Positions 1-64,000 of a stretch of DNA of 64,000 bases are shown piece after piece. Made by a program: the position numbers and the translations under genes. Every line of letters starts with the position of its first letter. Within the stretch, counting starts at the first letter, position 1. Source of the DNA: Rhodospirillaceae bacterium (GTDB lineage: Bacteria > Pseudomonadota > Alphaproteobacteria > Rhodospirillales > UBA2165); contig NZAK01000030.1 of the NCBI GenBank assembly GCA_002687515.1, positions 1 through 64,000 of the forward strand. The letters are read 5' to 3'. The notes below the pieces were generated by a model. It saw only the letters and a program-made list of their open reading frames with translations. It had not been told where the DNA came from and did no database searches.

Positions 1-373
1 CGCCGGGGACACGACCGCGCCGACCAGGGCGGGGTTATATTCGGGAGAGTGGCAGCATCCTACATGTTGTGGGTATGGGCGTTAAGCGGATAGGCACGTT
101 TGATTCCTCCCATCTGAAAAGCCAATTCTTTGATTATACAGTGATCGACCAATATCATCACTCGATCAATTGTAACATAATTTTTTTTATTTGATAGAAA
201 CTCGTGGTTTCTTGGCGATCGGCCTCTGAATTCGGCGGGCGGCGGTTTCCGGTTGAGGCGCCAGATTCAGCCCGAAGTTGATGCCAAGCTGATGCCAAGT
301 TGATGCCAAGTTGATGAATGCGCCGAAATCCGGCACCATTCCAGGCTGTTGAGAATAACAGGGGCCACGCGGC
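1..373. other. Left-edge intergenic region
   Basis: No gene can be supported here. The first 110 bases have short open stretches on both strands, but all stop within about 30 codons and none has a clear start and ribosome site. Bases 125-195 are strongly A+T-rich, with a T-run near 182-190, and probably hold a promoter. A short tandem repeat sits at 277-320, and the peptidase gene begins at 374. Confidence 0.5.
277..320. repeat. 11-bp tandem repeat, about 3.5 copies
   Basis: The unit GTTGATGCCAA is repeated head to tail: 277-287, 288-298 (one C for T), 299-309, then a partial copy to 320. It lies 54 bases upstream of the peptidase start, so it falls in the probable leader or promoter region. 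It could be an array of binding sites or a slippage-prone tract. Confidence 0.85.
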
Positions 374-1819
374 ATGATCCGCCCCATGACACCAATTATT
401 TTTAAATGGCCGATTATTCTTAAATCGCCGCTCCTGCTCGGCGCCTCTGCCCTGATCGCGGCTGGCCTGGCTACTGGCCTGGCGTCCGGACCGGCGGCCG
501 CCGGATTGCAGGAGCGGGTGCGAAAACCAGCGCTGGCGCCGGTGCCACGTCGCCGGCCGGACGATGCCTACCGCCATCTCGCCGAGTTCGGCCGGGTTTT
601 CGAAAACCTCGCCGGCGGCAGCGCCGCGGATACCATCAAGGCCCTGGATCTGTTCGCCGAGGTCTTCAACCGGGTCCGCACCGATTACTGGAAACCGGTG
701 CGGCCCCGGCTTCTGATCGAGGCCGCCATCGCCGCGGCGCGGGCGCGCGCCACAGCTACCACCACTGGCACCACCACTGGCGGCGGCGCAGCGGCGCAAA
801 GCCTCGCCATCGCGGCGGTGCGCGGCATGATCGGCGCACTCGATCCCTATTCCGGATTTACCGCCGCGGCGGACCGCGCCGGTGCCAGCCGGCGTCATTT
901 CGGAAATATCGGACTGGAGGTCTTCGTCAAAAAGGGCGCCGTCACCGTGATCTCGCCCCATGACGGATCGCCGGCGGCGCGCGCCGGCCTCAGCCCCGGC
1001 GACGTGATCACCGGGGTCGACGGCAATCGCTTCTCGAACCCGACATTGGGCCAGGCGCTGGAAAAATTGCAGGGGCCGGTGGGCAGCGAAGTGCGGCTGT
1101 TGGTGACCCGCCCCGGCGCGGCGCCGTTCGAGGCGCGCATGCTGCGCGCCATCGCCCCTGGCCGCACCGTTCGGGCGCGGCTTGATGGTCGCGTCGCGGT
1201 GATCCGCATCGCCAGTTTCAGCGCCAACACGACCCGCGATTTGAGGCGCGCGCTGAAGAAATTGCGCGCCGCGGCGAATGCCAAGGCGGCGCGCCTCGAC
1301 GGCGTCGTCCTTGATCTGCGCAACAATTCCGGCGGCCTCTTGAACGCGGCGATCAACGTTGCCGACACCTTCCTTGATAGCGGCGAGATCGTTTCGACGC
1401 GGGCGCGGGCCGGGCCTGAGGGGAATTCAAGGCAGCGGCGTTTCAATGCGCGCCTCGGCGATGCGGTCCGCGGAAAACCCGTGGCCGTGGTCGTCAACGC
1501 CGGTTCCGCCAGCGCCGCCGAAATCGTCGCCGGCGCGCTCCAGGACCTGGGGCGCGGGGTTATTATCGGCACCCGCTCGTTCGGCAAGGGTTCGGTGCAG
1601 ACGATCATGCGGATTCGGGGCCACGGCTCGCTTCGCCTGACCACCTCCCACTACTATACGCCGTCGGGCCGGTCCCTCGACGAGGCGCCGATCGAGCCCG
1701 ATGTGAACGCCAAGGCCTGCGCCCGGCTGGCGGGGCGCAGCGTCAGGCCGGGCGATGACGCGTTTCTTGTCTGCGCCGCGCGGCGGGTCCGCGCCATGGC
1801 GCGCGCCGGCCGGCGTTAG
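374..1819 (+). CDS. S41 family C-terminal processing peptidase with PDZ domain
   Basis: This is an exported serine protease of the CtpA/Prc (S41) family, which trims or degrades envelope proteins. Residues about 17-44 form a hydrophobic signal segment ending in an Ala-rich stretch. A PDZ domain covers about 172-255. The catalytic core follows with the Ser/Lys dyad: Ser380 in NAGSASAAEI and Lys405 in GTRSFGKGSV, 25 residues apart as in plant D1 protease. An Ala/Thr/Gly low-complexity stretch at about 124-142 is unusual. The length of 481 residues is normal. ATG at 386 is an alternative start that would shorten the positively charged N-terminus. The family call is firm; the natural substrate cannot be read from the sequence. 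Confidence 0.93.
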   Translation: MIRPMTPIIFKWPIILKSPLLLGASALIAAGLATGLASGPAAAGLQERVRKPALAPVPRRRPDDAYRHLAEFGRVFENLAGGSAADTIKALDLFAEVFNRVRTDYWKPVRPRLLIEAAIAAARARATATTTGTTTGGGAAAQSLAIAAVRGMIGALDPYSGFTAAADRAGASRRHFGNIGLEVFVKKGAVTVISPHDGSPAARAGLSPGDVITGVDGNRFSNPTLGQALEKLQGPVGSEVRLLVTRPGAAPFEARMLRAIAPGRTVRARLDGRVAVIRIASFSANTTRDLRRALKKLRAAANAKAARLDGVVLDLRNNSGGLLNAAINVADTFLDSGEIVSTRARAGPEGNSRQRRFNARLGDAVRGKPVAVVVNAGSASAAEIVAGALQDLGRGVIIGTRSFGKGSVQTIMRIRGHGSLRLTTSHYYTPSGRSLDEAPIEPDVNAKACARLAGRSVRPGDDAFLVCAARRVRAMARAGRR

Positions 1820-1833
1820 AGCGGTTCAGGAGT

Positions 1834-1888
1834 AATTCGGTGACAGTTTACTAATTAGGCGATTTAAATAGTAAACTGTCACCGAATT
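1834..1888. repeat. 19-bp perfect inverted repeat
   Basis: Arms AATTCGGTGACAGTTTACT (1834-1852) and its exact complement (1870-1888) flank a 17-base A+T-rich loop. It begins 14 bases after the peptidase stop and ends 22 bases before the next ATG. There is no T-run after the stem, so it is not a classic terminator. It could be a transcript-end hairpin, an operator or a small non-autonomous mobile sequence. The mobile reading is inference. Confidence 0.9.
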
Positions 1889-1910
1889 GATTGGGACGGA
1901 GGATAATGAG

Positions 1911-2327
1911 ATGAAAATAGACGGCGGCTGCCATTGCGGCCAGATCACGTTCGAAGCCGAGATCGATCCCGAAATGGTGGGGATTTGCCACTGCACCGAT
2001 TGCCAGACCATGTCCGGCGCGCCATTCAACGCCGTCGTGCAGGTGCCGGAAGCGGACTTCACCCTTAAGTCCGGCACCCTCAAGATGTATATCAAGACCG
2101 CCGAAAGCGGCAACAAACGGGCGCAGATGTTCTGCCCCGATTGCGGCAACAGGATATACGCGACATCGGCCGGCGATCCGCCGGACGGTCAGTCGAAACG
2201 CTTCGGCATCCGCCTCGGCGTCATCCGCCAGCGCCGCGAACTGACACCGAAGCGGCAGATCTGGCACCGCTCGGCGCAACCCTGGGTCAACGATCTCGCG
2301 TCGATCCCGGTGATCGAGACTCAATAA
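1911..2327 (+). CDS. GFA/CENP-V family zinc protein
   Basis: This is a small cysteine-rich protein of the glutathione-dependent formaldehyde-activating (GFA) family. Members bind zinc, and some condense formaldehyde with glutathione, but most are uncharacterised. Zinc-ligand cysteines are visible at 7 and 9 (CHC), 26, 28 and 31 (CHCTDC), and 75 and 78 (CPDC), the usual family layout. The length of 138 residues is typical. ATG at 1911 has a good ribosome site (GGAGG at 1898-1902), so the upstream TTG at 1887, inside the inverted repeat, is unlikely to be used. A glutathione transferase gene faces it downstream, which fits thiol chemistry but proves nothing about substrate. Confidence 0.88.
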   Translation: MKIDGGCHCGQITFEAEIDPEMVGICHCTDCQTMSGAPFNAVVQVPEADFTLKSGTLKMYIKTAESGNKRAQMFCPDCGNRIYATSAGDPPDGQSKRFGIRLGVIRQRRELTPKRQIWHRSAQPWVNDLASIPVIETQ

Positions 2328-2337
2328 TCAGCCTGAG

Positions 2338-3201
2338 TTACAACCCCGCCACCTGGGCCAGCGTCGCGTCGGCTTCTTCCTGGGCTCGGTGATTTTTGTC
2401 GATGGCGGCCTGGACTTTCGGGTCCACTTGAATCTCCTTGGCGAACTCGGGGCGCCCGCGGAGGCCCTGGAACCAGCTTTCCACATTGGGGTGCAGGCGC
2501 GCCAGGGGATAACCGCAGAGAACCAGCCGGTTGGCATAGATGAACCAGGCGATATCGAGGACGCTGAGGTTTTCTCCCAACAGATAATCGGCGCTTTTCA
2601 AGGTGCCGTCCAAATCATCAAGGGCGGCGCGGAATTTGGCCGCCGAGGCTTGGATGGCTTCATCCGAAATGCCGTCCCGCGCCACCCATTCCCAGAAATC
2701 GATTTCCCGTTTTTTGTTGGCGTCTTCCTGGCCCTGGACCGTGCCGCTGCCGCCGGCCCGGTAACCGGCCAGCACTCCGGCCGATCTCGGCGCCTTGCCG
2801 CGTGGCTGGGTAAAGCGGAAGGTGATGGTGCGCAGGTCGAGATGCAGATCGTCCTCGTGGTGCAAGAGACCGTCCATTTCACCTTCGCGGCCCTCGGGGA
2901 TCAGCTTCGGTTCCGGATAACGTTCATCCAAGAGGGTCATGATATCGTTGCTTTCGATATGCACTTCGCCGTCAAGGACCAGGGCCGGCACCAGGCCGCG
3001 CGGATTGATGCCCAGATACCGCTCGCCCATGTTCTCATGGACGCCAAGATTGACGATGTGCGAGTCCCAGGGAACGCCCTTCAAATTCATGAATATCCGT
3101 GTTTTCTGGGAGCAGGAGGACGGCATCGCGTGGAACAGATGGACGCCCTTCCAAGCGAGCACTTCACGGGTCTTGATATCGGCGTCAAGCAGTTGAACCA
3201 T
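2338..3201 (-). CDS. Glutathione S-transferase family protein
   Basis: This is a cytoplasmic glutathione transferase-like protein of 287 residues. The N-terminal thioredoxin-like domain (about 20-100) shows a candidate Ser in CSQKTR, the cis-proline region in NPRGLVPAL, and the glutathione-contacting Glu-Ser in HIESNDI. An all-helical C-terminal domain follows to about 265. Family length is usually 200-250, and the extra residues come from an N-terminal extension and a charged stretch at about 130-170. It converges with the GFA gene with a 10-base gap. The electrophilic substrate is unknown, and a beta-etherase-like subgroup is possible but not shown. Confidence 0.88.
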   Translation of the reverse strand: MVQLLDADIKTREVLAWKGVHLFHAMPSSCSQKTRIFMNLKGVPWDSHIVNLGVHENMGERYLGINPRGLVPALVLDGEVHIESNDIMTLLDERYPEPKLIPEGREGEMDGLLHHEDDLHLDLRTITFRFTQPRGKAPRSAGVLAGYRAGGSGTVQGQEDANKKREIDFWEWVARDGISDEAIQASAAKFRAALDDLDGTLKSADYLLGENLSVLDIAWFIYANRLVLCGYPLARLHPNVESWFQGLRGRPEFAKEIQVDPKVQAAIDKNHRAQEEADATLAQVAGL

Positions 3202-3506
3202 TGCCGGGCTCCCACATTATTTCTGGTCAATTCGACAAGTTAAATCATGGATCAGAGCCAATGGCGATGGCTGATCGCGGGCCGTAAATTTGCCTCCAAA
3301 AGCGGCCGCCAATATCCCCACAAACTTTTTGTAAAAAAGGGCTTGAACCGGTGCGCCGCAAGGAATAAGTAAGCTTCGTATACGGAATTAAAAAAGACTC
3401 AGGCCAAAATGCTTTCCACAGGAAAATACGTGAAACTGGGCAGGGGCTGTGCCGTCCGCAATCACGGCCCGGTCTTCCGCGCGCCTGTGAAGCATCGGAG
3501 GACCAA
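3202..3506. other. Intergenic region, divergent promoters
   Basis: This stretch lies between two divergent genes, the GST and the esterase-like gene, and must hold both promoters. It is moderately A+T-rich around 3325-3420. A good ribosome site (GGAGG just before 3507) precedes the right-hand gene. I see no open frame with gene-like composition and no long repeat. Confidence 0.5.
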
Positions 3507-4178
3507 ATGACGGCAATGACACAAACCCGGCTGACCGGCACCCAGTGCTGGAGTTCGAGCCATGACGGCCGCTTCCAGCACCTGATGGTTTTGTTTCACG
3601 GGGCGAATTCGAGCGGCGAATTGATCGCCCCCTTGGGCGGCCGCATTTCCCGCGCGCTTCCCAATACCTATGTCTTTTCGCCCAACGGCCCGAAGCCGAC
3701 CGGCGATCACCGCTTTGGCTGGCTCGGCGAGCCGCGACTGGAAAACCCGGCTGAACCCCCGGGAGAACCCTATGACCGCCTGTCCCGCGATATCAACCAG
3801 ACGCTCGACCTCTACCAAGAAGAATTCGGTCTGGCCGACGCCGACACCATTTTCGTCGGCATTGCCGAGGGCGCGGCGGCGGCTCTCGGCGCCGCCCTGA
3901 CCCGGCCCCGGCGGATCGCCGGCGTCCTCTGTTTCGCCGGACCGATGTCGATGCCGCCCGAGTTGCTGGATGAAATCAGAAGCCGCCCGCCGGTCTGTCT
4001 GATCCACGGCAACGGCGGCAGCAAATTTTCGCCGGACAGCCTGTCGGCGACCTACAGATTCCTGAAGCGCGCCGGTGTGCCGCTGACCTCGCACATGTGC
4101 CGGACGGCGAAGCACGATATCAACGGCGAAGCCTTCTCCCACGGCACGCGCTTTCTCTCCAAGGTTCTCGATCAGTAA
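3507..4178 (+). CDS. Carboxylesterase/phospholipase-like alpha/beta hydrolase, catalytic residues replaced
   Basis: The 223-residue protein has the fold signature of the small carboxylesterase/phospholipase family: an oxyanion motif LFHGANSSG at about 29-37, a nucleophile-elbow region at 117-122 and a conserved His203 in AKHDING. The elbow reads GIAEG where the family has GxSxG, so Ala120 stands where the catalytic Ser should be. The acid position reads HGNGGS, with Asn169 instead of Asp. With two of three triad residues gone it is probably not a serine esterase and may bind ligand or act as a pseudo-enzyme. A Shine-Dalgarno GGAGG precedes the ATG. No partner gene is adjacent. Confidence 0.75.
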   Translation: MTAMTQTRLTGTQCWSSSHDGRFQHLMVLFHGANSSGELIAPLGGRISRALPNTYVFSPNGPKPTGDHRFGWLGEPRLENPAEPPGEPYDRLSRDINQTLDLYQEEFGLADADTIFVGIAEGAAAALGAALTRPRRIAGVLCFAGPMSMPPELLDEIRSRPPVCLIHGNGGSKFSPDSLSATYRFLKRAGVPLTSHMCRTAKHDINGEAFSHGTRFLSKVLDQ

Positions 4179-4374
4179 CAAACCGGCTTGGCGCCCCGCT
4201 CCACCAATACCGGTTCATCAATAAAGGCTTACATCAACCATGAAACATGGAACCGTTCTGCAACGGCTTTATGCCCGGCGCCGCTTTCGTTTGCGCCTGT
4301 TCTGGCGCCACACCGTCCATTTTCGCGGCTGGTAAATAGTCCTTTCTGCCATCCACCCTTGCGCGCGGAAGCTT

Positions 4375-6207
4375 CTATTCCGCCGCTTGCAGATAGGACG
4401 CCACGTCGACCTCGTCGATCTGTTCCCTCTTCAAGAAGCGCTTGCCGTATTCCTTGTAGACGCCCGATTGCAGGAACAGTCTGAACAGCTCGCCGTCGAT
4501 ATGGGCGTCCTTTTCCATGAAGCCCATGATCTTCACCGATTCCGACAATTTCTTCGGCGCCTTGTAGGGCCGGTCGGCGGCGGTCAGGGCCTCGAAGATA
4601 TCGGCGATGGCCATGATCCGCGCCGGCACCGACATGTCGACTTCGGAAAGGCCGCGCGGATAGCCGGTGCCGTCCATCTTTTCGTGGTGGCCGCCGGCAT
4701 ATTCGGGCACCCGTTTCAGGTTGCGCGGAAAGGGCAGGCTTTCCAGCATCTTGATGGTCTGGATCATGTGCTCGTTGATCTTGAAGCGGTCCTCGTCGGT
4801 GAGGGTGCCGCGCCCGACGCAAAGATTATAGACCTCGCCGAGATTATATTTCCGCTCCGGCACGCGCATGTTGAAGCCCCAGCGGTTGTCGGGGGCGATC
4901 AGGTCCTGGGTTTCGCGCTCGATGATATGATCGGCGCGGTCGGCGAGCAGCTTCTCGGCGACCGGCAATTTGGCTTCCGGTTCCCGCTCCTTGCGCCTGG
5001 CCTCGTCATAGGAAATGCCGATACGGTCGGAAATGGTGCGCGTCCATTCCCGGTTCGCGATCTCCCTGGCGCGCTCGATCCTGTCGTCGGCCATGAACTC
5101 GCCGCCGACATTGCATTCGGCGATGAATTCGTAGTCGTCGTCGAGGGCGGCCAGCTTGGCGTCCAGGCCGGCCTTCAGTTTCGCATGGTTGCCGCCGTCC
5201 AGGCGCGCCCTCAAGTATTCAATCTCGGCATCGCGCTTCAGGACCTCGAAGCGCATGCGCACCTCGTGGATGCGGTCATAGATGGTCTCCAGCTTGGTTG
5301 CCTTGTCGACCACATATTCGGGCGTCGTCACCTTGCCGCAATCGTGCAGCCACCCCGCGATGTGCAGCTCGTACCATTCGTCCTCGGTCAGCTCGAAATC
5401 CTTGAACGGGCCGTCGGTCTGATCGCAGGCGGCGCGGGCCAGCATCTTGGTCAGTTCGGGCACCCGCTGGCAGTGGCCGCCGGTATAGGGCGATTTGGCG
5501 TCGATGGCGCCGGCAATCAGCTCGATAAAGGCATCGAGCAGCTGTTTCTGCGCCTCCAGCAGCATCTCATTGTCGAGCGACACGGCGGCCTGCGAGGCGA
5601 GGGCGTCGATCAGGGGCTCGATCTCGGGATCGAAGGCGATCACATCACCGGTTTTCCGGTCGCGCGCGTTGAGCAATTGCATGACGCCGATGACCATGCC
5701 CTCATGGTTCTTCAAGGGCACCGTCAGGAACGAGGTGGAACGGTAGCCGGAACGCTCATCGAACGCCTTGGTGCCGGAAAAATCATAGCGGCTGGAGGTG
5801 TAGGCATCGGCGATATTGATGGTATCGCCCGAATTGGCGGCGGCCGATGCGACGTTGTGCATATTGGGCTCGCCGCTGTCATCCAACAGCATCACTTCGG
5901 GAAAATCGATGGCGACGCCGGTGGTGCCGCCCATCGCGATATCCAGGGTATCGTTGCGCAGGATCTGGAAACAAAGGGTATCGGCCTCGGTCTTGAGATA
6001 GAGGGTGCCGGCGTCGGCGTGGGTGAAATCCTTGGCTTCCAGCAGGATGCGCTCCATCAGGCGGTCGTGGTCATGCTCCGCCGAGAGCGCGATACCGAGA
6101 TCGATCAGGCGCCGGTAGCCGGCGAATTCGCCGCTCTGGTCGCCATTCGCCCTGCGATCCCGCGAAGCGCCTTCGGAAATATGATTTGAATCCTGTTCCG
6201 TGTTCAT
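4375..6207 (-). CDS. GAF domain plus HD-GYP phosphodiesterase with large insertion
   Basis: This is a cytoplasmic signalling protein that probably hydrolyses cyclic di-GMP. An N-terminal GAF sensor domain covers about 30-220. The HD-GYP domain has His245, the HD pair at 288-289 (LHDCGK), His480 and the signature HHEKMDGTGYP at 507-517. In ordinary HD-GYP proteins the HD and GYP motifs are some 60 residues apart. Here they are about 215 apart, separated by a charged insertion of roughly 150 residues (about 318-465) that has no family I recognise. The metal ligands look intact, so activity is likely. It is monocistronic and converges with the esterase-like gene. Confidence 0.88.
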   Translation of the reverse strand: MNTEQDSNHISEGASRDRRANGDQSGEFAGYRRLIDLGIALSAEHDHDRLMERILLEAKDFTHADAGTLYLKTEADTLCFQILRNDTLDIAMGGTTGVAIDFPEVMLLDDSGEPNMHNVASAAANSGDTINIADAYTSSRYDFSGTKAFDERSGYRSTSFLTVPLKNHEGMVIGVMQLLNARDRKTGDVIAFDPEIEPLIDALASQAAVSLDNEMLLEAQKQLLDAFIELIAGAIDAKSPYTGGHCQRVPELTKMLARAACDQTDGPFKDFELTEDEWYELHIAGWLHDCGKVTTPEYVVDKATKLETIYDRIHEVRMRFEVLKRDAEIEYLRARLDGGNHAKLKAGLDAKLAALDDDYEFIAECNVGGEFMADDRIERAREIANREWTRTISDRIGISYDEARRKEREPEAKLPVAEKLLADRADHIIERETQDLIAPDNRWGFNMRVPERKYNLGEVYNLCVGRGTLTDEDRFKINEHMIQTIKMLESLPFPRNLKRVPEYAGGHHEKMDGTGYPRGLSEVDMSVPARIMAIADIFEALTAADRPYKAPKKLSESVKIMGFMEKDAHIDGELFRLFLQSGVYKEYGKRFLKREQIDEVDVASYLQAAE

Positions 6208-6632
6208 GGCTCTTGTCCTGTCTTTGGCCTATCCCTGGCCAGCAATGATTTTAGTAAACATGCGGCTCACTATGCGGCAAAACGGTTGCTAAACGATTGC
6301 CAACTGGCCGCTAAATTTGGCCCACTGCCGCCGAAACCCCGGCGCCGTAGACCGCGCCGGCAAGGGTATCGGCGTTCCGGCCCCCGCGCAACAACGGAGG
6401 CAAAGCCCGCGTGGGGATGGCCAGGTTGGCCACGCGGGCGTCGATCTTGGCACCTGTTCTTGAAGGGGTATGAAACGGTATGAAAGTACTGGTCAATTTT
6501 CCGGAAATATCTCGCACGAGGAAATGCGCCCTGTACACGGCGGGGTTGCCGGTGGCGGCAACGCAGTTGTGCTTGACGCGGGCGGGCTGATTCTAGTGAA
6601 TAGCCCAGGCAACTAATCCGGGACGGACTCCG
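6208..6632. other. Intergenic region with a dispersed repeat copy
   Basis: The gap lies between the divergent HD-GYP and ubiD genes. It contains the hairpin repeat at 6405-6458, followed by short direct repeats of GGTATGAAA around 6467-6485. No open frame here looks like a gene. The ubiD promoter and leader should lie in the last 150 bases. Confidence 0.5.
6405..6458 (+). repeat. Dispersed hairpin repeat, short form (copy A)
   Basis: The unit opens with GCCCGCGTGGGGATGGCC and ends with GTCGATCTTGGCACCTGTT. The 9-base arms CCCGCGTGG and CCACGCGGG are exact complements and fold around a G+C-rich loop. The same unit recurs at 42849-42903 (roughly 48 of 55 bases alike, tail nearly identical) and in more diverged form near 22.2-22.65 kb. 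Confidence 0.85.
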
Positions 6633-8147
6633 ATGGCGGACAAAAACTTACGGGATTTCATGGCGCGGCTGGAAGCCGCCGGCGAGCTGGTGCGGGTGTC
6701 GGAGCCGGTGTCGCCGGTTTTGGAAATGACCGAGATTCAGACCCGGCTGCTGGCCGAGGGCGGGCCCGCCGTGTTGTTCGAAAACGTCGTCGGCGAGGAC
6801 GGCCGCAAATACGATATGCCGATGCTGGTCAATCTGTTCGGCACCGTCAGGCGCGCCGCCTGGGGCATGGGGCGGGAGCCCGATAGTTTAAGGGAATTGG
6901 GCGAGACCCTGGCCTTCCTGCGCCAGCCGGAACCGCCGGGCGGTTTCAAGGAAGCGGTCGGCATGCTGCCGCTGGTCAAGACGGCGCTCTCGATGCGCCC
7001 GAAAACGGTGAGCGCCGCGCCCTGCCAGGAAGTGGTCTGGGAGGGCGATGAGATCGATCTCGGCCGCCTGCCGATCCAGACCTGCTGGCCCGGCGAGCCG
7101 GCGCCGCTGATCACCTGGCCCTTGGTGGTAACGCCGAAGCCGGGCGAGGCTGATGCCGACAATTTCAACATCGGCATCTACCGCCTGCAGGTGACCGGCC
7201 CGGACACCACCTATGTGCGCTGGCTGAAGCACCGGGGCGGCGCCCAGGCGCACGCCGCGCAAGGTGCGCAATCGGCGGAGCCGCTGCCCGCCGCCGTCGT
7301 CATCGGCACCGATCCGGCGACCATCCTGGCCGCCGTCGCGCCGGTGCCCGACACCATGAGCGAATACCAGTTCGCCGGCCTGTTGCGCGGCGACCGGGTG
7401 GCGCTGACCGAATGCAAGACGGTGCCGATTAAAGTCCCGGCCGAGGCCGAGATCGTCATCGAGGGGCATGTGTCGCTGACCGAAACCGGCGACGAGGGAC
7501 CCTATGGCGATCACACCGGCTATTTCAACGCCGTCGATAAATTCCCGGTGTTCAAGATCAGCGCCATCACCATGCGCCGCGACGCCATCTATTTGTCCAC
7601 CTTCACCGGGCGGCCGCCGGACGAGCCCTCGGTGCTGGGCGAGGCGTTGAACGATGTCTTCGTGCCTTTGTTGATCCAGCAGTTCCCGGAAATCGTCGAT
7701 TTCTGGCTGCCGCCCGAGGGCTGTTCCTACCGCCTTGCCGTCGTTTCGATCAAGAAAACCTATCCCGGCCAGGCCAAGCGCATGATGATGGCGGTCTGGT
7801 CCTATCTGCGCCAGTTCCTCTATACCAAGGTGGTGATCATCGTTGACGACGACATCGATGTGCGCAGCTGGAAAGACGTGATCTGGGCCATCACGACGCG
7901 CATGGACCCGGTGCGCGACGTCACCCTGGTCGACGGCACGCCGATCGATTACCTGGACTTCGCCTCGCCCGAGCCCGGCCTCGGCGGCAAGATGGGGCTC
8001 GATGCAACCAACAAGTTGCCGCCCGAAACCAGCCGCGAATGGGGCGTCAAGCTGCGCATGAGCGACGCGGTGATCGCCAAGGTCGATGAAATGTGGGACA
8101 AGCTTGGCCTGCCGGGAAGCGGCAAAGACATCTGGAAGGGAGACTGA
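6633..8147 (+). CDS. ubiD: UbiD-family decarboxylase (3-polyprenyl-4-hydroxybenzoate decarboxylase)
   Basis: This prenylated-FMN-dependent decarboxylase removes the ring carboxyl of 3-polyprenyl-4-hydroxybenzoate in ubiquinone synthesis. It aligns end to end with E. coli UbiD from memory: [15 protein letters not shown] at the start, the [13 protein letters not shown] block, [30 protein letters not shown], and the C-terminal KMGLDATNK. The length of 504 residues matches (E. coli about 497). No ubiX, which makes the cofactor, is in the window. The next gene starts 7 bases after the stop, so it probably shares a transcript with pmbA. A broader UbiD-like role on other aromatic acids cannot be excluded, but the similarity favours true UbiD. 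Confidence 0.93.
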
Positions 8148-8153
8148 ACGCGC

Positions 8154-9491
8154 ATGTCCGGGGAAATGCTGGAAATTCTGCAAGGCCTGCTGGCCCGCGC
8201 CAAAAAGGCCGGCGCCGACGCCGGCGACGCGGTCCATATCGAAAGCCGCTCGCTGTCGGTGGGCCAGCGCTTAGGGGAGCCGGAAAAGCTGGAGCGTTCG
8301 GAAAGCGCCGATGTCGGTTTGCGCGTTTTCGTTGGCAAGAAGCAGGCCATCGTTTCGTCTTCGGACATCGCCGAGGAGACCCTCGCTGAATTGGCGGAAC
8401 GGGCCGTCGCCATGGCCCGCGCGGTGCCCGAAGACCCCTATTGCGGGCTCGCCGAGCCCGGTCAATTGGCCACCGATATTCCGGCCCTCGATATGTGCGA
8501 TCCCGCCGAGCCCAACGCTGAAACCCTGATCGATTGGGCCAACCGGGCCGAGGACACGGCGCGCGCCGTCGAGGGGGTCAGCAATTCAGAAGGCGCCGAG
8601 GCGGGCTGGGGCCGGGCCCAGGTTTCGGTGATCGCCAGCAACGGCTTTTCACAATCCTATGCCGGCTCCCACTATTCCCTGAGCGCCTCGGTGCTGGCCG
8701 GCAGCGGCACCGGGATGGAGCGCGATTACGATTACACCGGCGCCGTCTATGGCGGCGATCTGGAAACCCCGGAAGAGATCGGCCAAAACGCCGGGGAGCG
8801 CACCGTCAAAAGGCTGAACCCGAAGAAAGTAGCGAGCGGCCAGGTGCCCATCGTCTATGATCCGCGCGTATCCAGGAGCCTGGTCAACCATTTCGCCAAC
8901 GCCATCAACGGCGCCGCCATCGCCCGCGAAACCAGTTTCCTGAAGGATTGCATGGACCAGCGGATATTCCCCGCGACGGTCAATATCATCGACGATCCGC
9001 ACCGCCACCGGGGCCTCCGCTCGAAACCCTTCGACGGCGAAGGCGTCGCCAACAAGCGCCGCAATGTGATCGAGGCGGGCACCCTGACCACCTGGTTCCT
9101 GGATCTGCGCTCGGCGCGGCAATTGGGGCTGGAAACCACCGGGCACGCGTCCAGAGGCGCCGGCTCGCCGCCCTCGCCCTCGGCATCCAACCTTTACATG
9201 GACAACGGCGATATCGGCCGCGATGCGCTATTGAAAGACGTCAAATCGGGCCTCTACGTGACCGAACTGATCGGCTTCGGGGTCAACGGCCTGACCGGCG
9301 ATTACAGCCGCGGCGCCGCCGGCTTCTGGATCGAGGATGGCGAACTCGCCTACCCGGTCTCAGAAGTGACCATCGCCGGCAACTTGAAGGACATGTTCCT
9401 GGAACTGACCGCCGCCGACGACCTGAAACTGCGCTACGGCGTCGATGCGCCGACCTTGCGCATCGACGGCATGACCCTGGCCGGGACTTGA
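8154..9491 (+). CDS. pmbA: TldD/PmbA family protein (PmbA/TldE subunit)
   Basis: The 445-residue protein is the TldE (PmbA) half of the TldD-TldE protease, which unfolds and trims peptides such as microcin precursors and CcdA. Family blocks are present: the N-terminal segment with GLRVFVGKK at about 53-61, GWGRAQVSVIASNGF in the middle, and the C-terminal NLYMDNG and GVNGLTGDYSRGAAGFWIE. TldE lacks the HExxxH zinc site carried by TldD, and none is seen here. No tldD gene is in the window. It sits 7 bases after ubiD and 33 before gatC, which suggests one transcript. Confidence 0.92.
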   Translation: MSGEMLEILQGLLARAKKAGADAGDAVHIESRSLSVGQRLGEPEKLERSESADVGLRVFVGKKQAIVSSSDIAEETLAELAERAVAMARAVPEDPYCGLAEPGQLATDIPALDMCDPAEPNAETLIDWANRAEDTARAVEGVSNSEGAEAGWGRAQVSVIASNGFSQSYAGSHYSLSASVLAGSGTGMERDYDYTGAVYGGDLETPEEIGQNAGERTVKRLNPKKVASGQVPIVYDPRVSRSLVNHFANAINGAAIARETSFLKDCMDQRIFPATVNIIDDPHRHRGLRSKPFDGEGVANKRRNVIEAGTLTTWFLDLRSARQLGLETTGHASRGAGSPPSPSASNLYMDNGDIGRDALLKDVKSGLYVTELIGFGVNGLTGDYSRGAAGFWIEDGELAYPVSEVTIAGNLKDMFLELTAADDLKLRYGVDAPTLRIDGMTLAGT

Positions 9492-9524
9492 CGCCGCTCC
9501 GCACCCAAATCGAGAGGTAATTCC

Positions 9525-9812
9525 ATGGCGCTGGACAAGGACGCCGTTGCATCAATCGCCAGGCTGGCGCGCATCCGTATCGAAGATGGCGAGCTGGAAA
9601 CCCTGGCCTTTGAGCTGTCCCACATCCTCGGCTGGATCGAGCAGTTGGAGGAAGTGGACACCTCGAATGCCGAGCCGATGACCAGCGTCACCGAAATGGA
9701 CTGGCCGAAGCGCCAAGACAAAGTGACCGACGGCGACTATGCGGACCGGATACTGGCCAACGCCACCGATCGGTTGGGCCAATTCTATACCGTGCCCAAG
9801 GTCGTCGAATGA
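9525..9812 (+). CDS. gatC: Asp/Glu-tRNA amidotransferase subunit C
   Basis: This is the small subunit of the GatCAB amidotransferase, which converts mischarged Glu-tRNA(Gln) or Asp-tRNA(Asn) to the correct amide form. The 95-residue sequence has the GatC pattern: [10 protein letters not shown] near the start, [17 protein letters not shown], and the closing proline-poor tail VPKVVE. It wraps the GatA-GatB interface and is needed for folding. The gene has a ribosome site (GAGAGG) and overlaps gatA by the four bases ATGA, so translation is likely coupled. Confidence 0.95.
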
Positions 9813-11287
9813 GTTCCGAACTGACAAGTTTGGGCGTATCCGAGGCCCGGGCCGGGCTGGCCGCCGGGGACTTCACCTCGGAAGAGCTGACCCGCGCCAA
9901 TCTAGCCGCCATCGAAGCCAGGCGCGGGCTCAACATATTTATCACCGAAACGCCGGAGATCGCCATCGAACGCGCCCGCCAATCCGATGCTAGGCGCGCC
10001 GGCGGCGAAACCATCGGCCCGATGGACGGCGTGCCGATCGCGGTCAAGGATCTGTTCTGCACCGAAGATGTCCTGACCACCGCCGCGTCGCACATCCTCG
10101 ATGGTTTCACGCCGCCTTACGAATCCACCATATCGGGCAATCTGCGCGCCGCCGGCGCGGTGATGCTGGGCAAGACCAATATGGACGAGTTCGCCATGGG
10201 CTCGGCCAATGTCACCAGCCATTACGGGGCCGTGAAAAATCCATGGAAGCTGGCCGACGGCAAGGACCGGGTGCCGGGCGGCTCGTCCGGCGGCTCGGCG
10301 GCGGCGGTGGCGGCGAACATGGCGAGTTGCGCCATCGGCTCCGACACCGGCGGCTCGATCCGCCAGCCGGCGTCGTTCTGCGGCATCGTCGGCATGAAGC
10401 CGACCTATGGCCGCTGCTCGCGCTGGGGCATGGTGGCCTTCGCCTCGAGCCTCGATCAGGCCGGACCGATGAGCAAATCTGTCGCCGACGCCGCCATCAT
10501 GCTCGGCGCCATGGCCGGCCATGATGACAAGGATTCGACCAGCGCCGATAAGCCGGTGCCCGATTTCAGCGCCGCCCTCGGCCAGGACCTCAAGGGCCTC
10601 CGCGTCGGCATCCCGGCGGAATACCGGATGGACGGCATGGCCCGGGAGATCGAGGATTTATGGCAACAGGGGACCCAATGGCTCAAGGATGCCGGCGCCG
10701 AGCCGGTCGAGGTGTCGCTGAAACACACCAAATATGCGCTGCCGGCCTATTATATCGTGGCGCCGGCGGAGGCCTCCTCCAACCTCGCCCGCTATGACGG
10801 GGTGCGCTACGGCCTCCGCGTCGAGGGTGAGGATTTGACCGATATGTACGAGGCCACGCGCGGCCAGGGCTTCGGCGCCGAGGTGCGCCGCCGGGTGATG
10901 ATCGGCACCTATGTGCTGAGCGCCGGCTATTACGATGCCTATTACGTCAAGGCGCAGAAGGTGCGGACGCTGATCCTCGGGGAATTCCAGGATGCCTTCG
11001 AAGATGTCGATGTATTATTGACCCCGACGACGCCCTACCCGGCCTTCGCCATCGGCGAAAAAATGGACGATCCGGTGCAGATGTATCTCAACGACGTATT
11101 CACGGTGCCGGCCAGCCTCGCCGGCCTGCCCGCCATTTCGGTGCCGGGCGGGCTGTCCGCGGAAGGCTTGCCGCTCGGCCTGCACCTGATCGCCAAGCCC
11201 TGGGACGAACAAACCCTGTTCCGCGCAGCGGAAGTTTTGGAACGCGCCGCTGGCTTCGATGCCACGCCGCCCGGCGCCGTCGGGTGA
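9809..11287 (+). CDS. gatA: Asp/Glu-tRNA amidotransferase subunit A
   Basis: This is the glutaminase subunit of GatCAB, which releases ammonia from glutamine and channels it to GatB. The amidase-signature triad is visible: Lys80 in VPIAVKDLF, a cis-Ser near 159 in [10 protein letters not shown], and the nucleophile Ser183 in [13 protein letters not shown]. The 492-residue length is normal. It overlaps gatC by four bases and is followed by gatB after 10 bases. The complete gatCAB set in the order C-A-B indicates that this organism makes Gln-tRNA, and perhaps Asn-tRNA, by the indirect route. Confidence 0.96.
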
Positions 11288-11297
11288 GGAGCAACCC

Positions 11298-12749
11298 ATG
11301 ACCTATCTAATCGAAGGCGAAAGCGGCGATTGGGAGGTGGTGATCGGGCTCGAGGTGCATGCCCAGATCACCTCCGAGGCGAAGCTGTTTTCCGGTGCCG
11401 CCACCGCCTTTGGCGCCGAGCCCAACAGCCAGGTCTCCTTGGTCGACGCGGCGATGCCGGGCATGCTGCCGGTGATCAACGAGCATTGCGTCGCCCAGGC
11501 GGTGAAAACCGGCCTCGGCCTCAACGCCGAGATCAACCTGCATTCGGTGTTCGAGCGTAAAAACTATTTTTATCCGGACCTGCCGCAAGGCTATCAGATT
11601 TCGCAATTCCAGTACCCGGTGGTCGGCGCCGGCGTGGTGGTCCTGGACATGCCGGAGGGGCTGCGGGAGATCGGTATCGAGCGGCTGCACATGGAACAGG
11701 ATGCGGGCAAGTCGCTGCACGATCAGGACCCGAAGCGCACTTTTATCGATCTCAACCGGTCGGGCGTGGCGCTTATGGAAATCGTCTCCAAGCCGGACCT
11801 CCGGAGCCCGGACGAGGTCGGCGCCTATTTGCGCAAACTGCGGGCGATCTTGCGTTATCTCGGCACCTGCGACGGCAATATGGAACAAGGGAGCTTGCGC
11901 TGCGACGCCAATGTCAGCGTCCGTCATCCGGGGGAAGAGCTGCGGACGCGCGCCGAGATCAAGAACGTCAATTCGGTGCGCTTCGTGATGCAGGCCATCG
12001 AGTTTGAGGCCAGGCGCCAGGTCGAATTGTACGAAGACGGCGGCGAGGTTACCCAGGAAACCCGGCTGTATGATCCGAATACCGGCGAGACCCGCTCCAT
12101 GCGCTCGAAAGAGGAAGCCCACGACTACCGCTATTTCCCGGACCCGGACCTGCTGCCCCTCGACATTACCCAGGACTTTGTCGACGAAATTTCGGCGACG
12201 CTGCCGGAATTGCCGGACGCCAAGAAGGCGCGTTTCATCGATGCATACGGCCTGAGCGCCGGGGACGCCGCGCAATTGGTGGCGGAACAGGAAACCGCCG
12301 ATTATTTCGAGGTCGTGGTGAGCGCCGGCGGCGACGCCAAACTGGCCGCCAACTGGACCATCCACGAATTGTCGGCGGTGCTTAACAAACAAGGGCTCGA
12401 TATAGGCGACAGCCCGGTCGACGCTGAGGCCCTCGGTAAATTGGTCGGCCTGATCGCCGACGGCACCATTTCGGGGCGTATCGCCAAGGACGTGTTCGAG
12501 GTGATGATCGATGAGGGCGGCGACCCCGAGACCATCGTCGCCGATAAGAGCCTGAAACAGATCACCGATACCGGCGAGATCGAAGCCGTGATCGATCAGG
12601 TGATCGCCGACAATCCGGAACAGGCCGAACAGTTCCGGGGCGGCAACCCGAAGGTCGGCGGCTGGTTCGTCGGCCAGGTGATGCGGGCCACCGGCGGCAA
12701 GGCCAACCCCGCCGCCGTCAATGAGCTATTGAAGAAAAAGCTGGGTTGA
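11298..12749 (+). CDS. gatB: Asp/Glu-tRNA amidotransferase subunit B
   Basis: This is the tRNA-binding kinase and amidase subunit of GatCAB. The catalytic cradle domain opens with [13 protein letters not shown] and includes [17 protein letters not shown]-type and CDANVSVR blocks. The helical YqeY-like tail at about 350-483 ends with [19 protein letters not shown] chose ATG 11298, preceded by GAGGAGC, over an upstream in-frame start inside gatA, because the conserved region begins about 11 residues later. The protein is then 483 residues, the family norm. Confidence 0.95.
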
Positions 12750-12774
12750 GCTGAGCCCCAACTGGGAAAAGCCG

Positions 12775-13509
12775 ATGGCGAGCCCGAAAGACCATTACGA
12801 TAATTTGCTGGCCGAGCGCTATAGCTGGATGTTCGGCGATTTCGATGCGCGCGTGACCGGCGAACGGGAACGCCTGCAAAGCCTCGGCATCGCTCCGATG
12901 GACGGCGGGCGCGGCGCCGACCTCGGCTGCGGCGCTGGCGTTCACGCCATCGCCCTGGCTGGGCTCGGCTATCAAGTCGAGGCCATCGATTTTTCCGAAA
13001 CGCTACTGGATGAGCTTGCCGAACGGCGCGGCGATCTGCCGGTTACGCCGATCCTCGGCGACATGCTGGACGCCGCACGGCTGGTCGATGGGCCGGTGGA
13101 CGTGGTCCTCTGCATGGGCGACACGCTGCCGCACCTGCAAAGCTTGGGCGAGGTGGAACGGCTCTTTGCTGGGTGCGCCGAACTGCTGAAACCCGGCGGG
13201 CGCCTGGTCCTCGGCTTCCGCGATTTGAGCCGTGAAGCGGAAGGCCTCGACCGTTTCATAAGCGTACGCGAGACCGAACACCGCGTCATGACCTGTTTCC
13301 TGGAATATGAGGAAGAGCATGTGAAGGTGCACGACCTGTTCCACGAATGGCAGGACGGCCATTGGCAGCTGCACAAAAGCATGTACCGGAAATTGCGCTT
13401 AGGCCCGGACCGCGCCGCCGAAATGCTGGCGGCGGCGGGCTTTGAAATGGCGGCGCGCGACGAGACGCGCGGCATGGTGCATCTGGTTGCCGTGCGGCGC
13501 CAGGATTAG
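12775..13509 (+). CDS. Class I SAM-dependent methyltransferase
   Basis: The 244-residue protein is a Rossmann-fold methyltransferase. Motif I GADLGCGAGVHAIAL at about 47-61 binds S-adenosylmethionine. An acidic strand end (VEAIDFS) follows, then a motif IV-like VVLCMGDTLPHL, and ELLKPGGRLVLGFRD after it. The substrate is unknown; similar small-molecule methyltransferases act on many acceptors. It follows gatB by 25 bases and probably ends the ubiD-gatB transcript, with a tiny membrane peptide encoded directly after it. Confidence 0.88.
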   Translation: MASPKDHYDNLLAERYSWMFGDFDARVTGERERLQSLGIAPMDGGRGADLGCGAGVHAIALAGLGYQVEAIDFSETLLDELAERRGDLPVTPILGDMLDAARLVDGPVDVVLCMGDTLPHLQSLGEVERLFAGCAELLKPGGRLVLGFRDLSREAEGLDRFISVRETEHRVMTCFLEYEEEHVKVHDLFHEWQDGHWQLHKSMYRKLRLGPDRAAEMLAAAGFEMAARDETRGMVHLVAVRRQD

Positions 13510-13511
13510 CC

Positions 13512-13625
13512 GTGTCCCGCCTCAAACCCCACCTCAAGGTTTTCCTCTACGCCGTGATCTTCGGCATGGCCGCCTACGGCGTTATTCAGTTGGGGGTCAT
13601 GCTGCACCGGTCGATCTTGAATTGA
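13512..13625 (+). CDS. 37-residue single-pass membrane peptide
   Basis: A GTG-started frame begins two bases after the methyltransferase stop and codes for 37 residues: a basic head (SRLKPHLK), one hydrophobic span at about 9-31 (VFLYAVIFGMAAYGVIQLGVM) and a short HRSILN tail. The layout, with positive charge first, predicts a single helix with the N-terminus in the cytoplasm. Its position immediately after the stop implies re-initiation by coupled ribosomes. I know no family for it. It could be noncoding chance sequence, but its codon choice and hydrophobic pattern argue for a real product. Confidence 0.5.
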   Translation: MSRLKPHLKVFLYAVIFGMAAYGVIQLGVMLHRSILN

Positions 13626-13634
13626 CCCGCAGTT

Positions 13635-15362
13635 CTATTCCTCGCAAAGTCCGGCTTTATGGAGCCCTTCGACGATGCGGCCCCAATCGGCCGGATTTTT
13701 GTAAGGCAGTACCCGCGCCTTTTGCTCGAGGGAGTAATCGGGATTGATCTCGAGAACCTGGCGCCAGATTTCACTTGCGTCGTCGGCGCGCCCGAGATGA
13801 CCGTAGCAGGAGGCAAGAAGAACCCTGGAAATATCGGTTTCCGGGTTGCGCCGGATGCGTTGTTGCAGCAAAGGGATGGCGGCCTCAAATTCTCCCTTCA
13901 AGGCGTGGGCATGGGCCAAAAAATGCAGCCAAATGGTATGATGATGGGGATCAAGTCGTATGGCGTTGTTGAGGTTTTCGATAGCCTGGTCATAGTGTCC
14001 CGCGTATCCGAGGATATGCCCGCGCGCGCTCAAGTTCGCTGCATTATTAGGGTCGAGCGCCGTCGCTTGGTTGGCGGCATCAACGGCGCCGTCGATGTCG
14101 TGGGACCAGAGCCGGCCCAGGGCCAGGACACGGTGGGCATCGGCGTCCTGGCCATTGATGCCAACCGCCTCCGCCGCCAGCCGGCAGCCCCGCTCCAGAA
14201 TCTCCGGCCCCGCGCCGTCCCAACCGCTCATGAATTGGTTATAGAGCGACATCGCCATTTCCCAGCGCGGCGCCCCGAATTCGGGGTCCAGGGCGATGGA
14301 TTTTTCGAACATCGCCTGCGCTTCCCGCGTCGCTTCCGGGGTGAACCGGTAGAGCAGATCGCGGCCCCTCAATAGGTAATCATAGGCTTCCAGATTATCG
14401 GTTCCCGGCCCGCCGAGCCGCGCCTGCTCATCGGGATTGAGCGTCACTTGAAGCGCCTCGATAATATTCCGCGCAACCTCGTCCTGGACGGCGAAGATGT
14501 CTTCAAGCTCGCGGTCGTAGCGGTCCGCCCAAAGATGCGCGCCGTTGGCGCCGTCCACCAATTGCGCCGTGATGCGCACCCGCCCGCCCGCCTTGCGCAC
14601 GCTGCCTTCGAGCACATAGGCGACGCCCAGTTCCCTGGCCACCTGGCGGACATCGACTGCCCTGCCCTTATAGGTGAAACTGGAATTGCGGGCGATAACC
14701 ATCAGCGTCGAGATTTTGGACAAATCGGTAATGATGTCTTCGGCAATACCGTCGGAGAAATATTCCTGGGACGCATCGTCGGACAGATTGTCGAAGGGCA
14801 GAACGGCGATGTAGGGCCGGTCGGCGGTTTGAGTTTGTGGCGCCGCCGGCGCGGCGGCAACGGACCCCAGTGCATAGACGCGCACCGGCCTGGAGACATT
14901 TTTAACCTCCTGCTCGCCCATGTCGCGGTAATCGGCGTCGATGCGGTTGCGCACCGATTCATGGACCATGCCGGAAATACAGATACCGCCGGGCTCGGCC
15001 AGGGCTTCGATGCGGGCGGCTACATTCACCCCCTCGCCGTGGATATCGCGGCCATCGTCGATGATATCGCCGAGATTGACGCCGATGCGGAAATCGAGGC
15101 TGCTGGACAGCAGGCCGGCCTGCAGATCGATGGCGCAGTTGACCGCGTCCTCGACGGTCGGAAATTCGGCCAGGAAGCCGTCGCCGGTCAGCTTGACGAC
15201 GCGGCCGGAACGGGCACCGATGGCCGGCTCAATGACACCGTCGCGGGCCACTTGCCAAGCGGCGACCGTACCTTCGGAATCCTCTTCCATCAGGCGCGTA
15301 TAGCCGGCCACATCGGCGGCCAGCACGGCGGCAAGCCGCCGTTGCACAGGCTGATCGCTCAT
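13635..15362 (-). CDS. Class III adenylate cyclase fused to TolB-like and TPR domains
   Basis: This is a cytoplasmic signalling protein of 575 residues. The N-terminal cyclase domain (about 8-170) has both metal aspartates, Asp17 (AADVAGYT) and Asp61 (KLTGDGFLAEF), and the NVAARIEALAEPGGI segment of the transition-state region. The Lys before TGDG suits ATP as substrate. After a proline/alanine linker a TolB-N-like domain begins at IAVLPFDNLSDD (about 189), followed by tetratricopeptide repeats to the end. This architecture is common and multi-copy in Alphaproteobacteria. The signal is unknown. It converges with the methyltransferase operon. Confidence 0.9.
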   Translation of the reverse strand: MSDQPVQRRLAAVLAADVAGYTRLMEEDSEGTVAAWQVARDGVIEPAIGARSGRVVKLTGDGFLAEFPTVEDAVNCAIDLQAGLLSSSLDFRIGVNLGDIIDDGRDIHGEGVNVAARIEALAEPGGICISGMVHESVRNRIDADYRDMGEQEVKNVSRPVRVYALGSVAAAPAAPQTQTADRPYIAVLPFDNLSDDASQEYFSDGIAEDIITDLSKISTLMVIARNSSFTYKGRAVDVRQVARELGVAYVLEGSVRKAGGRVRITAQLVDGANGAHLWADRYDRELEDIFAVQDEVARNIIEALQVTLNPDEQARLGGPGTDNLEAYDYLLRGRDLLYRFTPEATREAQAMFEKSIALDPEFGAPRWEMAMSLYNQFMSGWDGAGPEILERGCRLAAEAVGINGQDADAHRVLALGRLWSHDIDGAVDAANQATALDPNNAANLSARGHILGYAGHYDQAIENLNNAIRLDPHHHTIWLHFLAHAHALKGEFEAAIPLLQQRIRRNPETDISRVLLASCYGHLGRADDASEIWRQVLEINPDYSLEQKARVLPYKNPADWGRIVEGLHKAGLCEE

Positions 15363-15470
15363 TTGCTTCCCTGCATGCCCGATTGGACGGGCATTTTATT
15401 CCGGCCATTGTAGCGAAAGACGCGTCGCTGGCAACGACGGCGACGACGGCGCCTCTGTGCCGCCCGTGTT

Positions 15471-16355
15471 TTAGACCAGCTTCTTCAGCCCCAGTATGGC
15501 GCGTGCCTCTTCCGCCGTCGCCGGTTCCTTGCCGAGGGTGCGCAGGATTCCGACGCCGCGTTCGACCAGCGCCGCATTGCTCGGCGCCGGCACGCCCTTG
15601 TCGAGATAGAGGTTATCTTCCATGCCGACCCGGACATGGCCGCCGAGCAGCGCCGATTGGGCGAGCATCGGAAATTCGCCGGCGCCGATGCCGAACGACG
15701 CCCAATGGGCGCCGGCGGGCAGATGATCGCGCATGAACATCATGTGATCGGTCGTTTGCTCCAGCCCCCAGGGAATGCCGAGGCAAATCTGATAGAGCGG
15801 CGGCGCCTCGATGACGCCGTCGGCGACCATCTTGTTGGCCAACCGCAAGTGGCCGGTGTCGAAGACTTCGATCTCCGGCTTGGCGCCGACGCGCTTGGCG
15901 GTCTCGGCCATGCGTTTGAGATGCTCGGGCGTGTTGATAATCACGAAATCGCCGAAATTCATGCTGCCGTAATCGAGGGTGCAGATTTCAGGCTTGTTTT
16001 CTTCGACATGCTGCATGCGGATATCGGGGGTCTGCACGGCCGAGGTGCCGGCGGCGTCATTGGCGTCCGGCGCGCTCGGCGTAAAACGGGCGCCGTGGCC
16101 GCAGGTCAGATTGATCACCACATCGGTGCCGTCGTCGCGGATGCGCTCGACGACCTCTTTATAAAGCTCCGGCGCCATGCTCGGCGCGCCGGTTTCGGGA
16201 TCGCGGACATGGATATGCACGACGGCGGCGCCCGCCTTGGCCGCCTCGATGCCGGAATTGGCAATTTCTTCGGGGGTAATCGGCAGGCCGGGATGCTTCT
16301 TCGGCGGCGTCACCGAGCCGGTGAGCGCACAGGTTAAAATCGTCTTCGCGGCCAT
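15471..16355 (-). CDS. BKACE family beta-keto acid cleavage enzyme
   Basis: This belongs to the 3-keto-5-aminohexanoate cleavage (Kce/BKACE) family, zinc TIM-barrel enzymes that condense a beta-keto acid with acetyl-CoA and split it into acetoacetate and a new CoA ester. The zinc-binding HxH is at His47 and His49 (VVHIHVRDPETG), and INLTCGHG and the C-terminal NLYLDKGVPAPSN blocks are typical. The length of 294 residues is normal. It is divergent from hmgA, 144 bases away. BKACE members act on different keto acids (for example dehydrocarnitine or 3-oxoadipate), and the one used here cannot be told. Confidence 0.92.
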   Translation of the reverse strand: MAAKTILTCALTGSVTPPKKHPGLPITPEEIANSGIEAAKAGAAVVHIHVRDPETGAPSMAPELYKEVVERIRDDGTDVVINLTCGHGARFTPSAPDANDAAGTSAVQTPDIRMQHVEENKPEICTLDYGSMNFGDFVIINTPEHLKRMAETAKRVGAKPEIEVFDTGHLRLANKMVADGVIEAPPLYQICLGIPWGLEQTTDHMMFMRDHLPAGAHWASFGIGAGEFPMLAQSALLGGHVRVGMEDNLYLDKGVPAPSNAALVERGVGILRTLGKEPATAEEARAILGLKKLV

Positions 16356-16499
16356 CTCTCATTGCTCCCTGGTTGATAGGCTGATCCGGGCGATTGTAGC
16401 GGAAGTCTCCGGCCAGGCAACGCCGGGGAGGCGGCGCGTTGAAATTGAGTGTCTGGCAGCCTAGTATTTTGCCCCCCATATGCTGGAGAAAGACCCATC

Positions 16500-17819
16500 A
16501 TGGATACAGGCATCGCTTCAACCGTCGGCCTGAACCTCGACTACCAGACCGGCTTCGGCAACGAATTTCAGACCGAAGCCGTGGCCGGCGCCCTGCCTGA
16601 GGGCAGGAATTCACCGCAGAAGGCGCCCCTCGGGCTCTATGCGGAGATCATCTCGGGCACCGCCTTCACGGCGCCCCGGGCCGACAATCAGCGCACCTGG
16701 TTCTACCGCATCCGGCCGTCGGTGGTGCACAAGCCGTTCCGGCAGGTGGACGCCAAGCACTTACGCGGCGCGCCCTTCGACGATGCCCCCGCCAATCCCA
16801 GCCAGATGCGCTGGAACCCGCCTGCCATTCCCGAAGCGCCGACCGACTTTATCGACGGCCTGATGACCCTCTGCGGCGGCGGCGATGCGATGGCCGGCGG
16901 CGGACTGGCGGTGCATATCTACGCCGCCAATACCTCGATGACCGAGCGGTTTTTCTACAACGCCGACGGTGAGTTTCTGATCGTGCCCCAGATGGGCCGC
17001 ATACTGCTGCGAACCGAAATGGGCAATCTGGAATTCGGGCCCGGTGAGATCGGGCTCGCGCCGCGCGGCGTCAAGTTCCACGTCGAACTGCCGGACGGCG
17101 AGGCGCGCGGCTATGTCGCCGAGAATTTCGGCGCCGCCCTGCGCTTGCCCAACCTTGGCCCGATCGGTTCCAACGGGCTCGCCAATCCGCGCGACTTCAA
17201 AACGCCGGTGGCGGCCTTCGAGGACCGCGAGGGAGATTTTACCCTGACAGCTAAGTTCGAGGGCAATCTGTGGGACGCCGAGATCGGTCATTCGCCGCTC
17301 GACGTGGTCGGCTGGCACGGCAACCTGGCGCCTTATAAATACAACCTCGCCGATTTCATGGTTATCAACACGGTCAGTTTCGACCATTGCGATCCGTCCA
17401 TCTTCACGGTGCTGACCTCGCAGTCGGCGACGCCGGGCACCGCCAATCTGGATTTCGTCATCTTCCCGCCGCGCTGGATGGTCGGCGAGGACACCTACCG
17501 GCCGCCCTGGTTCCACCGCAATTACATGAGCGAGTTCATGGGCCTGATTACCGGCGCCTATGACGGCCGCGAGGAAGGTTTCGTTCCCGGCGGATCGAGC
17601 CTGCACAACCGCATGACGCCGCACGGCAACGATGCCGAGGTCTATGAAAAGGCGAGCACCGAAAAGCTTGAGCCCACCTACCTCGCCGATACCATGGCCT
17701 TCATGTTCGAAACCCACCTCGCCTACCGGCCGACCCGCTTCGCCCTCGAAACACCGCTTTTGCAGAAGAATTATTTCGAAACCTGGCAAGGGCTGAAAAG
17801 GCATTTCAAGGGTGGATAG
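16500..17819 (+). CDS. hmgA: Homogentisate 1,2-dioxygenase
   Basis: This iron enzyme opens the ring of homogentisate to maleylacetoacetate in tyrosine and phenylalanine breakdown. The N-terminal signature [13 protein letters not shown] and the blocks [43 protein letters not shown] and [13 protein letters not shown], with the metal-ligand region, are all present. ATG 16500 gives 439 residues, the family length; an upstream in-frame GTG at 16449 adds residues with no similarity. The next gene, a P450, overlaps its end by eight bases. The usual partners, fumarylacetoacetase and maleylacetoacetate isomerase, are not in the window. Confidence 0.95.
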
Positions 17820-19038
17820 TCCGGCAAATCCCGGCGCCGATGAGGCGCGCGCCTTCGATCTCAATGCCATCGGCGACGAATTCCTGGAAAACCCGTTTCC
17901 CATGTACCGGGCCTTGCGCGAACATGCGCCGATCCACATCAACCCGGACGGCACCTATTTCCTGACCCGCTATGACGACGTCATGGCCGGCTATCGCCAC
18001 CGGGCGATGAGTTCCGATAAGAAAGTCGATTTCAAACCCAAGTTCGGCGGCGGCCCGCTTTACACCCACCACACCACTTCCCTGGTGTTCAACGATGATC
18101 CCTACCACAAGCGGGTGCGCAAGCTCCTGGCCGGCGCCTTTTCGCCGCGCCAGCTTGCGGCCCTGACCCCGGTGATCGAAGACATTGTCGAGAAAATGCT
18201 GGACGATGTCGCCGAGATGGGCAGCTTCGATGCGGTCACCGACTACGCCTTGCGCCTGCCGACCGAGATTATCGCCGATATGCTGGGCGTGCCCGAAGCC
18301 CACCGGCACCTAATGCACGGCTATTCAAACCTGATCCTGGGCGCCCTCGATCCCATCGTGCCGCCGGCCAAGATGGCGGCAGGCCACCAAGCGGTGGAGG
18401 AATTCGGCGCCCTGCTCGCCGACCTGATCGATCACCGCAGGAAACACCCCGGCGAAGGCGAGCGCGGCGAAGTGTTGGCCGCGCTGATCTTCGGCGAGAT
18501 CGACGGCGAGAAACTGAGCGACGAGGAATTGGTGCAGAACTGTATCTTCCTGTTGAACGCCGGCCACGAAACGACGGCCAGCATGGTCGGCCATGGGCTC
18601 GCCACCTTGCTCGAAAATCCGGTTGAATTGCGGCGACTGCAGGGTGATCCGGGCCTGATCGAACCGGCGGTGGAGGAGTTCTTGCGCCTGCAAAGCCCGC
18701 TGCAGATCGGCCACCGCAAGGCCACCGAGGATGTGGAATTTTCATCGGCCACCATCCCCGCCGGCGCCTTCATCCATCTTTGTATCGCCGGCGCCAACCG
18801 CGATCCGGAAGTCTTCGACGATCCGGAAAATGTCGATATCGGGCGCGATCCAAATCCGCAGATTTCGTTCGGCGCCGGCCAGCATGTCTGCATGGGCAAT
18901 ACGCTGGGCCGTATCGAGGGGCGGATCGCCATCGGCCGCTTCGTCGAGCGCTTTGCCAAGATGCGCCAGGCCGGCGAGAAGCGTTATCACGGCCGCGCCA
19001 AATTCCGCGGCTTGAAAACCTTGCCGATGGAAGTGTAA
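17812..19038 (+). CDS. Cytochrome P450
   Basis: This is a soluble bacterial monooxygenase of 408 residues. The I-helix motif [11 protein letters not shown] carries the acid/alcohol pair for oxygen activation, EEFLR is the K-helix ExxR, and [10 protein letters not shown] holds the heme thiolate Cys360. It starts with GTG and overlaps hmgA by eight bases, so translation is coupled. That link suggests a role in aromatic or phenylacetate-type oxidation, but the substrate is unknown. No ferredoxin or reductase gene is adjacent, so it must borrow redox partners. Confidence 0.93.
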
Positions 19039-19078
19039 CGGGAATAGCGCGCAAGGGTTGGCATGGCCGGATAATACG

Positions 19079-20209
19079 TTAGCGCCCCAGCACCTGGTGC
19101 AGCAGTTCGACGGCGGCGATGTGGTCGGCGATCAGGCCTTCCATATAGTCTTGCGGCGTCGCCAGCCCGGTTTGCGCCGACATTTTGGCCGGACCGCGTC
19201 CGAAACCGCAGGGCGCGGCGATGCCGAAGTCGGGAATATGAGTTTTGATCAATTGCATTTGCCGGCGCATGCCGCCCTCTTCATGGAGGGCGTGGATCAG
19301 GCCCATATAGACGCGGGCGCCGCCGGTCTCCAAATCCGCCAGGGGCGCGGTATAGGCTTCGTCGGTGCCGGCAACGGTCGGCATGTGCAGGAAATCGACG
19401 GGCCGCCCGGACGCGGCGACACCGGCGTTGCACAATAATACGCAGCCGGTGAGGTCGCTCGGCTGGCGCACCGGCCAGCCGGTCGCGGTGCCGTAGCAGG
19501 CATGATATCCGAGCGCCACCTGGCGCGGGATATGGGCAGAGACGTCATGCGCCGGGGCGAACAGTTCGGTGACCATATCCTTGACCGCCGGCGTCGGCCC
19601 GCCTTCTTCTTCGAGCGCCCGCTCGATCAACGTGTCCTCGATGGCGCAGTCCCACTGGATGGCCAGATCACCATGCGGGATGTTTTCGAAGATGGTCGTC
19701 ACCTCGTGGTGCAGTGCCTCGGTGAAACCGTCGCGGATGCGCGGATAGTCGTCGGGATCCTGGAAAAACAGGCGGATGCCGCTGGCCGTCAGGGGGATCG
19801 AAACCTGGAAGCGGACGCCGGCGGGAATGACGCCTTCACCGCGCAAGGTCTTAAAAACGAAATAGGAGTTGATGGCGTCGCGGGCATAGCCGAGGCGCCA
19901 TCCGGGATCGCCGAAGCGCACCTGTTTGACCCCCGGCTTGACCTTGAACAGCCATTTCGCCTCAGCGCCAAGCTGTCTGCCGCTCGAGGCTTCGACGCCT
20001 TCGGCGGTCATCGGGCGTTCGATGGTTTCGATGTCGGGATGGCCATGAAAGACGCGATAGGCCAGATGATTGATCCAAAAGGTGCGATCGCCGATCTCGC
20101 CGTCGGGGATAAACGGCATCCACGCGCCGAGCGGCGGGCCGATGGCGCGGAACACTTGTTCGGTGGTGTCGTAGGGAACGCTGCCCACCAGCATCAGATC
20201 TTCGGCCAC
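19079..20209 (-). CDS. Uncharacterised protein, UROD/MetE-like fold suspected
   Basis: The 376-residue protein starts at GTG with a strong ribosome site (GGGAGG). The opening LVGSVPYDTTEQVF and the block FIPDGEIGDRTFWI recall the cobalamin-independent methionine synthase / uroporphyrinogen decarboxylase superfamily of TIM barrels, where similar proteins are annotated as hypothetical. A C-terminal CGFGRGP stretch and several His/Cys (for example GYHACYG) could bind metal. There is no signal peptide or membrane segment. It converges with the P450 gene and precedes no obvious pathway partner. A C1-transfer or demethylase role would fit the superfamily but is only a guess. Confidence 0.6.
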   Translation of the reverse strand: MAEDLMLVGSVPYDTTEQVFRAIGPPLGAWMPFIPDGEIGDRTFWINHLAYRVFHGHPDIETIERPMTAEGVEASSGRQLGAEAKWLFKVKPGVKQVRFGDPGWRLGYARDAINSYFVFKTLRGEGVIPAGVRFQVSIPLTASGIRLFFQDPDDYPRIRDGFTEALHHEVTTIFENIPHGDLAIQWDCAIEDTLIERALEEEGGPTPAVKDMVTELFAPAHDVSAHIPRQVALGYHACYGTATGWPVRQPSDLTGCVLLCNAGVAASGRPVDFLHMPTVAGTDEAYTAPLADLETGGARVYMGLIHALHEEGGMRRQMQLIKTHIPDFGIAAPCGFGRGPAKMSAQTGLATPQDYMEGLIADHIAAVELLHQVLGR

Positions 20210-20250
20210 GTTCTACCTCCCGTCATGCGCCCGCCCGAAGCGACGATAAG

Positions 20251-21057
20251 TTAGCCGCCCGGTTTGAGCGCCTTCCAGACCTTCTTGGTGGTATCGCTCA
20301 TTAATATGTCGTGCTGATTGCCGAGGCAGGCGCGCAGGCCCGGCATCGATTCGACACGCAGCTTGAACCGGCAAGCCTTGATCGCCCGGGTCAGCAGGCG
20401 CGCGGTTTCCGGCTGTTTCGCCGCGGCATCCGCAGCAACCACCTCATTCCAGACCGGTTCGATCCGATCCGCGCCGACATGCCGGCTCAAGGGCAGCCGG
20501 TTGATCATCTGATTGAGGTATTCGGTGGCGGTCAAGCTCGCCCGGTCGCCATGCATGGCGCCATCGGCGAGGGGACGGAGGGCGCCCGTGTAGCGTTCGA
20601 TCTCTCGCCGGCTCAGCGGGTTGGTATCACCGGCCGCGGCAACCGGAACGGCGGACGCCAACGGACCGACGGAAAGCGCGGCGGTCTCGATGTTCAACCC
20701 GGCGTCGCGGAGCGCGGCCTCGGGCAGGCGCACCAGCACCGAAGTGAAGGAGCGCACCGAGCGCATCGTGACCCGGTGGGCGATCGCCAGCGAGCGCCTG
20801 AGGCTGTCCGGCCCGGTGGCGGTCACCGTTATTTCGGTTCCTTTCGCAGGCGTATACGCGGTGCCCGGCTCGGGCACGTCGCGCTGCTGCTGCAGACAGA
20901 CGGCGGAAATCTCGGCGCTGCAGGTGCCGCCGGCGCAGGTCAGCGGCACCGGCTTGGCCGATGCCACCAGCCCCAAAATCTGCGGCGCGGCCTCAAGTCC
21001 GGTTGCGGCAACGAGGAAAGGAAGGGCGGCAAATATTGCAACGGCTTTGGGATACAT
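20251..21057 (-). CDS. Secreted protein of unknown function
   Basis: The product is about 268 residues long. The N-terminus MYPKAVAIFAALPFLVAATGLEA is a clear signal peptide, and a cysteine-bearing stretch (LTCAGGTCSAEISAVC) follows it, which may form disulfides in the periplasm. The C-terminal third is helical and basic, with further cysteines in ACRF and LRACLG. I chose ATG 21057 because the GTG at 21069 lies in its Shine-Dalgarno GGAGG. I recognise no domain. It lies between the MetE-like gene and a TRAP binding-protein gene on the same strand. Confidence 0.65.
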   Translation of the reverse strand: MYPKAVAIFAALPFLVAATGLEAAPQILGLVASAKPVPLTCAGGTCSAEISAVCLQQQRDVPEPGTAYTPAKGTEITVTATGPDSLRRSLAIAHRVTMRSVRSFTSVLVRLPEAALRDAGLNIETAALSVGPLASAVPVAAAGDTNPLSRREIERYTGALRPLADGAMHGDRASLTATEYLNQMINRLPLSRHVGADRIEPVWNEVVAADAAAKQPETARLLTRAIKACRFKLRVESMPGLRACLGNQHDILMSDTTKKVWKALKPGG

Positions 21058-21146
21058 CGATACCTCCACATCTGCAATTCCAGCGGATTATGCCCTAGTT
21101 TACACGCAAACCAGATTGCAGGGAAACGGGTAAGTTCCCAGCGCCG

Positions 21147-22067
21147 TTAGCCGAGCGCGGCGAACAATTCCTCGCCCAGCTCGGCGCGCGCTTCATCGAC
21201 GACGGGCTGCACGGCTTGCTTGAAGGCGGCGCGCTCGGCATCGGTCATGTCCAGGGGCTCGATTCCGGCGGCGCGCAATTGGGCCATCATCTCCGCATCC
21301 TCGGCGGCGGCGAAACCGCGCTGGGCGCTGGTGGCGATCCCGGCGGCCTCTTCCATTGCGGCGCGCATATCGGCGGGCCGGGCATCGAAAATCTGTTTAT
21401 TGCAAAGCAGCAGCGAGACACCGAACAGGTGCCCGGACAGGGTGAAGTACGGGTGGTGCTTGTGGACGCCGAACTGATAGCTGTTGGTCAGCGGGTTTTC
21501 CTGGGCGTCGACCTCGCCCGAGGCCACTGCCGCCGGATAATCGGCGACATCGATAAACACCGGCTCGAACCCCAGCCGGCGGAACGATTTCTGGTGCAGC
21601 TCGGAGTTCATGGAACGAATTTTGAGGCCCTGGCAATCGGCCGGGCTGCGCAGCGGCCGCGCGTTGTTGGAGAAATGCCGAAAGCCGTTGTCCCAGAAGG
21701 CGAGCACGCGAAAACCGGTGTTTTCGGCGAACCGGGCCTTTAACAGTTCGCCGAGCCCGCCGTCGAGGGCGGCGTAGGCCTTTTCCCGGCTGTCGATCAG
21801 GAACGGCAGATCGAAGACGCCGATTTCCGGCACCCTTCCCGCCAGATAGCTGGAAGCGAAATAGCACATGGTCAGCTGGCCGGTTTCCACCAGATCCAGC
21901 AGATCGGCGGCCTTGGCGCCCGGGGTTTCGGTGATGTTGGCTTCCAGCTGGAACAGAACGCGGGCCCCAAGGCGGGTAACAAGCTCGTTGCCGAATACCT
22001 CGGCGCCCCGGGTGTGCACCGAAGCGTCCCCCTGGTAGCGTCCGAAATTGATGGTGATGGTGGGCAT
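21147..22067 (-). CDS. TRAP transporter binding protein (DctP family) without signal peptide
   Basis: The sequence is a full DctP-family solute receptor: DLVETGQLTMCYFASSYLAGRVPEIGVFDLPFLI, the GFRVLAFWDNGFRHFSN segment, the GLKIRSM motif with the conserved Arg that clamps a carboxylate, and GEVDAQENPL. It starts directly at what is normally the mature domain. An in-frame TAA lies one codon before the TTG-ATG start, so no export signal can be added. It may be a cytoplasmic binding protein, a decayed gene or a wrong base call. No DctQ or DctM gene is next to it, so it is an orphan receptor. Confidence 0.82.
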   Translation of the reverse strand: MPTITINFGRYQGDASVHTRGAEVFGNELVTRLGARVLFQLEANITETPGAKAADLLDLVETGQLTMCYFASSYLAGRVPEIGVFDLPFLIDSREKAYAALDGGLGELLKARFAENTGFRVLAFWDNGFRHFSNNARPLRSPADCQGLKIRSMNSELHQKSFRRLGFEPVFIDVADYPAAVASGEVDAQENPLTNSYQFGVHKHHPYFTLSGHLFGVSLLLCNKQIFDARPADMRAAMEEAAGIATSAQRGFAAAEDAEMMAQLRAAGIEPLDMTDAERAAFKQAVQPVVDEARAELGEELFAALG

Positions 22068-22105
22068 CAATTATTCCTTATCACTGGCCGGCAAAATTTC
22101 CGGAT

Positions 22106-22179
22106 GCGACATATTTCGGCAATTTGAGGCATGGACATCCTGGTCATTTATAGACATTTGTGGACATTCGCGGACATTT
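22106..22179 (+). repeat. GACATTT-type dispersed repeat, copy 1
   Basis: The 74 bases starting with GCGACATATTTCG align without gaps to 41359-41432, with roughly two thirds identity. Inside, GGACATT-like words recur about every 10 bases (TAGACATTT, TGGACATTC, CGGACATTT), so the unit is itself a short tandem array. Both copies lie in intergenic DNA. Confidence 0.65.
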
Positions 22180-22243
22180 CCCAAGGGTTTTCACCACAGA
22201 GACGGTGAGACGCAAAGGGCACAGCCCCAACGAAAAATTATTG

Positions 22244-22285
22244 GGGGATGGCATGGCTGGCCACGCGGGCGTCCGGTCGGGCACG
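22244..22285 (+). repeat. Dispersed hairpin repeat, diverged copy B
   Basis: The core GGCTGGCCACGCGGGCGTC matches the middle of copy A. The left arm is degraded and the tail differs (GGTCGGGCACGGGA), so it is a partial or diverged member. Confidence 0.6.
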
Positions 22286-22335
22286 GGAACCAGTATTCTT
22301 CTCGCACCGCACCAGATAATTTTCTCACCGTCTTT

Positions 22336-22357
22336 CCCCCTCCCCACTCCGAGGGGG
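22336..22357. repeat. C-run/G-run hairpin
   Basis: CCCCCTC (22336-22342) pairs with GAGGGGG (22351-22357) across an 8-base loop, followed by GGGCCGGGGTGGGGG. Hairpins of this wording recur between genes in many unrelated bacteria. No T-run follows, so terminator function is doubtful. Confidence 0.6.
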
Positions 22358-22385
22358 AGGGCCGGGGTGGGGGGGCAAAACCCAG

Positions 22386-22442
22386 CATCGCGCCAAGACC
22401 GACGCCCGCCTGGCCAACCATTCCACGCCTAAGCGGGCTGCA
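22386..22442 (-). repeat. Dispersed hairpin repeat, inverted copy B'
   Basis: Read on the minus strand it begins GCAGCCCGCTTAGGCGTGG, continues TGGTTGGCCAGGCGGGCGTC and ends GGTCTTGGCGCGATG, matching copies A and D through arm, loop and tail. It lies about 100 bases from copy B and in the opposite direction. Confidence 0.75.
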
Positions 22443-22612
22443 TCGATTTCCCACCATACCGGATCACCATCATTCCTACCGTTTCATACCTATTTATACC
22501 GCTCCAACGGGTCAAGCCCGCCGCGCCAGCGCACCGCATATTCTTGAAGTAAATGAAGAAGGTTGAGTATAGAACAAAAAAGGAACAATTGCAAGGAAAT
22601 ATGATAGAAGCA

Positions 22613-22650
22613 GCCCGGCTGGGGATGGCCGGGTCGGCCAGCCGGGCGTG
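22613..22650 (+). repeat. Dispersed hairpin repeat, copy C
   Basis: CCCGGCTGG and CCAGCCGGG are exact complementary arms around GGATGGCCGGGTCGG. Body and loop match copy D, but the GATCTTGGCACCTGTT tail is missing. Confidence 0.75.
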
Positions 22651-22723
22651 AGGTACACTCGGAAATATATTATGCAGGTGTAATACAAAACCTCCTCATT
22701 GCTTGTGGCGCCCCCATCCCGGC

Positions 22724-22745
22724 CTTCCCCCATGGCGGGGGGAAG
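22724..22745. repeat. C-run/G-run hairpin
   Basis: CTTCCCCC (22724-22731) pairs with GGGGGAAG (22738-22745) around a six-base loop. It lies at the border between the G+C-rich repeats and the A+T-rich nuclease island. Confidence 0.6.
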
Positions 22746-22950
22746 CGCTATTTCGTGACAACGGTACACACATTTCACGGTTATTAGCCCTCTATTAGTA
22801 TACTGTACCTAAAATAGCATTCGCTCCTAATCAAGGGTGGCCACCATAGCAAGATTACGTTGCCGTATGACGTGAGAAGGTAGGTGAAAAAATTCAGTTC
22901 CAGATTATTTTTGAAAAATCAATTCCTACCGCCAAAGGGAAATCGTTCAA

Positions 22951-23817
22951 ATGCAATTCAACGACCTTTTAGAGAACCAGAGTATCGACCCGGAAACCGT
23001 TCTGGTGTTACGCCACCGTCCGTCCGAGCCGAAGCTGCGGGAAGTGTTTCCTTGGCTGGCGGCCGAGCGTCCAGAACTTTTTAACGCCTATCAACGCATT
23101 CAAACTCTTAAAGTGGAAAAATCCATGATGAGGGCGAGTTACGTTGCTTCTTTCATCGGGCACGAGTCGGGGAAAGGACTGTTCGTTGGATTGTATCGAA
23201 GGGGCCGTTGGCGCCCGTTGAGCTATGAAGCGTATTGGAGAATGCGCTCCAGCAAGGATTTACGAAAATTTGGGCACGGCGGATTTGCAGGCGAGCGGGA
23301 GGCAATTCAATGGTTTAATCTACGCTTAACGGATTGCTACTCGGATTGGAAAGGACGGCTCGTCGTCAACTGGCCTCCGCCGGAACGTTCATGGTGGCGT
23401 TGGGCGGGCCGAAATCAATTCGCGGTTCATGCAATCCACGAAGAAAGCTTACTCGATCCACCGATGCCGGAGTGGGACAAACTGGATCTGACTTGGAACC
23501 AATTGGATGTTCTGCCCTCGAACCTCCAAGCGGCTCTTCGTCAATGGCGCGGTATCTATTACATCTTCGATGAAGAAAATAAAAAGGGATACGTGGGGGC
23601 TGCCTTTGGCCAAGACAATATTTTGGGAAGGTGGCTTAACTATGCGAAATCCGGTCACGGCGGAAATAAAAAGCTTCGCAAGCGTGATCCGAGTAAGTTT
23701 CGTTTTACGATCCTACAGCGCGTATCTCCAGACATGGAATCCCAGGATGTCCAAAGACTTGAAGCATCATGGAAGGACCGTCTCCATACCAGAGAGTTTG
23801 GTATGAACGAGAACTGA
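22951..23817 (+). CDS. GIY-YIG nuclease domain protein
   Basis: The 288-residue protein has an uncharacterised N-terminal domain (about 1-180, with EPKLREVFPWLAAERPELFNAYQ) and a C-terminal GIY-YIG nuclease domain. The motifs are RGIYYIF (GIY at 201-203), GYVGAA (214-216), the catalytic-type Arg227 in LGRWLNY, GHGGNKKL, and a metal-binding-type Glu271 in RLEASW, so the active site looks complete. Such standalone nucleases occur in defence islands, restriction-like systems and mobile DNA. The gene is visibly A+T-richer than its neighbours and is preceded by a repeat-rich gap, both signs of acquisition. It is followed after 51 bases by a small gene on the same strand that is probably co-transcribed. 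Confidence 0.82.
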   Translation: MQFNDLLENQSIDPETVLVLRHRPSEPKLREVFPWLAAERPELFNAYQRIQTLKVEKSMMRASYVASFIGHESGKGLFVGLYRRGRWRPLSYEAYWRMRSSKDLRKFGHGGFAGEREAIQWFNLRLTDCYSDWKGRLVVNWPPPERSWWRWAGRNQFAVHAIHEESLLDPPMPEWDKLDLTWNQLDVLPSNLQAALRQWRGIYYIFDEENKKGYVGAAFGQDNILGRWLNYAKSGHGGNKKLRKRDPSKFRFTILQRVSPDMESQDVQRLEASWKDRLHTREFGMNEN

Positions 23818-23868
23818 TTATCAAGTTTCTGGAATTCTTTTTCCTTTGACAATCATTGGAGGGTAGGA

Positions 23869-24426
23869 ATGGATTGGGACCGATTTGATAAAGCCCTATT
23901 TCGTTGCCTAAACGACATAGAGATTGTGAAAGCGCAGAGAACGGCGCACCAGGTGTTAAGGAAAACGGTTTCTAATTCGCGTGATGTTCGCTCTGGTTTT
24001 CCAGGTCTTGTAAATGCAGCATTTAGTTTTTCGACTCAAGGGGTATTAGCTTTAATTTTGGAAAAACAAACTACGAAGGGACGGTCTGGATTTTGGTGGG
24101 TTCACCGTGAAGCGTTAAATCACGTTTCCGGATATTCACCTGAACAGGAAGATATCGACTTTCTCAATGAATTTTCCTCAGCGATTAAGGTGTTAAGAGA
24201 TAAATCCTTGTTTCACATTAGTGAAATTACGCTCCACGACCCGAAGACATTTCGGCAAAATACCGGTCTTACCTACAGAAAGATGGACAAAGCGATTTCA
24301 GTTTCGTTGGCCACGATGCGTGAAATTTTGAAACTTCGCCGTGGCTCAACCACCTGGAGTTCTGGAACTCTTGATGTAGCCACACTCCATTATGATGGCT
24401 CGGACATCCCAAGCATTTTTGACTAA
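23869..24426 (+). CDS. Hypothetical protein with HEPN-like R-x5-H motif
   Basis: The 185-residue product is mostly helical with no signal peptide or membrane span. The segment AIKVLRDKSLFHISE carries Arg110 and His116, spaced as in the R-x4-6-H active site of HEPN RNases, and its surroundings recall AbiU2-type HEPN proteins. The middle (about 50-80) is more hydrophobic and includes GFWWVHREALNHV. The family link is tentative, because short R-H motifs occur by chance. The gene shares the low G+C composition and direction of the GIY-YIG gene just upstream and has a ribosome site (GGAGGG). A role as partner, toxin or effector of that nuclease is a guess from position. Confidence 0.55.
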   Translation: MDWDRFDKALFRCLNDIEIVKAQRTAHQVLRKTVSNSRDVRSGFPGLVNAAFSFSTQGVLALILEKQTTKGRSGFWWVHREALNHVSGYSPEQEDIDFLNEFSSAIKVLRDKSLFHISEITLHDPKTFRQNTGLTYRKMDKAISVSLATMREILKLRRGSTTWSSGTLDVATLHYDGSDIPSIFD

Positions 24427-24618
24427 ATAGTCTTAGATTTATATTCGATTAGAACGTTGTATATATTTCATTTCGAGCTTGAAAATTGTTAGGTTTAAGA
24501 AGGAGTGGAGATACTGACAGAGTGGAAAGATGTCAGATAACTTGAGCCCCGAAATTGATGGTCAAAAGCGATATAAAATTCTTTTAGAGCACTATAGATG
24601 GGAACAATCGTCCTTTTA

Positions 24619-24647
24619 GAGCATAGGGGTCATGAGCATAGGGGTCA
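24619..24647 (+). repeat. 14-bp direct repeat pair
   Basis: GAGCATAGGGGTCA occurs at 24619-24632 and 24634-24647. The second copy runs on into GGTCTTGAATCGTGAATT. Close pairs like this can mark the scar of an insertion or deletion. Confidence 0.8.
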
Positions 24648-24765
24648 GGTCTTGAATCGTGAATTTGCCTTCCTCCACGCTTCGACAATCTTGCTGCCGG
24701 AACGTGCCTTATTAACGCTGTGAGTTGTCAAGTCCGATCCCCGCATGAACTGAGTTCCGAGTCTA

Positions 24766-24837
24766 GCCGGACGGCCAATCGGCCAACCATGCCATCCCCG
24801 ATTGGCCTGCTCCCGTGGGCCAACCCCATGCGGGCTG
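24766..24837 (-). repeat. Dispersed repeat, long form (copy F)
   Basis: Read on the minus strand the 62-base core from GGGGTTGGCCCACGGGAG to GGCCGTCCGGC differs from copy E (about 42934-42995) at only three positions. It contains a 10-base perfect inverted repeat, GGCCAATCGG and CCGATTGGCC, with a 15-base loop, and opens with GCAGCCCGC as in other copies. It starts on the base after the malate synthase stop codon, so it would be transcribed as that gene's 3' end. Confidence 0.88.
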
Positions 24838-27012
24838 CTACCCTGCTGCCGCCTTGGCCTCCCGCCGCCTTGCGTGCAGGATCGGTTCGGTGTAGCCGTT
24901 GGGCTGCTGCAAGCCCTTGAACACCAGATCGGTGGCCGCCTGGAAGCCGACCGAGGCGCCGAAATCGGGGGCCATGGGACGGTAACCCGGATCGCCGGAA
25001 TTCTGCCGGTCGACGACGGCGGCCATGCGCTGCATGGTCTCGGTCACCTGATCTTCGGTGCAAATGCCATGATGCAGCCAGTTGGCGATATGCTGGCTGG
25101 AGATACGTAAGGTGGCGCGGTCTTCCATCAGGCCGACATCGTTGATATCGGGCACCTTGGAACAGCCGACGCCCTGTTCGACCCAGCGGATGACGTAACC
25201 CAAAATGCCCTGCGCGTTGTTGTCCAATTCTTCCTGGATTTCCTGCTCCGACAGATTGGCGCCGCCCAAAAGCGGGATGGTCAGGATATCGTCGATATCG
25301 GCGCGCGGCCGATCCATCAATTCATCCTGGCGCGCGGCGACGTCAACCTGGTGGTAGTGGATGGCGTGCAGGGTCGCCGCCGTCGGCGACGGCACCCAGG
25401 CGGTGTTGGCGCCGGCCATCGGGTGGCCTTGCTTGGCGTCCATCATCTGCTTCATTTCATCGGGCATCGCCCACATGCCCTTGCCGATCTGGGCGACCCC
25501 CTTGAAACCGGTCTCCAACCCGACATCGACGTTCCAATCTTCGTAAGCCGCGATCCAGGGTTCGCCCTTGATGACGTTTTTGCGCAGGAACGAACCGGCC
25601 TCCATGCTGGTATGGATTTCATCGCCGGTGCGGTCGAGGAAACCGGTATTGATGAAGACCACGCGCTCGGCGACGGCACGCACGCATTCCTTGAGGTTGA
25701 GCGTGGTCCGCCGTTCCTCGTCCATGATGCCGATCTTCATGGTGTTCGGTTGAAGCCCCAGCGCCGTTTCGACGCGGCCGAAGATTTCCGCCGTGAAGGC
25801 GGCTTCCTCGGGGCCGTGCATCTTGGGCTTGACCACATAGATGCTGCCCGAGCGGCTGTTCCGGTATTTGCCGCCGGCTTTCAGATCGTGGATGCAGATC
25901 AGGCCGGTCAGCATGGCGTCGAGCATGCCTTCCGGCACCTCGCCGCCGCCACTGGTCTCGACCGCGTCGGTATACATGTGGTGCCCGACATTGCGGATCA
26001 GAAGCAAACTGCGGCCAGGCAGGGTAAGGCCGCCGCCATCCGGCGCCGTGTATTCCCGGTCCGCTTCCAGGCGGCGGGTCATCATGGCGCCGCCTTTCTC
26101 GAAGCTATCCTCGAGATCGCCTTTCATCAGGCCGAGGAGGTTGCCATAGGCGAGCGCCTTGTCCTCGGCATCGACCGCCGAGATCGAATCCTCGAGATCC
26201 TGGATGGTGGTGATCGCCGCCTCGAGCGCGATATCCTTGACGCCGGCGGCGTGGTCCTTGCCGATCGCGTCGGTAGCATCGATCTGAATTTCGATGTGCA
26301 GGCCGTGATGGCGGAGAAGGATCGCCGACGGCGCGCCCGCATCGCCAACATGGCCGGCGAACTGGTCCGCCGCCGCGAGCCCGGTTTCGCCGCCGCCGCC
26401 GAGGCTTACCGACAAGGCGCCGCCAACCACCGCGTAGCCGGCGGCGTCCCGGTGGCTGCCCTGGGCCAAGGGCACGGCCTGATCGAGAAAATCGGCGGCG
26501 AATTCGATCACACGGGCGCCGCGCACCGGGTTGTAGGCGCCGGCCCTTTCCGCGCCGCCGTCTTCGGAAATCACGTCGGTGCCGTAAAGGGCGTCATAAA
26601 GGCTGCCCCACCTGGCGTTGGCGGCGTTGAGGGCGAAACGGGCATTGGTCACCGGCACCACCAGCTGCGCCCCGGCGATGCTGGCGATTTCGGCATCGAC
26701 ATTCGCTGTCGTTACCTTGAAATCGCCGCCCTCGGGCAACAGATAGCCGATATCGGCGAGGAATTGCTTGTAGGCGGCGGCGTCATGGGGCTGGCCCCTG
26801 CGCTCCTGGTGCCAGGCATCGATCTTAGCTTGCAGATCGTCGCGTTTGTCCATCAGCGCCTTGTTTTTCGGCGCCAGATCGCCGACCATCTCTTCGAACG
26901 ATGCCCAAAACGCATCCGCGTCGATGCCGGTGCCCGGCGCGATATCATCGGCGACCAGATCGGCGAGATTTTTGGCGATGGAAAGGCCGCCCTTTTGCAC
27001 CCGTTCGGTCAT
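24838..27012 (-). CDS. glcB: Malate synthase G
   Basis: This enzyme condenses glyoxylate with acetyl-CoA to malate, the second step of the glyoxylate bypass and the exit for glycolate carbon. The 724-residue length and end-to-end family blocks identify the G isoform: [15 protein letters not shown] near the start, [61 protein letters not shown] and the C-terminal [22 protein letters not shown] ribosome site precedes the ATG. No isocitrate lyase is in the window; the FMN alpha-hydroxyacid dehydrogenase at 41.7 kb could supply glyoxylate, but that is inference. A dispersed repeat begins directly at its stop. Confidence 0.96.
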
Positions 27013-27041
27013 AATGATCTCTCCAACTCAATTCCTAATGT

Positions 27042-27686
27042 TCATTGCGCGGCCAGGGCGTTAGCACCCACCAGCTTGATGATTTCATCGCCGCTGGTGA
27101 CGGTACCGATGGCATAGTCCACCGTCTTCAGCGTCGCGTCGTGCAGGGTTTGCTCGCCGCCGACGCATTCCTCGGGCACGACGATATAATAGCCGTTGAA
27201 AAAGCCGTCGCGGATGGTCGAATCGACGCAGATGTTGGTGGCAACGCCGGTCACCACCAGCGTCTTGACGCCGTGGCCGCGCAGGTAATCGTCGAGCCTG
27301 GTGCCGTGAAAAGCGCTGAAACGGTGTTTCTGGATGACGATCTCGCCGTCACCCGGCGACATTTCGTAGAAATCGGCCCCCCAGGTGCCCTCGGCACAGA
27401 GAACGCCTTCATTGCTCCGGTGTTGGATTTTGGCCAGGTGACTGTCGGACAGATATTTATGGTCGTAGATGGCAACGATCCAGACCACGGTCATGCCGGT
27501 TTCGCGGGCCAGATCGACCAGACGGTTGATGTTGTCGGCAATCACCTTATTGGGGCTCATATCCAAGCCGCGCGTCCGGTGCAGGTATCCTCCCTCGGCA
27601 CAGAAATCGTTCTGCATGTCGACCACCAGCAGCGCCGTATGGTCGGGTTTGAGCTGGTCTTCCAGCTCCGAAAGAATGCTGCGCAT
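27042..27686 (-). CDS. Isochorismatase-type cysteine hydrolase
   Basis: This 214-residue cytoplasmic hydrolase has the Asp-Lys-Cys triad of the isochorismatase superfamily: Asp23 in VVDMQNDF, Lys120 in VIQKHRFSAF and Cys153 in GVATNICVDST. The cis-peptide region before the Cys is typical. Related enzymes cleave ureidoacrylate, biuret, N-carbamoylsarcosine and other amides. The RutB/biuret-like branch fits best by length, but the substrate cannot be fixed. It lies upstream of glcB on the same strand (29-base gap) and may be co-transcribed. An alpha/beta hydrolase is divergent. Confidence 0.9.
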   Translation of the reverse strand: MRSILSELEDQLKPDHTALLVVDMQNDFCAEGGYLHRTRGLDMSPNKVIADNINRLVDLARETGMTVVWIVAIYDHKYLSDSHLAKIQHRSNEGVLCAEGTWGADFYEMSPGDGEIVIQKHRFSAFHGTRLDDYLRGHGVKTLVVTGVATNICVDSTIRDGFFNGYYIVVPEECVGGEQTLHDATLKTVDYAIGTVTSGDEIIKLVGANALAAQ

Positions 27687-27802
27687 GTGCCGGTCACTCC
27701 CTAATCCTTCAGCGGCTAAGCCTAGCCGATGGGGATTGTGGAGTCACGCCATCCGGGTCATTCTGACGCCCAAGAAGCCGATAAATATTGAGGAGGGCAA
27801 TG

Positions 27803-28699
27803 ATGCCGGACACGACATCGGATATCGTCTATCAAGGCTACACGGCGGAGCAGCTGTCGGCGAATATGGCGGTCCATAAAAGCGTTGAAAATCTGGGTGC
27901 CTATATGAAGGAATCGGCTGAGCTGGCGGCCGAGGCCCGCACCAAAGTTTCCGGCGTATTCGACATCGCCTATGGGGTTGGCGATTTACAGAAATTGGAT
28001 ATCTACGCACCGGAAGGCGCCTCTGGGGGCAATGGGCGGGCGCCGGTGCTGATCGATATCCACGGCGGCGGCTGGACCCAGGGCACCAAGCAAACCCGCA
28101 GCCTTCCGGCGCCCGCAATCGTCGGGCGCGGCGTCATCTGGGTGCCCATCGATTACGGCCTGGCGCCGGGTCACGGCATGGCGGAGATCGTCGATCATAT
28201 ACGCCAGGCGGTTGCCTGGGTGCATGGCAATATCGCCGATTTTGGCGGCGATGCGGAGCGCCTGTTCGTGTCCGGCAATTCCGCCGGCGGCCATTTGACC
28301 GGAACCACGGTGATGCCCGGCTGGCATGATCGCTATGGTATTCCCGAAGACGCGGTCAAGGGCGCCTGCGCCCTGTCCGGGGTGTTCGATCTGGAAGCCC
28401 TGGTGCGCGCCGCCAAGGGTCCCAACGAAGCCTTGAACATGGATCTGGAAACCGCGCACGCCCTGAGCCCGATCCGCCATTTACCCGCCGCCGCGGGGCC
28501 GCTGATCATTGGCTATGGCGAGCCGGAACTGGACGAGTTTAAGCGTCAATCGAGCAGCTTCGCCGCCGCTTGGGCCGACGCCGGCCTCGATGTCACCGAG
28601 ATCCAGGTCCCCGGCGCCCACCACTTCGCCATGTCACGGCAACTGGCCGACGCGAGCGGTGAATTGCATCAAGCGGTGATGGATATGATAGGTGTCTAA
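27803..28699 (+). CDS. Alpha/beta hydrolase, HGGG-type (esterase or kynurenine-formamidase-like)
   Basis: The 298-residue protein has the hormone-sensitive-lipase-type oxyanion motif DIHGGGW, a nucleophile elbow GNSAGG, and a C-terminal PGAHHFAM that supplies the catalytic His. Such proteins include esterases and N-formylkynurenine formamidases. Two ATGs adjoin at 27800 and 27803. The ribosome site AGGAGG at 27791-27796 is better spaced from the second, which I chose. It is divergent from the cysteine hydrolase and converges closely with the cyclic-nucleotide-binding gene. Confidence 0.86.
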   Translation: MPDTTSDIVYQGYTAEQLSANMAVHKSVENLGAYMKESAELAAEARTKVSGVFDIAYGVGDLQKLDIYAPEGASGGNGRAPVLIDIHGGGWTQGTKQTRSLPAPAIVGRGVIWVPIDYGLAPGHGMAEIVDHIRQAVAWVHGNIADFGGDAERLFVSGNSAGGHLTGTTVMPGWHDRYGIPEDAVKGACALSGVFDLEALVRAAKGPNEALNMDLETAHALSPIRHLPAAAGPLIIGYGEPELDEFKRQSSSFAAAWADAGLDVTEIQVPGAHHFAMSRQLADASGELHQAVMDMIGV

Positions 28700-28719
28700 A
28701 CAGGCTTCCGAGCAGGGTT

Positions 28720-30690
28720 TCAGGACTCCACCGAGGTCGAGGCCGAATCCCGCATCCTTTGCACCATCATGCCCACGAGGCGGCGCAGGACCGGATCGAA
28801 TTTCTGCAGCCGGTCCATTCTGATCTTCAATTCCTTACTGGGAATGACCGTAACCGCTGTCTTGGACGCGGCGCGGACGGTGGCCATGCGCGGCTCGGAA
28901 TCGATCAGCGCCATTTCACCGATGATCGCTCCCTGCCCGACATGTGCGATAACCACTTGGGCGTCACCCGCTTTCTTTAAGATATCGACATTGCCGGTCA
29001 GGATCAGGTAGGCGGCGTCGCCGGGCTCGCCCTCGCGGAATATGATATCGCCCTCGTCATATTCCAGGCGGGCCAGGGGTTCGTCGGAAACGCCCTTGGC
29101 GTCTTTCTTGCCTTCGGGCACCGGACCCTCGCCATTTGCGGGGTCTTTTTCTTGGTCATTTTCTGGGGCTTTTTCGGGATCGGCGACCTTTTTCACCTTG
29201 GCATCATCCTTGGCCGCCGGAGAAATCGAAGTTTTGCCGTCGTTTTGCTGATGGCTGATAAGGAGGTCGTATATCCGCTTGCCAAAGCGCTGGCGCCACT
29301 CTTCCGGCAGCCCGGTCTTCAACAGGCGGTCGCGGATTCCGGCGGCGGCGGTGATGATTTCTTCCTGGCTGGTGCCATATTCGACCAGTTGCACGACCGA
29401 GGTGACGCCGGCCAGAAGATTGGCCAGGCAGGCAATGATATGGTCCTGCGACTTGGCGCCGAAATCGGTTCCGCACAAATCGAGAAGATAGCCGAGCTTG
29501 GTGGCGATCGCCGGAAGTAGGGAGATCATGCTGTCGATGGCATTTTCCGAACTTTCGTCCTCGTACTCATCGCGCAGCACGCTTTTCGCGCGCAAGGTGG
29601 CGGCTTCGCACAATGGCCCTGAGTTGGCGAAAAGCTTGTTGCCGATCATGTGCTTGATCAGTTCGCGAAAAGCATCCTGTTCGTCCTCGCGGGCGCCCTT
29701 GGTCAAGAGCGCGATGCCCGACAAGGAGCGGCCGACCCGTTCCATCAGCACCATTTGCGTCCACGGCATGGCGTTTCGGCCCATCAGCGCGCTCAGCCGT
29801 TCGAGGGGGGCGCTGGTATCCTCGCTGATCGAATAGGTGCCGGCGCAAATCTGCACCATGGTTTGCAAGGCGCTGGCCAGATTACGCTGAAATCCAAGAA
29901 TTTCCTGCGCCGCTTCGGAACTGTCGAGGACTTCCGCAATGGCTTCGTCCAGGAGGGCCAGGGCGGCGGCATCTTTTGCTTTTTCGGCAAGCTCGACCGA
30001 CGCCATGAGCTTTCCTTCCCAGTCGGCGGAGCGGGAAATTTGCCTGGCGAGGGCGCCGCGGATGATGTAGTCGCGGACACCGGCATCTTTTTCCTTGGCG
30101 GCGGCTTCGATAACCTTCTTGATGCCGCCTTCCTTGAACATTTTCTGGTAGCTGTCCAAATCCTTGATGGTTTCGGCGCGTGCCACCATTTGGCCGGCCA
30201 TCTTGTCCAGAAAGTCCATGCACTCGAGGGATTTTTTTCCGGTCTTTTTTACCCAGATACCACCGATGCACTGTAGTGCCTGGTTGCATAGATCGTCGTT
30301 GCGCTTGAGGGTCCGGATATTGGTGTGATCGTGGATCAGTTCGATCGGCGTCAGGCCCTGTTCATCCAAATATGGGCGGAACAAACGGCCCATCAGAAGG
30401 CGCGCCTCGATGCCGTAAAAATCGTCAAGTTTCTCGCAAACCGGAGAATCATCCACCGGCGTGATGGTAACCGCCTTGTCGCCGCGGTTGCCGGCCTCTT
30501 CATGCCAGACCAATATTTCCTTGGTCTGGCCGCGATCCTCGGTCACCTTGGCGGCGTCGAACTTGCCGCTGGCCAAGAGGTTTTGGCCTTCCTCGATGGC
30601 ACGCAGTTTCGAGGCCGCATCGGTATATATGGTCCAGCGACCGTCTTCCTGAACATGAATTTCGTATCTGACGTCGAAACCCTCGGGCAC
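28720..30690 (-). CDS. Large protein with C-terminal cyclic-nucleotide-binding domain
   Basis: The product is about 656 residues long. The C-terminal 110 residues (from about LARLEYDEGDIIFREGEPGDAAYLIL) form a CRP-type cyclic-nucleotide-binding domain, with GQGAIIGEMALIDSEPRMATV as the phosphate-binding cassette. A charged Glu/Lys/Pro linker at about 485-535 precedes it. The long N-terminal part is helical and matches nothing I recognise, and no DNA-binding helix-turn-helix follows the sensor. I prefer the GTG at 30690 with GAGGAG six bases upstream; TTG at 30711 is possible. It may be a cAMP- or cGMP-controlled scaffold, related to the cyclase at 13.6 kb only by inference. Confidence 0.72.
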   Translation of the reverse strand: MPEGFDVRYEIHVQEDGRWTIYTDAASKLRAIEEGQNLLASGKFDAAKVTEDRGQTKEILVWHEEAGNRGDKAVTITPVDDSPVCEKLDDFYGIEARLLMGRLFRPYLDEQGLTPIELIHDHTNIRTLKRNDDLCNQALQCIGGIWVKKTGKKSLECMDFLDKMAGQMVARAETIKDLDSYQKMFKEGGIKKVIEAAAKEKDAGVRDYIIRGALARQISRSADWEGKLMASVELAEKAKDAAALALLDEAIAEVLDSSEAAQEILGFQRNLASALQTMVQICAGTYSISEDTSAPLERLSALMGRNAMPWTQMVLMERVGRSLSGIALLTKGAREDEQDAFRELIKHMIGNKLFANSGPLCEAATLRAKSVLRDEYEDESSENAIDSMISLLPAIATKLGYLLDLCGTDFGAKSQDHIIACLANLLAGVTSVVQLVEYGTSQEEIITAAAGIRDRLLKTGLPEEWRQRFGKRIYDLLISHQQNDGKTSISPAAKDDAKVKKVADPEKAPENDQEKDPANGEGPVPEGKKDAKGVSDEPLARLEYDEGDIIFREGEPGDAAYLILTGNVDILKKAGDAQVVIAHVGQGAIIGEMALIDSEPRMATVRAASKTAVTVIPSKELKIRMDRLQKFDPVLRRLVGMMVQRMRDSASTSVES

Positions 30691-30749
30691 CCTAATCTCC
30701 TCAGCCACCAAATTATTTATTTAATGTTTATAGCGGAAAATCATTTCCC

Positions 30750-30755
30750 TATAAT
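30750..30755 (+). promoter_or_regulatory. Possible -10 element in A+T-rich divergent promoter region
   Basis: A TATAAT hexamer stands in a strikingly A+T-rich 70-base stretch between two divergent genes. A convincing -35 is not visible, and the site lies about 160 bases before the dehydrogenase start, so the assignment is weak. Confidence 0.25.
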
Positions 30756-30917
30756 GAACTAGCGTCAACTATAAATGATAACTGGTAATTCTACTTACAA
30801 TAGGTTACGCGGCCAAAACCTACGCCACGAAAAACCGCTAGGGCGAAGCGGAACCTTTTGCGCGCACCGAATGCACGGCAATAAAATCCACTCCCGGGTC
30901 AAAGATTGGAAACGCCA

Positions 30918-31814
30918 ATGAACACCTTGCCGAAAATAGGATGGATCGGCCTCGGCAAAATGGGCCTTCCGATGGCCGGCCAACTGGCCGGCGCCGGATA
31001 TCCGCTTACCGTTTTTAATCGGACGGCGGCCAAATGTGCACCGCTGACGGAACGCGGCGCCGAAGCCGCGGAGACGGTTGCCGCCGCCGCATCGGGCGCC
31101 GGCATCGTCATCTCGATGGTGTCCGACGATACCGCCCTCGAAGCGGTGGCGCTGGGCGCCGACGGCATATTCGCCAATGCGGAACAAGGAACGCCGTTCA
31201 TCGATATGAGCACGGTTTCGCCGGCGATATCGGCGAACATCGCCGCGGCCGCGGCCGAAGCCGGCCTTCCCTACCTCAGGGCGCCGGTCAGCGGCTCGGT
31301 GGCGGTGGCCGAGCAAGGCGCGCTGGTGATCCTGGCATCGGGGCCGGAATCGGCGTTCGAGCAATGCCGGCCGGTCTTCGAGACGATCGGCGGCAAGATA
31401 TTCTACATCGGCGGCGACGATCAGGCGCGCTATCTGAAGCTCAGCATCAACATCATGGTCGGCATCACCTCGATGATGATGGGCGAGGCGCTGGCCTTCG
31501 GCGAAAGCGGCGGCCTCGATTGGCGGCAGATGATCGATATCATCGCCGCCAGCGCGGTCGGCGCGCCGGTCATCCAATACAAGCTGGAGACCCTCAAGAA
31601 CCGGGATTTTGCGCCTGCCTTCACGGCGCGGCAGATGGCCAAGGATTTTGACCTGGCCCTAAGCACGGCGAACGCGGCAAACCTGCCGCTGCCGATCACC
31701 GCCCTGGTGCGCCAGCATTGGAGCGCCATGATCGGCAGCGGACACGGCGAAAGGGATTACTTTGCCTATGTGGAGATGTTGGAGGAGATGGCCGGCCTGA
31801 AACCAAAAACATGA
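30918..31814 (+). CDS. NAD(P)-dependent beta-hydroxyacid dehydrogenase (3-hydroxyisobutyrate dehydrogenase family)
   Basis: The N-terminal Rossmann signature WIGLGKMGLPMAGQLAGAG binds NAD(P). The substrate-binding segment YLRAPVSGSVAVAEQGALVI and the catalytic Lys region YLKLSINIMV follow in family order. ATG 30918 gives 298 residues, the usual length; the in-frame TTG at 30906 would only add four. Family members act on 3-hydroxyisobutyrate, tartronate semialdehyde, glyoxylate or succinic semialdehyde. A glyoxylate-linked role would suit this window but is not shown by sequence. Confidence 0.9.
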   Translation: MNTLPKIGWIGLGKMGLPMAGQLAGAGYPLTVFNRTAAKCAPLTERGAEAAETVAAAASGAGIVISMVSDDTALEAVALGADGIFANAEQGTPFIDMSTVSPAISANIAAAAAEAGLPYLRAPVSGSVAVAEQGALVILASGPESAFEQCRPVFETIGGKIFYIGGDDQARYLKLSINIMVGITSMMMGEALAFGESGGLDWRQMIDIIAASAVGAPVIQYKLETLKNRDFAPAFTARQMAKDFDLALSTANAANLPLPITALVRQHWSAMIGSGHGERDYFAYVEMLEEMAGLKPKT

Positions 31815-31918
31815 CGAAAATGGCCGAAATCGAGATCATATAGTCGATTAGGGAGCAGTCTCCAGAAGCCTGAAATACCGTCAGGAATCCGGCCGCCTCT
31901 TGAATTGCGGCAATAAAT

Positions 31919-31941
31919 CGCCTATTATCAATTGATAGGCG
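31919..31941. promoter_or_regulatory. Palindrome upstream of flagellin gene, candidate operator
   Basis: CGCCTAT and ATAGGCG flank TATCAATTG, and the inner bases also pair (CAATTG), so the element is a near-perfect palindrome of 20 bases with a 3-base bulge. It lies 91 bases before the flagellin ATG. No sigma-28 or sigma-54 promoter is clear. Confidence 0.45.
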
Positions 31942-32031
31942 TGCTGTTCGATCAGAATGACCGTTCCGCGCCGGTCCGGGCCAGAATGGCGCCGGACAAT
32001 CGCAGAAACGCGAAGACGGAGAAACCGTTAA

Positions 32032-32850
32032 ATGGTTACCGCCATTAATCTATCGGCGGCGACGGCTACCAACCTGCTGGCGCTGCAGCGGACCACGGAT
32101 GCGATCGCCAGGACGCAGGAGCGTCTTGCGACTGGTTTGAAAGTCAATTCCGCGATCGACAATTCGGTTGCATTTTTCGATGCGGCGACGCTGAGCGGGC
32201 GGGCAACCGACCTGCAACTCCTTAAAAATGATGTGGATCAGGCGGTCAGCACCGTGCAAACGGCGGTCGACGGCATCGAGGCGATCGAGGATATCGTCGA
32301 GGAAATGAAAGGGCTGGCACTCAGCGCGAAAAGCGATTCAAGCTCCACCAACCGGTCCAAGGCCGCCGTCCAATTCAACGATCTCAGATCGCAGCTCGAC
32401 AACCTGGCCAATGATTCCATCTACAAGGGCACCAACCTCTTAACCGGTTCACCGGCAAACCTGAAGGTCACCTTCAGCGAGGACGGGTCTTCGACCCTGA
32501 CCGTTTCCGGCATCGCTTCCGATTCCTCGGCCCTGTCGATCACCACCGCCGCATCCGACTGGACCGCCGACACCAATGTCGATTTCGCCATCAACGATCT
32601 GGACAGCGCCTTGACCACGCTGAGGTCCAGCGCCCTGACCTTGGGCTCGAACGCCGACGTCATTTCCTTGCGCCTCGATTTCGCCGACACGCTGATCACC
32701 ACCCTCGAAAAAGGCGCCGGCAAGTACATCAATGCCGATCTGAACGCGGAATCGGCAAACCTGCTGACGCTCCAGACCCGGCTGCAACTGGGCACCATCG
32801 GGCTCTCGATCGCCCAGCAAAGCGAACAGGCGGTCTTCAAGCTGTTCTAG
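32032..32850 (+). CDS. Flagellin
   Basis: This is a 272-residue filament protein. The N-terminal D0/D1 coiled region (LLALQRTTDAIARTQERLATGLKVNSAIDN) and the C-terminal D0/D1 (NLLTLQTRLQLGTIGLSIAQQSEQAVFKLF) are conserved in order, with a short variable centre at about 140-190 rich in Ser, Thr and Asp. There is no signal peptide, as expected for export by the flagellar type III system. A GGAG site precedes the ATG by about 10 bases. It stands alone, with no flagellar assembly, FlaF or FlbT genes in the window, so it may be a minor or extra flagellin. Confidence 0.92.
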   Translation: MVTAINLSAATATNLLALQRTTDAIARTQERLATGLKVNSAIDNSVAFFDAATLSGRATDLQLLKNDVDQAVSTVQTAVDGIEAIEDIVEEMKGLALSAKSDSSSTNRSKAAVQFNDLRSQLDNLANDSIYKGTNLLTGSPANLKVTFSEDGSSTLTVSGIASDSSALSITTAASDWTADTNVDFAINDLDSALTTLRSSALTLGSNADVISLRLDFADTLITTLEKGAGKYINADLNAESANLLTLQTRLQLGTIGLSIAQQSEQAVFKLF

Positions 32851-32991
32851 CGCATTATCCGGCCGGATAAACCACGCCGGAACGGGCGGGGGCCCTTCAA
32901 TCGGCCGCACCCGGGTGCTAGACTGGCCGCCGCGCGAAGCGCAAACTGTAATTCGAACGGGTTGCCAAGGGGGATGCAAGGGGGAACGATC

Positions 32992-34047
32992 GTGGCGGAA
33001 CCGGAAAACCAGGCCGAACGCGAAGCCTATTACGCCAAGATCGACAAGACCGATATGTCGCCGCTATGGACCACCACCCTGGTACCGCCCCTGCCCAAGG
33101 ATTTCGTCCGCGCCGTGCCCCATCTTTGGGATTTTGACAACCAACTGCGGCCCTTGCTGATCGAGGCCGGCGGCTTGATCACCGCCTTTGAGGCCAACCG
33201 GCGGGTTTTGTCGCTGGAAAATCCGGGCCTCGACCAGCCGCCGCGGATTCTCGAAAGCCTCTATGCCGGCTTGCAGATGATCCTGCCCGGCGAATGCGCG
33301 CCGGCGCACAAGCACACGCCGTCGGCGCTGCGCTTCATCTTAGAGGGCGAGGGCGCCTGGACCGCCGTTTCCGGCGAAAAATCCTACATGAAGCCGGGCG
33401 ATTTTATCATCACGCCGTCGATGACCTGGCACGATCACGGCCATGACGGCGACGGCCCCTTTTTCTGGATGGACGGGCTGGATATCCCGATGGTCGCCGC
33501 CTTCGGCCCGATGTTCTTCGAGGGCTACCCGGAAGACCGCGCGCCGTTGCACCGCCCGCCCGGCGACAGCCGCGCCCGCTACGGCGCCAACATGCGCCCG
33601 GCCGGCGAAAGCTGGGACAATCCGGAATCGCCGATCTTCCACTATCCGTACGAACCTTCGCGCGAAGCCCTCGAGGAATTGCGCAAAAACGACGAATGGG
33701 ACCCTTATGCCGGCATCAAGCTGGAATATATCGATCCGACCACCGGCGGCAGCGCCATGCCGACCATGTCCACCTTCCTGCAACTCCTGCCCAAGGGCTT
33801 CAAGACCGAGGCATACCGAAGCACCGAAAACACCGTGTTTTCCCCGGTCGAGGGAACGGGCCGCATCATCGCCGGCGAACCGGGCGCCGAGAAAACCATC
33901 GAATGGAAGCCCCGCGATATTTTCGCTATCCCCTGCTGGGTTGCCTACCGGCTGGAGGCGGACACCGAGGCCACCCTGTTCAGCTACACCGACCGGACGG
34001 CGCAAGTGAAACTTGGCCTCTGGCGCGAACTGCGCGGCAATGCCTGA
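32992..34047 (+). CDS. Gentisate 1,2-dioxygenase-like bicupin
   Basis: This iron-dependent ring-cleavage enzyme opens gentisate (2,5-dihydroxybenzoate) to maleylpyruvate. The N-terminal cupin has the metal-ligand block PAHKHTPSALRFILEGEGAW and MTWHDHGH, and a second cupin near the C-terminus (IFAIPCWVAYRLEA) completes the bicupin fold. I placed the start at GTG 32992 (AEPENQAEREAYYAKID) because it is preceded by AAGGGGGA at proper spacing; ATG 32974 and TTG 32962 are alternatives. The length of 351 residues is typical. 1-Hydroxy-2-naphthoate and salicylate dioxygenases share the fold, so the exact substrate is open. Maleylpyruvate isomerase and fumarylpyruvate hydrolase genes are absent nearby. 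Confidence 0.88.
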   Translation: MAEPENQAEREAYYAKIDKTDMSPLWTTTLVPPLPKDFVRAVPHLWDFDNQLRPLLIEAGGLITAFEANRRVLSLENPGLDQPPRILESLYAGLQMILPGECAPAHKHTPSALRFILEGEGAWTAVSGEKSYMKPGDFIITPSMTWHDHGHDGDGPFFWMDGLDIPMVAAFGPMFFEGYPEDRAPLHRPPGDSRARYGANMRPAGESWDNPESPIFHYPYEPSREALEELRKNDEWDPYAGIKLEYIDPTTGGSAMPTMSTFLQLLPKGFKTEAYRSTENTVFSPVEGTGRIIAGEPGAEKTIEWKPRDIFAIPCWVAYRLEADTEATLFSYTDRTAQVKLGLWRELRGNA

Positions 34048-34110
34048 CTGGAAACGACTGAGCGCCACACAACGCGGCGTAATAAACCTTCAATACTGGA
34101 AACACCCGAT

Positions 34111-36447
34111 ATGAACGAACGCATAGGAGACCCCGTCCGGCGCAAGGAAGACAAGCGCTTGATCACCGGCCAAGGCTGTTTCAGCGATGATTTCAACCAG
34201 CCCGGCCAGCTTTACGCCCAGGTCGTGCGCTCGCCGCACGCCCATGCCGCCATCCGCGGCATCGATACCGCCGATGCCGCCGCCCAGCCCGGCGTCGTCG
34301 CCGTCTTCACCGGCGCCGATTTAGAGGCCGACGGGCTCAAACCGATTCCCCACAACCCGGTGCCGACCTCGGGCCTGGATATCACGCTGGTCAACCGGGA
34401 CGGGTCGAAGATGGTTATCTGCCCCCATTTTGTCCTGACCACCGACCGTGTCCGTTATGTCGGCGAGTCGGTCGCCCTGGTCATTGCCGAAACGCTGGCC
34501 GCCGCCAAGGACGGCGCCGAGCGGGTTGCCGTCGATTACCAGCCCCTGCCCCCGGTCACGGTCACCAAGGACGCGGTCGAGGCGGACGCGCCGATACTTT
34601 ACGACGGCCATGATTCCAATCTCTGTATCGACGCCGATGTCGGCGACAGGCAAGCCGCCGAGGCCGCTTTCGCCGAGGCCGCGCACGTGGTCAAGTTCGA
34701 AACCTGGATCGGGCGCGTCACCGGCGTGCCGATGGAGCCGCGCGCCGCGGTCGGCGTTTATGACGAGGATACCGGGCGCTACACCCTCTATGCCGGCGGC
34801 GGCAGCATCGTCCGCCCGAAAATGGAACTGGCTCATATCCTTGGGATCGAGCCCGACATGGTGCGCGTGGTGGCGAAGGAGGTCGGCGGCAATTTCGGCA
34901 CCCGTAATTCCTTTTTCCCGGAATTCGCAATGATGCCCTGGGCGGCGAAAAAGCTGGGCCGCCCGGTGAAATGGACGGCCGAGCGTTCCGAATCCTTCCT
35001 CACCGATTACCAGGGCCGCGATCTGCATGTGGAAGCCGAATTGGCGCTCGACGAGGATGGCAATTTCCTGGGATTGCGCGGTTCCAACATCGGAAATATC
35101 GGCGCCCACACCATATCCCTGGTGCCGCTGACCAAGGGCGTCGAGATCATGACCGGCGTCTATCGCATTCCGGCGGCATATTTCCGGGCGCGCGGCGTGC
35201 ATTCCAACACGGCTCCGATCAATCCGTATCGCTCCGCCGGCCGGCCCGAGGTGATCTATGTCATCGAGCGGCTGGTCGATCTGGCGGCGCGCGAATGCGG
35301 CTTCGATGCGATCGAATTGCGCCGCCGCAACATGATCAAGCCCGACGAAATGCCCTATGCCAACGGCCTCGGCATGACCTACGATTCCGGCGCTTACGAG
35401 CAGGTGATGGACCAGGCCATCGGCCTTTCCGACCTGCCCGGTTTTGCGGCGCGTAAAGCGGCATCGGCGAAGCGCGGCCTCCATCGCGGCCTCGGCATCG
35501 CCGCCTATATGGAAACCTCCACCGGGGCGCCGCGCGAACGCACCGAGATGACCGTGCATCCCGAAGGCGGGATCGACGTCGTGATCGGCACCCTGTCCAG
35601 CGGCCAGGGCCATGAAACCAGCTTCGCCCAACTGATCACCGAATGGCTGGACGTGCCCATCGACGCGGTCAGCCTGATCACCGGCGACACCGACATCGTG
35701 GAGGTCGGCGGCGGCACCCATTCGGGCCGCTCGATGCGGCTTGCCAGCGTCGTCATCGGCATGGCCACCGAGGTGATCATCGAAAAAGGCAAGCACATCG
35801 CAAGCCACGTCCTGGAGGCATCCGAAACCGATATGGAATTCACCGATGGCCGCTTCGGCATCAAGGGCACCGACCGCTCCCTCGATATATTCGAGGTCGC
35901 CAAGGCGGCGATGGAGCGGCACGATTTGCCCGAGGATCTGCAAGGGCCGCTGACCGGCGAGGGCGATTTCACCCAGACCAAGCCGGCCTATCCCTTCGGC
36001 TGCCACATCTGCGAGGTCGAGGTCGACGCCGACACCGGCCAGGTCGAGATCGTCCGCTATGTCGGCGTCGACGACGTCGGGCGGGCCATCAATCCCCTGA
36101 TCCTGCACGGCCAGGCCCATGGCGGCATCGTCCAGGGCCTCGGCCAGGCGCTTTTGGAAAGCACCGCTTACGATGCCGAGACCGGGCAGATGCACGGCGG
36201 CTCGTTCATGGATTACGCGATGCCGCGGGCCGGCAACATGCCGTCCTTCATCGTCGAGATTTCCGAAGTGCCGACGCCGATCAACCCGCTCGGCATCCGC
36301 GCCGGCGGCGAGGGCGGCACGACGCCGGCCCTCGGCGTCTTGGTCAACGCTATTGTCGATGCCTTGGCCGAATTCGGCGTCCGCCACGTGGAAATGCCGA
36401 CGACGCCGGAAAAGGTCTGGCGCGCCATCCAAGTGGCGAGGGCATGA
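34111..36447 (+). CDS. Xanthine dehydrogenase family molybdopterin-binding subunit, orphan
   Basis: The 778-residue protein is the large Mo-cofactor subunit of a hydroxylase of the xanthine dehydrogenase / CO dehydrogenase family. Visible blocks are GDPVRRKEDKRLITGQG, VRYVGESVALVIA, KEVGGNFGTRN and the catalytic GEGGTTPA with Glu734. The loop reading INPYRSAGRPE lacks the active-site Cys of true CO dehydrogenases, so CO oxidation is unlikely; an aromatic or N-heterocycle hydroxylase is more probable. The FAD and 2Fe-2S subunits usually encoded beside it are missing on both sides. It lies between the gentisate dioxygenase and the DszB-like gene on the same strand. Confidence 0.9.
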   Translation: MNERIGDPVRRKEDKRLITGQGCFSDDFNQPGQLYAQVVRSPHAHAAIRGIDTADAAAQPGVVAVFTGADLEADGLKPIPHNPVPTSGLDITLVNRDGSKMVICPHFVLTTDRVRYVGESVALVIAETLAAAKDGAERVAVDYQPLPPVTVTKDAVEADAPILYDGHDSNLCIDADVGDRQAAEAAFAEAAHVVKFETWIGRVTGVPMEPRAAVGVYDEDTGRYTLYAGGGSIVRPKMELAHILGIEPDMVRVVAKEVGGNFGTRNSFFPEFAMMPWAAKKLGRPVKWTAERSESFLTDYQGRDLHVEAELALDEDGNFLGLRGSNIGNIGAHTISLVPLTKGVEIMTGVYRIPAAYFRARGVHSNTAPINPYRSAGRPEVIYVIERLVDLAARECGFDAIELRRRNMIKPDEMPYANGLGMTYDSGAYEQVMDQAIGLSDLPGFAARKAASAKRGLHRGLGIAAYMETSTGAPRERTEMTVHPEGGIDVVIGTLSSGQGHETSFAQLITEWLDVPIDAVSLITGDTDIVEVGGGTHSGRSMRLASVVIGMATEVIIEKGKHIASHVLEASETDMEFTDGRFGIKGTDRSLDIFEVAKAAMERHDLPEDLQGPLTGEGDFTQTKPAYPFGCHICEVEVDADTGQVEIVRYVGVDDVGRAINPLILHGQAHGGIVQGLGQALLESTAYDAETGQMHGGSFMDYAMPRAGNMPSFIVEISEVPTPINPLGIRAGGEGGTTPALGVLVNAIVDALAEFGVRHVEMPTTPEKVWRAIQVARA

Positions 36448-36536
36448 GCGGCGCGATGGGTCCAAACAAATTCACAGACTCGGGCCGCCGGTTGGTTTAC
36501 ATTTGAACCCGATAACCGTGAATCGGGGGAGCAAGC

Positions 36537-37622
36537 ATGCCGGATCAAACCGTAATCGAACCCTTGCACGGGTCGAGGCGCGGCGGCCAGGCGATTGAAA
36601 GCCTGTGGTACACGCGCTGCCCGGTGCCGACCGCCAGTTCGATCGCCATCGATCACGGCTGGCTGGACGCCGAATTCGCCGACGAAGGCATCACCATCTC
36701 GTCCTTGCGCGCATCCGAAGCGCGCGAAGTGCGCGAATCCCACTTTGATCACCGGCAAGCGGATTCCTTCCGCCAAGGCGGCAATATACCACCGATCTGG
36801 ACCCGCGCCGGCGGCGGCGACATGGCGCTCATCGGGCTTACCTGGGTGGAGGAATACCAGGCGGTGCTCGCCCTGCCCGAATCCGGGATCAAGAATGTGC
36901 GCGGGCTCAAGGGCCGGCGCATCGGGATTCCCAAGCGGGTCAATGACCAAATCGATTTTTTCCGTGCCATGTGCCTGCGCGGCGTGCTGACCGCGCTTGC
37001 CATCGAGGGGATGGACGAAAAAGATGTGGAACTGGTTTATCTTCCGGTCGAGGAGACCTATATCGGCGCCGACGCCGCCTCCCACAGCGGCACCCTTTGG
37101 GCCGGCGGCAACCGCGCCCGCCGTCAGAAGGCCGATAGCTTCGCCCTGATCAGGGGCGAGGTGGATGCCATTTATACGATTGGCGCGACGGGAGCCCATA
37201 TGGCGGCATCCCTCGGCGCGGTCGAAGTCGCCGAGTTCGGCTTTAACGCCGATCCGGCGATAAGCGGCGGCAACGAAACACCGGCGGCGCTGACGGTAAG
37301 CGGCGCGCTGTTGCGCGAACGCCCCGATCTGGTGGCGCGCTATATGAAGCAGTTGCTATTAGCGGCGCGCTGGGCCGAGGACAACCCGTGGGCCACGGCC
37401 GCAATCGTTGCCGCCGATGTCGGCGCCCCCCTGGAATGGGCCGGAGCGGCTTATGGTCCAGATTTCCACGCCAAGTTTGCGCCGGGCCTCGACGACGATT
37501 GGATCGCCGGCCTTAAGGCGCAAAAGGATTTCCTTTTGAAATGGGCCTTCATCGAAGGCGATTTCGATATCGACGATTGGATCGATTCGGGGCCCTTGGA
37601 AATGGCCCGCGCGATGCTTTGA
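36537..37622 (+). CDS. DszB-like desulfinase candidate (SsuA/NMT1-type fold)
   Basis: The 361-residue protein has the periplasmic-binding-protein fold but no signal peptide. It resembles 2'-hydroxybiphenyl-2-sulfinate desulfinase (DszB): YTRCPVPTA parallels the NCPVPNA that holds its catalytic Cys27, and SHFDHRQADSFRQGGNIPP parallels the His60/Arg70 segment. The matching residues are Cys28, His69 and Arg79, and the His-Arg distance of 10 is the same. The later blocks GRRIGIPK, GEVDAIYT and LLRERPDLVARYMKQLL also match in order. A C-S or related bond cleavage in the cytoplasm is therefore plausible. It could instead be a cytosolic sulfonate or aromatic binding protein. No dszA or dszC is adjacent. 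Confidence 0.62.
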   Translation: MPDQTVIEPLHGSRRGGQAIESLWYTRCPVPTASSIAIDHGWLDAEFADEGITISSLRASEAREVRESHFDHRQADSFRQGGNIPPIWTRAGGGDMALIGLTWVEEYQAVLALPESGIKNVRGLKGRRIGIPKRVNDQIDFFRAMCLRGVLTALAIEGMDEKDVELVYLPVEETYIGADAASHSGTLWAGGNRARRQKADSFALIRGEVDAIYTIGATGAHMAASLGAVEVAEFGFNADPAISGGNETPAALTVSGALLRERPDLVARYMKQLLLAARWAEDNPWATAAIVAADVGAPLEWAGAAYGPDFHAKFAPGLDDDWIAGLKAQKDFLLKWAFIEGDFDIDDWIDSGPLEMARAML

Positions 37623-37697
37623 GCGGCGCGCTTGGAGGCGGTTTCCGCCGCGGCTTAGGCGCCGGGCAGCGAAGAGTATTGATACGGCGGAGGAACC

Positions 37698-39047
37698 ATG
37701 GCAGGCGGTAAAGGTCCGGTGAGCAAGCCGAGGCGCACTGTCATCATGGGTGCGGCGGGGCGCGATTTCCATAATTTCAACATGGTCTATCGCGGCGATC
37801 CTGGCGCCGAGGTGCTGGCCTTCACGGCGGCGCAAATCCCCGGTATCGAGGGCCGCCGCTACCCGCCCGAGCTTGCCGGCCCGCTCTACCCCGATGGCAT
37901 CCCGATCATCGAGGAAGCCGGCCTGACCGATTTCTGCGGCGCGCACGGGGTCAGCGAGATTGTCTTCGCCTATTCCGATGTCGAGTACGCCACCGTCATG
38001 CATCATGCCTCGCGGGCGCTCGCCGCCGGCGCCGACTTCATCCAGTTGGGTCCGGCGCGCACGATGATCGATGCGGCCAAGCCGGTGATCGCGGTATCGG
38101 CGATCCGCACCGGCTGCGGCAAGTCGCAGACCACCCGGCACCTGTCCAGGTTCCTGCGCGGCCGCGGCCTCGGGGTCGCCGTCATCCGCCATCCCATGCC
38201 CTATGGAGATCTCGCCGCCCAGGCGGTGCAGCGCTTCGCCAGCCTCCATGACCTGGCGGCGGCGGACTGCACCATCGAAGAGCGCGAGGAGTACGAACCC
38301 CACATCGCCGAGGGGACGCTGGTTTTTGCCGGCGTCGATTACCAAACCATCGGCGAAGCGGCCGCCAAGGAGGCCGATATCCTGCTCTGGGACGGCGGCA
38401 ACAACGATTTTCCGTTCTACCGGCCGGACCTGCATATCGTGCTCGCCGACGCCCTGCGCCCGGGCCAGGAAACCACCCACCATCCCGGCGAGGCGGTGTT
38501 GCGCATGGCCGATATCGCGGTCATCGCCAAGTCCGACGCCGCCGAAGCCGGCGCCATCGATGAGGTAACGCGCAATATCCGCGCCATTGTCCCCGATGTG
38601 CCGCTGGTCCATGCCGCATCGCCGGTGGTGCTGGATGACGCCGGCGCGGTTCATGGCAGGCGCGCCCTGGTGGTCGAGGACGGCCCGACCCTGACCCATG
38701 GCGGCATGGCCCATGGCGCCGGGCTCATCGCGGCGCGCGAGGCCGGCGCCGGGGCCATCGTCGATCCCCGGAGTTCGGCGGCGCCGGCCATCGCCGAGGT
38801 CTATGAACGCTATCCCCATCTGGGGCCGGTGCTGCCTGCGGTCGGCTACGGCGCGGCGCAGGTGGCGGCGCTCGAGGCAACCATCGATGCCGCCGATGCC
38901 GAGGTGGTCGTCGCCGCGACGCCGATCGACCTGGCCCGCCTGATCGATGTCGGGAAGCCGATCATCCGGGCGCGCTATGCCTATGCCGATATCGATGCCC
39001 CCACCCTCACCGGCCTGGTCGGCGCGTTTCTGGATGGTATGAATTAA
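37698..39047 (+). CDS. Cyclic 2,3-diphosphoglycerate synthetase-like GTPase
   Basis: The 449-residue protein resembles archaeal cyclic 2,3-diphosphoglycerate synthetase and its many bacterial homologues annotated as GTPases. A first domain reads RRTVIMGAAGRDFHNFN. A P-loop lies at 135-146 (AIRTGCGKSQTT), followed by LLWDGGNNDFPF and VIAKSDAA, which resembles a nucleotide-specificity motif. In archaea the product is a thermoprotectant; a bacterial role is unknown, and a phosphoryl-ligase function on another metabolite is possible. It starts 75 bases after the DszB-like gene on the same strand. Confidence 0.78.
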   Translation: MAGGKGPVSKPRRTVIMGAAGRDFHNFNMVYRGDPGAEVLAFTAAQIPGIEGRRYPPELAGPLYPDGIPIIEEAGLTDFCGAHGVSEIVFAYSDVEYATVMHHASRALAAGADFIQLGPARTMIDAAKPVIAVSAIRTGCGKSQTTRHLSRFLRGRGLGVAVIRHPMPYGDLAAQAVQRFASLHDLAAADCTIEEREEYEPHIAEGTLVFAGVDYQTIGEAAAKEADILLWDGGNNDFPFYRPDLHIVLADALRPGQETTHHPGEAVLRMADIAVIAKSDAAEAGAIDEVTRNIRAIVPDVPLVHAASPVVLDDAGAVHGRRALVVEDGPTLTHGGMAHGAGLIAAREAGAGAIVDPRSSAAPAIAEVYERYPHLGPVLPAVGYGAAQVAALEATIDAADAEVVVAATPIDLARLIDVGKPIIRARYAYADIDAPTLTGLVGAFLDGMN

Positions 39048-39123
39048 TACCAAGGCGCGGTCTTTCGAAGCGGCTTCGTTGCTGGTAAAAGCGCCGAAAC
39101 CAAGCCAGGGAAGGAAGCCACCC

Positions 39124-40206
39124 ATGTTCTATCGATGCGCCCCCCATGCCCCCGCCACCGATCACGGCCACGGCATCCAAGTCGGCCAGGGCAAGAAGCA
39201 TTTTACCGTCGACATCCATTGCCACGTGGCGGTGCCGGCGGCCGACGCCGCCCTCGAAGGCGCCGAGCCGTCGCAAAGGCAGAAAGCCAATGCCGAGCGC
39301 AACCCGCTGACCGCCGAGATCAACGCCCGCCAGGCCGAAAGCATCGCCGCCAACCTGACCGACCCCAAGGTGCGCCTCAAAGACATGGACCGCGACGGCA
39401 TCGACGTGCAGGCCATATCGCCATCGCCGTTCCATTACAATTACGGCTATCCGGCGGACGCGACCCGGGAATCGTGCCGCATCATCAATGACCGGGTGGC
39501 CGAAATCGTGGCTGCGCACCCGGACCGCTTCGTCGGCATGGGCACGGTGCCGTTGCAGGACGCCGGCATGGCGGTCGCCGAAATGAACCGCTGCATCGAT
39601 GATCTCGGCCTCAAGGGGATCGAGATTTCGACCAATGTCGACGGCAAGGAACTGACCCGCGCCGGCCTCGAAAGCTTTTTCGCCCGCGCCGAGGAAACCG
39701 GCACCCTGATCTTCATGCACCCGATCGGCACCAGCTTCACCGAACGCATGGACGACCATTATTTCCGCAACCTGATCGGCCATCCCCTGGAAAGCGCGCT
39801 GGCCGTCGGGCATCTGGTCTTCGACGGCTATCTCGACCGCTATCCCGGCCTTAAAATCTGCATCGCCCATGGCGGCGGCTATATCCCTTCCTATTGGGGC
39901 CGCTTCGATCACCCCTGGGAGCGGCGCGATGATTGCCGCGTAAATATCGGCACGACGCCGATGGAGCATGTGAAGAAGCTCTATTTCGACACTGTCGTCT
40001 TCAACGAGCCGCAGCTGCGCCACCTTATCGAGGTCTGGGGGCCCGATCACATCGTCATGGGCACCGACTATCCGTTCGACATGGCCCAGCCCGATCCGGT
40101 CGGCCACGTCGATTCGGTCCAGGGCCTGAGCGACGCCGACAAGGCCCGGGTCATGGGCGGCAACGCCGCGAAGCTGCTCGGCATCGAAGTTCCGGCGGCG
40201 GCATAA
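39124..40206 (+). CDS. Amidohydrolase-family decarboxylase or hydrolase (ACMSD-like)
   Basis: This is a metal-dependent TIM-barrel enzyme of the amidohydrolase-2 group, which includes aminocarboxymuconate semialdehyde decarboxylase and resorcylate-type decarboxylases. The metal site shows DIHCHV (His32, His34), FMHPIG, ICIAHGGGYIP and the Asp in MGTDYPFDM. ATG 39124 follows AAGGAAG and gives 360 residues; an upstream in-frame start adds an unconserved tail. Its neighbours (gentisate-type dioxygenase, Mo hydroxylase) suit ring-cleavage product or aromatic acid decarboxylation, but the substrate is not defined. It converges with the quinone oxidoreductase gene. Confidence 0.88.
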   Translation: MFYRCAPHAPATDHGHGIQVGQGKKHFTVDIHCHVAVPAADAALEGAEPSQRQKANAERNPLTAEINARQAESIAANLTDPKVRLKDMDRDGIDVQAISPSPFHYNYGYPADATRESCRIINDRVAEIVAAHPDRFVGMGTVPLQDAGMAVAEMNRCIDDLGLKGIEISTNVDGKELTRAGLESFFARAEETGTLIFMHPIGTSFTERMDDHYFRNLIGHPLESALAVGHLVFDGYLDRYPGLKICIAHGGGYIPSYWGRFDHPWERRDDCRVNIGTTPMEHVKKLYFDTVVFNEPQLRHLIEVWGPDHIVMGTDYPFDMAQPDPVGHVDSVQGLSDADKARVMGGNAAKLLGIEVPAAA

Positions 40207-40222
40207 GGGCGGCCATCGGGAA

Positions 40223-41209
40223 TCAAGGTATCAATAGCGTCGAGCCGGTGGTCTTGCGCGCCGCCGCGTCGCGGTGCGCCTTGGCGGCCTCGCGCAACGG
40301 GTAGGTCTGCCCGATGCGGACCTTCACGGCGCCTGACTTGATCATCCGGAACAGGTGCCGGGCGCTGGCTTTGCGCACCTCGTGGCTGGTCATGTAATTG
40401 AGGCCGGCGGCGCGCGTAAAATAAGCCGATTTCTGCGTTCCCTCTCGGGCCAGATCCAACGGCGGCGGCGTTCCAGACGCGCTGCCGAAATTGACGACCA
40501 GGCCACGCCGCCGGACACTGTCCAGCGACGATTGCCACAGATCCTTGCCGATCGAATCGTAGACCACATCGACGCCGACCCCCTTGGTGATGCGCATCAC
40601 CGCATCGGTTAGGTCCTGCGGTTTCTTGACGACGATCGGATGTTTACAGCCGTGGCGCCTGGCGAGGCGTGCTTTTTCCTCGGTACCGACGGCACCGATG
40701 ACGGTGGCGCCGACCGCCTTGGCCCACTGGCAGGCGATCAACCCGACGCCGCCGGCGGCCGCATGAAAGACGATGGTTTCGCCCTTTTTCAGCTTGTGCG
40801 TTTGGTTGAACAGAAATTGCACCGTACATCCCTTGGAAATCGCGGCGGCGGCGGTTCGCTCGTCGATATAGGCGGGCAGTTTGATCAACGCGGCGGCGGA
40901 AATCAGCCTCGCCTCGGCGTAAGAGCCTTGCGGTCCGCCGCCGGCATAGCCGACGCGGGTCCCTGGCTTCAAACCCTTGACCCGGCGCCCGACCGCCTCG
41001 ATGACGCCGGCGCCTTCGACGCCCAATCCGGCGGGCAGGCCGGGGAGCGGATAAAGGCCGCTCCGGAAATAGGTCTCGACCATGTTGAAGCCGATCGCCG
41101 TGTGGCGCAGCAACACTTCACCCGGGCCGGGATCGGCAAGCTCAACCTGTTCCCACTTCATCACCGACGGCGCGCCAGTCTTATAAATACGGAATGCATG
41201 GGTCTTCAC
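40223..41209 (-). CDS. NADPH:quinone oxidoreductase (MDR superfamily)
   Basis: This is a 328-residue medium-chain dehydrogenase/reductase without the zinc ligands of alcohol dehydrogenases. The GroES-like N-terminal domain is followed by the NADPH-binding FHAAAGGVGLIACQWAKAVGA and a C-terminal region with LRRRGLVVNFGSASG-like wording. These match E. coli Qor, which reduces quinones one electron at a time. A detoxification role beside aromatic catabolism genes is reasonable but inferred. Confidence 0.9.
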   Translation of the reverse strand: MKTHAFRIYKTGAPSVMKWEQVELADPGPGEVLLRHTAIGFNMVETYFRSGLYPLPGLPAGLGVEGAGVIEAVGRRVKGLKPGTRVGYAGGGPQGSYAEARLISAAALIKLPAYIDERTAAAAISKGCTVQFLFNQTHKLKKGETIVFHAAAGGVGLIACQWAKAVGATVIGAVGTEEKARLARRHGCKHPIVVKKPQDLTDAVMRITKGVGVDVVYDSIGKDLWQSSLDSVRRRGLVVNFGSASGTPPPLDLAREGTQKSAYFTRAAGLNYMTSHEVRKASARHLFRMIKSGAVKVRIGQTYPLREAAKAHRDAAARKTTGSTLLIP

Positions 41210-41330
41210 GGGGCTCTCCTCACTAATATTTGATTCTGATTGCGGCGATCATAAATCGAAACATTCCTCGAGGCCACAATCGGGGTTTTCGATTGCCGGG
41301 GCTGATGATGCGCGAACCTGTCCCCCGCCG

Positions 41331-41355
41331 AAGCCATGTGCGAAGCGCATGGCTT
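41331..41355. repeat. 11-bp hairpin with GAA loop
   Basis: AAGCCATGTGC pairs with GCGCATGGCTT around a GAA triloop, with one G-T wobble. No T-run follows. It touches the GACATTT-type repeat that starts at 41359. Confidence 0.7.
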
Positions 41356-41358
41356 GGT

Positions 41359-41432
41359 GCGACATATTTCGCCGTAAACGGGCATAGGCATCATTGGCTT
41401 TTATAGGCATTTGTTGGCTTTTCCGGGCATTT
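41359..41432 (+). repeat. GACATTT-type dispersed repeat, copy 2
   Basis: It starts with GCGACATATTTCG exactly as at 22106 and keeps TTTATAG and CATTTGT in register, with GGC replacing GAC in most internal words. The alignment to copy 1 is ungapped over 74 bases. Confidence 0.65.
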
Positions 41433-41456
41433 GAAGCAGAGAGACAGCGGACCGTG

Positions 41457-41486
41457 GTAGGGGCCGGGTTTGAAACCCGCCCCTAC
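41457..41486. repeat. GTAGGGG-type intergenic hairpin
   Basis: GTAGGGGCCGGGTTT pairs with AAACCCGCCCCTAC, with one bulged C. Hairpins with this wording are seen between genes in many bacteria. It is not followed by a T-run. Confidence 0.75.
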
Positions 41487-41697
41487 GGCCAGCCGGCAAG
41501 CGCGCCATCGAAACCGGCCCATTCACGATCTCAAATCAGCGTTTTACAGTATAGAACATATAGCGAACAAATGCAAGAAAAACCGGCCTTTCCGGTGCGC
41601 CCGCAAGGTGCCTTGCGGAGCCCGAGGCAAGATGGCGTAATAGGCGCGCGAATCTAGAAGCATGGCGGGGGGAGGCCCCAAGGAATAAAGGCATCCG

Positions 41698-42843
41698 ATG
41701 TTCGACATCGACCAGGAGCAGCGCCGCGGCGCCGCCTACGAGGCCGCGCGCGGGCGCTATAACACGACCACCGAACTGATTGCCGATGCGCAAAAGCGGC
41801 TCGGCGACCAGCGCTGGGACTATATCGCCGGCGGCACCGAATCCGAAGCCTCGCTGAAGCGCAACCGGATGGGCATCGACAGCCTGGCCCTGCGCCCGCG
41901 GGTCATGCGCAATGTCTTGAATACCGATACCAGTCGCGAATTTTTGGGCCGCCGCCAGCGCCTGCCGCTGTTCCTGGCGCCGGTCGGCGGGCTGCACACC
42001 ATCTGCGACGGCGGCGCCGCATTGCCGGCGCGGGCGGCGCGCGAATTCGGTGTCGATTTCATGCAATCCAGCGTCACCGAACCGGGCATGCAGGAGGTCA
42101 GCGCCGAAGCGGGCGATCATTGGCTGTTCCAGCTCTATGTGTTCGGCGATTTCAACTGGATCCGGGATTATATGCTGCGCAGCATCGATCTCGGCGTCAA
42201 GGGATTTTGCGTCACCGTCGATAGCGATCATTACAGCCGCCGCGAACGCAACCTGATCCGACATCTAGACGCCCGCGCCGACAACCCGCGCGGCCGCGGC
42301 GATCCCAAATGGCGCCAGCAATTCGACTGGGATGTGTTCGACAAGATGCGCCAGGTTTCCGACATACCGCTGATGCTGAAGGGCATCATGCGCCCCGAAG
42401 ACGCCGAACTGTGCACCCAGCACGGCGTCGATGTGGTCTACATCTCCAACCATGGCGGGCGCCAGTTGGACCACGGCCTCGGCAGCATCGAGGTGTTGCC
42501 CGAAATCGTCGAGGCGGTGGCCGGGCGCGCCCGTGTCGTCATCGACGGCGGCTTCCTGCGCGGCACCGATATCCTGAAGGCACTGATCCTCGGCGCCGAC
42601 ATGGTGGCGCTGGGCAAATTGCAGGCGATCGCCGTCGGCGCCGCCGGCGAAGCCGGCGTCCACCGCATGCTGGAAATCCTGGAAGAAGAAATCAGCATCG
42701 ACATGAAACTCTTGGGCGTCAACAAACTGGACGATCTCGACGCCAGTTACCTGACCAATGCCCAGCCCACCGAAGCCCCTTCGGTCTTCTCCACCTTCCC
42801 GCTGCTGCGCTATTGGGGGATGCGGGAGAAGGGGGAGTTGTAG
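41698..42843 (+). CDS. FMN-dependent alpha-hydroxyacid dehydrogenase
   Basis: This 381-residue flavoenzyme of the L-lactate dehydrogenase / glycolate oxidase family oxidises an alpha-hydroxyacid to the keto acid. The catalytic His252 lies in VYISNHGGRQLDHG. Flavin-binding blocks include LFLAPVGGLHT, FQLYVFGD, MLKGIM with its Lys, and VVIDGGFLRGTDILKALILGADMVALGK. The N-terminal DYIAGGTESEASLKRN is typical. The natural substrate (lactate, glycolate, mandelate or other) is not settled. If it is glycolate, the product glyoxylate would feed malate synthase G at 24.8 kb. A dispersed repeat begins six bases after its stop. Confidence 0.92.
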   Translation: MFDIDQEQRRGAAYEAARGRYNTTTELIADAQKRLGDQRWDYIAGGTESEASLKRNRMGIDSLALRPRVMRNVLNTDTSREFLGRRQRLPLFLAPVGGLHTICDGGAALPARAAREFGVDFMQSSVTEPGMQEVSAEAGDHWLFQLYVFGDFNWIRDYMLRSIDLGVKGFCVTVDSDHYSRRERNLIRHLDARADNPRGRGDPKWRQQFDWDVFDKMRQVSDIPLMLKGIMRPEDAELCTQHGVDVVYISNHGGRQLDHGLGSIEVLPEIVEAVAGRARVVIDGGFLRGTDILKALILGADMVALGKLQAIAVGAAGEAGVHRMLEILEEEISIDMKLLGVNKLDDLDASYLTNAQPTEAPSVFSTFPLLRYWGMREKGEL

Positions 42844-42848
42844 GCACA

Positions 42849-42903
42849 GCCCGCCTGGGGATGGCCGGGTCGGCCAGACGGGCGTCGATCTTGGCACCTG
42901 TTT
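42849..42903 (+). repeat. Dispersed hairpin repeat, short form (copy D)
   Basis: The unit runs GCCCGCCTGGGGATGGCC to GTCGATCTTGGCACCTGTT, with arms that pair with one mismatch. It begins six bases after the dehydrogenase stop and matches copy A at 6405 through the full unit, including the unpaired tail. Confidence 0.87.
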
Positions 42904-42927
42904 ATATTTTAGCCACCAACAGCCGCG

Positions 42928-42995
42928 CGGGCGGGGGATGGCCCACGGGAACAGGCCAATCGGGGTTGGCATGGTTGGCCGATTGGCCGTCCGGC
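42928..42995 (+). repeat. Dispersed repeat, long form (copy E)
   Basis: Its core is nearly identical to copy F at 24766-24837 (three differences in 62 bases) but in the opposite orientation. The perfect arms GGCCAATCGG (42954-42963) and CCGATTGGCC (42979-42988) enclose 15 bases. Confidence 0.9.
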
Positions 42996-43100
42996 ATGGC
43001 ACTTGTCCAAATTTTGGCGGCCCAATATCCGTCCGCGCTCCGATGTGGCGCTCCGCTTATTTGCGAAAGGCGTGGCCGGAGCATCTCTCTCCGAATCATC

Positions 43101-43185
43101 GGGACGGCCGATTGGCCAACCGGACCATCCAGTCGCGAATCTCCGGGGCGGCCGATTGGCCAACCCGGCCAATCCCCAATCGGCC
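43101..43185. repeat. Paired GGCCGATTGGCCAAC elements
   Basis: The word GGCCGATTGGCCAAC occurs at 43106-43120 and 43150-43164 as direct copies, and CCAATCGGCC follows at 43176-43185 in inverted form. The same words build the arms of copies E and F, so this is probably an older, scrambled repeat member. Confidence 0.7.
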
Positions 43186-43211
43186 TAAAGTTTTTACTTT
43201 ACCCATTATTG

Positions 43212-43652
43212 TCACGCCGCCGCGTCAGCAACACTGAGCTCCAACCGTTTGCCGAGGATCGCAAGCGCGTCTTCGAGGCGCGTGATCTTGGTTTTATGGC
43301 GCGGGCTCAGCATGCGCCGTACTTCGGCTTCGCCCACGCCGAGCGCCTTGGCGAGGGCGACCCTGGTTGTGCCGGATTCGCGAAACGCTTGGTTGAGCGC
43401 CGCCTTCGCCGCGATCAGGACGCCCGGGCGCACCAGCGACCGCCCACGTGCCGGCGAGGGTTTGGGCAGGGCTTCTCCCTCGACCAGCAAGCCGGCGATC
43501 ATTTCTTCCAGGCAGTCCTGCGCTTCCTCAAGGGCTTCGTCCCGGGTTGCGCCGTCGGTGGCGCCCCAACCGAAGTCGGGAAAAGAGACGACGAACCTGC
43601 CATCTTCATCCTCGGTAAGCTTGGCGGGGTATGCGAGCGAGATAGTGGTCAT
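43212..43652 (-). CDS. hicB: HicB-family antitoxin with helix-turn-helix
   Basis: This is the antitoxin of a HicAB type II module. The N-terminal HicB fold (about 1-70) shows LAYPAKLTEDEDGRFVVSFPDFGWGATDG and an EALEEAQDCLEEMI helix, and a C-terminal Xre-type helix-turn-helix (about 90-135, VALAKALGVGEAEVRRML) binds the operator. The length of 146 residues is normal for the HTH type. It starts 11 bases after the broken hicA gene on the same strand. A palindrome before hicA is its likely operator. Confidence 0.9.
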   Translation of the reverse strand: MTTISLAYPAKLTEDEDGRFVVSFPDFGWGATDGATRDEALEEAQDCLEEMIAGLLVEGEALPKPSPARGRSLVRPGVLIAAKAALNQAFRESGTTRVALAKALGVGEAEVRRMLSPRHKTKITRLEDALAILGKRLELSVADAAA

Positions 43653-43663
43653 GATCCGGTATC

Positions 43664-43886
43664 CTAAAGTTCGGTTCGGTCGAGCCCCAAATCCTTCAAC
43701 ATGGAACGGAGTAGCCCTTCGCCGATTTCCTTTTTCAAATCCTTAATCGTCGTGCGCCGGTTCCCGAAATTTAGGGTGGCGTGGGAACCCTTGCCGCGAT
43801 TTTGGTTGATGCTGATGGCCACGCCCCGATAAATCCGTGGGCCGGGCAATCTTACGAAGGCGGCGAATAAGCTCGTTGCCGTTCAT
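43664..43886 (-). pseudogene. hicA: HicA mRNA interferase, frameshifted
   Basis: Two halves of a HicA toxin lie in different frames. The start MNGNELIRRLRKIAR, from ATG at 43886, is a normal HicA N-terminus. The rest, AISINQNRGKGSHATLNFGNRRTTI to LLRSMLKDLGL, is in the next frame and carries the catalytic His of KGSH. The span is 223 bases, one more than a multiple of three, so a single-base insertion (or two-base loss) near 43830-43850 would explain it. The toxin is then inactive unless a translational slip or a base-call error is involved. An intact antitoxin follows. Confidence 0.8.
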
Positions 43887-43893
43887 GCATGTA

Positions 43894-43911
43894 TCGTACA
43901 AAATTGTACGA
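43894..43911. promoter_or_regulatory. Palindrome before hicAB, probable HicB operator
   Basis: TCGTACAA and TTGTACGA are exact complements around two bases, 8 bases upstream of the hicA ATG. HicB antitoxins with an HTH repress their own promoter through sites of this size, and a -10-like TACGAT overlaps the right arm on the minus strand. Confidence 0.65.
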
Positions 43912-43944
43912 ATTAAGTCGAGTGCGGAATAGAAACATCGCACC

Positions 43945-43965
43945 TGCCCCGGTTAAACCGGGGCA
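43945..43965. repeat. TGCCCCGGTT hairpin
   Basis: Exact 10-base arms TGCCCCGGTT and AACCGGGGCA have only one base between them. The stem is G+C-rich but no T-run follows. It lies between the hicAB operator and the end of the membrane protein gene. Confidence 0.7.
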
Positions 43966-44007
43966 TGACGACAATTACGGGCCGCAGTTAAGGCTGCCTA
44001 AGCCCGC

Positions 44008-44529
44008 TTACATGTTGGTATCGTGGATGCCGGCGATGAAGTTTTTGACGCGGGTTCGGGTGCGCGCGCCGTCGTCGGTCTTGTCGTCGGCCAGCAGGTA
44101 GTATTTGGCGATGGTCGCGGCCAGGTAGGCGACATTGCGCGTCTCTTCGAACTTGGAGGCGGGAACCGTGGCCAGCGCCATGGCCGCTTCGCGCTCGCTC
44201 TTGGCCTTGCCGTCTTTGATATTGCGCGCGGTATTTTGGATGATGCCCTGGGTTCCCTTACCTATCCGATCGGCGCCCTCGGCGTTGAAGGCCTTCAACA
44301 CAATATCGATAAGCTGTTTCGCTTCCCGGTCCATGCGCGCCGGATTTTCGGCGCCCTGCATGCTTTCCTTGATCCCCAGTTTTTTCGCCATCCAGATGTA
44401 AATGGCGAGGCCGACGGTGGCGACGGCGAGGATCAATTGAATCGTCGGCTGCGACTGGAAAACCAGAACGGCCAAGGCCAACGCGACGATCAGAAGCAGC
44501 GTTAAAACGATGCGAAGCAGCAGGCTCAT
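44008..44529 (-). CDS. Two-span membrane protein of unknown function
   Basis: The product has 173 residues. Two hydrophobic helices (about 5-24, LRIVLTLLLIVALALAVLVF, and about 30-47, QLILAVATVGLAIYIWMA) are followed by a soluble, charged domain of about 125 residues that is mostly helical (REAKQLIDIVLKAFNAEGADRIGK). Both ends of the hairpin should face the cytoplasm by the positive-inside rule. I recognise no family. It is alone on its strand between hicA and the CoA ligase gene. Confidence 0.65.
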   Translation of the reverse strand: MSLLLRIVLTLLLIVALALAVLVFQSQPTIQLILAVATVGLAIYIWMAKKLGIKESMQGAENPARMDREAKQLIDIVLKAFNAEGADRIGKGTQGIIQNTARNIKDGKAKSEREAAMALATVPASKFEETRNVAYLAATIAKYYLLADDKTDDGARTRTRVKNFIAGIHDTNM

Positions 44530-44638
44530 GGATCCTCAACAAATCTGTTCATCAAACATCCCCGCCGACGGTCATAAGGCACACCGCGCCCGCGCGGCAA
44601 CTGTGGGAAGTATCTATAGCGGTAGCGCCCAATGGGCC

Positions 44639-46183
44639 CTAGGAAGCTCCGCCCGAGGCGATTTTCCGGAGCGCCAGTTTATCGATTTTGCCGACCGTGG
44701 TTTTGGGAACCTCGTCGACGATATCGATGGCGGCGGGAACCTTGTATTTGGCGAGGTTTTCCCGGCAGTAATCCAACAGATCATCGGCGCTGACCTCGGC
44801 ACCGGGTTTCAGCACGACGCAGGCCTTGATGATTTCACCCCGGTATTCGTCGGGCACGCCGACCGCCGCCGCTTCGTGAACGGCGGGGTTCGAATAAAGG
44901 ACCTCATCGATTTCGCGGGGATAAACGTTATAGCCGCCGACAATCGCCATGTCCTTTTTGCGGTCGCGAATGAACAGGTCGCCGTCTTCGTCGAACTCGC
45001 CGATATCGCCGGTATAGAGCCAGCCGCCACGCAACGCCGCCGCCGTTTCCTCGGGCCGGTTGCGGTAGCCGGACATGATCTGCGGGCCACGGGCGCGGAT
45101 CTCGCCCTGTTCCCCCGGCCCCAATATCTTGGCGCCGGTTTCGACATCGACAATTTGAATTTCCGTCTGCGGGATCGGTTTGCCGACCGAGCCGGGCCTG
45201 ATCGCCTCGGCCTCGCCGATATAGGTCAGGACCGGGCCCGCCTCGCTTTGACCGTAGCCTTCCAGGATCGGGCAGCCGGTCAGTTCCTGCCAGCGTTTCA
45301 AGGTTTCCTCGGGCAACGGCGCCGACCCGGAATAGGCCGTCACCAGGGAGGTGAAATCGCGGTTTTCGAAGCCCTCGAACCCCATCAGCCCGTTAAACAC
45401 GGTCGGCCCGGCCGGCAGGCGGGTGATTTTTTCGTTCTCGATGGTGTCTAGCACCAAGGCCGGATGATAGCGCGGCAGGATCACCAGCCGTCCCCGGCAA
45501 TAGGCGGTCAGATGCAGGCACATGGAACTGGCGAACACGTGGAACAACGGCATCACGCAGAGCACCGTTTCGTTGTCCGGGCGGGTCGGCAGGACAGCTT
45601 CGCGCTGCGAGATATTCACCGACATCTGGCCGTGGGAAATATTGACGCCCTTGGGCAGGCCGGTGGTGCCGCCGGTATATTGCAAGGTGGCGAGGGTCTC
45701 GGGGCCGGGCAATTGGTCTGGCAATTTGGCCTGCCCGTCATCGCGCCATTTATCCAAAAGCCGGCCTTCCTTGCCGCCCACCAGAATACCCTCGGCGATC
45801 CCGATTTCCTTTACCAGAGGTTCGACCACGGCCGCCGTTTGTTCATCATGGATCACCGCCGCCGGATCGGAATCCTTCAAAATATGGGTCATTTCGCGGG
45901 CCGTATAGATCGGATTGACGGGCACCGCCTGGGCGCCGGCGGCATGGATGGCGAACAGGGCGACGGCCATTTCGATGGAGTTGCCGCAGACCAGGGCAAC
46001 CCGCCCGCCGCGGACGCCAAGCTCCAGAAGTTCAGACGCAAAGCCGCCGACGCAACGGATATATTGGCTGTAGGTAAGGTCCCTTCCCTCGAAACTGAGG
46101 GCGTGCGCGGCGCCGGCTTTTTGGCCAGATTCGGCAAGCATATGGACGACGGTATCATGAACTTTCGGCAACTCGTTGTTCAC
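44639..46183 (-). CDS. AMP-forming acyl-CoA synthetase
   Basis: This is a cytoplasmic ligase that activates a carboxylic acid with ATP and joins it to CoA. The ATP motif YTGGTTGLPKG, the AMP-binding GYGQSEAGP, the GWLYTGDIG hinge region and the C-terminal catalytic Lys in PKTTVGKIDKLALRK are all present. GTG 46183, after AGGGGGAG, gives 514 residues and is a better start than TTG 46207. It follows hyuB (67 bases) on the same strand and probably activates a product of HyuAB. Long-chain, aryl or short-chain preference cannot be read. Confidence 0.92.
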   Translation of the reverse strand: MNNELPKVHDTVVHMLAESGQKAGAAHALSFEGRDLTYSQYIRCVGGFASELLELGVRGGRVALVCGNSIEMAVALFAIHAAGAQAVPVNPIYTAREMTHILKDSDPAAVIHDEQTAAVVEPLVKEIGIAEGILVGGKEGRLLDKWRDDGQAKLPDQLPGPETLATLQYTGGTTGLPKGVNISHGQMSVNISQREAVLPTRPDNETVLCVMPLFHVFASSMCLHLTAYCRGRLVILPRYHPALVLDTIENEKITRLPAGPTVFNGLMGFEGFENRDFTSLVTAYSGSAPLPEETLKRWQELTGCPILEGYGQSEAGPVLTYIGEAEAIRPGSVGKPIPQTEIQIVDVETGAKILGPGEQGEIRARGPQIMSGYRNRPEETAAALRGGWLYTGDIGEFDEDGDLFIRDRKKDMAIVGGYNVYPREIDEVLYSNPAVHEAAAVGVPDEYRGEIIKACVVLKPGAEVSADDLLDYCRENLAKYKVPAAIDIVDEVPKTTVGKIDKLALRKIASGGAS

Positions 46184-46250
46184 GTTACTCCCCCTAGAAT
46201 TGATCAACGCTCAAACGGAATTGCCGGTTCGTCTCCCGCCGGTATTCGGC

Positions 46251-48194
46251 TTACCACCCCGGAGGACGGGAAATCGCAAGGTGGGAACGGACCTCTTCCT
46301 CAGTCGGAATCCGGTCCGGCTTGATATCCTTGCCGAGAGGATTGACCTGGAAGGCGGCGGTTCCCTCGGGGAAGCCCTTCTGACGCAGAACGTCGCGCGC
46401 CACCTTGGTCTTCTCCTCGTCGATCCGGTAATCGGCCGCTTCGGCGTCGATTTCCTCGATCACCACGCCATAATATTCCTCGGCCGCTTCCATGGTCAGC
46501 CATTCGTCGATGACATCGGCCAGAACCAGTTCCGGTTCGCGGTCCAGGGGATTGCCGAAGCCGCCGCCACCCGACGAGCCGTAGAAAATCTTGTCGCCCT
46601 TCTTGAGCCTGACGCCGGTCGCATACATACCGGCGTCGAACTCTTCATCGGTTCCCTTGTTGATAATCAGGGTCGAACCGCCGCCATTGAGACCGCCCGA
46701 GATACCGAACGGCGTATGGATTTCGCGGTCACCGTGAATGGTCATGGTGATGTCGGTTTGGATGACCAACTCGCGGATCAGGCCGAAGCCGCCGCGCCGG
46801 AAGCCATGGCCGCAACTGTCGGGGCGCGCCTCGTAGCGGTCGAAAATGACCGGGAACCAGCGTTCTTCAAGCTCCTGCGGAATGGTCCTGGCGTTGCAGA
46901 AGCGCATGAAGATCAAGGATTTGCCGTCCTTGAAGGTGCGCGCATTCTCGCCGCCGACGGCCCAGGTATATTGGATGAAGTCCTTCTTGGTCCTCGGGTT
47001 GTAACCACCCATGCAAAGGTTGGTCAGGCTGACCGCCGCCGGATAAACCCGCCACGGCTGATCCTTGGCCATGACCCCCGCCAAACAGGCGATGGTCACC
47101 GCCTCGATCTTATCGAAGGCGCCCGAGCAGTAACCGGTGGTCGGCGCCGGGAAGACCACATCGACGCAGGTGCCCGGCTTCGAGATGATTTCAAGGTTGC
47201 GGATGATGCCGTGGTTGAGCGGGAACAACTGCGGGAAGCAGATCATAAAACCGAGATAGTTGCCGCCGATCAAGGTCGCCCGGCTGCCGCCCCAGGAGGC
47301 TTTCGGCTGGGGATCGGAATCGGTCCAATCGAAGGACAGCTTTGAGCCCGTCTTGGTCAGTTTGCAATGAACCCGGATCGGCGGTTTGCCTTCGGCCATG
47401 ACATCCTGATCGCCGAAATCCTCGAATTCCCATTCACCGTCGGGCAGCGATTCCAGTTCCGCCAGCATCATCCGTTCGGAATAATTGAACTGCTCTTCAT
47501 AGGCCTGGAAAAGGGTTTCCTTGCCGTACTTTTCACACAGTTCGACAACCCGGGCGTCGATCAGTTTGGCGGCTTCGAATTGCGCCTTCATATCGGCCCG
47601 CCGTTCGACGGCGCCGCGAATGTTAATTTCGATCAGGCTGAACAGCTCTTCGTCGAGCTCATTGTTCTTGAACAGACGGATCGGCGGGATGCGTATGCCC
47701 TCGGCGTAACAGGTGGTCGCCTCGGGGTTGAAGGTGCCCGGCATCGGCCCCCCCATATCGGCCCAGTGAATAACCGTGCACGAGAACGAGACGATTTCGC
47801 CTTCGTAGAAAATCGGGCGGATCATGCGCACGTCGTTGACGTGCGAGCCGGTGCGGTAGGGATCACTGAAAATATAGGTATCCCCGGGCTTCATCGTATC
47901 CTTCGGGATATCCTTGAAGAGTTCGGTCACCGACGGTTCGAACGATGCATAGTGGGCGGCGGCGTCGGTATGGCCGTGCGCCACCAAGCGGGCGTCCTTG
48001 GTCAACAAGGCGTTGGAGCGGTCGCGGCCCATGCCGATCACCGGGTGATAGGCGATCCGCTCGATGGTCGTCGACGCCTCGTAGCAGGCCGCCACAAAGG
48101 CGTTGCGCAGCACCTCGAAGGTGATCAGGTCCATCTGAAGACCTTCGATGTTCGACAATTTTTCCTTGACGTCGATTTCTGCTTGAGCAGCCAT
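46251..48194 (-). CDS. hyuB: Hydantoinase B/oxoprolinase family subunit
   Basis: The 647-residue protein is the HyuB-type subunit of ATP-dependent amide-ring hydrolases and of acetone/acetophenone carboxylases. Family blocks include AAHYASFEPSVTELF, GDTYIFSDPYRTGSHVNDVRM, and the C-terminal GHGFRRGGFGLIREL and GSSGGGGFGNPLDREPE. ATG 48194 has GGAGG upstream and lies 10 bases after hyuA, which fits a two-subunit complex. The third (gamma) subunit of acetone carboxylase is absent, which favours hydantoin, oxoproline or lactam-type substrates, though related carboxylases cannot be ruled out. Confidence 0.9.
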   Translation of the reverse strand: MAAQAEIDVKEKLSNIEGLQMDLITFEVLRNAFVAACYEASTTIERIAYHPVIGMGRDRSNALLTKDARLVAHGHTDAAAHYASFEPSVTELFKDIPKDTMKPGDTYIFSDPYRTGSHVNDVRMIRPIFYEGEIVSFSCTVIHWADMGGPMPGTFNPEATTCYAEGIRIPPIRLFKNNELDEELFSLIEINIRGAVERRADMKAQFEAAKLIDARVVELCEKYGKETLFQAYEEQFNYSERMMLAELESLPDGEWEFEDFGDQDVMAEGKPPIRVHCKLTKTGSKLSFDWTDSDPQPKASWGGSRATLIGGNYLGFMICFPQLFPLNHGIIRNLEIISKPGTCVDVVFPAPTTGYCSGAFDKIEAVTIACLAGVMAKDQPWRVYPAAVSLTNLCMGGYNPRTKKDFIQYTWAVGGENARTFKDGKSLIFMRFCNARTIPQELEERWFPVIFDRYEARPDSCGHGFRRGGFGLIRELVIQTDITMTIHGDREIHTPFGISGGLNGGGSTLIINKGTDEEFDAGMYATGVRLKKGDKIFYGSSGGGGFGNPLDREPELVLADVIDEWLTMEAAEEYYGVVIEEIDAEAADYRIDEEKTKVARDVLRQKGFPEGTAAFQVNPLGKDIKPDRIPTEEEVRSHLAISRPPGW

Positions 48195-48204
48195 TTTAGC
48201 CTCC

Positions 48205-50262
48205 TTACTGATCTACATTAATGACGAGATTGCCGTACTTGTCGACGCTGCAATGGGTTCCCGGCGGCATCACGGTTGTGGTATCGGGCTGTTCGATAAC
48301 CGCCGGTCCGTCAAATTCCGCGCCCGGCGGCAATTTACCGCGCTCGTAGATGTCGGCTTCGAGAAAGTCATGACCCTTAAACCACACCTGGCGGTTCGGC
48401 TTCCTGGCGTCTTCCAGGGATCCGGCTTCTTCGATTTCCGGCAGGTTTGGCTTGATGATCTCACCTTTTGCCACGACCCGCAAATTGACGACTTCGACGG
48501 GGGCGTAACCGGGCGGCAGATTGTAGCCGTACTCGGCCTGCATATCGTCCATGAAATTCCGGGTGATGCCTTCCAGGTCCTTAAGCTCCCCATCGGGGAG
48601 ATCGACCGTGAAAAAACGGCTTTGCGAGAAGTATTTGACATCGACATAGCGCTCGACCGAAACCATGTCTTTTTCGATGCCCTCCTTGGCCAGAATCCGA
48701 TGGGATTTTTCCACCAGATTACCGACTTCCTGGTTGAGTTCATCGAAATCGAGTTCTTCCTCGGTCTTGTGAATGGGCGTCGTGAATTCGTGTTTAACGT
48801 CGACCCGGATGGCGCCGAAAGCCGAGGCATAACCCGGCAGCGGCGGCACCACGACGGTCGGCGAGCCGATCTCGCGGGCCAGGTCACAGGCATACAACGC
48901 GCCACCGCCGCCATAGGGCACGATGGCGAATTCACGGGGGTCCCAGCCACGCGACACGGTCTGGATACGCATCGCCATCATCAGGGCGCTCAACGCCACC
49001 ATATAGGTGTTGGCGGCGGCTTCCTTGACGTCCCAGCCATAGTGATCGCCGACTTTTTTCTGCACCGCCTGGAAAGACAGATCGCCATCGACCTTCATTT
49101 CACCGCCCAGGAAATATTCCGGATCGATGCGCCCCAGGACGATCTGGCTGTCGGTGTTGGTGGCTTCCTCGCCGCCCTGGCCGTAACAGGCCGGGCCCGG
49201 CACGGCGCCCATGCTTTGCGGGCCGACGTTCAAGATTCCGCCGTTATCGACCCAGCTGATGCTGCCGCCGCCGGAACCGATATAAACGGTATCCACCGAG
49301 GGCAGGCAACAGGGCACGTTCCACAGGATTTTCCATTCGTGGGTGATCGCCGGCGAGCCTTGATAAATCATCGACACATTGTTGGTGGTGCCGCCGGTCT
49401 CGAAGGCGATAACGTTGTCAAAACCGGCCAACGAGCCGATATAACCGGCCATGCCGACGGCGCCCGACACCGGCGATGAGTGGAAGGTCTTGGCCGGGAA
49501 CTTGATCGCCTCGTCCATGCCGATGACACCGCCGCCCGACGTGGTAATCAGCAACGGGCCGTCATATCCCCAATCGTCCTGGAGACGTTTGGCCAATCCG
49601 CCCAAATAGTTTTTCAGGATCGGCGAAATATAGGCGTTCAATACGGTCGTACAGGTGCGTTCGAACTCCAGCATTTGCGGCAGCACTTCGTGGCTCAGGG
49701 TGACATCCACATCGGGAAGTTCTTGTGCCAAAATCTCGCGGGTGCGCAGCTCGTGAACCGGGTTCATGAAAGAATCCATGTAAACGACGGCGATCGATTC
49801 GATCCCCCGCTTTTTACATTTTCGCGCCGCCAGAAGGACATCTTCCTCGTTGATCTCGGTGATCACGTCGCCATAGGGCCCGACCCGTTCCCTGACCGGC
49901 ATCACGTTGCGCCTCGGAATAATCAGCTCCGGCGGGTCCCAATCAAGCTCGAAAGCCGAGATCCTTTCGGCCCGGCCACCGCCCAAAACATCGCGGAAAC
50001 CATCGGTCGTGATCAATGCCGTTTGAACGCCCTTGCGCTCGAGGATGGCGTTGGTCGAAACGGTGGCGCCGTGGCGGAACGATAACACTTCGTCGCCCGA
50101 AATTCCGGCCCGTTTGAGGCCATTGATGACACCATCGAAAAAGGTCGGCGGCGTCGACGCCACCTTGCCGAGCTTCTGCTCGCCGGTCTCCATGTTGATG
50201 CAAATAACGTCGGTAAAAGTACCGCCGATGTCGGTGCCAACGACCCATTGTTTCTCAGCCAT
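48205..50262 (-). CDS. hyuA: Hydantoinase A/oxoprolinase family subunit
   Basis: This is the 685-residue ATP-binding partner of HyuB. The N-terminal phosphate-binding motif GTDIGGTFTDV, the second ATPase element AFETGGTTNNVSMI and the C-terminal GPAVIEQPDTTTVMPPG are typical. It uses ATP to open a cyclic amide or activate a ketone together with HyuB. A GGGGAG ribosome site precedes the ATG. The promoter region carries a palindrome matching the one at the TetR/ABC promoter. It is the first gene of hyuA-hyuB-ligase. Confidence 0.92.
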   Translation of the reverse strand: MAEKQWVVGTDIGGTFTDVICINMETGEQKLGKVASTPPTFFDGVINGLKRAGISGDEVLSFRHGATVSTNAILERKGVQTALITTDGFRDVLGGGRAERISAFELDWDPPELIIPRRNVMPVRERVGPYGDVITEINEEDVLLAARKCKKRGIESIAVVYMDSFMNPVHELRTREILAQELPDVDVTLSHEVLPQMLEFERTCTTVLNAYISPILKNYLGGLAKRLQDDWGYDGPLLITTSGGGVIGMDEAIKFPAKTFHSSPVSGAVGMAGYIGSLAGFDNVIAFETGGTTNNVSMIYQGSPAITHEWKILWNVPCCLPSVDTVYIGSGGGSISWVDNGGILNVGPQSMGAVPGPACYGQGGEEATNTDSQIVLGRIDPEYFLGGEMKVDGDLSFQAVQKKVGDHYGWDVKEAAANTYMVALSALMMAMRIQTVSRGWDPREFAIVPYGGGGALYACDLAREIGSPTVVVPPLPGYASAFGAIRVDVKHEFTTPIHKTEEELDFDELNQEVGNLVEKSHRILAKEGIEKDMVSVERYVDVKYFSQSRFFTVDLPDGELKDLEGITRNFMDDMQAEYGYNLPPGYAPVEVVNLRVVAKGEIIKPNLPEIEEAGSLEDARKPNRQVWFKGHDFLEADIYERGKLPPGAEFDGPAVIEQPDTTTVMPPGTHCSVDKYGNLVINVDQ

Positions 50263-50343
50263 CTTAAATTCTCCCCGCTAACATCTTCCTTGATCGGATC
50301 AGTTCAGAGTCCAATTGGGTCAACCTCAGCCACCAAGTTCCTT

Positions 50344-50388
50344 AAAAGGAACGCCATTCGGCTCCAAAAGAGAACGCTATTCTCTTTT
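50344..50388. promoter_or_regulatory. Tandem operator-like palindromes before hyuA
   Basis: AAAAGAGAA (50366-50374) and TTCTCTTTT (50380-50388) are exact complements around CGCTA. A degenerate copy, AAAAGGAACGCCATTC at 50344-50359, lies 22 bases upstream in register, about two helical turns. The core AGAACGCTATTCT matches the palindrome near the tetR gene at 10 of 13 positions. Confidence 0.65.
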
Positions 50389-50538
50389 AGGCATCTTTGT
50401 CAATCACTTGCCGTAAAAAAATCTAGATTTTTGTCATCAACCGGTTATTGGAGGTGAAATTCGGAACGGCCGGCGGAATATTTCTTGGCAAATTAGAAAT
50501 TTCCGCCGGCCAGCCGAATTCAACAACCGGATGCGCCG

Positions 50539-51468
50539 CTATTTTTTCCGTTTAGGCGGCAGATATTTCGCGGCATTTCCCTTGGTCGCGATGATGTGCT
50601 TGATGAAGACTTTCTGTTCATGCTTCTTGCCGGAAAGCCAGTCGTTCATGATATTGACGCCCAATTTGCCCCAAACCATCGGGCTGACGACAACCGTCAT
50701 ATCGATGCTGCCTTTGATCACCGCCTTGAGCGCCGGCGGCACACCATTGAGGCCGGTGATGATGACATTGGCTTTCTTGCCGGCGGTCGCAACCGCCTGA
50801 CCGGCGCCCATGGCAATTTCGTCATTGCCGGCGTAAATAACCCTGACGTCGGGGTGGGCGACCAGAATATCCTCGGCCTGATTGAGGCCGCGCTCGCGGG
50901 TCAGGGCACCGGTTTGCTCATAGACGATCTTCATGCCCGACTGTTTGCCCATGCTTTCTTTGAATCCGTCCGCCAGATCCTTGAACACATTGGCGCCCGC
51001 CGGGCCTGAAATCATCGCGATTTTACCTTTGCCGCCCGCCTTACCGGCGGCCCATTGGCCGATGTCGCGGCCAATCAGTTTTGAATCCATGGCGACAAAC
51101 AGTGTCTGATATTTGGATTTTGAACCGCGCGCGATGGAAATGATCGGGATCCCGGCATCATGGGCTGATTTATAGGCGGCGCCGGTGGCGATCGCATCAA
51201 TCGGCGAGATCAGGATACCGTCAACTTTTTGGGCGACCAGATCCATGACACCGTTGACCTGCTTGTTGACATCTTCGTTGGCGGTAACGACACGGATTTT
51301 CCAGCCCAATTTCCTGGCCTGAATTTCGATGCCTTTGCGCATCACGATATAAAAGGGATTGGTGTCCGACGCCAAGGCGACGCCAATCGTTTTACCGGCG
51401 GCTTGCACCGCGGGCGAAGCCGCCAAAATGGCGGCCAGGCCGATAATCAGAGCCAATAATTTCTTCAT
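50539..51468 (-). CDS. Rbs-type ABC transporter substrate-binding protein
   Basis: This is a periplasmic receptor of the sugar-binding (RbsB/LsrB) family, 309 residues. MKKLLALIIGLAAILAASPAVQA is a signal peptide. The mature part shows IGVALASDTNPFYIVMRKGIE, DGILISPIDA, YAGNDEIAMGAGQAV and IITGLNGVP in order. Ligands of this family include pentoses, purine-like compounds and autoinducer-2, so a sugar is not certain. It follows the permease gene on the same strand (69-base gap) and precedes hyuA. Confidence 0.92.
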   Translation of the reverse strand: MKKLLALIIGLAAILAASPAVQAAGKTIGVALASDTNPFYIVMRKGIEIQARKLGWKIRVVTANEDVNKQVNGVMDLVAQKVDGILISPIDAIATGAAYKSAHDAGIPIISIARGSKSKYQTLFVAMDSKLIGRDIGQWAAGKAGGKGKIAMISGPAGANVFKDLADGFKESMGKQSGMKIVYEQTGALTRERGLNQAEDILVAHPDVRVIYAGNDEIAMGAGQAVATAGKKANVIITGLNGVPPALKAVIKGSIDMTVVVSPMVWGKLGVNIMNDWLSGKKHEQKVFIKHIIATKGNAAKYLPPKRKK

Positions 51469-51537
51469 GCTAATCCTCCAGTTAAGATTGATGGGTGTTT
51501 GGTTCAGGTTGATATAATTCTTGCTTTGATATCCCGG

Positions 51538-52539
51538 TCAGGTTCGCCTGGATTTGATCTGGTCGGCGGCGGCGGCGGCGATAATCACCAGCCCGACGGC
51601 AACGCGTTGCCAATAGGAGTGCACGTTCAACAGGTTCAAGCCGTTTGCCAACACCATCATAATGAACACGCCGATCATACTCTTGTAAAGTTTACCGACC
51701 CCGCCATGCAGGGCGGCGCCGCCGAGGACGACGGCGGCAATCGACGTCAGTTCGTAAAATTCGCCGGCGGTCGGTTGGCCGGACTGTAGGCGCGAGGCCA
51801 GCATGACCCCGGCGACGCCGCCAAGGACGCCGCACCAGACGTAAGCCGAGGTCACAACCCGCTTTACCTGAATACCGGCCAGGAATGCCGCCTCGGTGTT
51901 GCCGCCGGTGGCAAACAAGCGCCGCCCATAGGCCGTAAAATGCAACAACCAGTTAAATATGATGAACAAAATAACCGGCACCCAGATCAAGTAATGAATG
52001 CCGAGAAAACGGCCGCTGCCGAGTTCGAGGAAAATTTCCGGCAACCCATCCTCGCCGACGATCGGGCGGCCGTCGGTAATCAGCAACACGACACCGCGCA
52101 CAATGACCATCGTCCCTAGCGTCGCGATAAAGGTATTCACCTTCAAATGCGATACAATGATGCCGTTGACGTAGCCAACCGCGGCGCCCGCCGCGATCCC
52201 GGCGGCGATCCCCAGCGGAACATTGGTTTCCAGCATAACCCAGGCGGAAACGCAGCCCGATAGCGCCACAATAGATCCAACCGACAGATCAAAACCGCCG
52301 GAAATTATGACGTATGTCATCCCCATCGCGACGATGGCCATCACCGACGCCTGCAAAAGAATATTGGAAAGGTTGACCGGCGATAAAAACCGATCGGAGA
52401 GCAGCGCCGTCCCCAAACAAAGCACAACCAGCGCCATCAACGGCATTTGGTCCAGAACCGAGACCAGCGTAAACCGTTTTTCGCCGGCTTCGAGCGCGAC
52501 CGGCGCGGCCACGCTTTGATTTTCGCTACCGTTCGTCAT
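51538..52539 (-). CDS. Rbs-type ABC transporter permease
   Basis: This is an inner-membrane channel subunit of 333 residues with about ten hydrophobic spans and the family stretch TYVIISGGFDLSVGSIVALSG, which contacts the ATPase or lines the channel. GGAALHGGVGKLYKSMIGV, with MMVLANGLNLLNVHSYWQRVA at the end, is typical of RbsC. It overlaps the ATPase gene by four bases, so synthesis is coupled. Confidence 0.93.
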   Translation of the reverse strand: MTNGSENQSVAAPVALEAGEKRFTLVSVLDQMPLMALVVLCLGTALLSDRFLSPVNLSNILLQASVMAIVAMGMTYVIISGGFDLSVGSIVALSGCVSAWVMLETNVPLGIAAGIAAGAAVGYVNGIIVSHLKVNTFIATLGTMVIVRGVVLLITDGRPIVGEDGLPEIFLELGSGRFLGIHYLIWVPVILFIIFNWLLHFTAYGRRLFATGGNTEAAFLAGIQVKRVVTSAYVWCGVLGGVAGVMLASRLQSGQPTAGEFYELTSIAAVVLGGAALHGGVGKLYKSMIGVFIMMVLANGLNLLNVHSYWQRVAVGLVIIAAAAADQIKSRRT

Positions 52540-54008
52540 CCGCCCAAAGCTTCCCTCAGATAACCTTCACTATATTCGCCTGATTCTCGGGACATACGGG
52601 CGACGATATCACCTTGCCGCATGGCCAGGATATTATCACTCATATTGATAACCTCTACCATTTCAGAAGAAGCAAACAGCACACCGCCGCCTTGTTCGGT
52701 GAAATCTCTCATTAGCCTGTGGATGCGTGCCTTGGCGCCGACATCAATGCCGTCGGTCGGTTTATCGAGCAACAACACCTTGGGATTTCCCATCAGCCAG
52801 CGGGCAAAAATCACTTTCTGCTGATTACCGCCGGAAAGAAAACGAACCAATTTTTTCGGATCACGCGGCCGGATATCCAAAGTCTCCATCAGATCGTCGA
52901 CGACATTGTTGATCCTTTTCATGTCGAGCCGCCAGCCGTTCGATACCTCTGAAAGATGGGGCAAAACGATATTGTCGCGCACGCTTAAATCATACATCAG
53001 CGCTTTTCGCCGCTCGCCCGGCACCATTCCAATACCGTTATTAATGGCATCTTTCGGTTTTCTGAGGTTCAAATTATTGCCGGCAATGGTCAACGAGGTG
53101 GCGCTATCGCCGGCGCCGAAAAGCTTCTGCAAATATTCGGGCGTGCCGCTGCCAAGCAGCCCGGCCAATCCCAGCACTTCGCCACGGCGCAAGTTAAGCT
53201 CGCCATCATATTCAATAAGCGGATCGCCGAACTCTAGTTTATGGGGGTGATGCAATTCCTGCAGATCGCGGCCGGTCATCAAGCGGATAATATTTTCCTT
53301 CTCGATTTCACCGCGTATCGAGACATCAACGACTTTCCCGTCCCGCAATGTCGTGCAGCGGTCGGAAAGTTCGACGACTTCCTCGAGCCTGTGCGACACA
53401 TAGATAATGCCGACCTTCTGCTCTTTAAGCGAATGAATGATTTCGAACAACCGCTCCGCTTCCCGGTGTTCAAGCGAAGCCGTCGGTTCGTCGAGGATCA
53501 GTATCCTGGCCTGATACAGAAGCGCCTTGGCGATAACCACCAACTGCCGTTCGGCGAAAGGCAACCTATTCACGGAAATATCGAGCGGGCCATGGTAGTT
53601 CAATCTTTTCAACGCTTCACCCGCCCGCTCCCGCATGCGGCGGCGGTCGAGCGCCGGAATAAAACCCAACCATCTTGTTGACGGTATTTCCCCGAGCGTA
53701 ACGTTTTCAGCTACCGTCGCATCGGGAACCAATTGCATTTCCTGAGGGATAATAACGATACCGGCATTCAGGGCTTCTCTCGGATCGGTTATTTCCGATG
53801 GCGCGCCATCAATGATTATTTCACCGGAATCCTTTTTATAAATTCCTCCCAGAATTCTAATAAGGGTCGATTTGCCGGCGCCGTTTTCACCGACCAGCGT
53901 GTGCACTTCGCCCGCCGCCAGATCAAACGAAACCTTATTCAGCGCCTGGGTGCCGTAAAACTGCTTGGATATTTCGCGGACGGCCAACAGGTCCGTGTTA
54001 TCAGCCAA
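52536..54008 (-). CDS. Rbs-type ABC transporter ATPase, two domains
   Basis: This is the energising subunit, 490 residues, with two fused ATPase domains. The first has Walker A GENGAGKSTLIRIL, the signature-like LPFAERQLVVIAKAL and Walker B ILILDEPTASLE. The second has a degenerate Walker A (GLAGLLGSGTPEYLQ) and the strong signature LSGGNQQKVIFARWL, as in RbsA and MglA. It is the first gene of the ABC operon and faces tetR across 142 bases with a palindrome between them. Confidence 0.93.
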   Translation of the reverse strand: MADNTDLLAVREISKQFYGTQALNKVSFDLAAGEVHTLVGENGAGKSTLIRILGGIYKKDSGEIIIDGAPSEITDPREALNAGIVIIPQEMQLVPDATVAENVTLGEIPSTRWLGFIPALDRRRMRERAGEALKRLNYHGPLDISVNRLPFAERQLVVIAKALLYQARILILDEPTASLEHREAERLFEIIHSLKEQKVGIIYVSHRLEEVVELSDRCTTLRDGKVVDVSIRGEIEKENIIRLMTGRDLQELHHPHKLEFGDPLIEYDGELNLRRGEVLGLAGLLGSGTPEYLQKLFGAGDSATSLTIAGNNLNLRKPKDAINNGIGMVPGERRKALMYDLSVRDNIVLPHLSEVSNGWRLDMKRINNVVDDLMETLDIRPRDPKKLVRFLSGGNQQKVIFARWLMGNPKVLLLDKPTDGIDVGAKARIHRLMRDFTEQGGGVLFASSEMVEVINMSDNILAMRQGDIVARMSRESGEYSEGYLREALGG

Positions 54009-54066
54009 TCTCCCGTCTCCCTCGTCTTCGATAAGGTTATATTTTTTGTTAGACCTTGATCAATAA

Positions 54067-54079
54067 AGAATAGTATTCT
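54067..54079. promoter_or_regulatory. Palindrome between tetR and ABC operon, candidate operator
   Basis: AGAATAGTATTCT is a perfect palindrome about a central G, 58 bases before the ATPase start and 71 before tetR. Over 17 bases (AAAGAATAGTATTCTCT) it agrees with the hyuA site at 13 positions. A divergent intergenic site of this size is classic for TetR repressors. Confidence 0.65.
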
Positions 54080-54150
54080 CTAATAAGAAACAAAGAGTCA
54101 ACCGGTAGATTCCGTTCGGCTCAGACAATTATAATACGATTAGGTAGCAG

Positions 54151-54747
54151 ATGGCCCAGGTTAAAAAGACATCGGTGCGCGACGCCATTTTGGAAAGTGC
54201 GACGGAACTTTTCACCGAACACGGTTATTCCAATACGACACTCGCCGATATCGCCCGCGACGCCGCCATCACCATGTCAAATATATACAACTACTACGAC
54301 TCGAAGCTCGATGTTTTGTACGCCATTTACGAACCCTGGCTGGACCAACGGATCGAATATGTGGCGCAGGAAACAGATAAAATCGAAGACCCTAGGGAAA
54401 AAATGCGTTTTCTGTTGAAGTATTTGTTCAGCGATCTGCCCGCCGACACCAATTGTTTCGCCAACAACTTCATGCAAGCCATCGTCACCCGGAAATCGGA
54501 AGAGAATTACTCTCGCGATCTGCTTCTGCGGTCCGAGGAAAAAATATCCGGGATCATTCGAAAAGCAGTGCCGGATACGGTCAAGGACGCCCTCGCCGAT
54601 AACATTTTGACCCACCTCCTGTTTATGGCCCATGACGGTTTTGTCATCAATTACGCCCTCAACGGGCCGTCGCGCCGGGTCGACGCCATTGTCGATCTGC
54701 TTTGCAATCTGATTTTCAGTTCGGCCGCCGCCGATACTTCCTCTTGA
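54151..54747 (+). CDS. TetR-family transcriptional regulator
   Basis: The 198-residue repressor has the N-terminal helix-turn-helix of the family: AILESATELFTEHGYSNTTLADIARDAAITMSNIYNYYDSK at about 12-52, with the usual Tyr-Tyr recognition-helix end. The C-terminal ligand domain is divergent, so the inducer is unknown. It is divergent from the ABC operon and probably represses it, and perhaps the hyuA promoter, through the shared palindrome. The Fe-S protein gene follows after 11 bases on the same strand, so it is probably on the tetR transcript. Confidence 0.92.
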   Translation: MAQVKKTSVRDAILESATELFTEHGYSNTTLADIARDAAITMSNIYNYYDSKLDVLYAIYEPWLDQRIEYVAQETDKIEDPREKMRFLLKYLFSDLPADTNCFANNFMQAIVTRKSEENYSRDLLLRSEEKISGIIRKAVPDTVKDALADNILTHLLFMAHDGFVINYALNGPSRRVDAIVDLLCNLIFSSAAADTSS

Positions 54748-54758
54748 CGGGAATTGCC

Positions 54759-55727
54759 ATGGCACGGAAGGAACCTTTCCAGCCGAACCCCGAACAATTG
54801 AAACTGGCGCCCGATATTAGCGGCCGGGAAATCAACGGCGTCGGTGAAAGCGGGCGAAGACGGCCAACCCGCATTTATTGGCACGACCCGGACACCATCG
54901 CCCACGGCAAGATGCAGCTTTGGTTTTATTCGCAAAACAACAGCGCGCGCGCCGCCGAAGCCCGGCGCATCGCTTATCAAATCGACGCCCTGCCGTTGCC
55001 CGATATCGCCGGCAAAAAAGAACAGGCGCCGGCCGGAGAATGGACCGCCAAGGTGAAGGAGCTGGCGCTCCGGGCGAGCGCCGAATCGGTGGGCATCGCC
55101 AGAATGCGGCCCGAGTGGCTGTTCGAGGGAAGCGACCTCGACTACCGCTGGATCATCATCGTCGCCATGAAGATGGACTTCGACAACCTGGCCCAGGCGC
55201 CGAGCGTCACCACTTCCGTCGAAACCATGGCCCAATATAGCCGGGGCGCGAAGATCGCCAAAACGGTCGCCGGCTGGATCAGGGAGCGGGGCTGGGACGC
55301 CCACCCGCATTGCGGTCCGGCATCGGGACCGGTGTTGCTGATCCCGGCGGCCATCGAAGCCGGCATCGGTCAGCTTGGCAAACACGGCTCGATGATCAGC
55401 CGGCAACACGGCTCCAACTTCCGCCTGGCCGGGATCATGACCGATCTTCCGCTGATCGCCGATGAGCCGGCCGACTTCGGTTCCGACGATTTTTGCCAGA
55501 GCTGCAAAATCTGCATCGACGCCTGTCCGCCGCTGGCGATCGGCAATGAAAAGCAAATGGTCCGGGGCGATCGAAAATGGTATACCGACTTCGACAGGTG
55601 CGTTTACTATTTCAACGAAAATATGAGCTGTGCCATCTGCCTCGCGGTCTGCCCCTGGAGCAAACCCGGCGCCGCCCCGAAACTGGCCGAAAAAATGCTG
55701 CGCAGAAGGCAAAAGGCGGGCGCCTGA
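54759..55727 (+). CDS. Reductive-dehalogenase-like Fe-S protein, cytoplasmic
   Basis: The 322-residue protein resembles the catalytic C-terminal part of RdhA reductive dehalogenases. Two 4Fe-4S sites have the RdhA layout: Cys246, 249, 252, 256 (CQSCKICIDACP) and Cys281, 291, 294, 298 (CAICLAVCPW). The preceding AGIGQLGKHGSMISRQHGSNFRLAGIMTDLPL is the cobalamin-contact region wording of that family. No Tat signal is present, so unlike respiratory RdhA it is not exported; catabolic dehalogenases and the QueG branch are also cytoplasmic. ATG 54759 is chosen; the upstream TTG overlaps tetR. Dehalogenation is plausible but unproven. Confidence 0.75.
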   Translation: MARKEPFQPNPEQLKLAPDISGREINGVGESGRRRPTRIYWHDPDTIAHGKMQLWFYSQNNSARAAEARRIAYQIDALPLPDIAGKKEQAPAGEWTAKVKELALRASAESVGIARMRPEWLFEGSDLDYRWIIIVAMKMDFDNLAQAPSVTTSVETMAQYSRGAKIAKTVAGWIRERGWDAHPHCGPASGPVLLIPAAIEAGIGQLGKHGSMISRQHGSNFRLAGIMTDLPLIADEPADFGSDDFCQSCKICIDACPPLAIGNEKQMVRGDRKWYTDFDRCVYYFNENMSCAICLAVCPWSKPGAAPKLAEKMLRRRQKAGA

Positions 55728-55849
55728 AATTATCCTCCGATCCGGCCTTGCATGTTGGATGTCAAGGAGCGGTTGGTGCCCATGTTCCGTTTTCCGTTGT
55801 TGCGGATGGCGGCGCGTCATCGCAAAGGTCGGGACGGCCAAGCCCGCCC

Positions 55850-55881
55850 GGCCGGGGGATTATCGCGATAACCCCCCGGCC
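55850..55881. repeat. 32-bp near-perfect palindrome
   Basis: The arms GGCCGGGGGATTATCG and CGATAACCCCCCGGCC pair at 15 of 16 positions with no loop. It sits in the 253-base gap between the Fe-S protein and hydrolase genes. There is no T-run, so it is more likely an operator or a bidirectional hairpin than a standard terminator. Confidence 0.8.
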
Positions 55882-55980
55882 TGCCTATCCTTCTTCCTCG
55901 AAAAATATGCAGAACCAACATGCTAGCGCATTATCCGGCGTTCCGTCATCCCTGATCAAGCGTTTTCCGGAGAAATTCCC

Positions 55981-57186
55981 ATGACATCGCATGCGCGCAC
56001 CCGGCGGTTGGCCGAACAGGAGTGGATGTTCGACCGGATCATCCAGGCCAACGGCCCCGATTTCTATTGGCCGATGACCGAGGAGACCCTAGTCTCGGCC
56101 GGCATGGACGCCGCCGGCGATATCGGCGCCGCCCGCTCGGCGATCAAGGCTGCCGGTGACGTCACGCCGGTGATGGCGAGTATCGGCGAAAAGCGGCGAG
56201 CCATGGCCGAGAAGGCGGAAGCGGACGGCCATCCCGAGACGGCTTGTGAAAATTATTTCACCGCCGCCGCCTGTTACATGATGGCGCAGGGTCCGATCCA
56301 CGAGGACGACAACGAACTCAATCTCAGGCTGAACGAAAGTAAAAACGCCTGCTACGACAGGTTCATCGCCCTTGCCGGGCGTCCGATCGAGCGCGTCGAA
56401 ATCCCCTTCGAGGACGGCTCGCTACCCGGCATCCTCCATCTTCCGCCCGATGCCTCCGGCCCGGTGCCGTGTATCGTCCTGCTCGGTGGACTGGACAATT
56501 TCAAGGAAATTCTGGTGCGCGGCCACCACGACAAGATCGTTGATCGCGGCATGGCCGTGCTCACCTTCGACGGCCCCGGCCAGAACGACGCGCTGATCAG
56601 CCGAAAGATTCGGTGTGACGCGGATAATTTCATTCCCGCCGGCATCAACGCGATGGACTACCTCCTGACCCGGCCCGAGATCGACGCCGACAGGATCGGC
56701 ATCGCCGGGGTCAGCATGGGATCCTTCTGGCTCGTCCAGATCCTGGCCAACGATCCCCGCTACAAGGCTGGAGCGGGGTTCTACATCTGCCACGAACCGG
56801 GCATGGGCACGATCTTCGACGTCGCCATCCCGGTGTTCAAGGACCGCTACATGTGGATGGCGGGATATAACGACGAGGCCGCATTCGACAAATTCGCCAA
56901 GACGCTGACCCTGGAGGGGTTGGGCGCCAAGATCAACCGCCCGGTTCTTTTCGTCGCCGGCGAGAAGGACGAGCTCAGCCCCATCGAACACACCTACGCG
57001 CTGTGCGAGGACATCGCGGCGCCGACCACCGTGGCCGTGTTCAAGGGCGAGGTCCACGGCGTGACCGACCATCTCGACGTGCGCGCGCTGATCGCCGATT
57101 GGATGAAGGACCGGTTCGACGGCAAGCCTCTGGAATCGAGCCGCATCCTGATCGACGCCCGGGCCGGAAGCGAAACCATTTTCTAG
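55981..57186 (+). CDS. Alpha/beta hydrolase (FrsA/pseudooxynicotine-hydrolase-like)
   Basis: The 401-residue protein has a helical N-terminal part of about 130 residues and a C-terminal alpha/beta hydrolase core. The nucleophile is in GIAGVSMGSF, the acid in AGEKDELSP and the His in KGEVHGVTDH, a complete triad. This two-part layout resembles the C-C bond hydrolases acting on 2,6-dihydroxypseudooxynicotine and the FrsA/DUF1100 group. Substrate unknown. It precedes a TRAP operon on the same strand (178-base gap with a hairpin), so it might act on the imported acid. Confidence 0.85.
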   Translation: MTSHARTRRLAEQEWMFDRIIQANGPDFYWPMTEETLVSAGMDAAGDIGAARSAIKAAGDVTPVMASIGEKRRAMAEKAEADGHPETACENYFTAAACYMMAQGPIHEDDNELNLRLNESKNACYDRFIALAGRPIERVEIPFEDGSLPGILHLPPDASGPVPCIVLLGGLDNFKEILVRGHHDKIVDRGMAVLTFDGPGQNDALISRKIRCDADNFIPAGINAMDYLLTRPEIDADRIGIAGVSMGSFWLVQILANDPRYKAGAGFYICHEPGMGTIFDVAIPVFKDRYMWMAGYNDEAAFDKFAKTLTLEGLGAKINRPVLFVAGEKDELSPIEHTYALCEDIAAPTTVAVFKGEVHGVTDHLDVRALIADWMKDRFDGKPLESSRILIDARAGSETIF

Positions 57187-57262
57187 TATCCGCTGTCACA
57201 AACCCCCGGCTCGATTCTAGGGATGCTTGAACTTCGTGAGCCCGATGGTTATGTTTTCGCGT

Positions 57263-57287
57263 CACCACCTTTATCGAACCGGTGGTG
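57263..57287. terminator. Hairpin after hydrolase gene, possible terminator
   Basis: CACCACC (57263-57269) pairs with GGTGGTG (57281-57287) around 11 bases, 77 bases after the hydrolase stop. No T-run follows, so terminator strength is doubtful. Confidence 0.35.
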
Positions 57288-57364
57288 TCATGATCGCCCG
57301 GCAATCAGATATTGGTTATCGGGTTTGATTAAACGAATACATATATTTTGGGGGGATTATTATC

Positions 57365-58387
57365 ATGCAAATTCATCGGATTAATGCCACGCTTGCCGGG
57401 GCTTTCCTTGGTATTGCGCTTGTCGCCGGCGCCGCTTCCTTCGACGCCGCCGCGGCCAAGGAGTTGAAGCTCGCCAGCTTTACGCCGGCGCCCCATCATC
57501 TGAACAAGCACGTCTTCGGGCCGTTGGCCAAGAAAGTCGCCGCGGCCACCGGCGGTTCGCTGACCATCAAGCTGTTCGTCGGCGGCTCGCTGGGCAAGGG
57601 ACCGATCCAGCAGTACAAGCGCGTGGTCGAGAGGGTCGCCGACATGACCTTCGGCGTCCACGCCTATACGGCGACCTTGTTCCCGCGCACGTTGATCGCC
57701 GGACGGCCGGGACTGGGCAATACCTCCGACGAGGTCACCCGCCGGCTGTGGCGGGTTTACGACAAATATTTCAAGGGCGAATACAAGCGGGTCAAGGTGC
57801 TGGGCATCTGGTCGAACTGGCCTGCCGTCCTGATTTCGCGGACCAAGCCGGTGCGCACTCTAGCCGACGTCAAGGGGATGAAGCTGCGGGTGACGTCGAC
57901 CTCGGACGACCCCCAAGTCAAGGCGTGGGGCGCGGTTCCACAGCATATGGGGATGACCGATGTCTACAACGCGATGTCCAACGGCATCATCGACGCCGTC
58001 TATATCGCGCCCAGCGTGCTCTATCGGCCGTGGAACTTCAGCGAACCCGCAAAGTTCGTTACCGAAGGAATGACCGGCCCGTCCAACCTGTTCTTCCTGC
58101 TGATGAACAAGCAGAGCTGGGACGGCCTGAGCAAGCCTCATCAGACGGCGCTGGACAAGCTGACCGGCGCCGGTTTCAGCGTCGAGACCGCGAGGTCGTG
58201 GCAGGGTGCCGATATCCGGGCGCTGAAGGCGGCAAAGGGTGGCAAGAACGTCGAATTCATCAAGCTCACCCCGGCCCAGGCGGCGGCGTTCGACAAGGTT
58301 TCGATGGCGGCGGTCAAGAAGGATTTGGCGGCGCTCGAGAAAAAGGGCATCAACGCCAATGAAATCTACCAGGCCATGCTCAAGTAA
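57365..58387 (+). CDS. dctP: TRAP transporter substrate-binding protein DctP
   Basis: This is a periplasmic receptor of a TRAP importer, 340 residues. An N-terminal signal peptide (about 1-31, LAGAFLGIALVAGAASFDAAAA) is followed by a DctP fold with LASFTPAPHHLNKHVFGPLAKKV, GMKLRVTSTSDD with the conserved Arg, and NAMSNGIIDAVYIAPS. The Arg indicates a carboxylate ligand. GGGGGG lies about nine bases before the ATG. The small and large permease genes follow directly, giving a complete transporter. Confidence 0.93.
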   Translation: MQIHRINATLAGAFLGIALVAGAASFDAAAAKELKLASFTPAPHHLNKHVFGPLAKKVAAATGGSLTIKLFVGGSLGKGPIQQYKRVVERVADMTFGVHAYTATLFPRTLIAGRPGLGNTSDEVTRRLWRVYDKYFKGEYKRVKVLGIWSNWPAVLISRTKPVRTLADVKGMKLRVTSTSDDPQVKAWGAVPQHMGMTDVYNAMSNGIIDAVYIAPSVLYRPWNFSEPAKFVTEGMTGPSNLFFLLMNKQSWDGLSKPHQTALDKLTGAGFSVETARSWQGADIRALKAAKGGKNVEFIKLTPAQAAAFDKVSMAAVKKDLAALEKKGINANEIYQAMLK

Positions 58388-58441
58388 CCGCAGGCCGAAC
58401 TTCGAAGGCGCAAGAAAAACTTGCCCGTTCGCGATCACCTC

Positions 58442-58951
58442 ATGGATCACGCCCTCGGTTTTATCGAGCGCGTGGTCCGTATTATCGCGCTGTGGTTCGG
58501 CGGCGTAGTGCTGTTCATCATGATGGGGCTGACCGTCGTCGACGTCATATTCCGCGACGTGCTCAACGCTCCCATATTCGGTGCCGAGGACCTGTCGCGG
58601 CTGGCCCTGTTGATCGTTGTCGCCACGGCCGTGGCCTATTCGGGGCGCACCGGCGGGCAGGTCGCGGTCGAGCTTTTTAGCGACGCGTTGGGACCGGGTA
58701 TCACCCGGTGGACGGACAAGTTGGTCCGTCTGATCGGGGCGGCGATGTTTACCGTGCTCGCCTGGCGTCTGCTCATCAACGGACGCGACGCTGCGATCTA
58801 CGGCGAAACCTCTCAGGGGCTTTTGCTGTCCCATGGTCCCTTCTATTACATCCTCGCCGCCGGCATGGGTCTCTATGCGCTGGTGCTGGCCGTCGAGATA
58901 TTCGCCAAGACCGGCGACGGCGAAGCACCGCCGTCGGAAGAGGGTCTCTAG
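58442..58951 (+). CDS. dctQ: TRAP transporter small permease DctQ
   Basis: This is an inner-membrane protein of about 169 residues with four predicted spans. The family pattern is VVLFIMMGLTVVDVIFRDVLNAPIFGAEDLSRL, then AYSGRTGGQVAVELF. ATG 58442 is preferred because conserved DctQ sequence starts soon after; TTG 58421 would add seven residues and neither has a strong ribosome site. It sits 54 bases after dctP and 9 before dctM. Confidence 0.88.
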   Translation: MDHALGFIERVVRIIALWFGGVVLFIMMGLTVVDVIFRDVLNAPIFGAEDLSRLALLIVVATAVAYSGRTGGQVAVELFSDALGPGITRWTDKLVRLIGAAMFTVLAWRLLINGRDAAIYGETSQGLLLSHGPFYYILAAGMGLYALVLAVEIFAKTGDGEAPPSEEGL

Positions 58952-58960
58952 GGACGCGCC

Positions 58961-60265
58961 ATGTCGGGCACGCTGATCGGAACCATCGGGCTTCTGGCCC
59001 TGTTCGTCCTCCTCGTCCTTCGCATGCCGGTGGCGATGGCCATGCTGGTCGTCGGCTTCGTCGGCACCGTGGCGATGAACGGCCTCAACGCGGCCTTCGC
59101 CACGCTTTCCGGCGAGACCTTCGAATTCTCGACCTTTTATGCGCTGCTGGTGGTGCCGCTGTTCATCCTGATGGGCAATTTGGCCGGGGTGTCGGGGATG
59201 AGCCGCGATCTCTACGGCGCGGCTTACGCCTGGTTCGGTCACTGGCGGGGCGGCTTGGCATCGGCGACGATCGCCGGCTGCGCCGGGTTCGCCGCGATGA
59301 GTGGCTCATCGATCGCCGCGGCGGTAACCATGGGCCGGGTCGCGCTCCCCGAGATGAAGCGCTTCGGCTACGACGATGCGCTGGCCACCGGCAGTGTCGC
59401 CGCCGGCGGCACGCTGGGCATCTTGATCCCGCCGTCGGTCGGCATGGTGGTCTATGCCATCCTGACCGAGCAGTCGATCGGCAAGCTGTTCATCGCCGGT
59501 GTCTTCCCCGGCCTTTTGCTGACCGCGTTGTTCCTGATCGCCATCGCCACGATGACGCGGCTGTGGCCGCACCTCGGTCCGGCCGGCTCGAAAACCGGCC
59601 TTGGCGAGAAGCTGGCCAGCCTGCGCCGCGCCAGCACCATGGTCGGCATCGTCGTGGTTACCATCGGCGGCATCTATGTCGGCGCCTTCACGCCGATCGA
59701 AGCGGCCGGCGTTGGCGCCTTCCTGGTCTTGATCGTCGCCCTCGTGCGGCGCACCTTGACCGTGGAGCAGCTGAAATTCGTGGTCCTCCAGACGCTGCGG
59801 ACGACGGCCACCGTGTTCATGATCCTGATCGGCGCCCATGTGTTCAATCCGTTCATGGCGCTGACCGAGGTTCCGGCCAATCTGGTCAGTTTCCTGACCG
59901 GCCTCGCCGTCGGCGACCTCGGTATCCTGCTCATCATTCTCGCCACCTACACGCTCCTCGGCACCTTCCTCGAAGGTTTCGCCATGCTGGTGCTCACGCT
60001 CCCCGTGGTTTACCCGCTGATCCTCGAGATGGGGCTGAGCCCGATCTGGTTCGGCGTCGTCTGCGTGATCGTCCTCGAAATGGGACTGATAAGCCCGCCC
60101 GTGGGGATCAACGTCTTCGTCGTCAAGAGCATCGCGCCCGATGTGCCGATGGGTGCGATCTTCCGCGGCATCATGCCCTTCTGGCTGGCGATGATCATCT
60201 GCCTCGGCATCCTGGTCGCGGTACCGGAGATCGCGCTCTACCTGCCCAACACCATGTTCGACTAG
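58961..60265 (+). CDS. dctM: TRAP transporter large permease DctM
   Basis: This is the sodium-coupled transport subunit, 434 residues with about a dozen hydrophobic helices. It shows LRMPVAMAMLVVGFVG near the start, the substrate/sodium-site region AAMSGSSIAAAVTMGRVALPEMKRFGYDDALATGSVAAGGTLGILIPPS, and the mirrored C-terminal ISPPVGINVFVVKSIAPDVPM. Together with DctP and DctQ it imports an organic acid using the sodium gradient. It converges with livF. Confidence 0.94.
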   Translation: MSGTLIGTIGLLALFVLLVLRMPVAMAMLVVGFVGTVAMNGLNAAFATLSGETFEFSTFYALLVVPLFILMGNLAGVSGMSRDLYGAAYAWFGHWRGGLASATIAGCAGFAAMSGSSIAAAVTMGRVALPEMKRFGYDDALATGSVAAGGTLGILIPPSVGMVVYAILTEQSIGKLFIAGVFPGLLLTALFLIAIATMTRLWPHLGPAGSKTGLGEKLASLRRASTMVGIVVVTIGGIYVGAFTPIEAAGVGAFLVLIVALVRRTLTVEQLKFVVLQTLRTTATVFMILIGAHVFNPFMALTEVPANLVSFLTGLAVGDLGILLIILATYTLLGTFLEGFAMLVLTLPVVYPLILEMGLSPIWFGVVCVIVLEMGLISPPVGINVFVVKSIAPDVPMGAIFRGIMPFWLAMIICLGILVAVPEIALYLPNTMFD

Positions 60266-60277
60266 GCCACCGCGGCC

Positions 60278-60311
60278 GTTGCCAACTTTGCGGCCAAATA
60301 ACTTTTTTTGG
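60278..60311 (+). terminator. Possible terminator after dctM
   Basis: GGCCG and CGGCC can pair around about ten bases, and CTTTTTTTGG follows some six bases later. The stem is short and the T-run is displaced, so this is a weak candidate for the end of the TRAP operon. Confidence 0.3.
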
Positions 60312-60331
60312 TCAGCTTGTGATGCGGCGGG

Positions 60332-61045
60332 CTAGAGTCCCAGATAGGCTTCCTGGATTCCGGGTTCGTTGCGCAAGCGGTCGCTGGGGCCGTCCAAGGC
60401 GATTTCGCCGCTTTCCAGGACGAAGGCGTGATCGGCGATTTGCAGGGTTCGGTGAACATCCTGCTCGGCTATTAATATGGTCAAGCCGGTGCGGCGCAGC
60501 TCTTCGATGATCTCGAATATCTGCCTAGCCACGACCGGTGCGAGACCCAGGGACGGCTCATCCAGCAACAGCACTTTCGGTTCGGCCATCAACCCCCGTC
60601 CCAAGGCCAGCATCTGCTGTTCGCCGCCCGACAGGGTGCCGCCCGCCTGGGCCTTGCGGTTGAGAAAACGGGGGAACAGTTCATAAATTTTGGCCAGGTT
60701 CTCCGCCGTATTGCCCCGCGCCCGCGCCGTAAACGCGCCGATCCTCAGATTTTCCTCGACCGTCATATCGGAAAAAATCAGCCGCCCCTCGGGCACCATG
60801 ACGATGCCGAGATCGACCCGTTGATCGGTCGATAACGCCGCGATCGGACGGCCATCAAAACTGATGCTCCCCGCGACCACCGGCAACAGGCCGGCAATGG
60901 TCCTGAGGGTCGTGCTTTTGCCGGCCCCATTGCTGCCGATCAGGGCGGTTACACTGCCCGCGGCGGCGGTCAAATCAATACCGTGCAGAATCCGCACCGG
61001 ACCATAGCCGCCGACCACGCCAGAAAGCTGCAATTGCGCCGACAT
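60332..61045 (-). CDS. livF: Branched-chain amino acid-type ABC ATPase LivF
   Basis: This is a 237-residue ATPase of a LIV-type importer. It has Walker A IGSNGAGKSTTLRTI, the signature TLSGGEQQMLALGRGL and Walker B VLLLDEPSLGLAP. It pairs with LivG to drive the LivHM channel. It is the last gene of the cluster and overlaps livG by one base. Ligands of these systems are often amino acids, but also aromatic acids, amides or urea, so the name does not fix the substrate. Confidence 0.93.
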   Translation of the reverse strand: MSAQLQLSGVVGGYGPVRILHGIDLTAAAGSVTALIGSNGAGKSTTLRTIAGLLPVVAGSISFDGRPIAALSTDQRVDLGIVMVPEGRLIFSDMTVEENLRIGAFTARARGNTAENLAKIYELFPRFLNRKAQAGGTLSGGEQQMLALGRGLMAEPKVLLLDEPSLGLAPVVARQIFEIIEELRRTGLTILIAEQDVHRTLQIADHAFVLESGEIALDGPSDRLRNEPGIQEAYLGL

Positions 61046-61773
61046 CAGGCGGCCCCCCCGATATAGGCTTCCAGGACACGCGGATCCTTGGCCACTGCCG
61101 CCGGCGTTCCCTCGGCAATCATCTCGCCATGGTGAAGCACAATGATGCGGTCGGAGAGCCCCATCAGCGCCTGCATGACATGCTCGATGATCAATATGGT
61201 CAGCTCGTAGCTGTCTTTAAGGCGGCGGATAACCGCCAACATCTCCTTGACCTCCGATGGCGTCAGGCCGGCCATCACTTCGTCCAGCATGAGGAGGCGC
61301 GGGCCGGTCGCCAGCGCCTTGGCGACCTCCAACCGCTTCTGGCCCGACAGCGTCAGGGTTCCGGCGGCTTGATCCGCCCGCTCGGCCAAGCCGATCTCAT
61401 CGAGGACCTGCCGGGCGCGGATTTCCGCTTCGGCTTTTGAACTTTTATGATCGCGCCCGAACAATACCGCCGTCATCACATTGTCCAAAACGGTCAAATT
61501 CCGGAACGGGCGCACGATCTGAAAAGTCCGGGCGGCGCCCAAGCGGCAGACCCGGTTTGGCCTGAGCCCCTTAAGACTTTGGCCGGCCATTATCATTTCG
61601 CCCTTGTTCGGCCGCGCATGCCCGGCAATGAGGCTAAACAGCGTCGTTTTGCCGGCACCGTTGGCGCCCATAATGCCGACGATTTCGCCGCTCTCGACGG
61701 AAAAGCTGATATCCTGAAGCGCTTGCAGGCCGCCGAAGGATTTGCTGACGTCTATGATATCGAGCAAACTCAT
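61045..61773 (-). CDS. livG: Branched-chain amino acid-type ABC ATPase LivG
   Basis: This is the second ATPase, 242 residues. It has Walker A GANGAGKTTLFSLIAGH and Walker B LLMLDEVMAGLTPSE. The signature reads LSGQKRLEVAKAL, one Gly shorter than the usual LSGGQ, a variant worth noting though related LivG proteins also vary here. It overlaps livM by four bases and livF by one, so translation of the set is coupled. Confidence 0.92.
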   Translation of the reverse strand: MSLLDIIDVSKSFGGLQALQDISFSVESGEIVGIMGANGAGKTTLFSLIAGHARPNKGEMIMAGQSLKGLRPNRVCRLGAARTFQIVRPFRNLTVLDNVMTAVLFGRDHKSSKAEAEIRARQVLDEIGLAERADQAAGTLTLSGQKRLEVAKALATGPRLLMLDEVMAGLTPSEVKEMLAVIRRLKDSYELTILIIEHVMQALMGLSDRIIVLHHGEMIAEGTPAAVAKDPRVLEAYIGGAA

Positions 61774-62678
61774 GAAACCTTGCTCCGCCGCTCCGAGAGA
61801 TATCCGACAATACCGTACGGTACGGTGAGAACGAAACCGATGAGCAAGATGCCCAAAATAATCAAATAGAGTTGCGGCGCATTGGCCCAGAGCAGTTCCG
61901 ACAATATGACCAGCAGGCCGGCCCCGAGCAGTGGTCCCCTGGCGTCGTCGCTGCCGCCGATGATGGCCATGCTGACAATGGTGAAAGACAGCAGCGGATT
62001 GAAAACCTGCAAGGTCTCGAAATAGGTTGAGCGCAGCGCCATCAAGGCCCCGACCATGCCTGGGATGATCGCCGATATGGTATAAGCGGCGGTCTTGTAG
62101 CGGGCCACCGGGATACCGATGGTTTCCGCCGCGACTTCATCCTCGCGGATGGCCAGCAGCCCCTGGCCAAAGCGGGAACGCCTGAGCGCCCAGGCGAGCA
62201 AGGTGGCGGCGACGGCAAGGAACAGCATGGCGTAGTAGATTTCCTCGGTCGAAGGCGCGCCGAACAGCAGGCGGCTGGCCTTTCCCAAACCCACTTCCAC
62301 GTTGACGACGATAAATTTTACCAGCTCGGCGATTCCGAAGGTCAGGATGACGAAATAGGGCCCCCGCACCCGGAGCACCGGCGTGCCGATGATAAAGGCG
62401 AATAGGCCGGCCAAAATCCCGGCCAGGGGAATCGCGACGAGCAACGGAATGGCCTGCCAGGTAACCACCGTGGTGTAGGCGCCGAGCCCGTAAAAAACGA
62501 CATGACCAAGGGAAATATATCCGGTCATGCCGGAAAGAATGACCCAGCTTTGCGTCAAGGCGATCCACATACAAAGGGTCAGGGCGACGGTCAGCGTATA
62601 GGCGCCGACCAGCCCCGGCAGGGCGACCGCCAGCAGGACCAGCGCGGCAAAGGAAATCCCGAGCCCCCGGCCACTCAC
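61770..62678 (-). CDS. livM: Branched-chain amino acid-type ABC permease LivM
   Basis: This is an inner-membrane channel subunit of 302 residues with eight to ten hydrophobic spans. The family blocks are LVILSGMTGYISLGHVVFYGLGAYT near the start, GTPVLRVRGPYFVILTFGIAELVKF and RSRFGQGLLAIREDEVAAETIGIPVARYKTAAYTISA, the loop that docks to the ATPase. It overlaps livG and livH by four bases each. Confidence 0.93.
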   Translation of the reverse strand: MSGRGLGISFAALVLLAVALPGLVGAYTLTVALTLCMWIALTQSWVILSGMTGYISLGHVVFYGLGAYTTVVTWQAIPLLVAIPLAGILAGLFAFIIGTPVLRVRGPYFVILTFGIAELVKFIVVNVEVGLGKASRLLFGAPSTEEIYYAMLFLAVAATLLAWALRRSRFGQGLLAIREDEVAAETIGIPVARYKTAAYTISAIIPGMVGALMALRSTYFETLQVFNPLLSFTIVSMAIIGGSDDARGPLLGAGLLVILSELLWANAPQLYLIILGILLIGFVLTVPYGIVGYLSERRSKVS

Positions 62679-63565
62679 CTGACCATCCTCCAGCCGCCCA
62701 AGAAACCCTGCGGACGGACCAGCAGGATAAGGACGAAAACGCCGTAGAGCAGGACCGATTCATAGGTCGGCGAGGTCAGCGCGACGCCGTAAATCTGAAG
62801 AAAGCCGAGAAAATACCCGGCCGCTATGCCGCCGGTCAGATTACCCAGACCGCCCAGAATAATGACCACAAAGGCGGCGATGGTGAACGGAAATCCCATG
62901 AAGGGCGAGATTTGTTCGGTCATGCTGAGAAGGACCCCGGCCAGGCCGGTCAATCCGAAACCGAGGCAGAAGCTGACCAGTTGCACCCTCTTGATCTTGA
63001 CGCCGACGATTGCCGCCGCCATCGGGTTCTGGATCAGGGCCTTGATGGCAAGACCGTAAATATTGATACGCAGGAATATGATCACCAGGAAGCAGATGAT
63101 CAGCGTGACGATCAGCGTCACCAGACGGTTCACGGTCATCGAGGCGCCGCCGAATTCATAGACGGTGTCCATATATTGATAAGCCCTCGGCGACGCCGTG
63201 AAGGCGAAGGAGGCGATGTTTTGAATAACCACCGAGACGCCGAAAAATATCAGAAGCGAGTTGGCTTCGATGCGCTCGATCATCAGGTCCGAGCCGAGTT
63301 GGCGCTGGAATAATCCGTAATAAACGGCGGCGCCAATGGCCGCCGCCAGGGCCGCCGCGATAAACATCGAAACCAGCGGCGAGACATCGGCCAGGGTGAA
63401 CAGCCAGTAAGCGACATAGGCGCCGATCATGATGATATCGCCATGCGCGATATTGAGCAGCCGCATGGTGCCGTAAACCAGGTTAAGCCCCAAGGCTATC
63501 AACGCATAAGCCGATCCCAGCACCAAAGCGGCGAACAGCAATTGGCCCGAGAAAAATACGTCCAT
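62675..63565 (-). CDS. livH: Branched-chain amino acid-type ABC permease LivH
   Basis: This is an inner-membrane channel subunit of 296 residues. It has LGLNLVYGTMRLLNIAHGDIIMIGAYVAYW near the start and the ATPase-docking INIYGLAIKALIQNPMAAAIVGVKIKRVQLVSFCLG. It forms the channel with LivM. It follows the binding-protein gene after a 103-base gap containing a strong hairpin, which probably lets the receptor be made in excess over the membrane subunits. Confidence 0.94.
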   Translation of the reverse strand: MDVFFSGQLLFAALVLGSAYALIALGLNLVYGTMRLLNIAHGDIIMIGAYVAYWLFTLADVSPLVSMFIAAALAAAIGAAVYYGLFQRQLGSDLMIERIEANSLLIFFGVSVVIQNIASFAFTASPRAYQYMDTVYEFGGASMTVNRLVTLIVTLIICFLVIIFLRINIYGLAIKALIQNPMAAAIVGVKIKRVQLVSFCLGFGLTGLAGVLLSMTEQISPFMGFPFTIAAFVVIILGGLGNLTGGIAAGYFLGFLQIYGVALTSPTYESVLLYGVFVLILLVRPQGFLGGWRMVR

Positions 63566-63581
63566 TTCACTCTATTCTCGG

Positions 63582-63650
63582 AAAAAAAGGGGCCACTCAT
63601 CCTTTTTGGAATGTAACCAAGATGCCAAAAAGATGAGCGACCCCCTTTTT
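63582..63650 (-). terminator. Long hairpin between binding-protein gene and livH, attenuator-like
   Basis: On the minus strand an imperfect stem of about 25 base pairs pairs 63650-63625 with 63609-63584 around a 15-base loop, and is followed by seven T's (63588-63582). This is terminator-like but lies inside the operon, so partial read-through is likely, and it would also cap the 3' end of the receptor mRNA. Confidence 0.65.
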
Positions 63651-63668
63651 GTTTTGTCGTGGCGCCGG

Positions 63669-64000
63669 CTAACGTTTCATGAACTTGCTGGTGGCGATCT
63701 TTTTCGGCCAGATCAGCTCCATTTTCCCGGCCTGTTGTTGCAGAAAGGCAACCGGCGTTATGGAGTTTTCGATACCCTTGAATTTGACCGGGCCATTGAT
63801 CGTGTCGAAGGTATCGTTGGAGATCACCCGGCGCAGCTTATCCTTGTCTAGTCCCGCCTTGGCGACCGCCTGTTCAAGGATTTCCAGCGACATATAGGCA
63901 ATAGCGGTATCCAGATAGTCCGGATTCATGCCTTTGTATTTGGCCTTGTAAGCTTCGAAAAAAGGCTTCGCCCGCGGCCAGGCTTTTTGCGCCGGGCTCC
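63669..64000 (-). CDS. ABC transporter substrate-binding protein, Liv type, C-terminal part
   Basis: The frame stays open to the window edge, so only the last 110 residues are visible. The wording (FFEAYKAKYKGMNPDYLDTAIAYMSLEILEQAVAKAG, then NGPVKFKGIEN) is the C-terminal lobe of a LivJ-type receptor, which ends in the hinge-crossing segment and a basic tail. It is the first visible gene of the liv cluster on this strand and would bind the imported ligand in the periplasm. The signal peptide and binding-site residues lie outside the window, so the ligand cannot be discussed. Confidence 0.85.
   Translation of the reverse strand, partial: SPAQKAWPRAKPFFEAYKAKYKGMNPDYLDTAIAYMSLEILEQAVAKAGLDKDKLRRVISNDTFDTINGPVKFKGIENSITPVAFLQQQAGKMELIWPKKIATSKFMKR

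Follow-up and report, generated by a model that had tools for sequence, protein, structure and literature searches.

The gene at positions 36537-37622 of the window, the whole stretch of 64,000 nucleotides analysed here, encodes a real and intact member of the DszB superfamily lying outside DszB proper, and judging from the sequence and from a predicted model its product is most likely a cytosolic desulfinase acting on some sulfinate. The fuller reading, to which we give about even chances, is that of a cofactor-free enzyme of this superfamily which probably acts on a sulfinate smaller than, or different from, that of DszB and whose small subgroup dispenses with monooxygenase partners and has a role in aromatic ring cleavage at least in Sneathiellales. 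DszB is described as the cofactor-free desulfinase of biodesulfurization, whose step in the process is slow and inhibited by its product (PMC6100217, PMC12168087). Relatives having the catalytic residues of DszB but another pocket and lid would represent natural alternatives to it, and the ring-cleavage context, if functional, would bring to light that aryl sulfinates are used in carbon catabolism. Homology, fold, residue conservation and gene context were established computationally; since the draft genome has 87% completeness and 5.9% contamination, statements on absence apply to the contig and the assembly. The gene and its elements are positioned as follows.

36537..37622, + strand: DszB-family desulfinase-like gene, 361 aa, ATG start
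36525..36531, + strand: Shine-Dalgarno-like GGGGGAG, read directly, ending 5 bases before the ATG at 36537
36618-36620, + strand: codon of Cys28
36741-36743, + strand: codon of His69
36771-36773, + strand: codon of Arg79

Searched with phmmer, the best relative in PDB was DszB (2DE2, E=6.9e-22, residues 12-349), SsuA reaching just 0.002, while hmmsearch with a 50-row family profile, which includes one annotated DszB relative (L104), gave 1.7e-69 for DszB and 1.2e-8 for SsuA. The AlphaFold2 model built from 40 alignment rows (mean pLDDT 91.7, pTM 0.89) retrieved DszB as the top Foldseek match (8.2e-22 versus 1.0e-13 for SsuA) and was superimposed by VIA-align on DszB 2DE3 with Z=34.6 and rmsd 2.8 Å over 320 residues, the best SsuA having Z=25.6; the comparison with DszB crystal structures proposed in the preliminary description, made here for the whole model, was thus settled in favour of DszB by a wide margin. 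The same description had assumed that the catalytic Cys, His and Arg of DszB are kept, and the alignment bears this out: Ser25, Cys27, His60, Arg70, Gly72 and Gly73 of DszB are paired with Thr26, Cys28, His69, Arg79, Gly81 and Gly82, the His-Arg spacing being 10 in both proteins. Full-length homology, the nearest fold and the presence of Cys, His and the RxGG arginine place the protein within the DszB superfamily. For DszB, the modelled active site is reported to consist of Cys27, His60, Arg70, Ser25 and Gly73, with RXGG as a motif conserved among homologs; C27S is inactive, H60Q suffers a 17-fold loss of activity, the lid 187-204 folds upon substrate binding, and the chemistry is protonation of a ring carbon (PMC6100217). 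By analogy, Arg79 and the Gly81-Gly82 turn would hold the sulfinate, His69 located on the lid helix would enter upon substrate binding, and Cys28 would donate a proton to the sulfinate-bearing ring carbon, so that sulfite departs and an unsubstituted ring is left. It is on this likeness that we infer catalysis.

In structural alignment the identity to DszB is about 27%, and apart from the fold and the Cys/His/Arg-x-Gly-Gly site the two proteins have in common a hydroxyl residue at position 25/26, the lack of a signal peptide and their length. They differ in the segment bearing Trp155 of DszB, which among the rows compared is found only in 2DE2 and L104 and is missing in the window protein and all other listed rows, in the lid region (187-204 of DszB), and in the dszA/dszC operon, present around L104 and absent around the window gene. 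The missing Trp155 segment and the absence of dszA/dszC-like genes rule out that the protein is DszB itself. Given the lack of this pocket segment and the divergent lid, the substrate is probably smaller than or different from hydroxybiphenyl sulfinate; the latter, as far as such comparison can tell, is probably not what the enzyme accepts.

The overall fold is also that of an aromatic-acid enzyme, 4,5-dihydroxyphthalate decarboxylase (9JP7), and one may suppose a ring-protonating enzyme with a leaving group other than sulfite, for example an aromatic decarboxylase of this kind, which we regard as improbable. Ring-carbon protonation, as described for DszB (PMC6100217), could equally expel CO2; the neighbours of the gene are carbon-catabolic, no dedicated organosulfur gene was recognised in the window, the family profile does reach 9JP7 at E=0.012, and the model matches it with Z=14.2. 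This relation, drawn from overall fold and profile, is nevertheless weak in sequence, and the structural match (rank 45) is far below that of DszB and approximately equal to those of unrelated binding proteins ranked in that search. Moreover, the Cys, His and RxGG motif follow DszB, and the Sneathiellales operon considered below includes genes for an importer of Ssu type and for a YeiH transporter, which speaks against the decarboxylase reading.

The two-domain fold is shared with the periplasmic binding proteins SsuA/TauA/NMT1 as well (Z about 20-26), which differ in having a signal peptide, ABC transporter neighbours and no Cys/His/Arg site. The best 14-residue Kyte-Doolittle mean within the first 45 residues of the window protein is 0.62 versus 1.94-2.51 in four transport binding proteins; by hydropathy no signal peptide was found in the 361-aa protein, which agrees with the earlier suggestion that it is not a periplasmic receptor and sets it, as cytosolic, apart from the secreted SsuA/NMT1 proteins. 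From 147 ORFs matching the family profile, 68 rows (52 of the family and 16 transport binding proteins) were retained, leaving out those with at least 80% identity to a kept row, the contig-end fragment L004 and a weak match from the window's own genome (L002). Cys, His and Arg are all kept in 45 of the 52 family rows, and neither Cys28 nor His69 nor Arg79 occurs in any of the transport binding proteins (0/16). Arg79-x-Gly-Gly is present in 52/52, the count for Arg being partly built in by selection because an Arg-Gly-Gly stretch was part of one of the two patterns by which most loci had been retrieved; Cys and His were absent from both patterns. The 50-row set used for the subgroup tree and motif counts omitted six rows without Cys or His together with several near-duplicates, and its Cys/His percentages are for this reason disregarded; a 10-row alignment with one row in a wrong frame (L014) entered no count. 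In the IQ-TREE reconstruction of 56 rows (52 family and four binding proteins) the split between the groups has support of 100/99 and leaves the window protein outside the binding-protein cluster, which answers the tree check proposed beforehand; L104, an annotated DszB relative from plasmid pMyong1 with a dszABC-like operon, branches with the family, at the end of a long branch. The reading as a periplasmic transport binding protein was rejected on the evidence of the tree, the residues, the N-terminus and the fold.

There might still be a cytosolic binding or sensor protein descended from transport binding proteins and devoid of catalysis, and this option we consider very improbable. The Pfam NMT1 match above cut-off (24.3 bits over 20.5, residues 90-172 only), accompanied by an NCBIfam SsuA_fam match below cut-off, is consistent with such descent, and the loss of Cys or His in 7 of the 52 family rows indicates that non-catalytic members may exist. 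The window protein, however, keeps Cys, His, Arg and RxGG together with a hydroxyl residue at the position of DszB Ser25, it has no hydropathic signal peptide, genes for an ABC permease or an ATPase are lacking next to it, and the tree separates it from binding proteins. Six loci (L011, L030, L044, L062, L087 and L088) hold DszB-like paralogues without Cys and/or His along with intact ones, and these may possibly be non-catalytic partners or binding proteins. In public plasmid records the relatives, where annotated, are called “ABC transporter substrate-binding protein”, owing to which the enzyme family is probably widely mislabelled.

The usual surroundings of the family were assessed in 80 genome loci obtained from a single scan of public genomes. 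Within the stretch covered at each locus, a DszA/SsuD-like luciferase-family monooxygenase is found in 77 of them and a DszC/SfnB-like gene of the acyl-CoA-dehydrogenase family additionally in 64 of the 80, and annotated plasmid examples agree with this context. By gene content, the usual layout corresponds to a 4S-like route of sulfur acquisition, where sulfur would be oxidised, one C-S bond cut and desulfination follow. A comparable arrangement is known for BdsA, the desulfinase of the benzothiophene bdsABC operon from Gordonia terrae C-6 (PMC3868597), an operon reported to have low similarity to dsz (PMC11852219): compared by gene layout, it resembles the family in that the desulfinase stands beside monooxygenase and Ssu-like transport genes, and differs from the window gene, which adjoins no monooxygenase. 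Loci without a monooxygenase match are L012, L013 and L025, the first having a monooxygenase fragment just upstream (31% over 116 residues). The absence of monooxygenase around the window gene is therefore unusual for DszB-like loci. In the respective Fisher test (2.9e-6) related loci enter as if they were independent and L012 is scored among those devoid of the gene, so that the value serves as a guide only; most other loci belong to Rhizobiaceae and Burkholderiales and are hence non-independent.

In the best tree the window protein is grouped with three others: that of L013 from Ca. Tectomicrobia, its closest relative (60% identical), whose genome (G446) is the only one of its phylum in the collection; that of L025, a Sneathiella MAG; and that of L138, another genome of the same order, Sneathiellales. 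Support for this group is weak (71/21), and the grouping rests mainly on shared motifs, namely Cys146 and Asp294, each found in 4/4 members versus 1/46 others, and the lid motif [TS]LW[AS]G--RA-RQ. DszA/SsuD-like monooxygenase was found in 0/4 subgroup loci, the full 64-kb window included, and by gene context the subgroup appears to have left the usual sulfur-scavenging partners. In the literature searched no enzyme assay of any subgroup member was found. No ring-cleavage gene was recognised near L013; at L013:11296-13854 glycosyltransferase-like and EgtB/SenA-like genes were seen by eye, which are reminiscent of selenoneine synthesis and probably unrelated.

Ring-cleavage genes accompany the subgroup in the two Sneathiellales genomes, where they form a conserved operon.

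L025:8856-20564 and L138:7526-18824: Sneathiellales operon (SNEATHIELLALES operon)

The common order starts with an amidohydrolase (88% identical), the DszB-like gene (73%), a Rid-family protein and homogentisate 1,2-dioxygenase hmgA (80%), continues with Ssu-like ATPase, permease and binding protein followed by fumarylacetoacetase (FAH), and ends with genes for a flavin monooxygenase, a regulator of MarR type and a transporter of the YeiH family. In L025 homogentisate 1,2-dioxygenase and fumarylacetoacetase exceed the cut-offs of TIGR01015 and TIGR01266, respectively; the flavin monooxygenase is nearest to 3-hydroxybenzoate 6-monooxygenase, below cut-off, and the transporter is below the cut-off of TIGR00698 and above that of PF03601. 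Apart from L025, none of the remaining 79 loci of the scan contains homogentisate dioxygenase, fumarylacetoacetase, flavin monooxygenase, YeiH or Rid (E<=1e-10). In Salmonella, the YeiH membrane protein is reported to drive resistance to sulfite stress (PMC12880088). Because one operon brings together a desulfinase with enzymes for hydroxylation and ring opening, with import functions and with an exporter related to sulfite, this arrangement suggests a dissimilatory aryl-sulfinate pathway, in which the enzyme of the subgroup would carry out desulfination inside aromatic catabolism, serving ring cleavage at least in Sneathiellales. More generally, the DszB-type branch might have moved from sulfur scavenging to carbon catabolism, with aryl sulfinates being imported, desulfinated by the Cys28 enzyme without cofactor, and hydroxylated to hydroquinone-type rings that homogentisate or gentisate dioxygenases would open, the sulfite being expelled by the YeiH-type exporter. 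This extended scheme, attractive mainly because of the Sneathiellales operon, is a tentative one and rather unlikely as a whole. Neither a dissimilatory aryl-sulfinate pathway nor a paper on a DszB-like enzyme accompanied by gentisate or homogentisate genes was found in the literature searched.

As had been indicated in the preliminary description, the neighbours of the window gene are a gentisate 1,2-dioxygenase, a molybdenum hydroxylase subunit and an amidohydrolase, and they are arranged as follows.

32974..34047 (scanned as 32962-34047), + strand: gentisate 1,2-dioxygenase, TIGR02272 at 454.6 bits versus cut-off 442.1
34111..36447, + strand: CoxL-type molybdenum hydroxylase large subunit, ending 89 bases upstream of the desulfinase-like gene
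37698..39047, + strand: GTPase-like protein, starting 75 bases downstream of the desulfinase-like gene
39124..40206, + strand: amidohydrolase-2 protein of the ACMSD decarboxylase branch (PF04909; ACMSD 2WM1, E=7e-58)

From the gentisate dioxygenase (best solved relative 2D40, E=6e-101) through the amidohydrolase, five codirected genes are separated by gaps of 63 to 89 bases, with no terminator-like site revealed by a simple scan between 36447 and 37698. Neither an FAD nor a 2Fe-2S subunit gene was recognised beside the CoxL-type subunit. The GTPase-like protein has no Pfam or NCBIfam matches and shows a weak relationship to cyclic 2,3-diphosphoglycerate synthetase (9SXB, E=0.0014); a 65% relative in a genome of the same order (G301, L093) lies beside a gene that by eye is carbamate kinase-like (L112). 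The lack of dszA and dszC claimed beforehand holds for the entire 64-kb window (tblastn, E<=1e-3, seven monooxygenase queries). From this organization, a DszB-type enzyme placed among aromatic-ring-degrading genes may remove sulfur from an aromatic compound. Nevertheless, L109, a locus from a same-genus genome (G423), keeps the flagellin-like gene, gentisate dioxygenase (90% identical) and CoxL (83%) without the desulfinase-like gene, having other genes between the conserved ones and a different gene in the slot after CoxL. The gentisate dioxygenase/CoxL pair is for this reason downgraded as proof of a joint pathway. By tblastn a luciferase-family monooxygenase was noticed at L109:7497-7949, among the genes that separate gentisate dioxygenase from CoxL; it shares 33% identity with the monooxygenase of a relative over 166 residues, and TauD-like and aldolase-like genes were seen by eye upstream.

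Within the order the desulfinase-like gene occurs in 1/150 genomes, the one being that of the window, in 3/289 of the class and, at E<=1e-60, in 7/398 of the phylum, own genome included, and the GTPase gene in 2/41 relatives, again with the own one. Given these low frequencies within the order and among relatives and the lack of the gene in L109, both genes look like a variable insert after the gentisate dioxygenase/CoxL pair, and the neighbourhood in the window is by itself weak as evidence for a pathway. The earlier proposal of an aromatic C-S or C-C cleavage route, read from the neighbours, is hence upheld only in part: it loses the local pair, which persists in L109 without the gene, and draws support from the Sneathiellales operon and from the lost monooxygenase neighbours. 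An insertion of this kind would also fit the same chemistry used for ordinary sulfur scavenging, with sulfinates coming from unlinked monooxygenases and the position among aromatic-degradation genes being an accident, an explanation that we rate as unlikely. Nearly all relatives do reside in clusters resembling those for sulfur assimilation, the other gene in the L109 slot and the 1/150 occurrence are what a recent arrival would give, and the genome possesses three luciferase-like monooxygenase genes, all on other contigs. Reading of the starts of their sequences did not establish a likeness to DszA, however, and against scavenging stand the loss of the monooxygenase neighbour by every subgroup member and the conservation in two genomes of the Sneathiellales operon with ring-cleavage genes. 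Preferring a desulfinase linked to ring cleavage at least in Sneathiellales, we regard that operon as a better candidate for aryl-sulfinate catabolism than the window.

The amidohydrolases of the window and of the Sneathiellales operon are not orthologous (28% over 156 residues), the nearest PDB rows of the latter being other amidohydrolases from another branch than ACMSD, so that with differing branches the parallel concerns the enzyme class only. The single PF03601 (YeiH) match of the window's genome is located on another contig and is uninformative for the desulfinase-like gene, because PF03601 also matches 6 of 14 control genomes. At 16500-19035, 19 kb from the desulfinase-like gene, the window contains a homogentisate 1,2-dioxygenase (TIGR01015), 48% identical to that of the Sneathiellales operon and followed by an ORF that by eye is P450-like. 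On the opposite strand, the ORF at 43215-43652 is one that we take to be a HicB-like antitoxin, with no HicA seen adjoining. Further along the same contig, beyond the window (L146, G000:C26), three genes similar by eye to molybdenum hydroxylase subunits adjoin an NMT1-like transporter.
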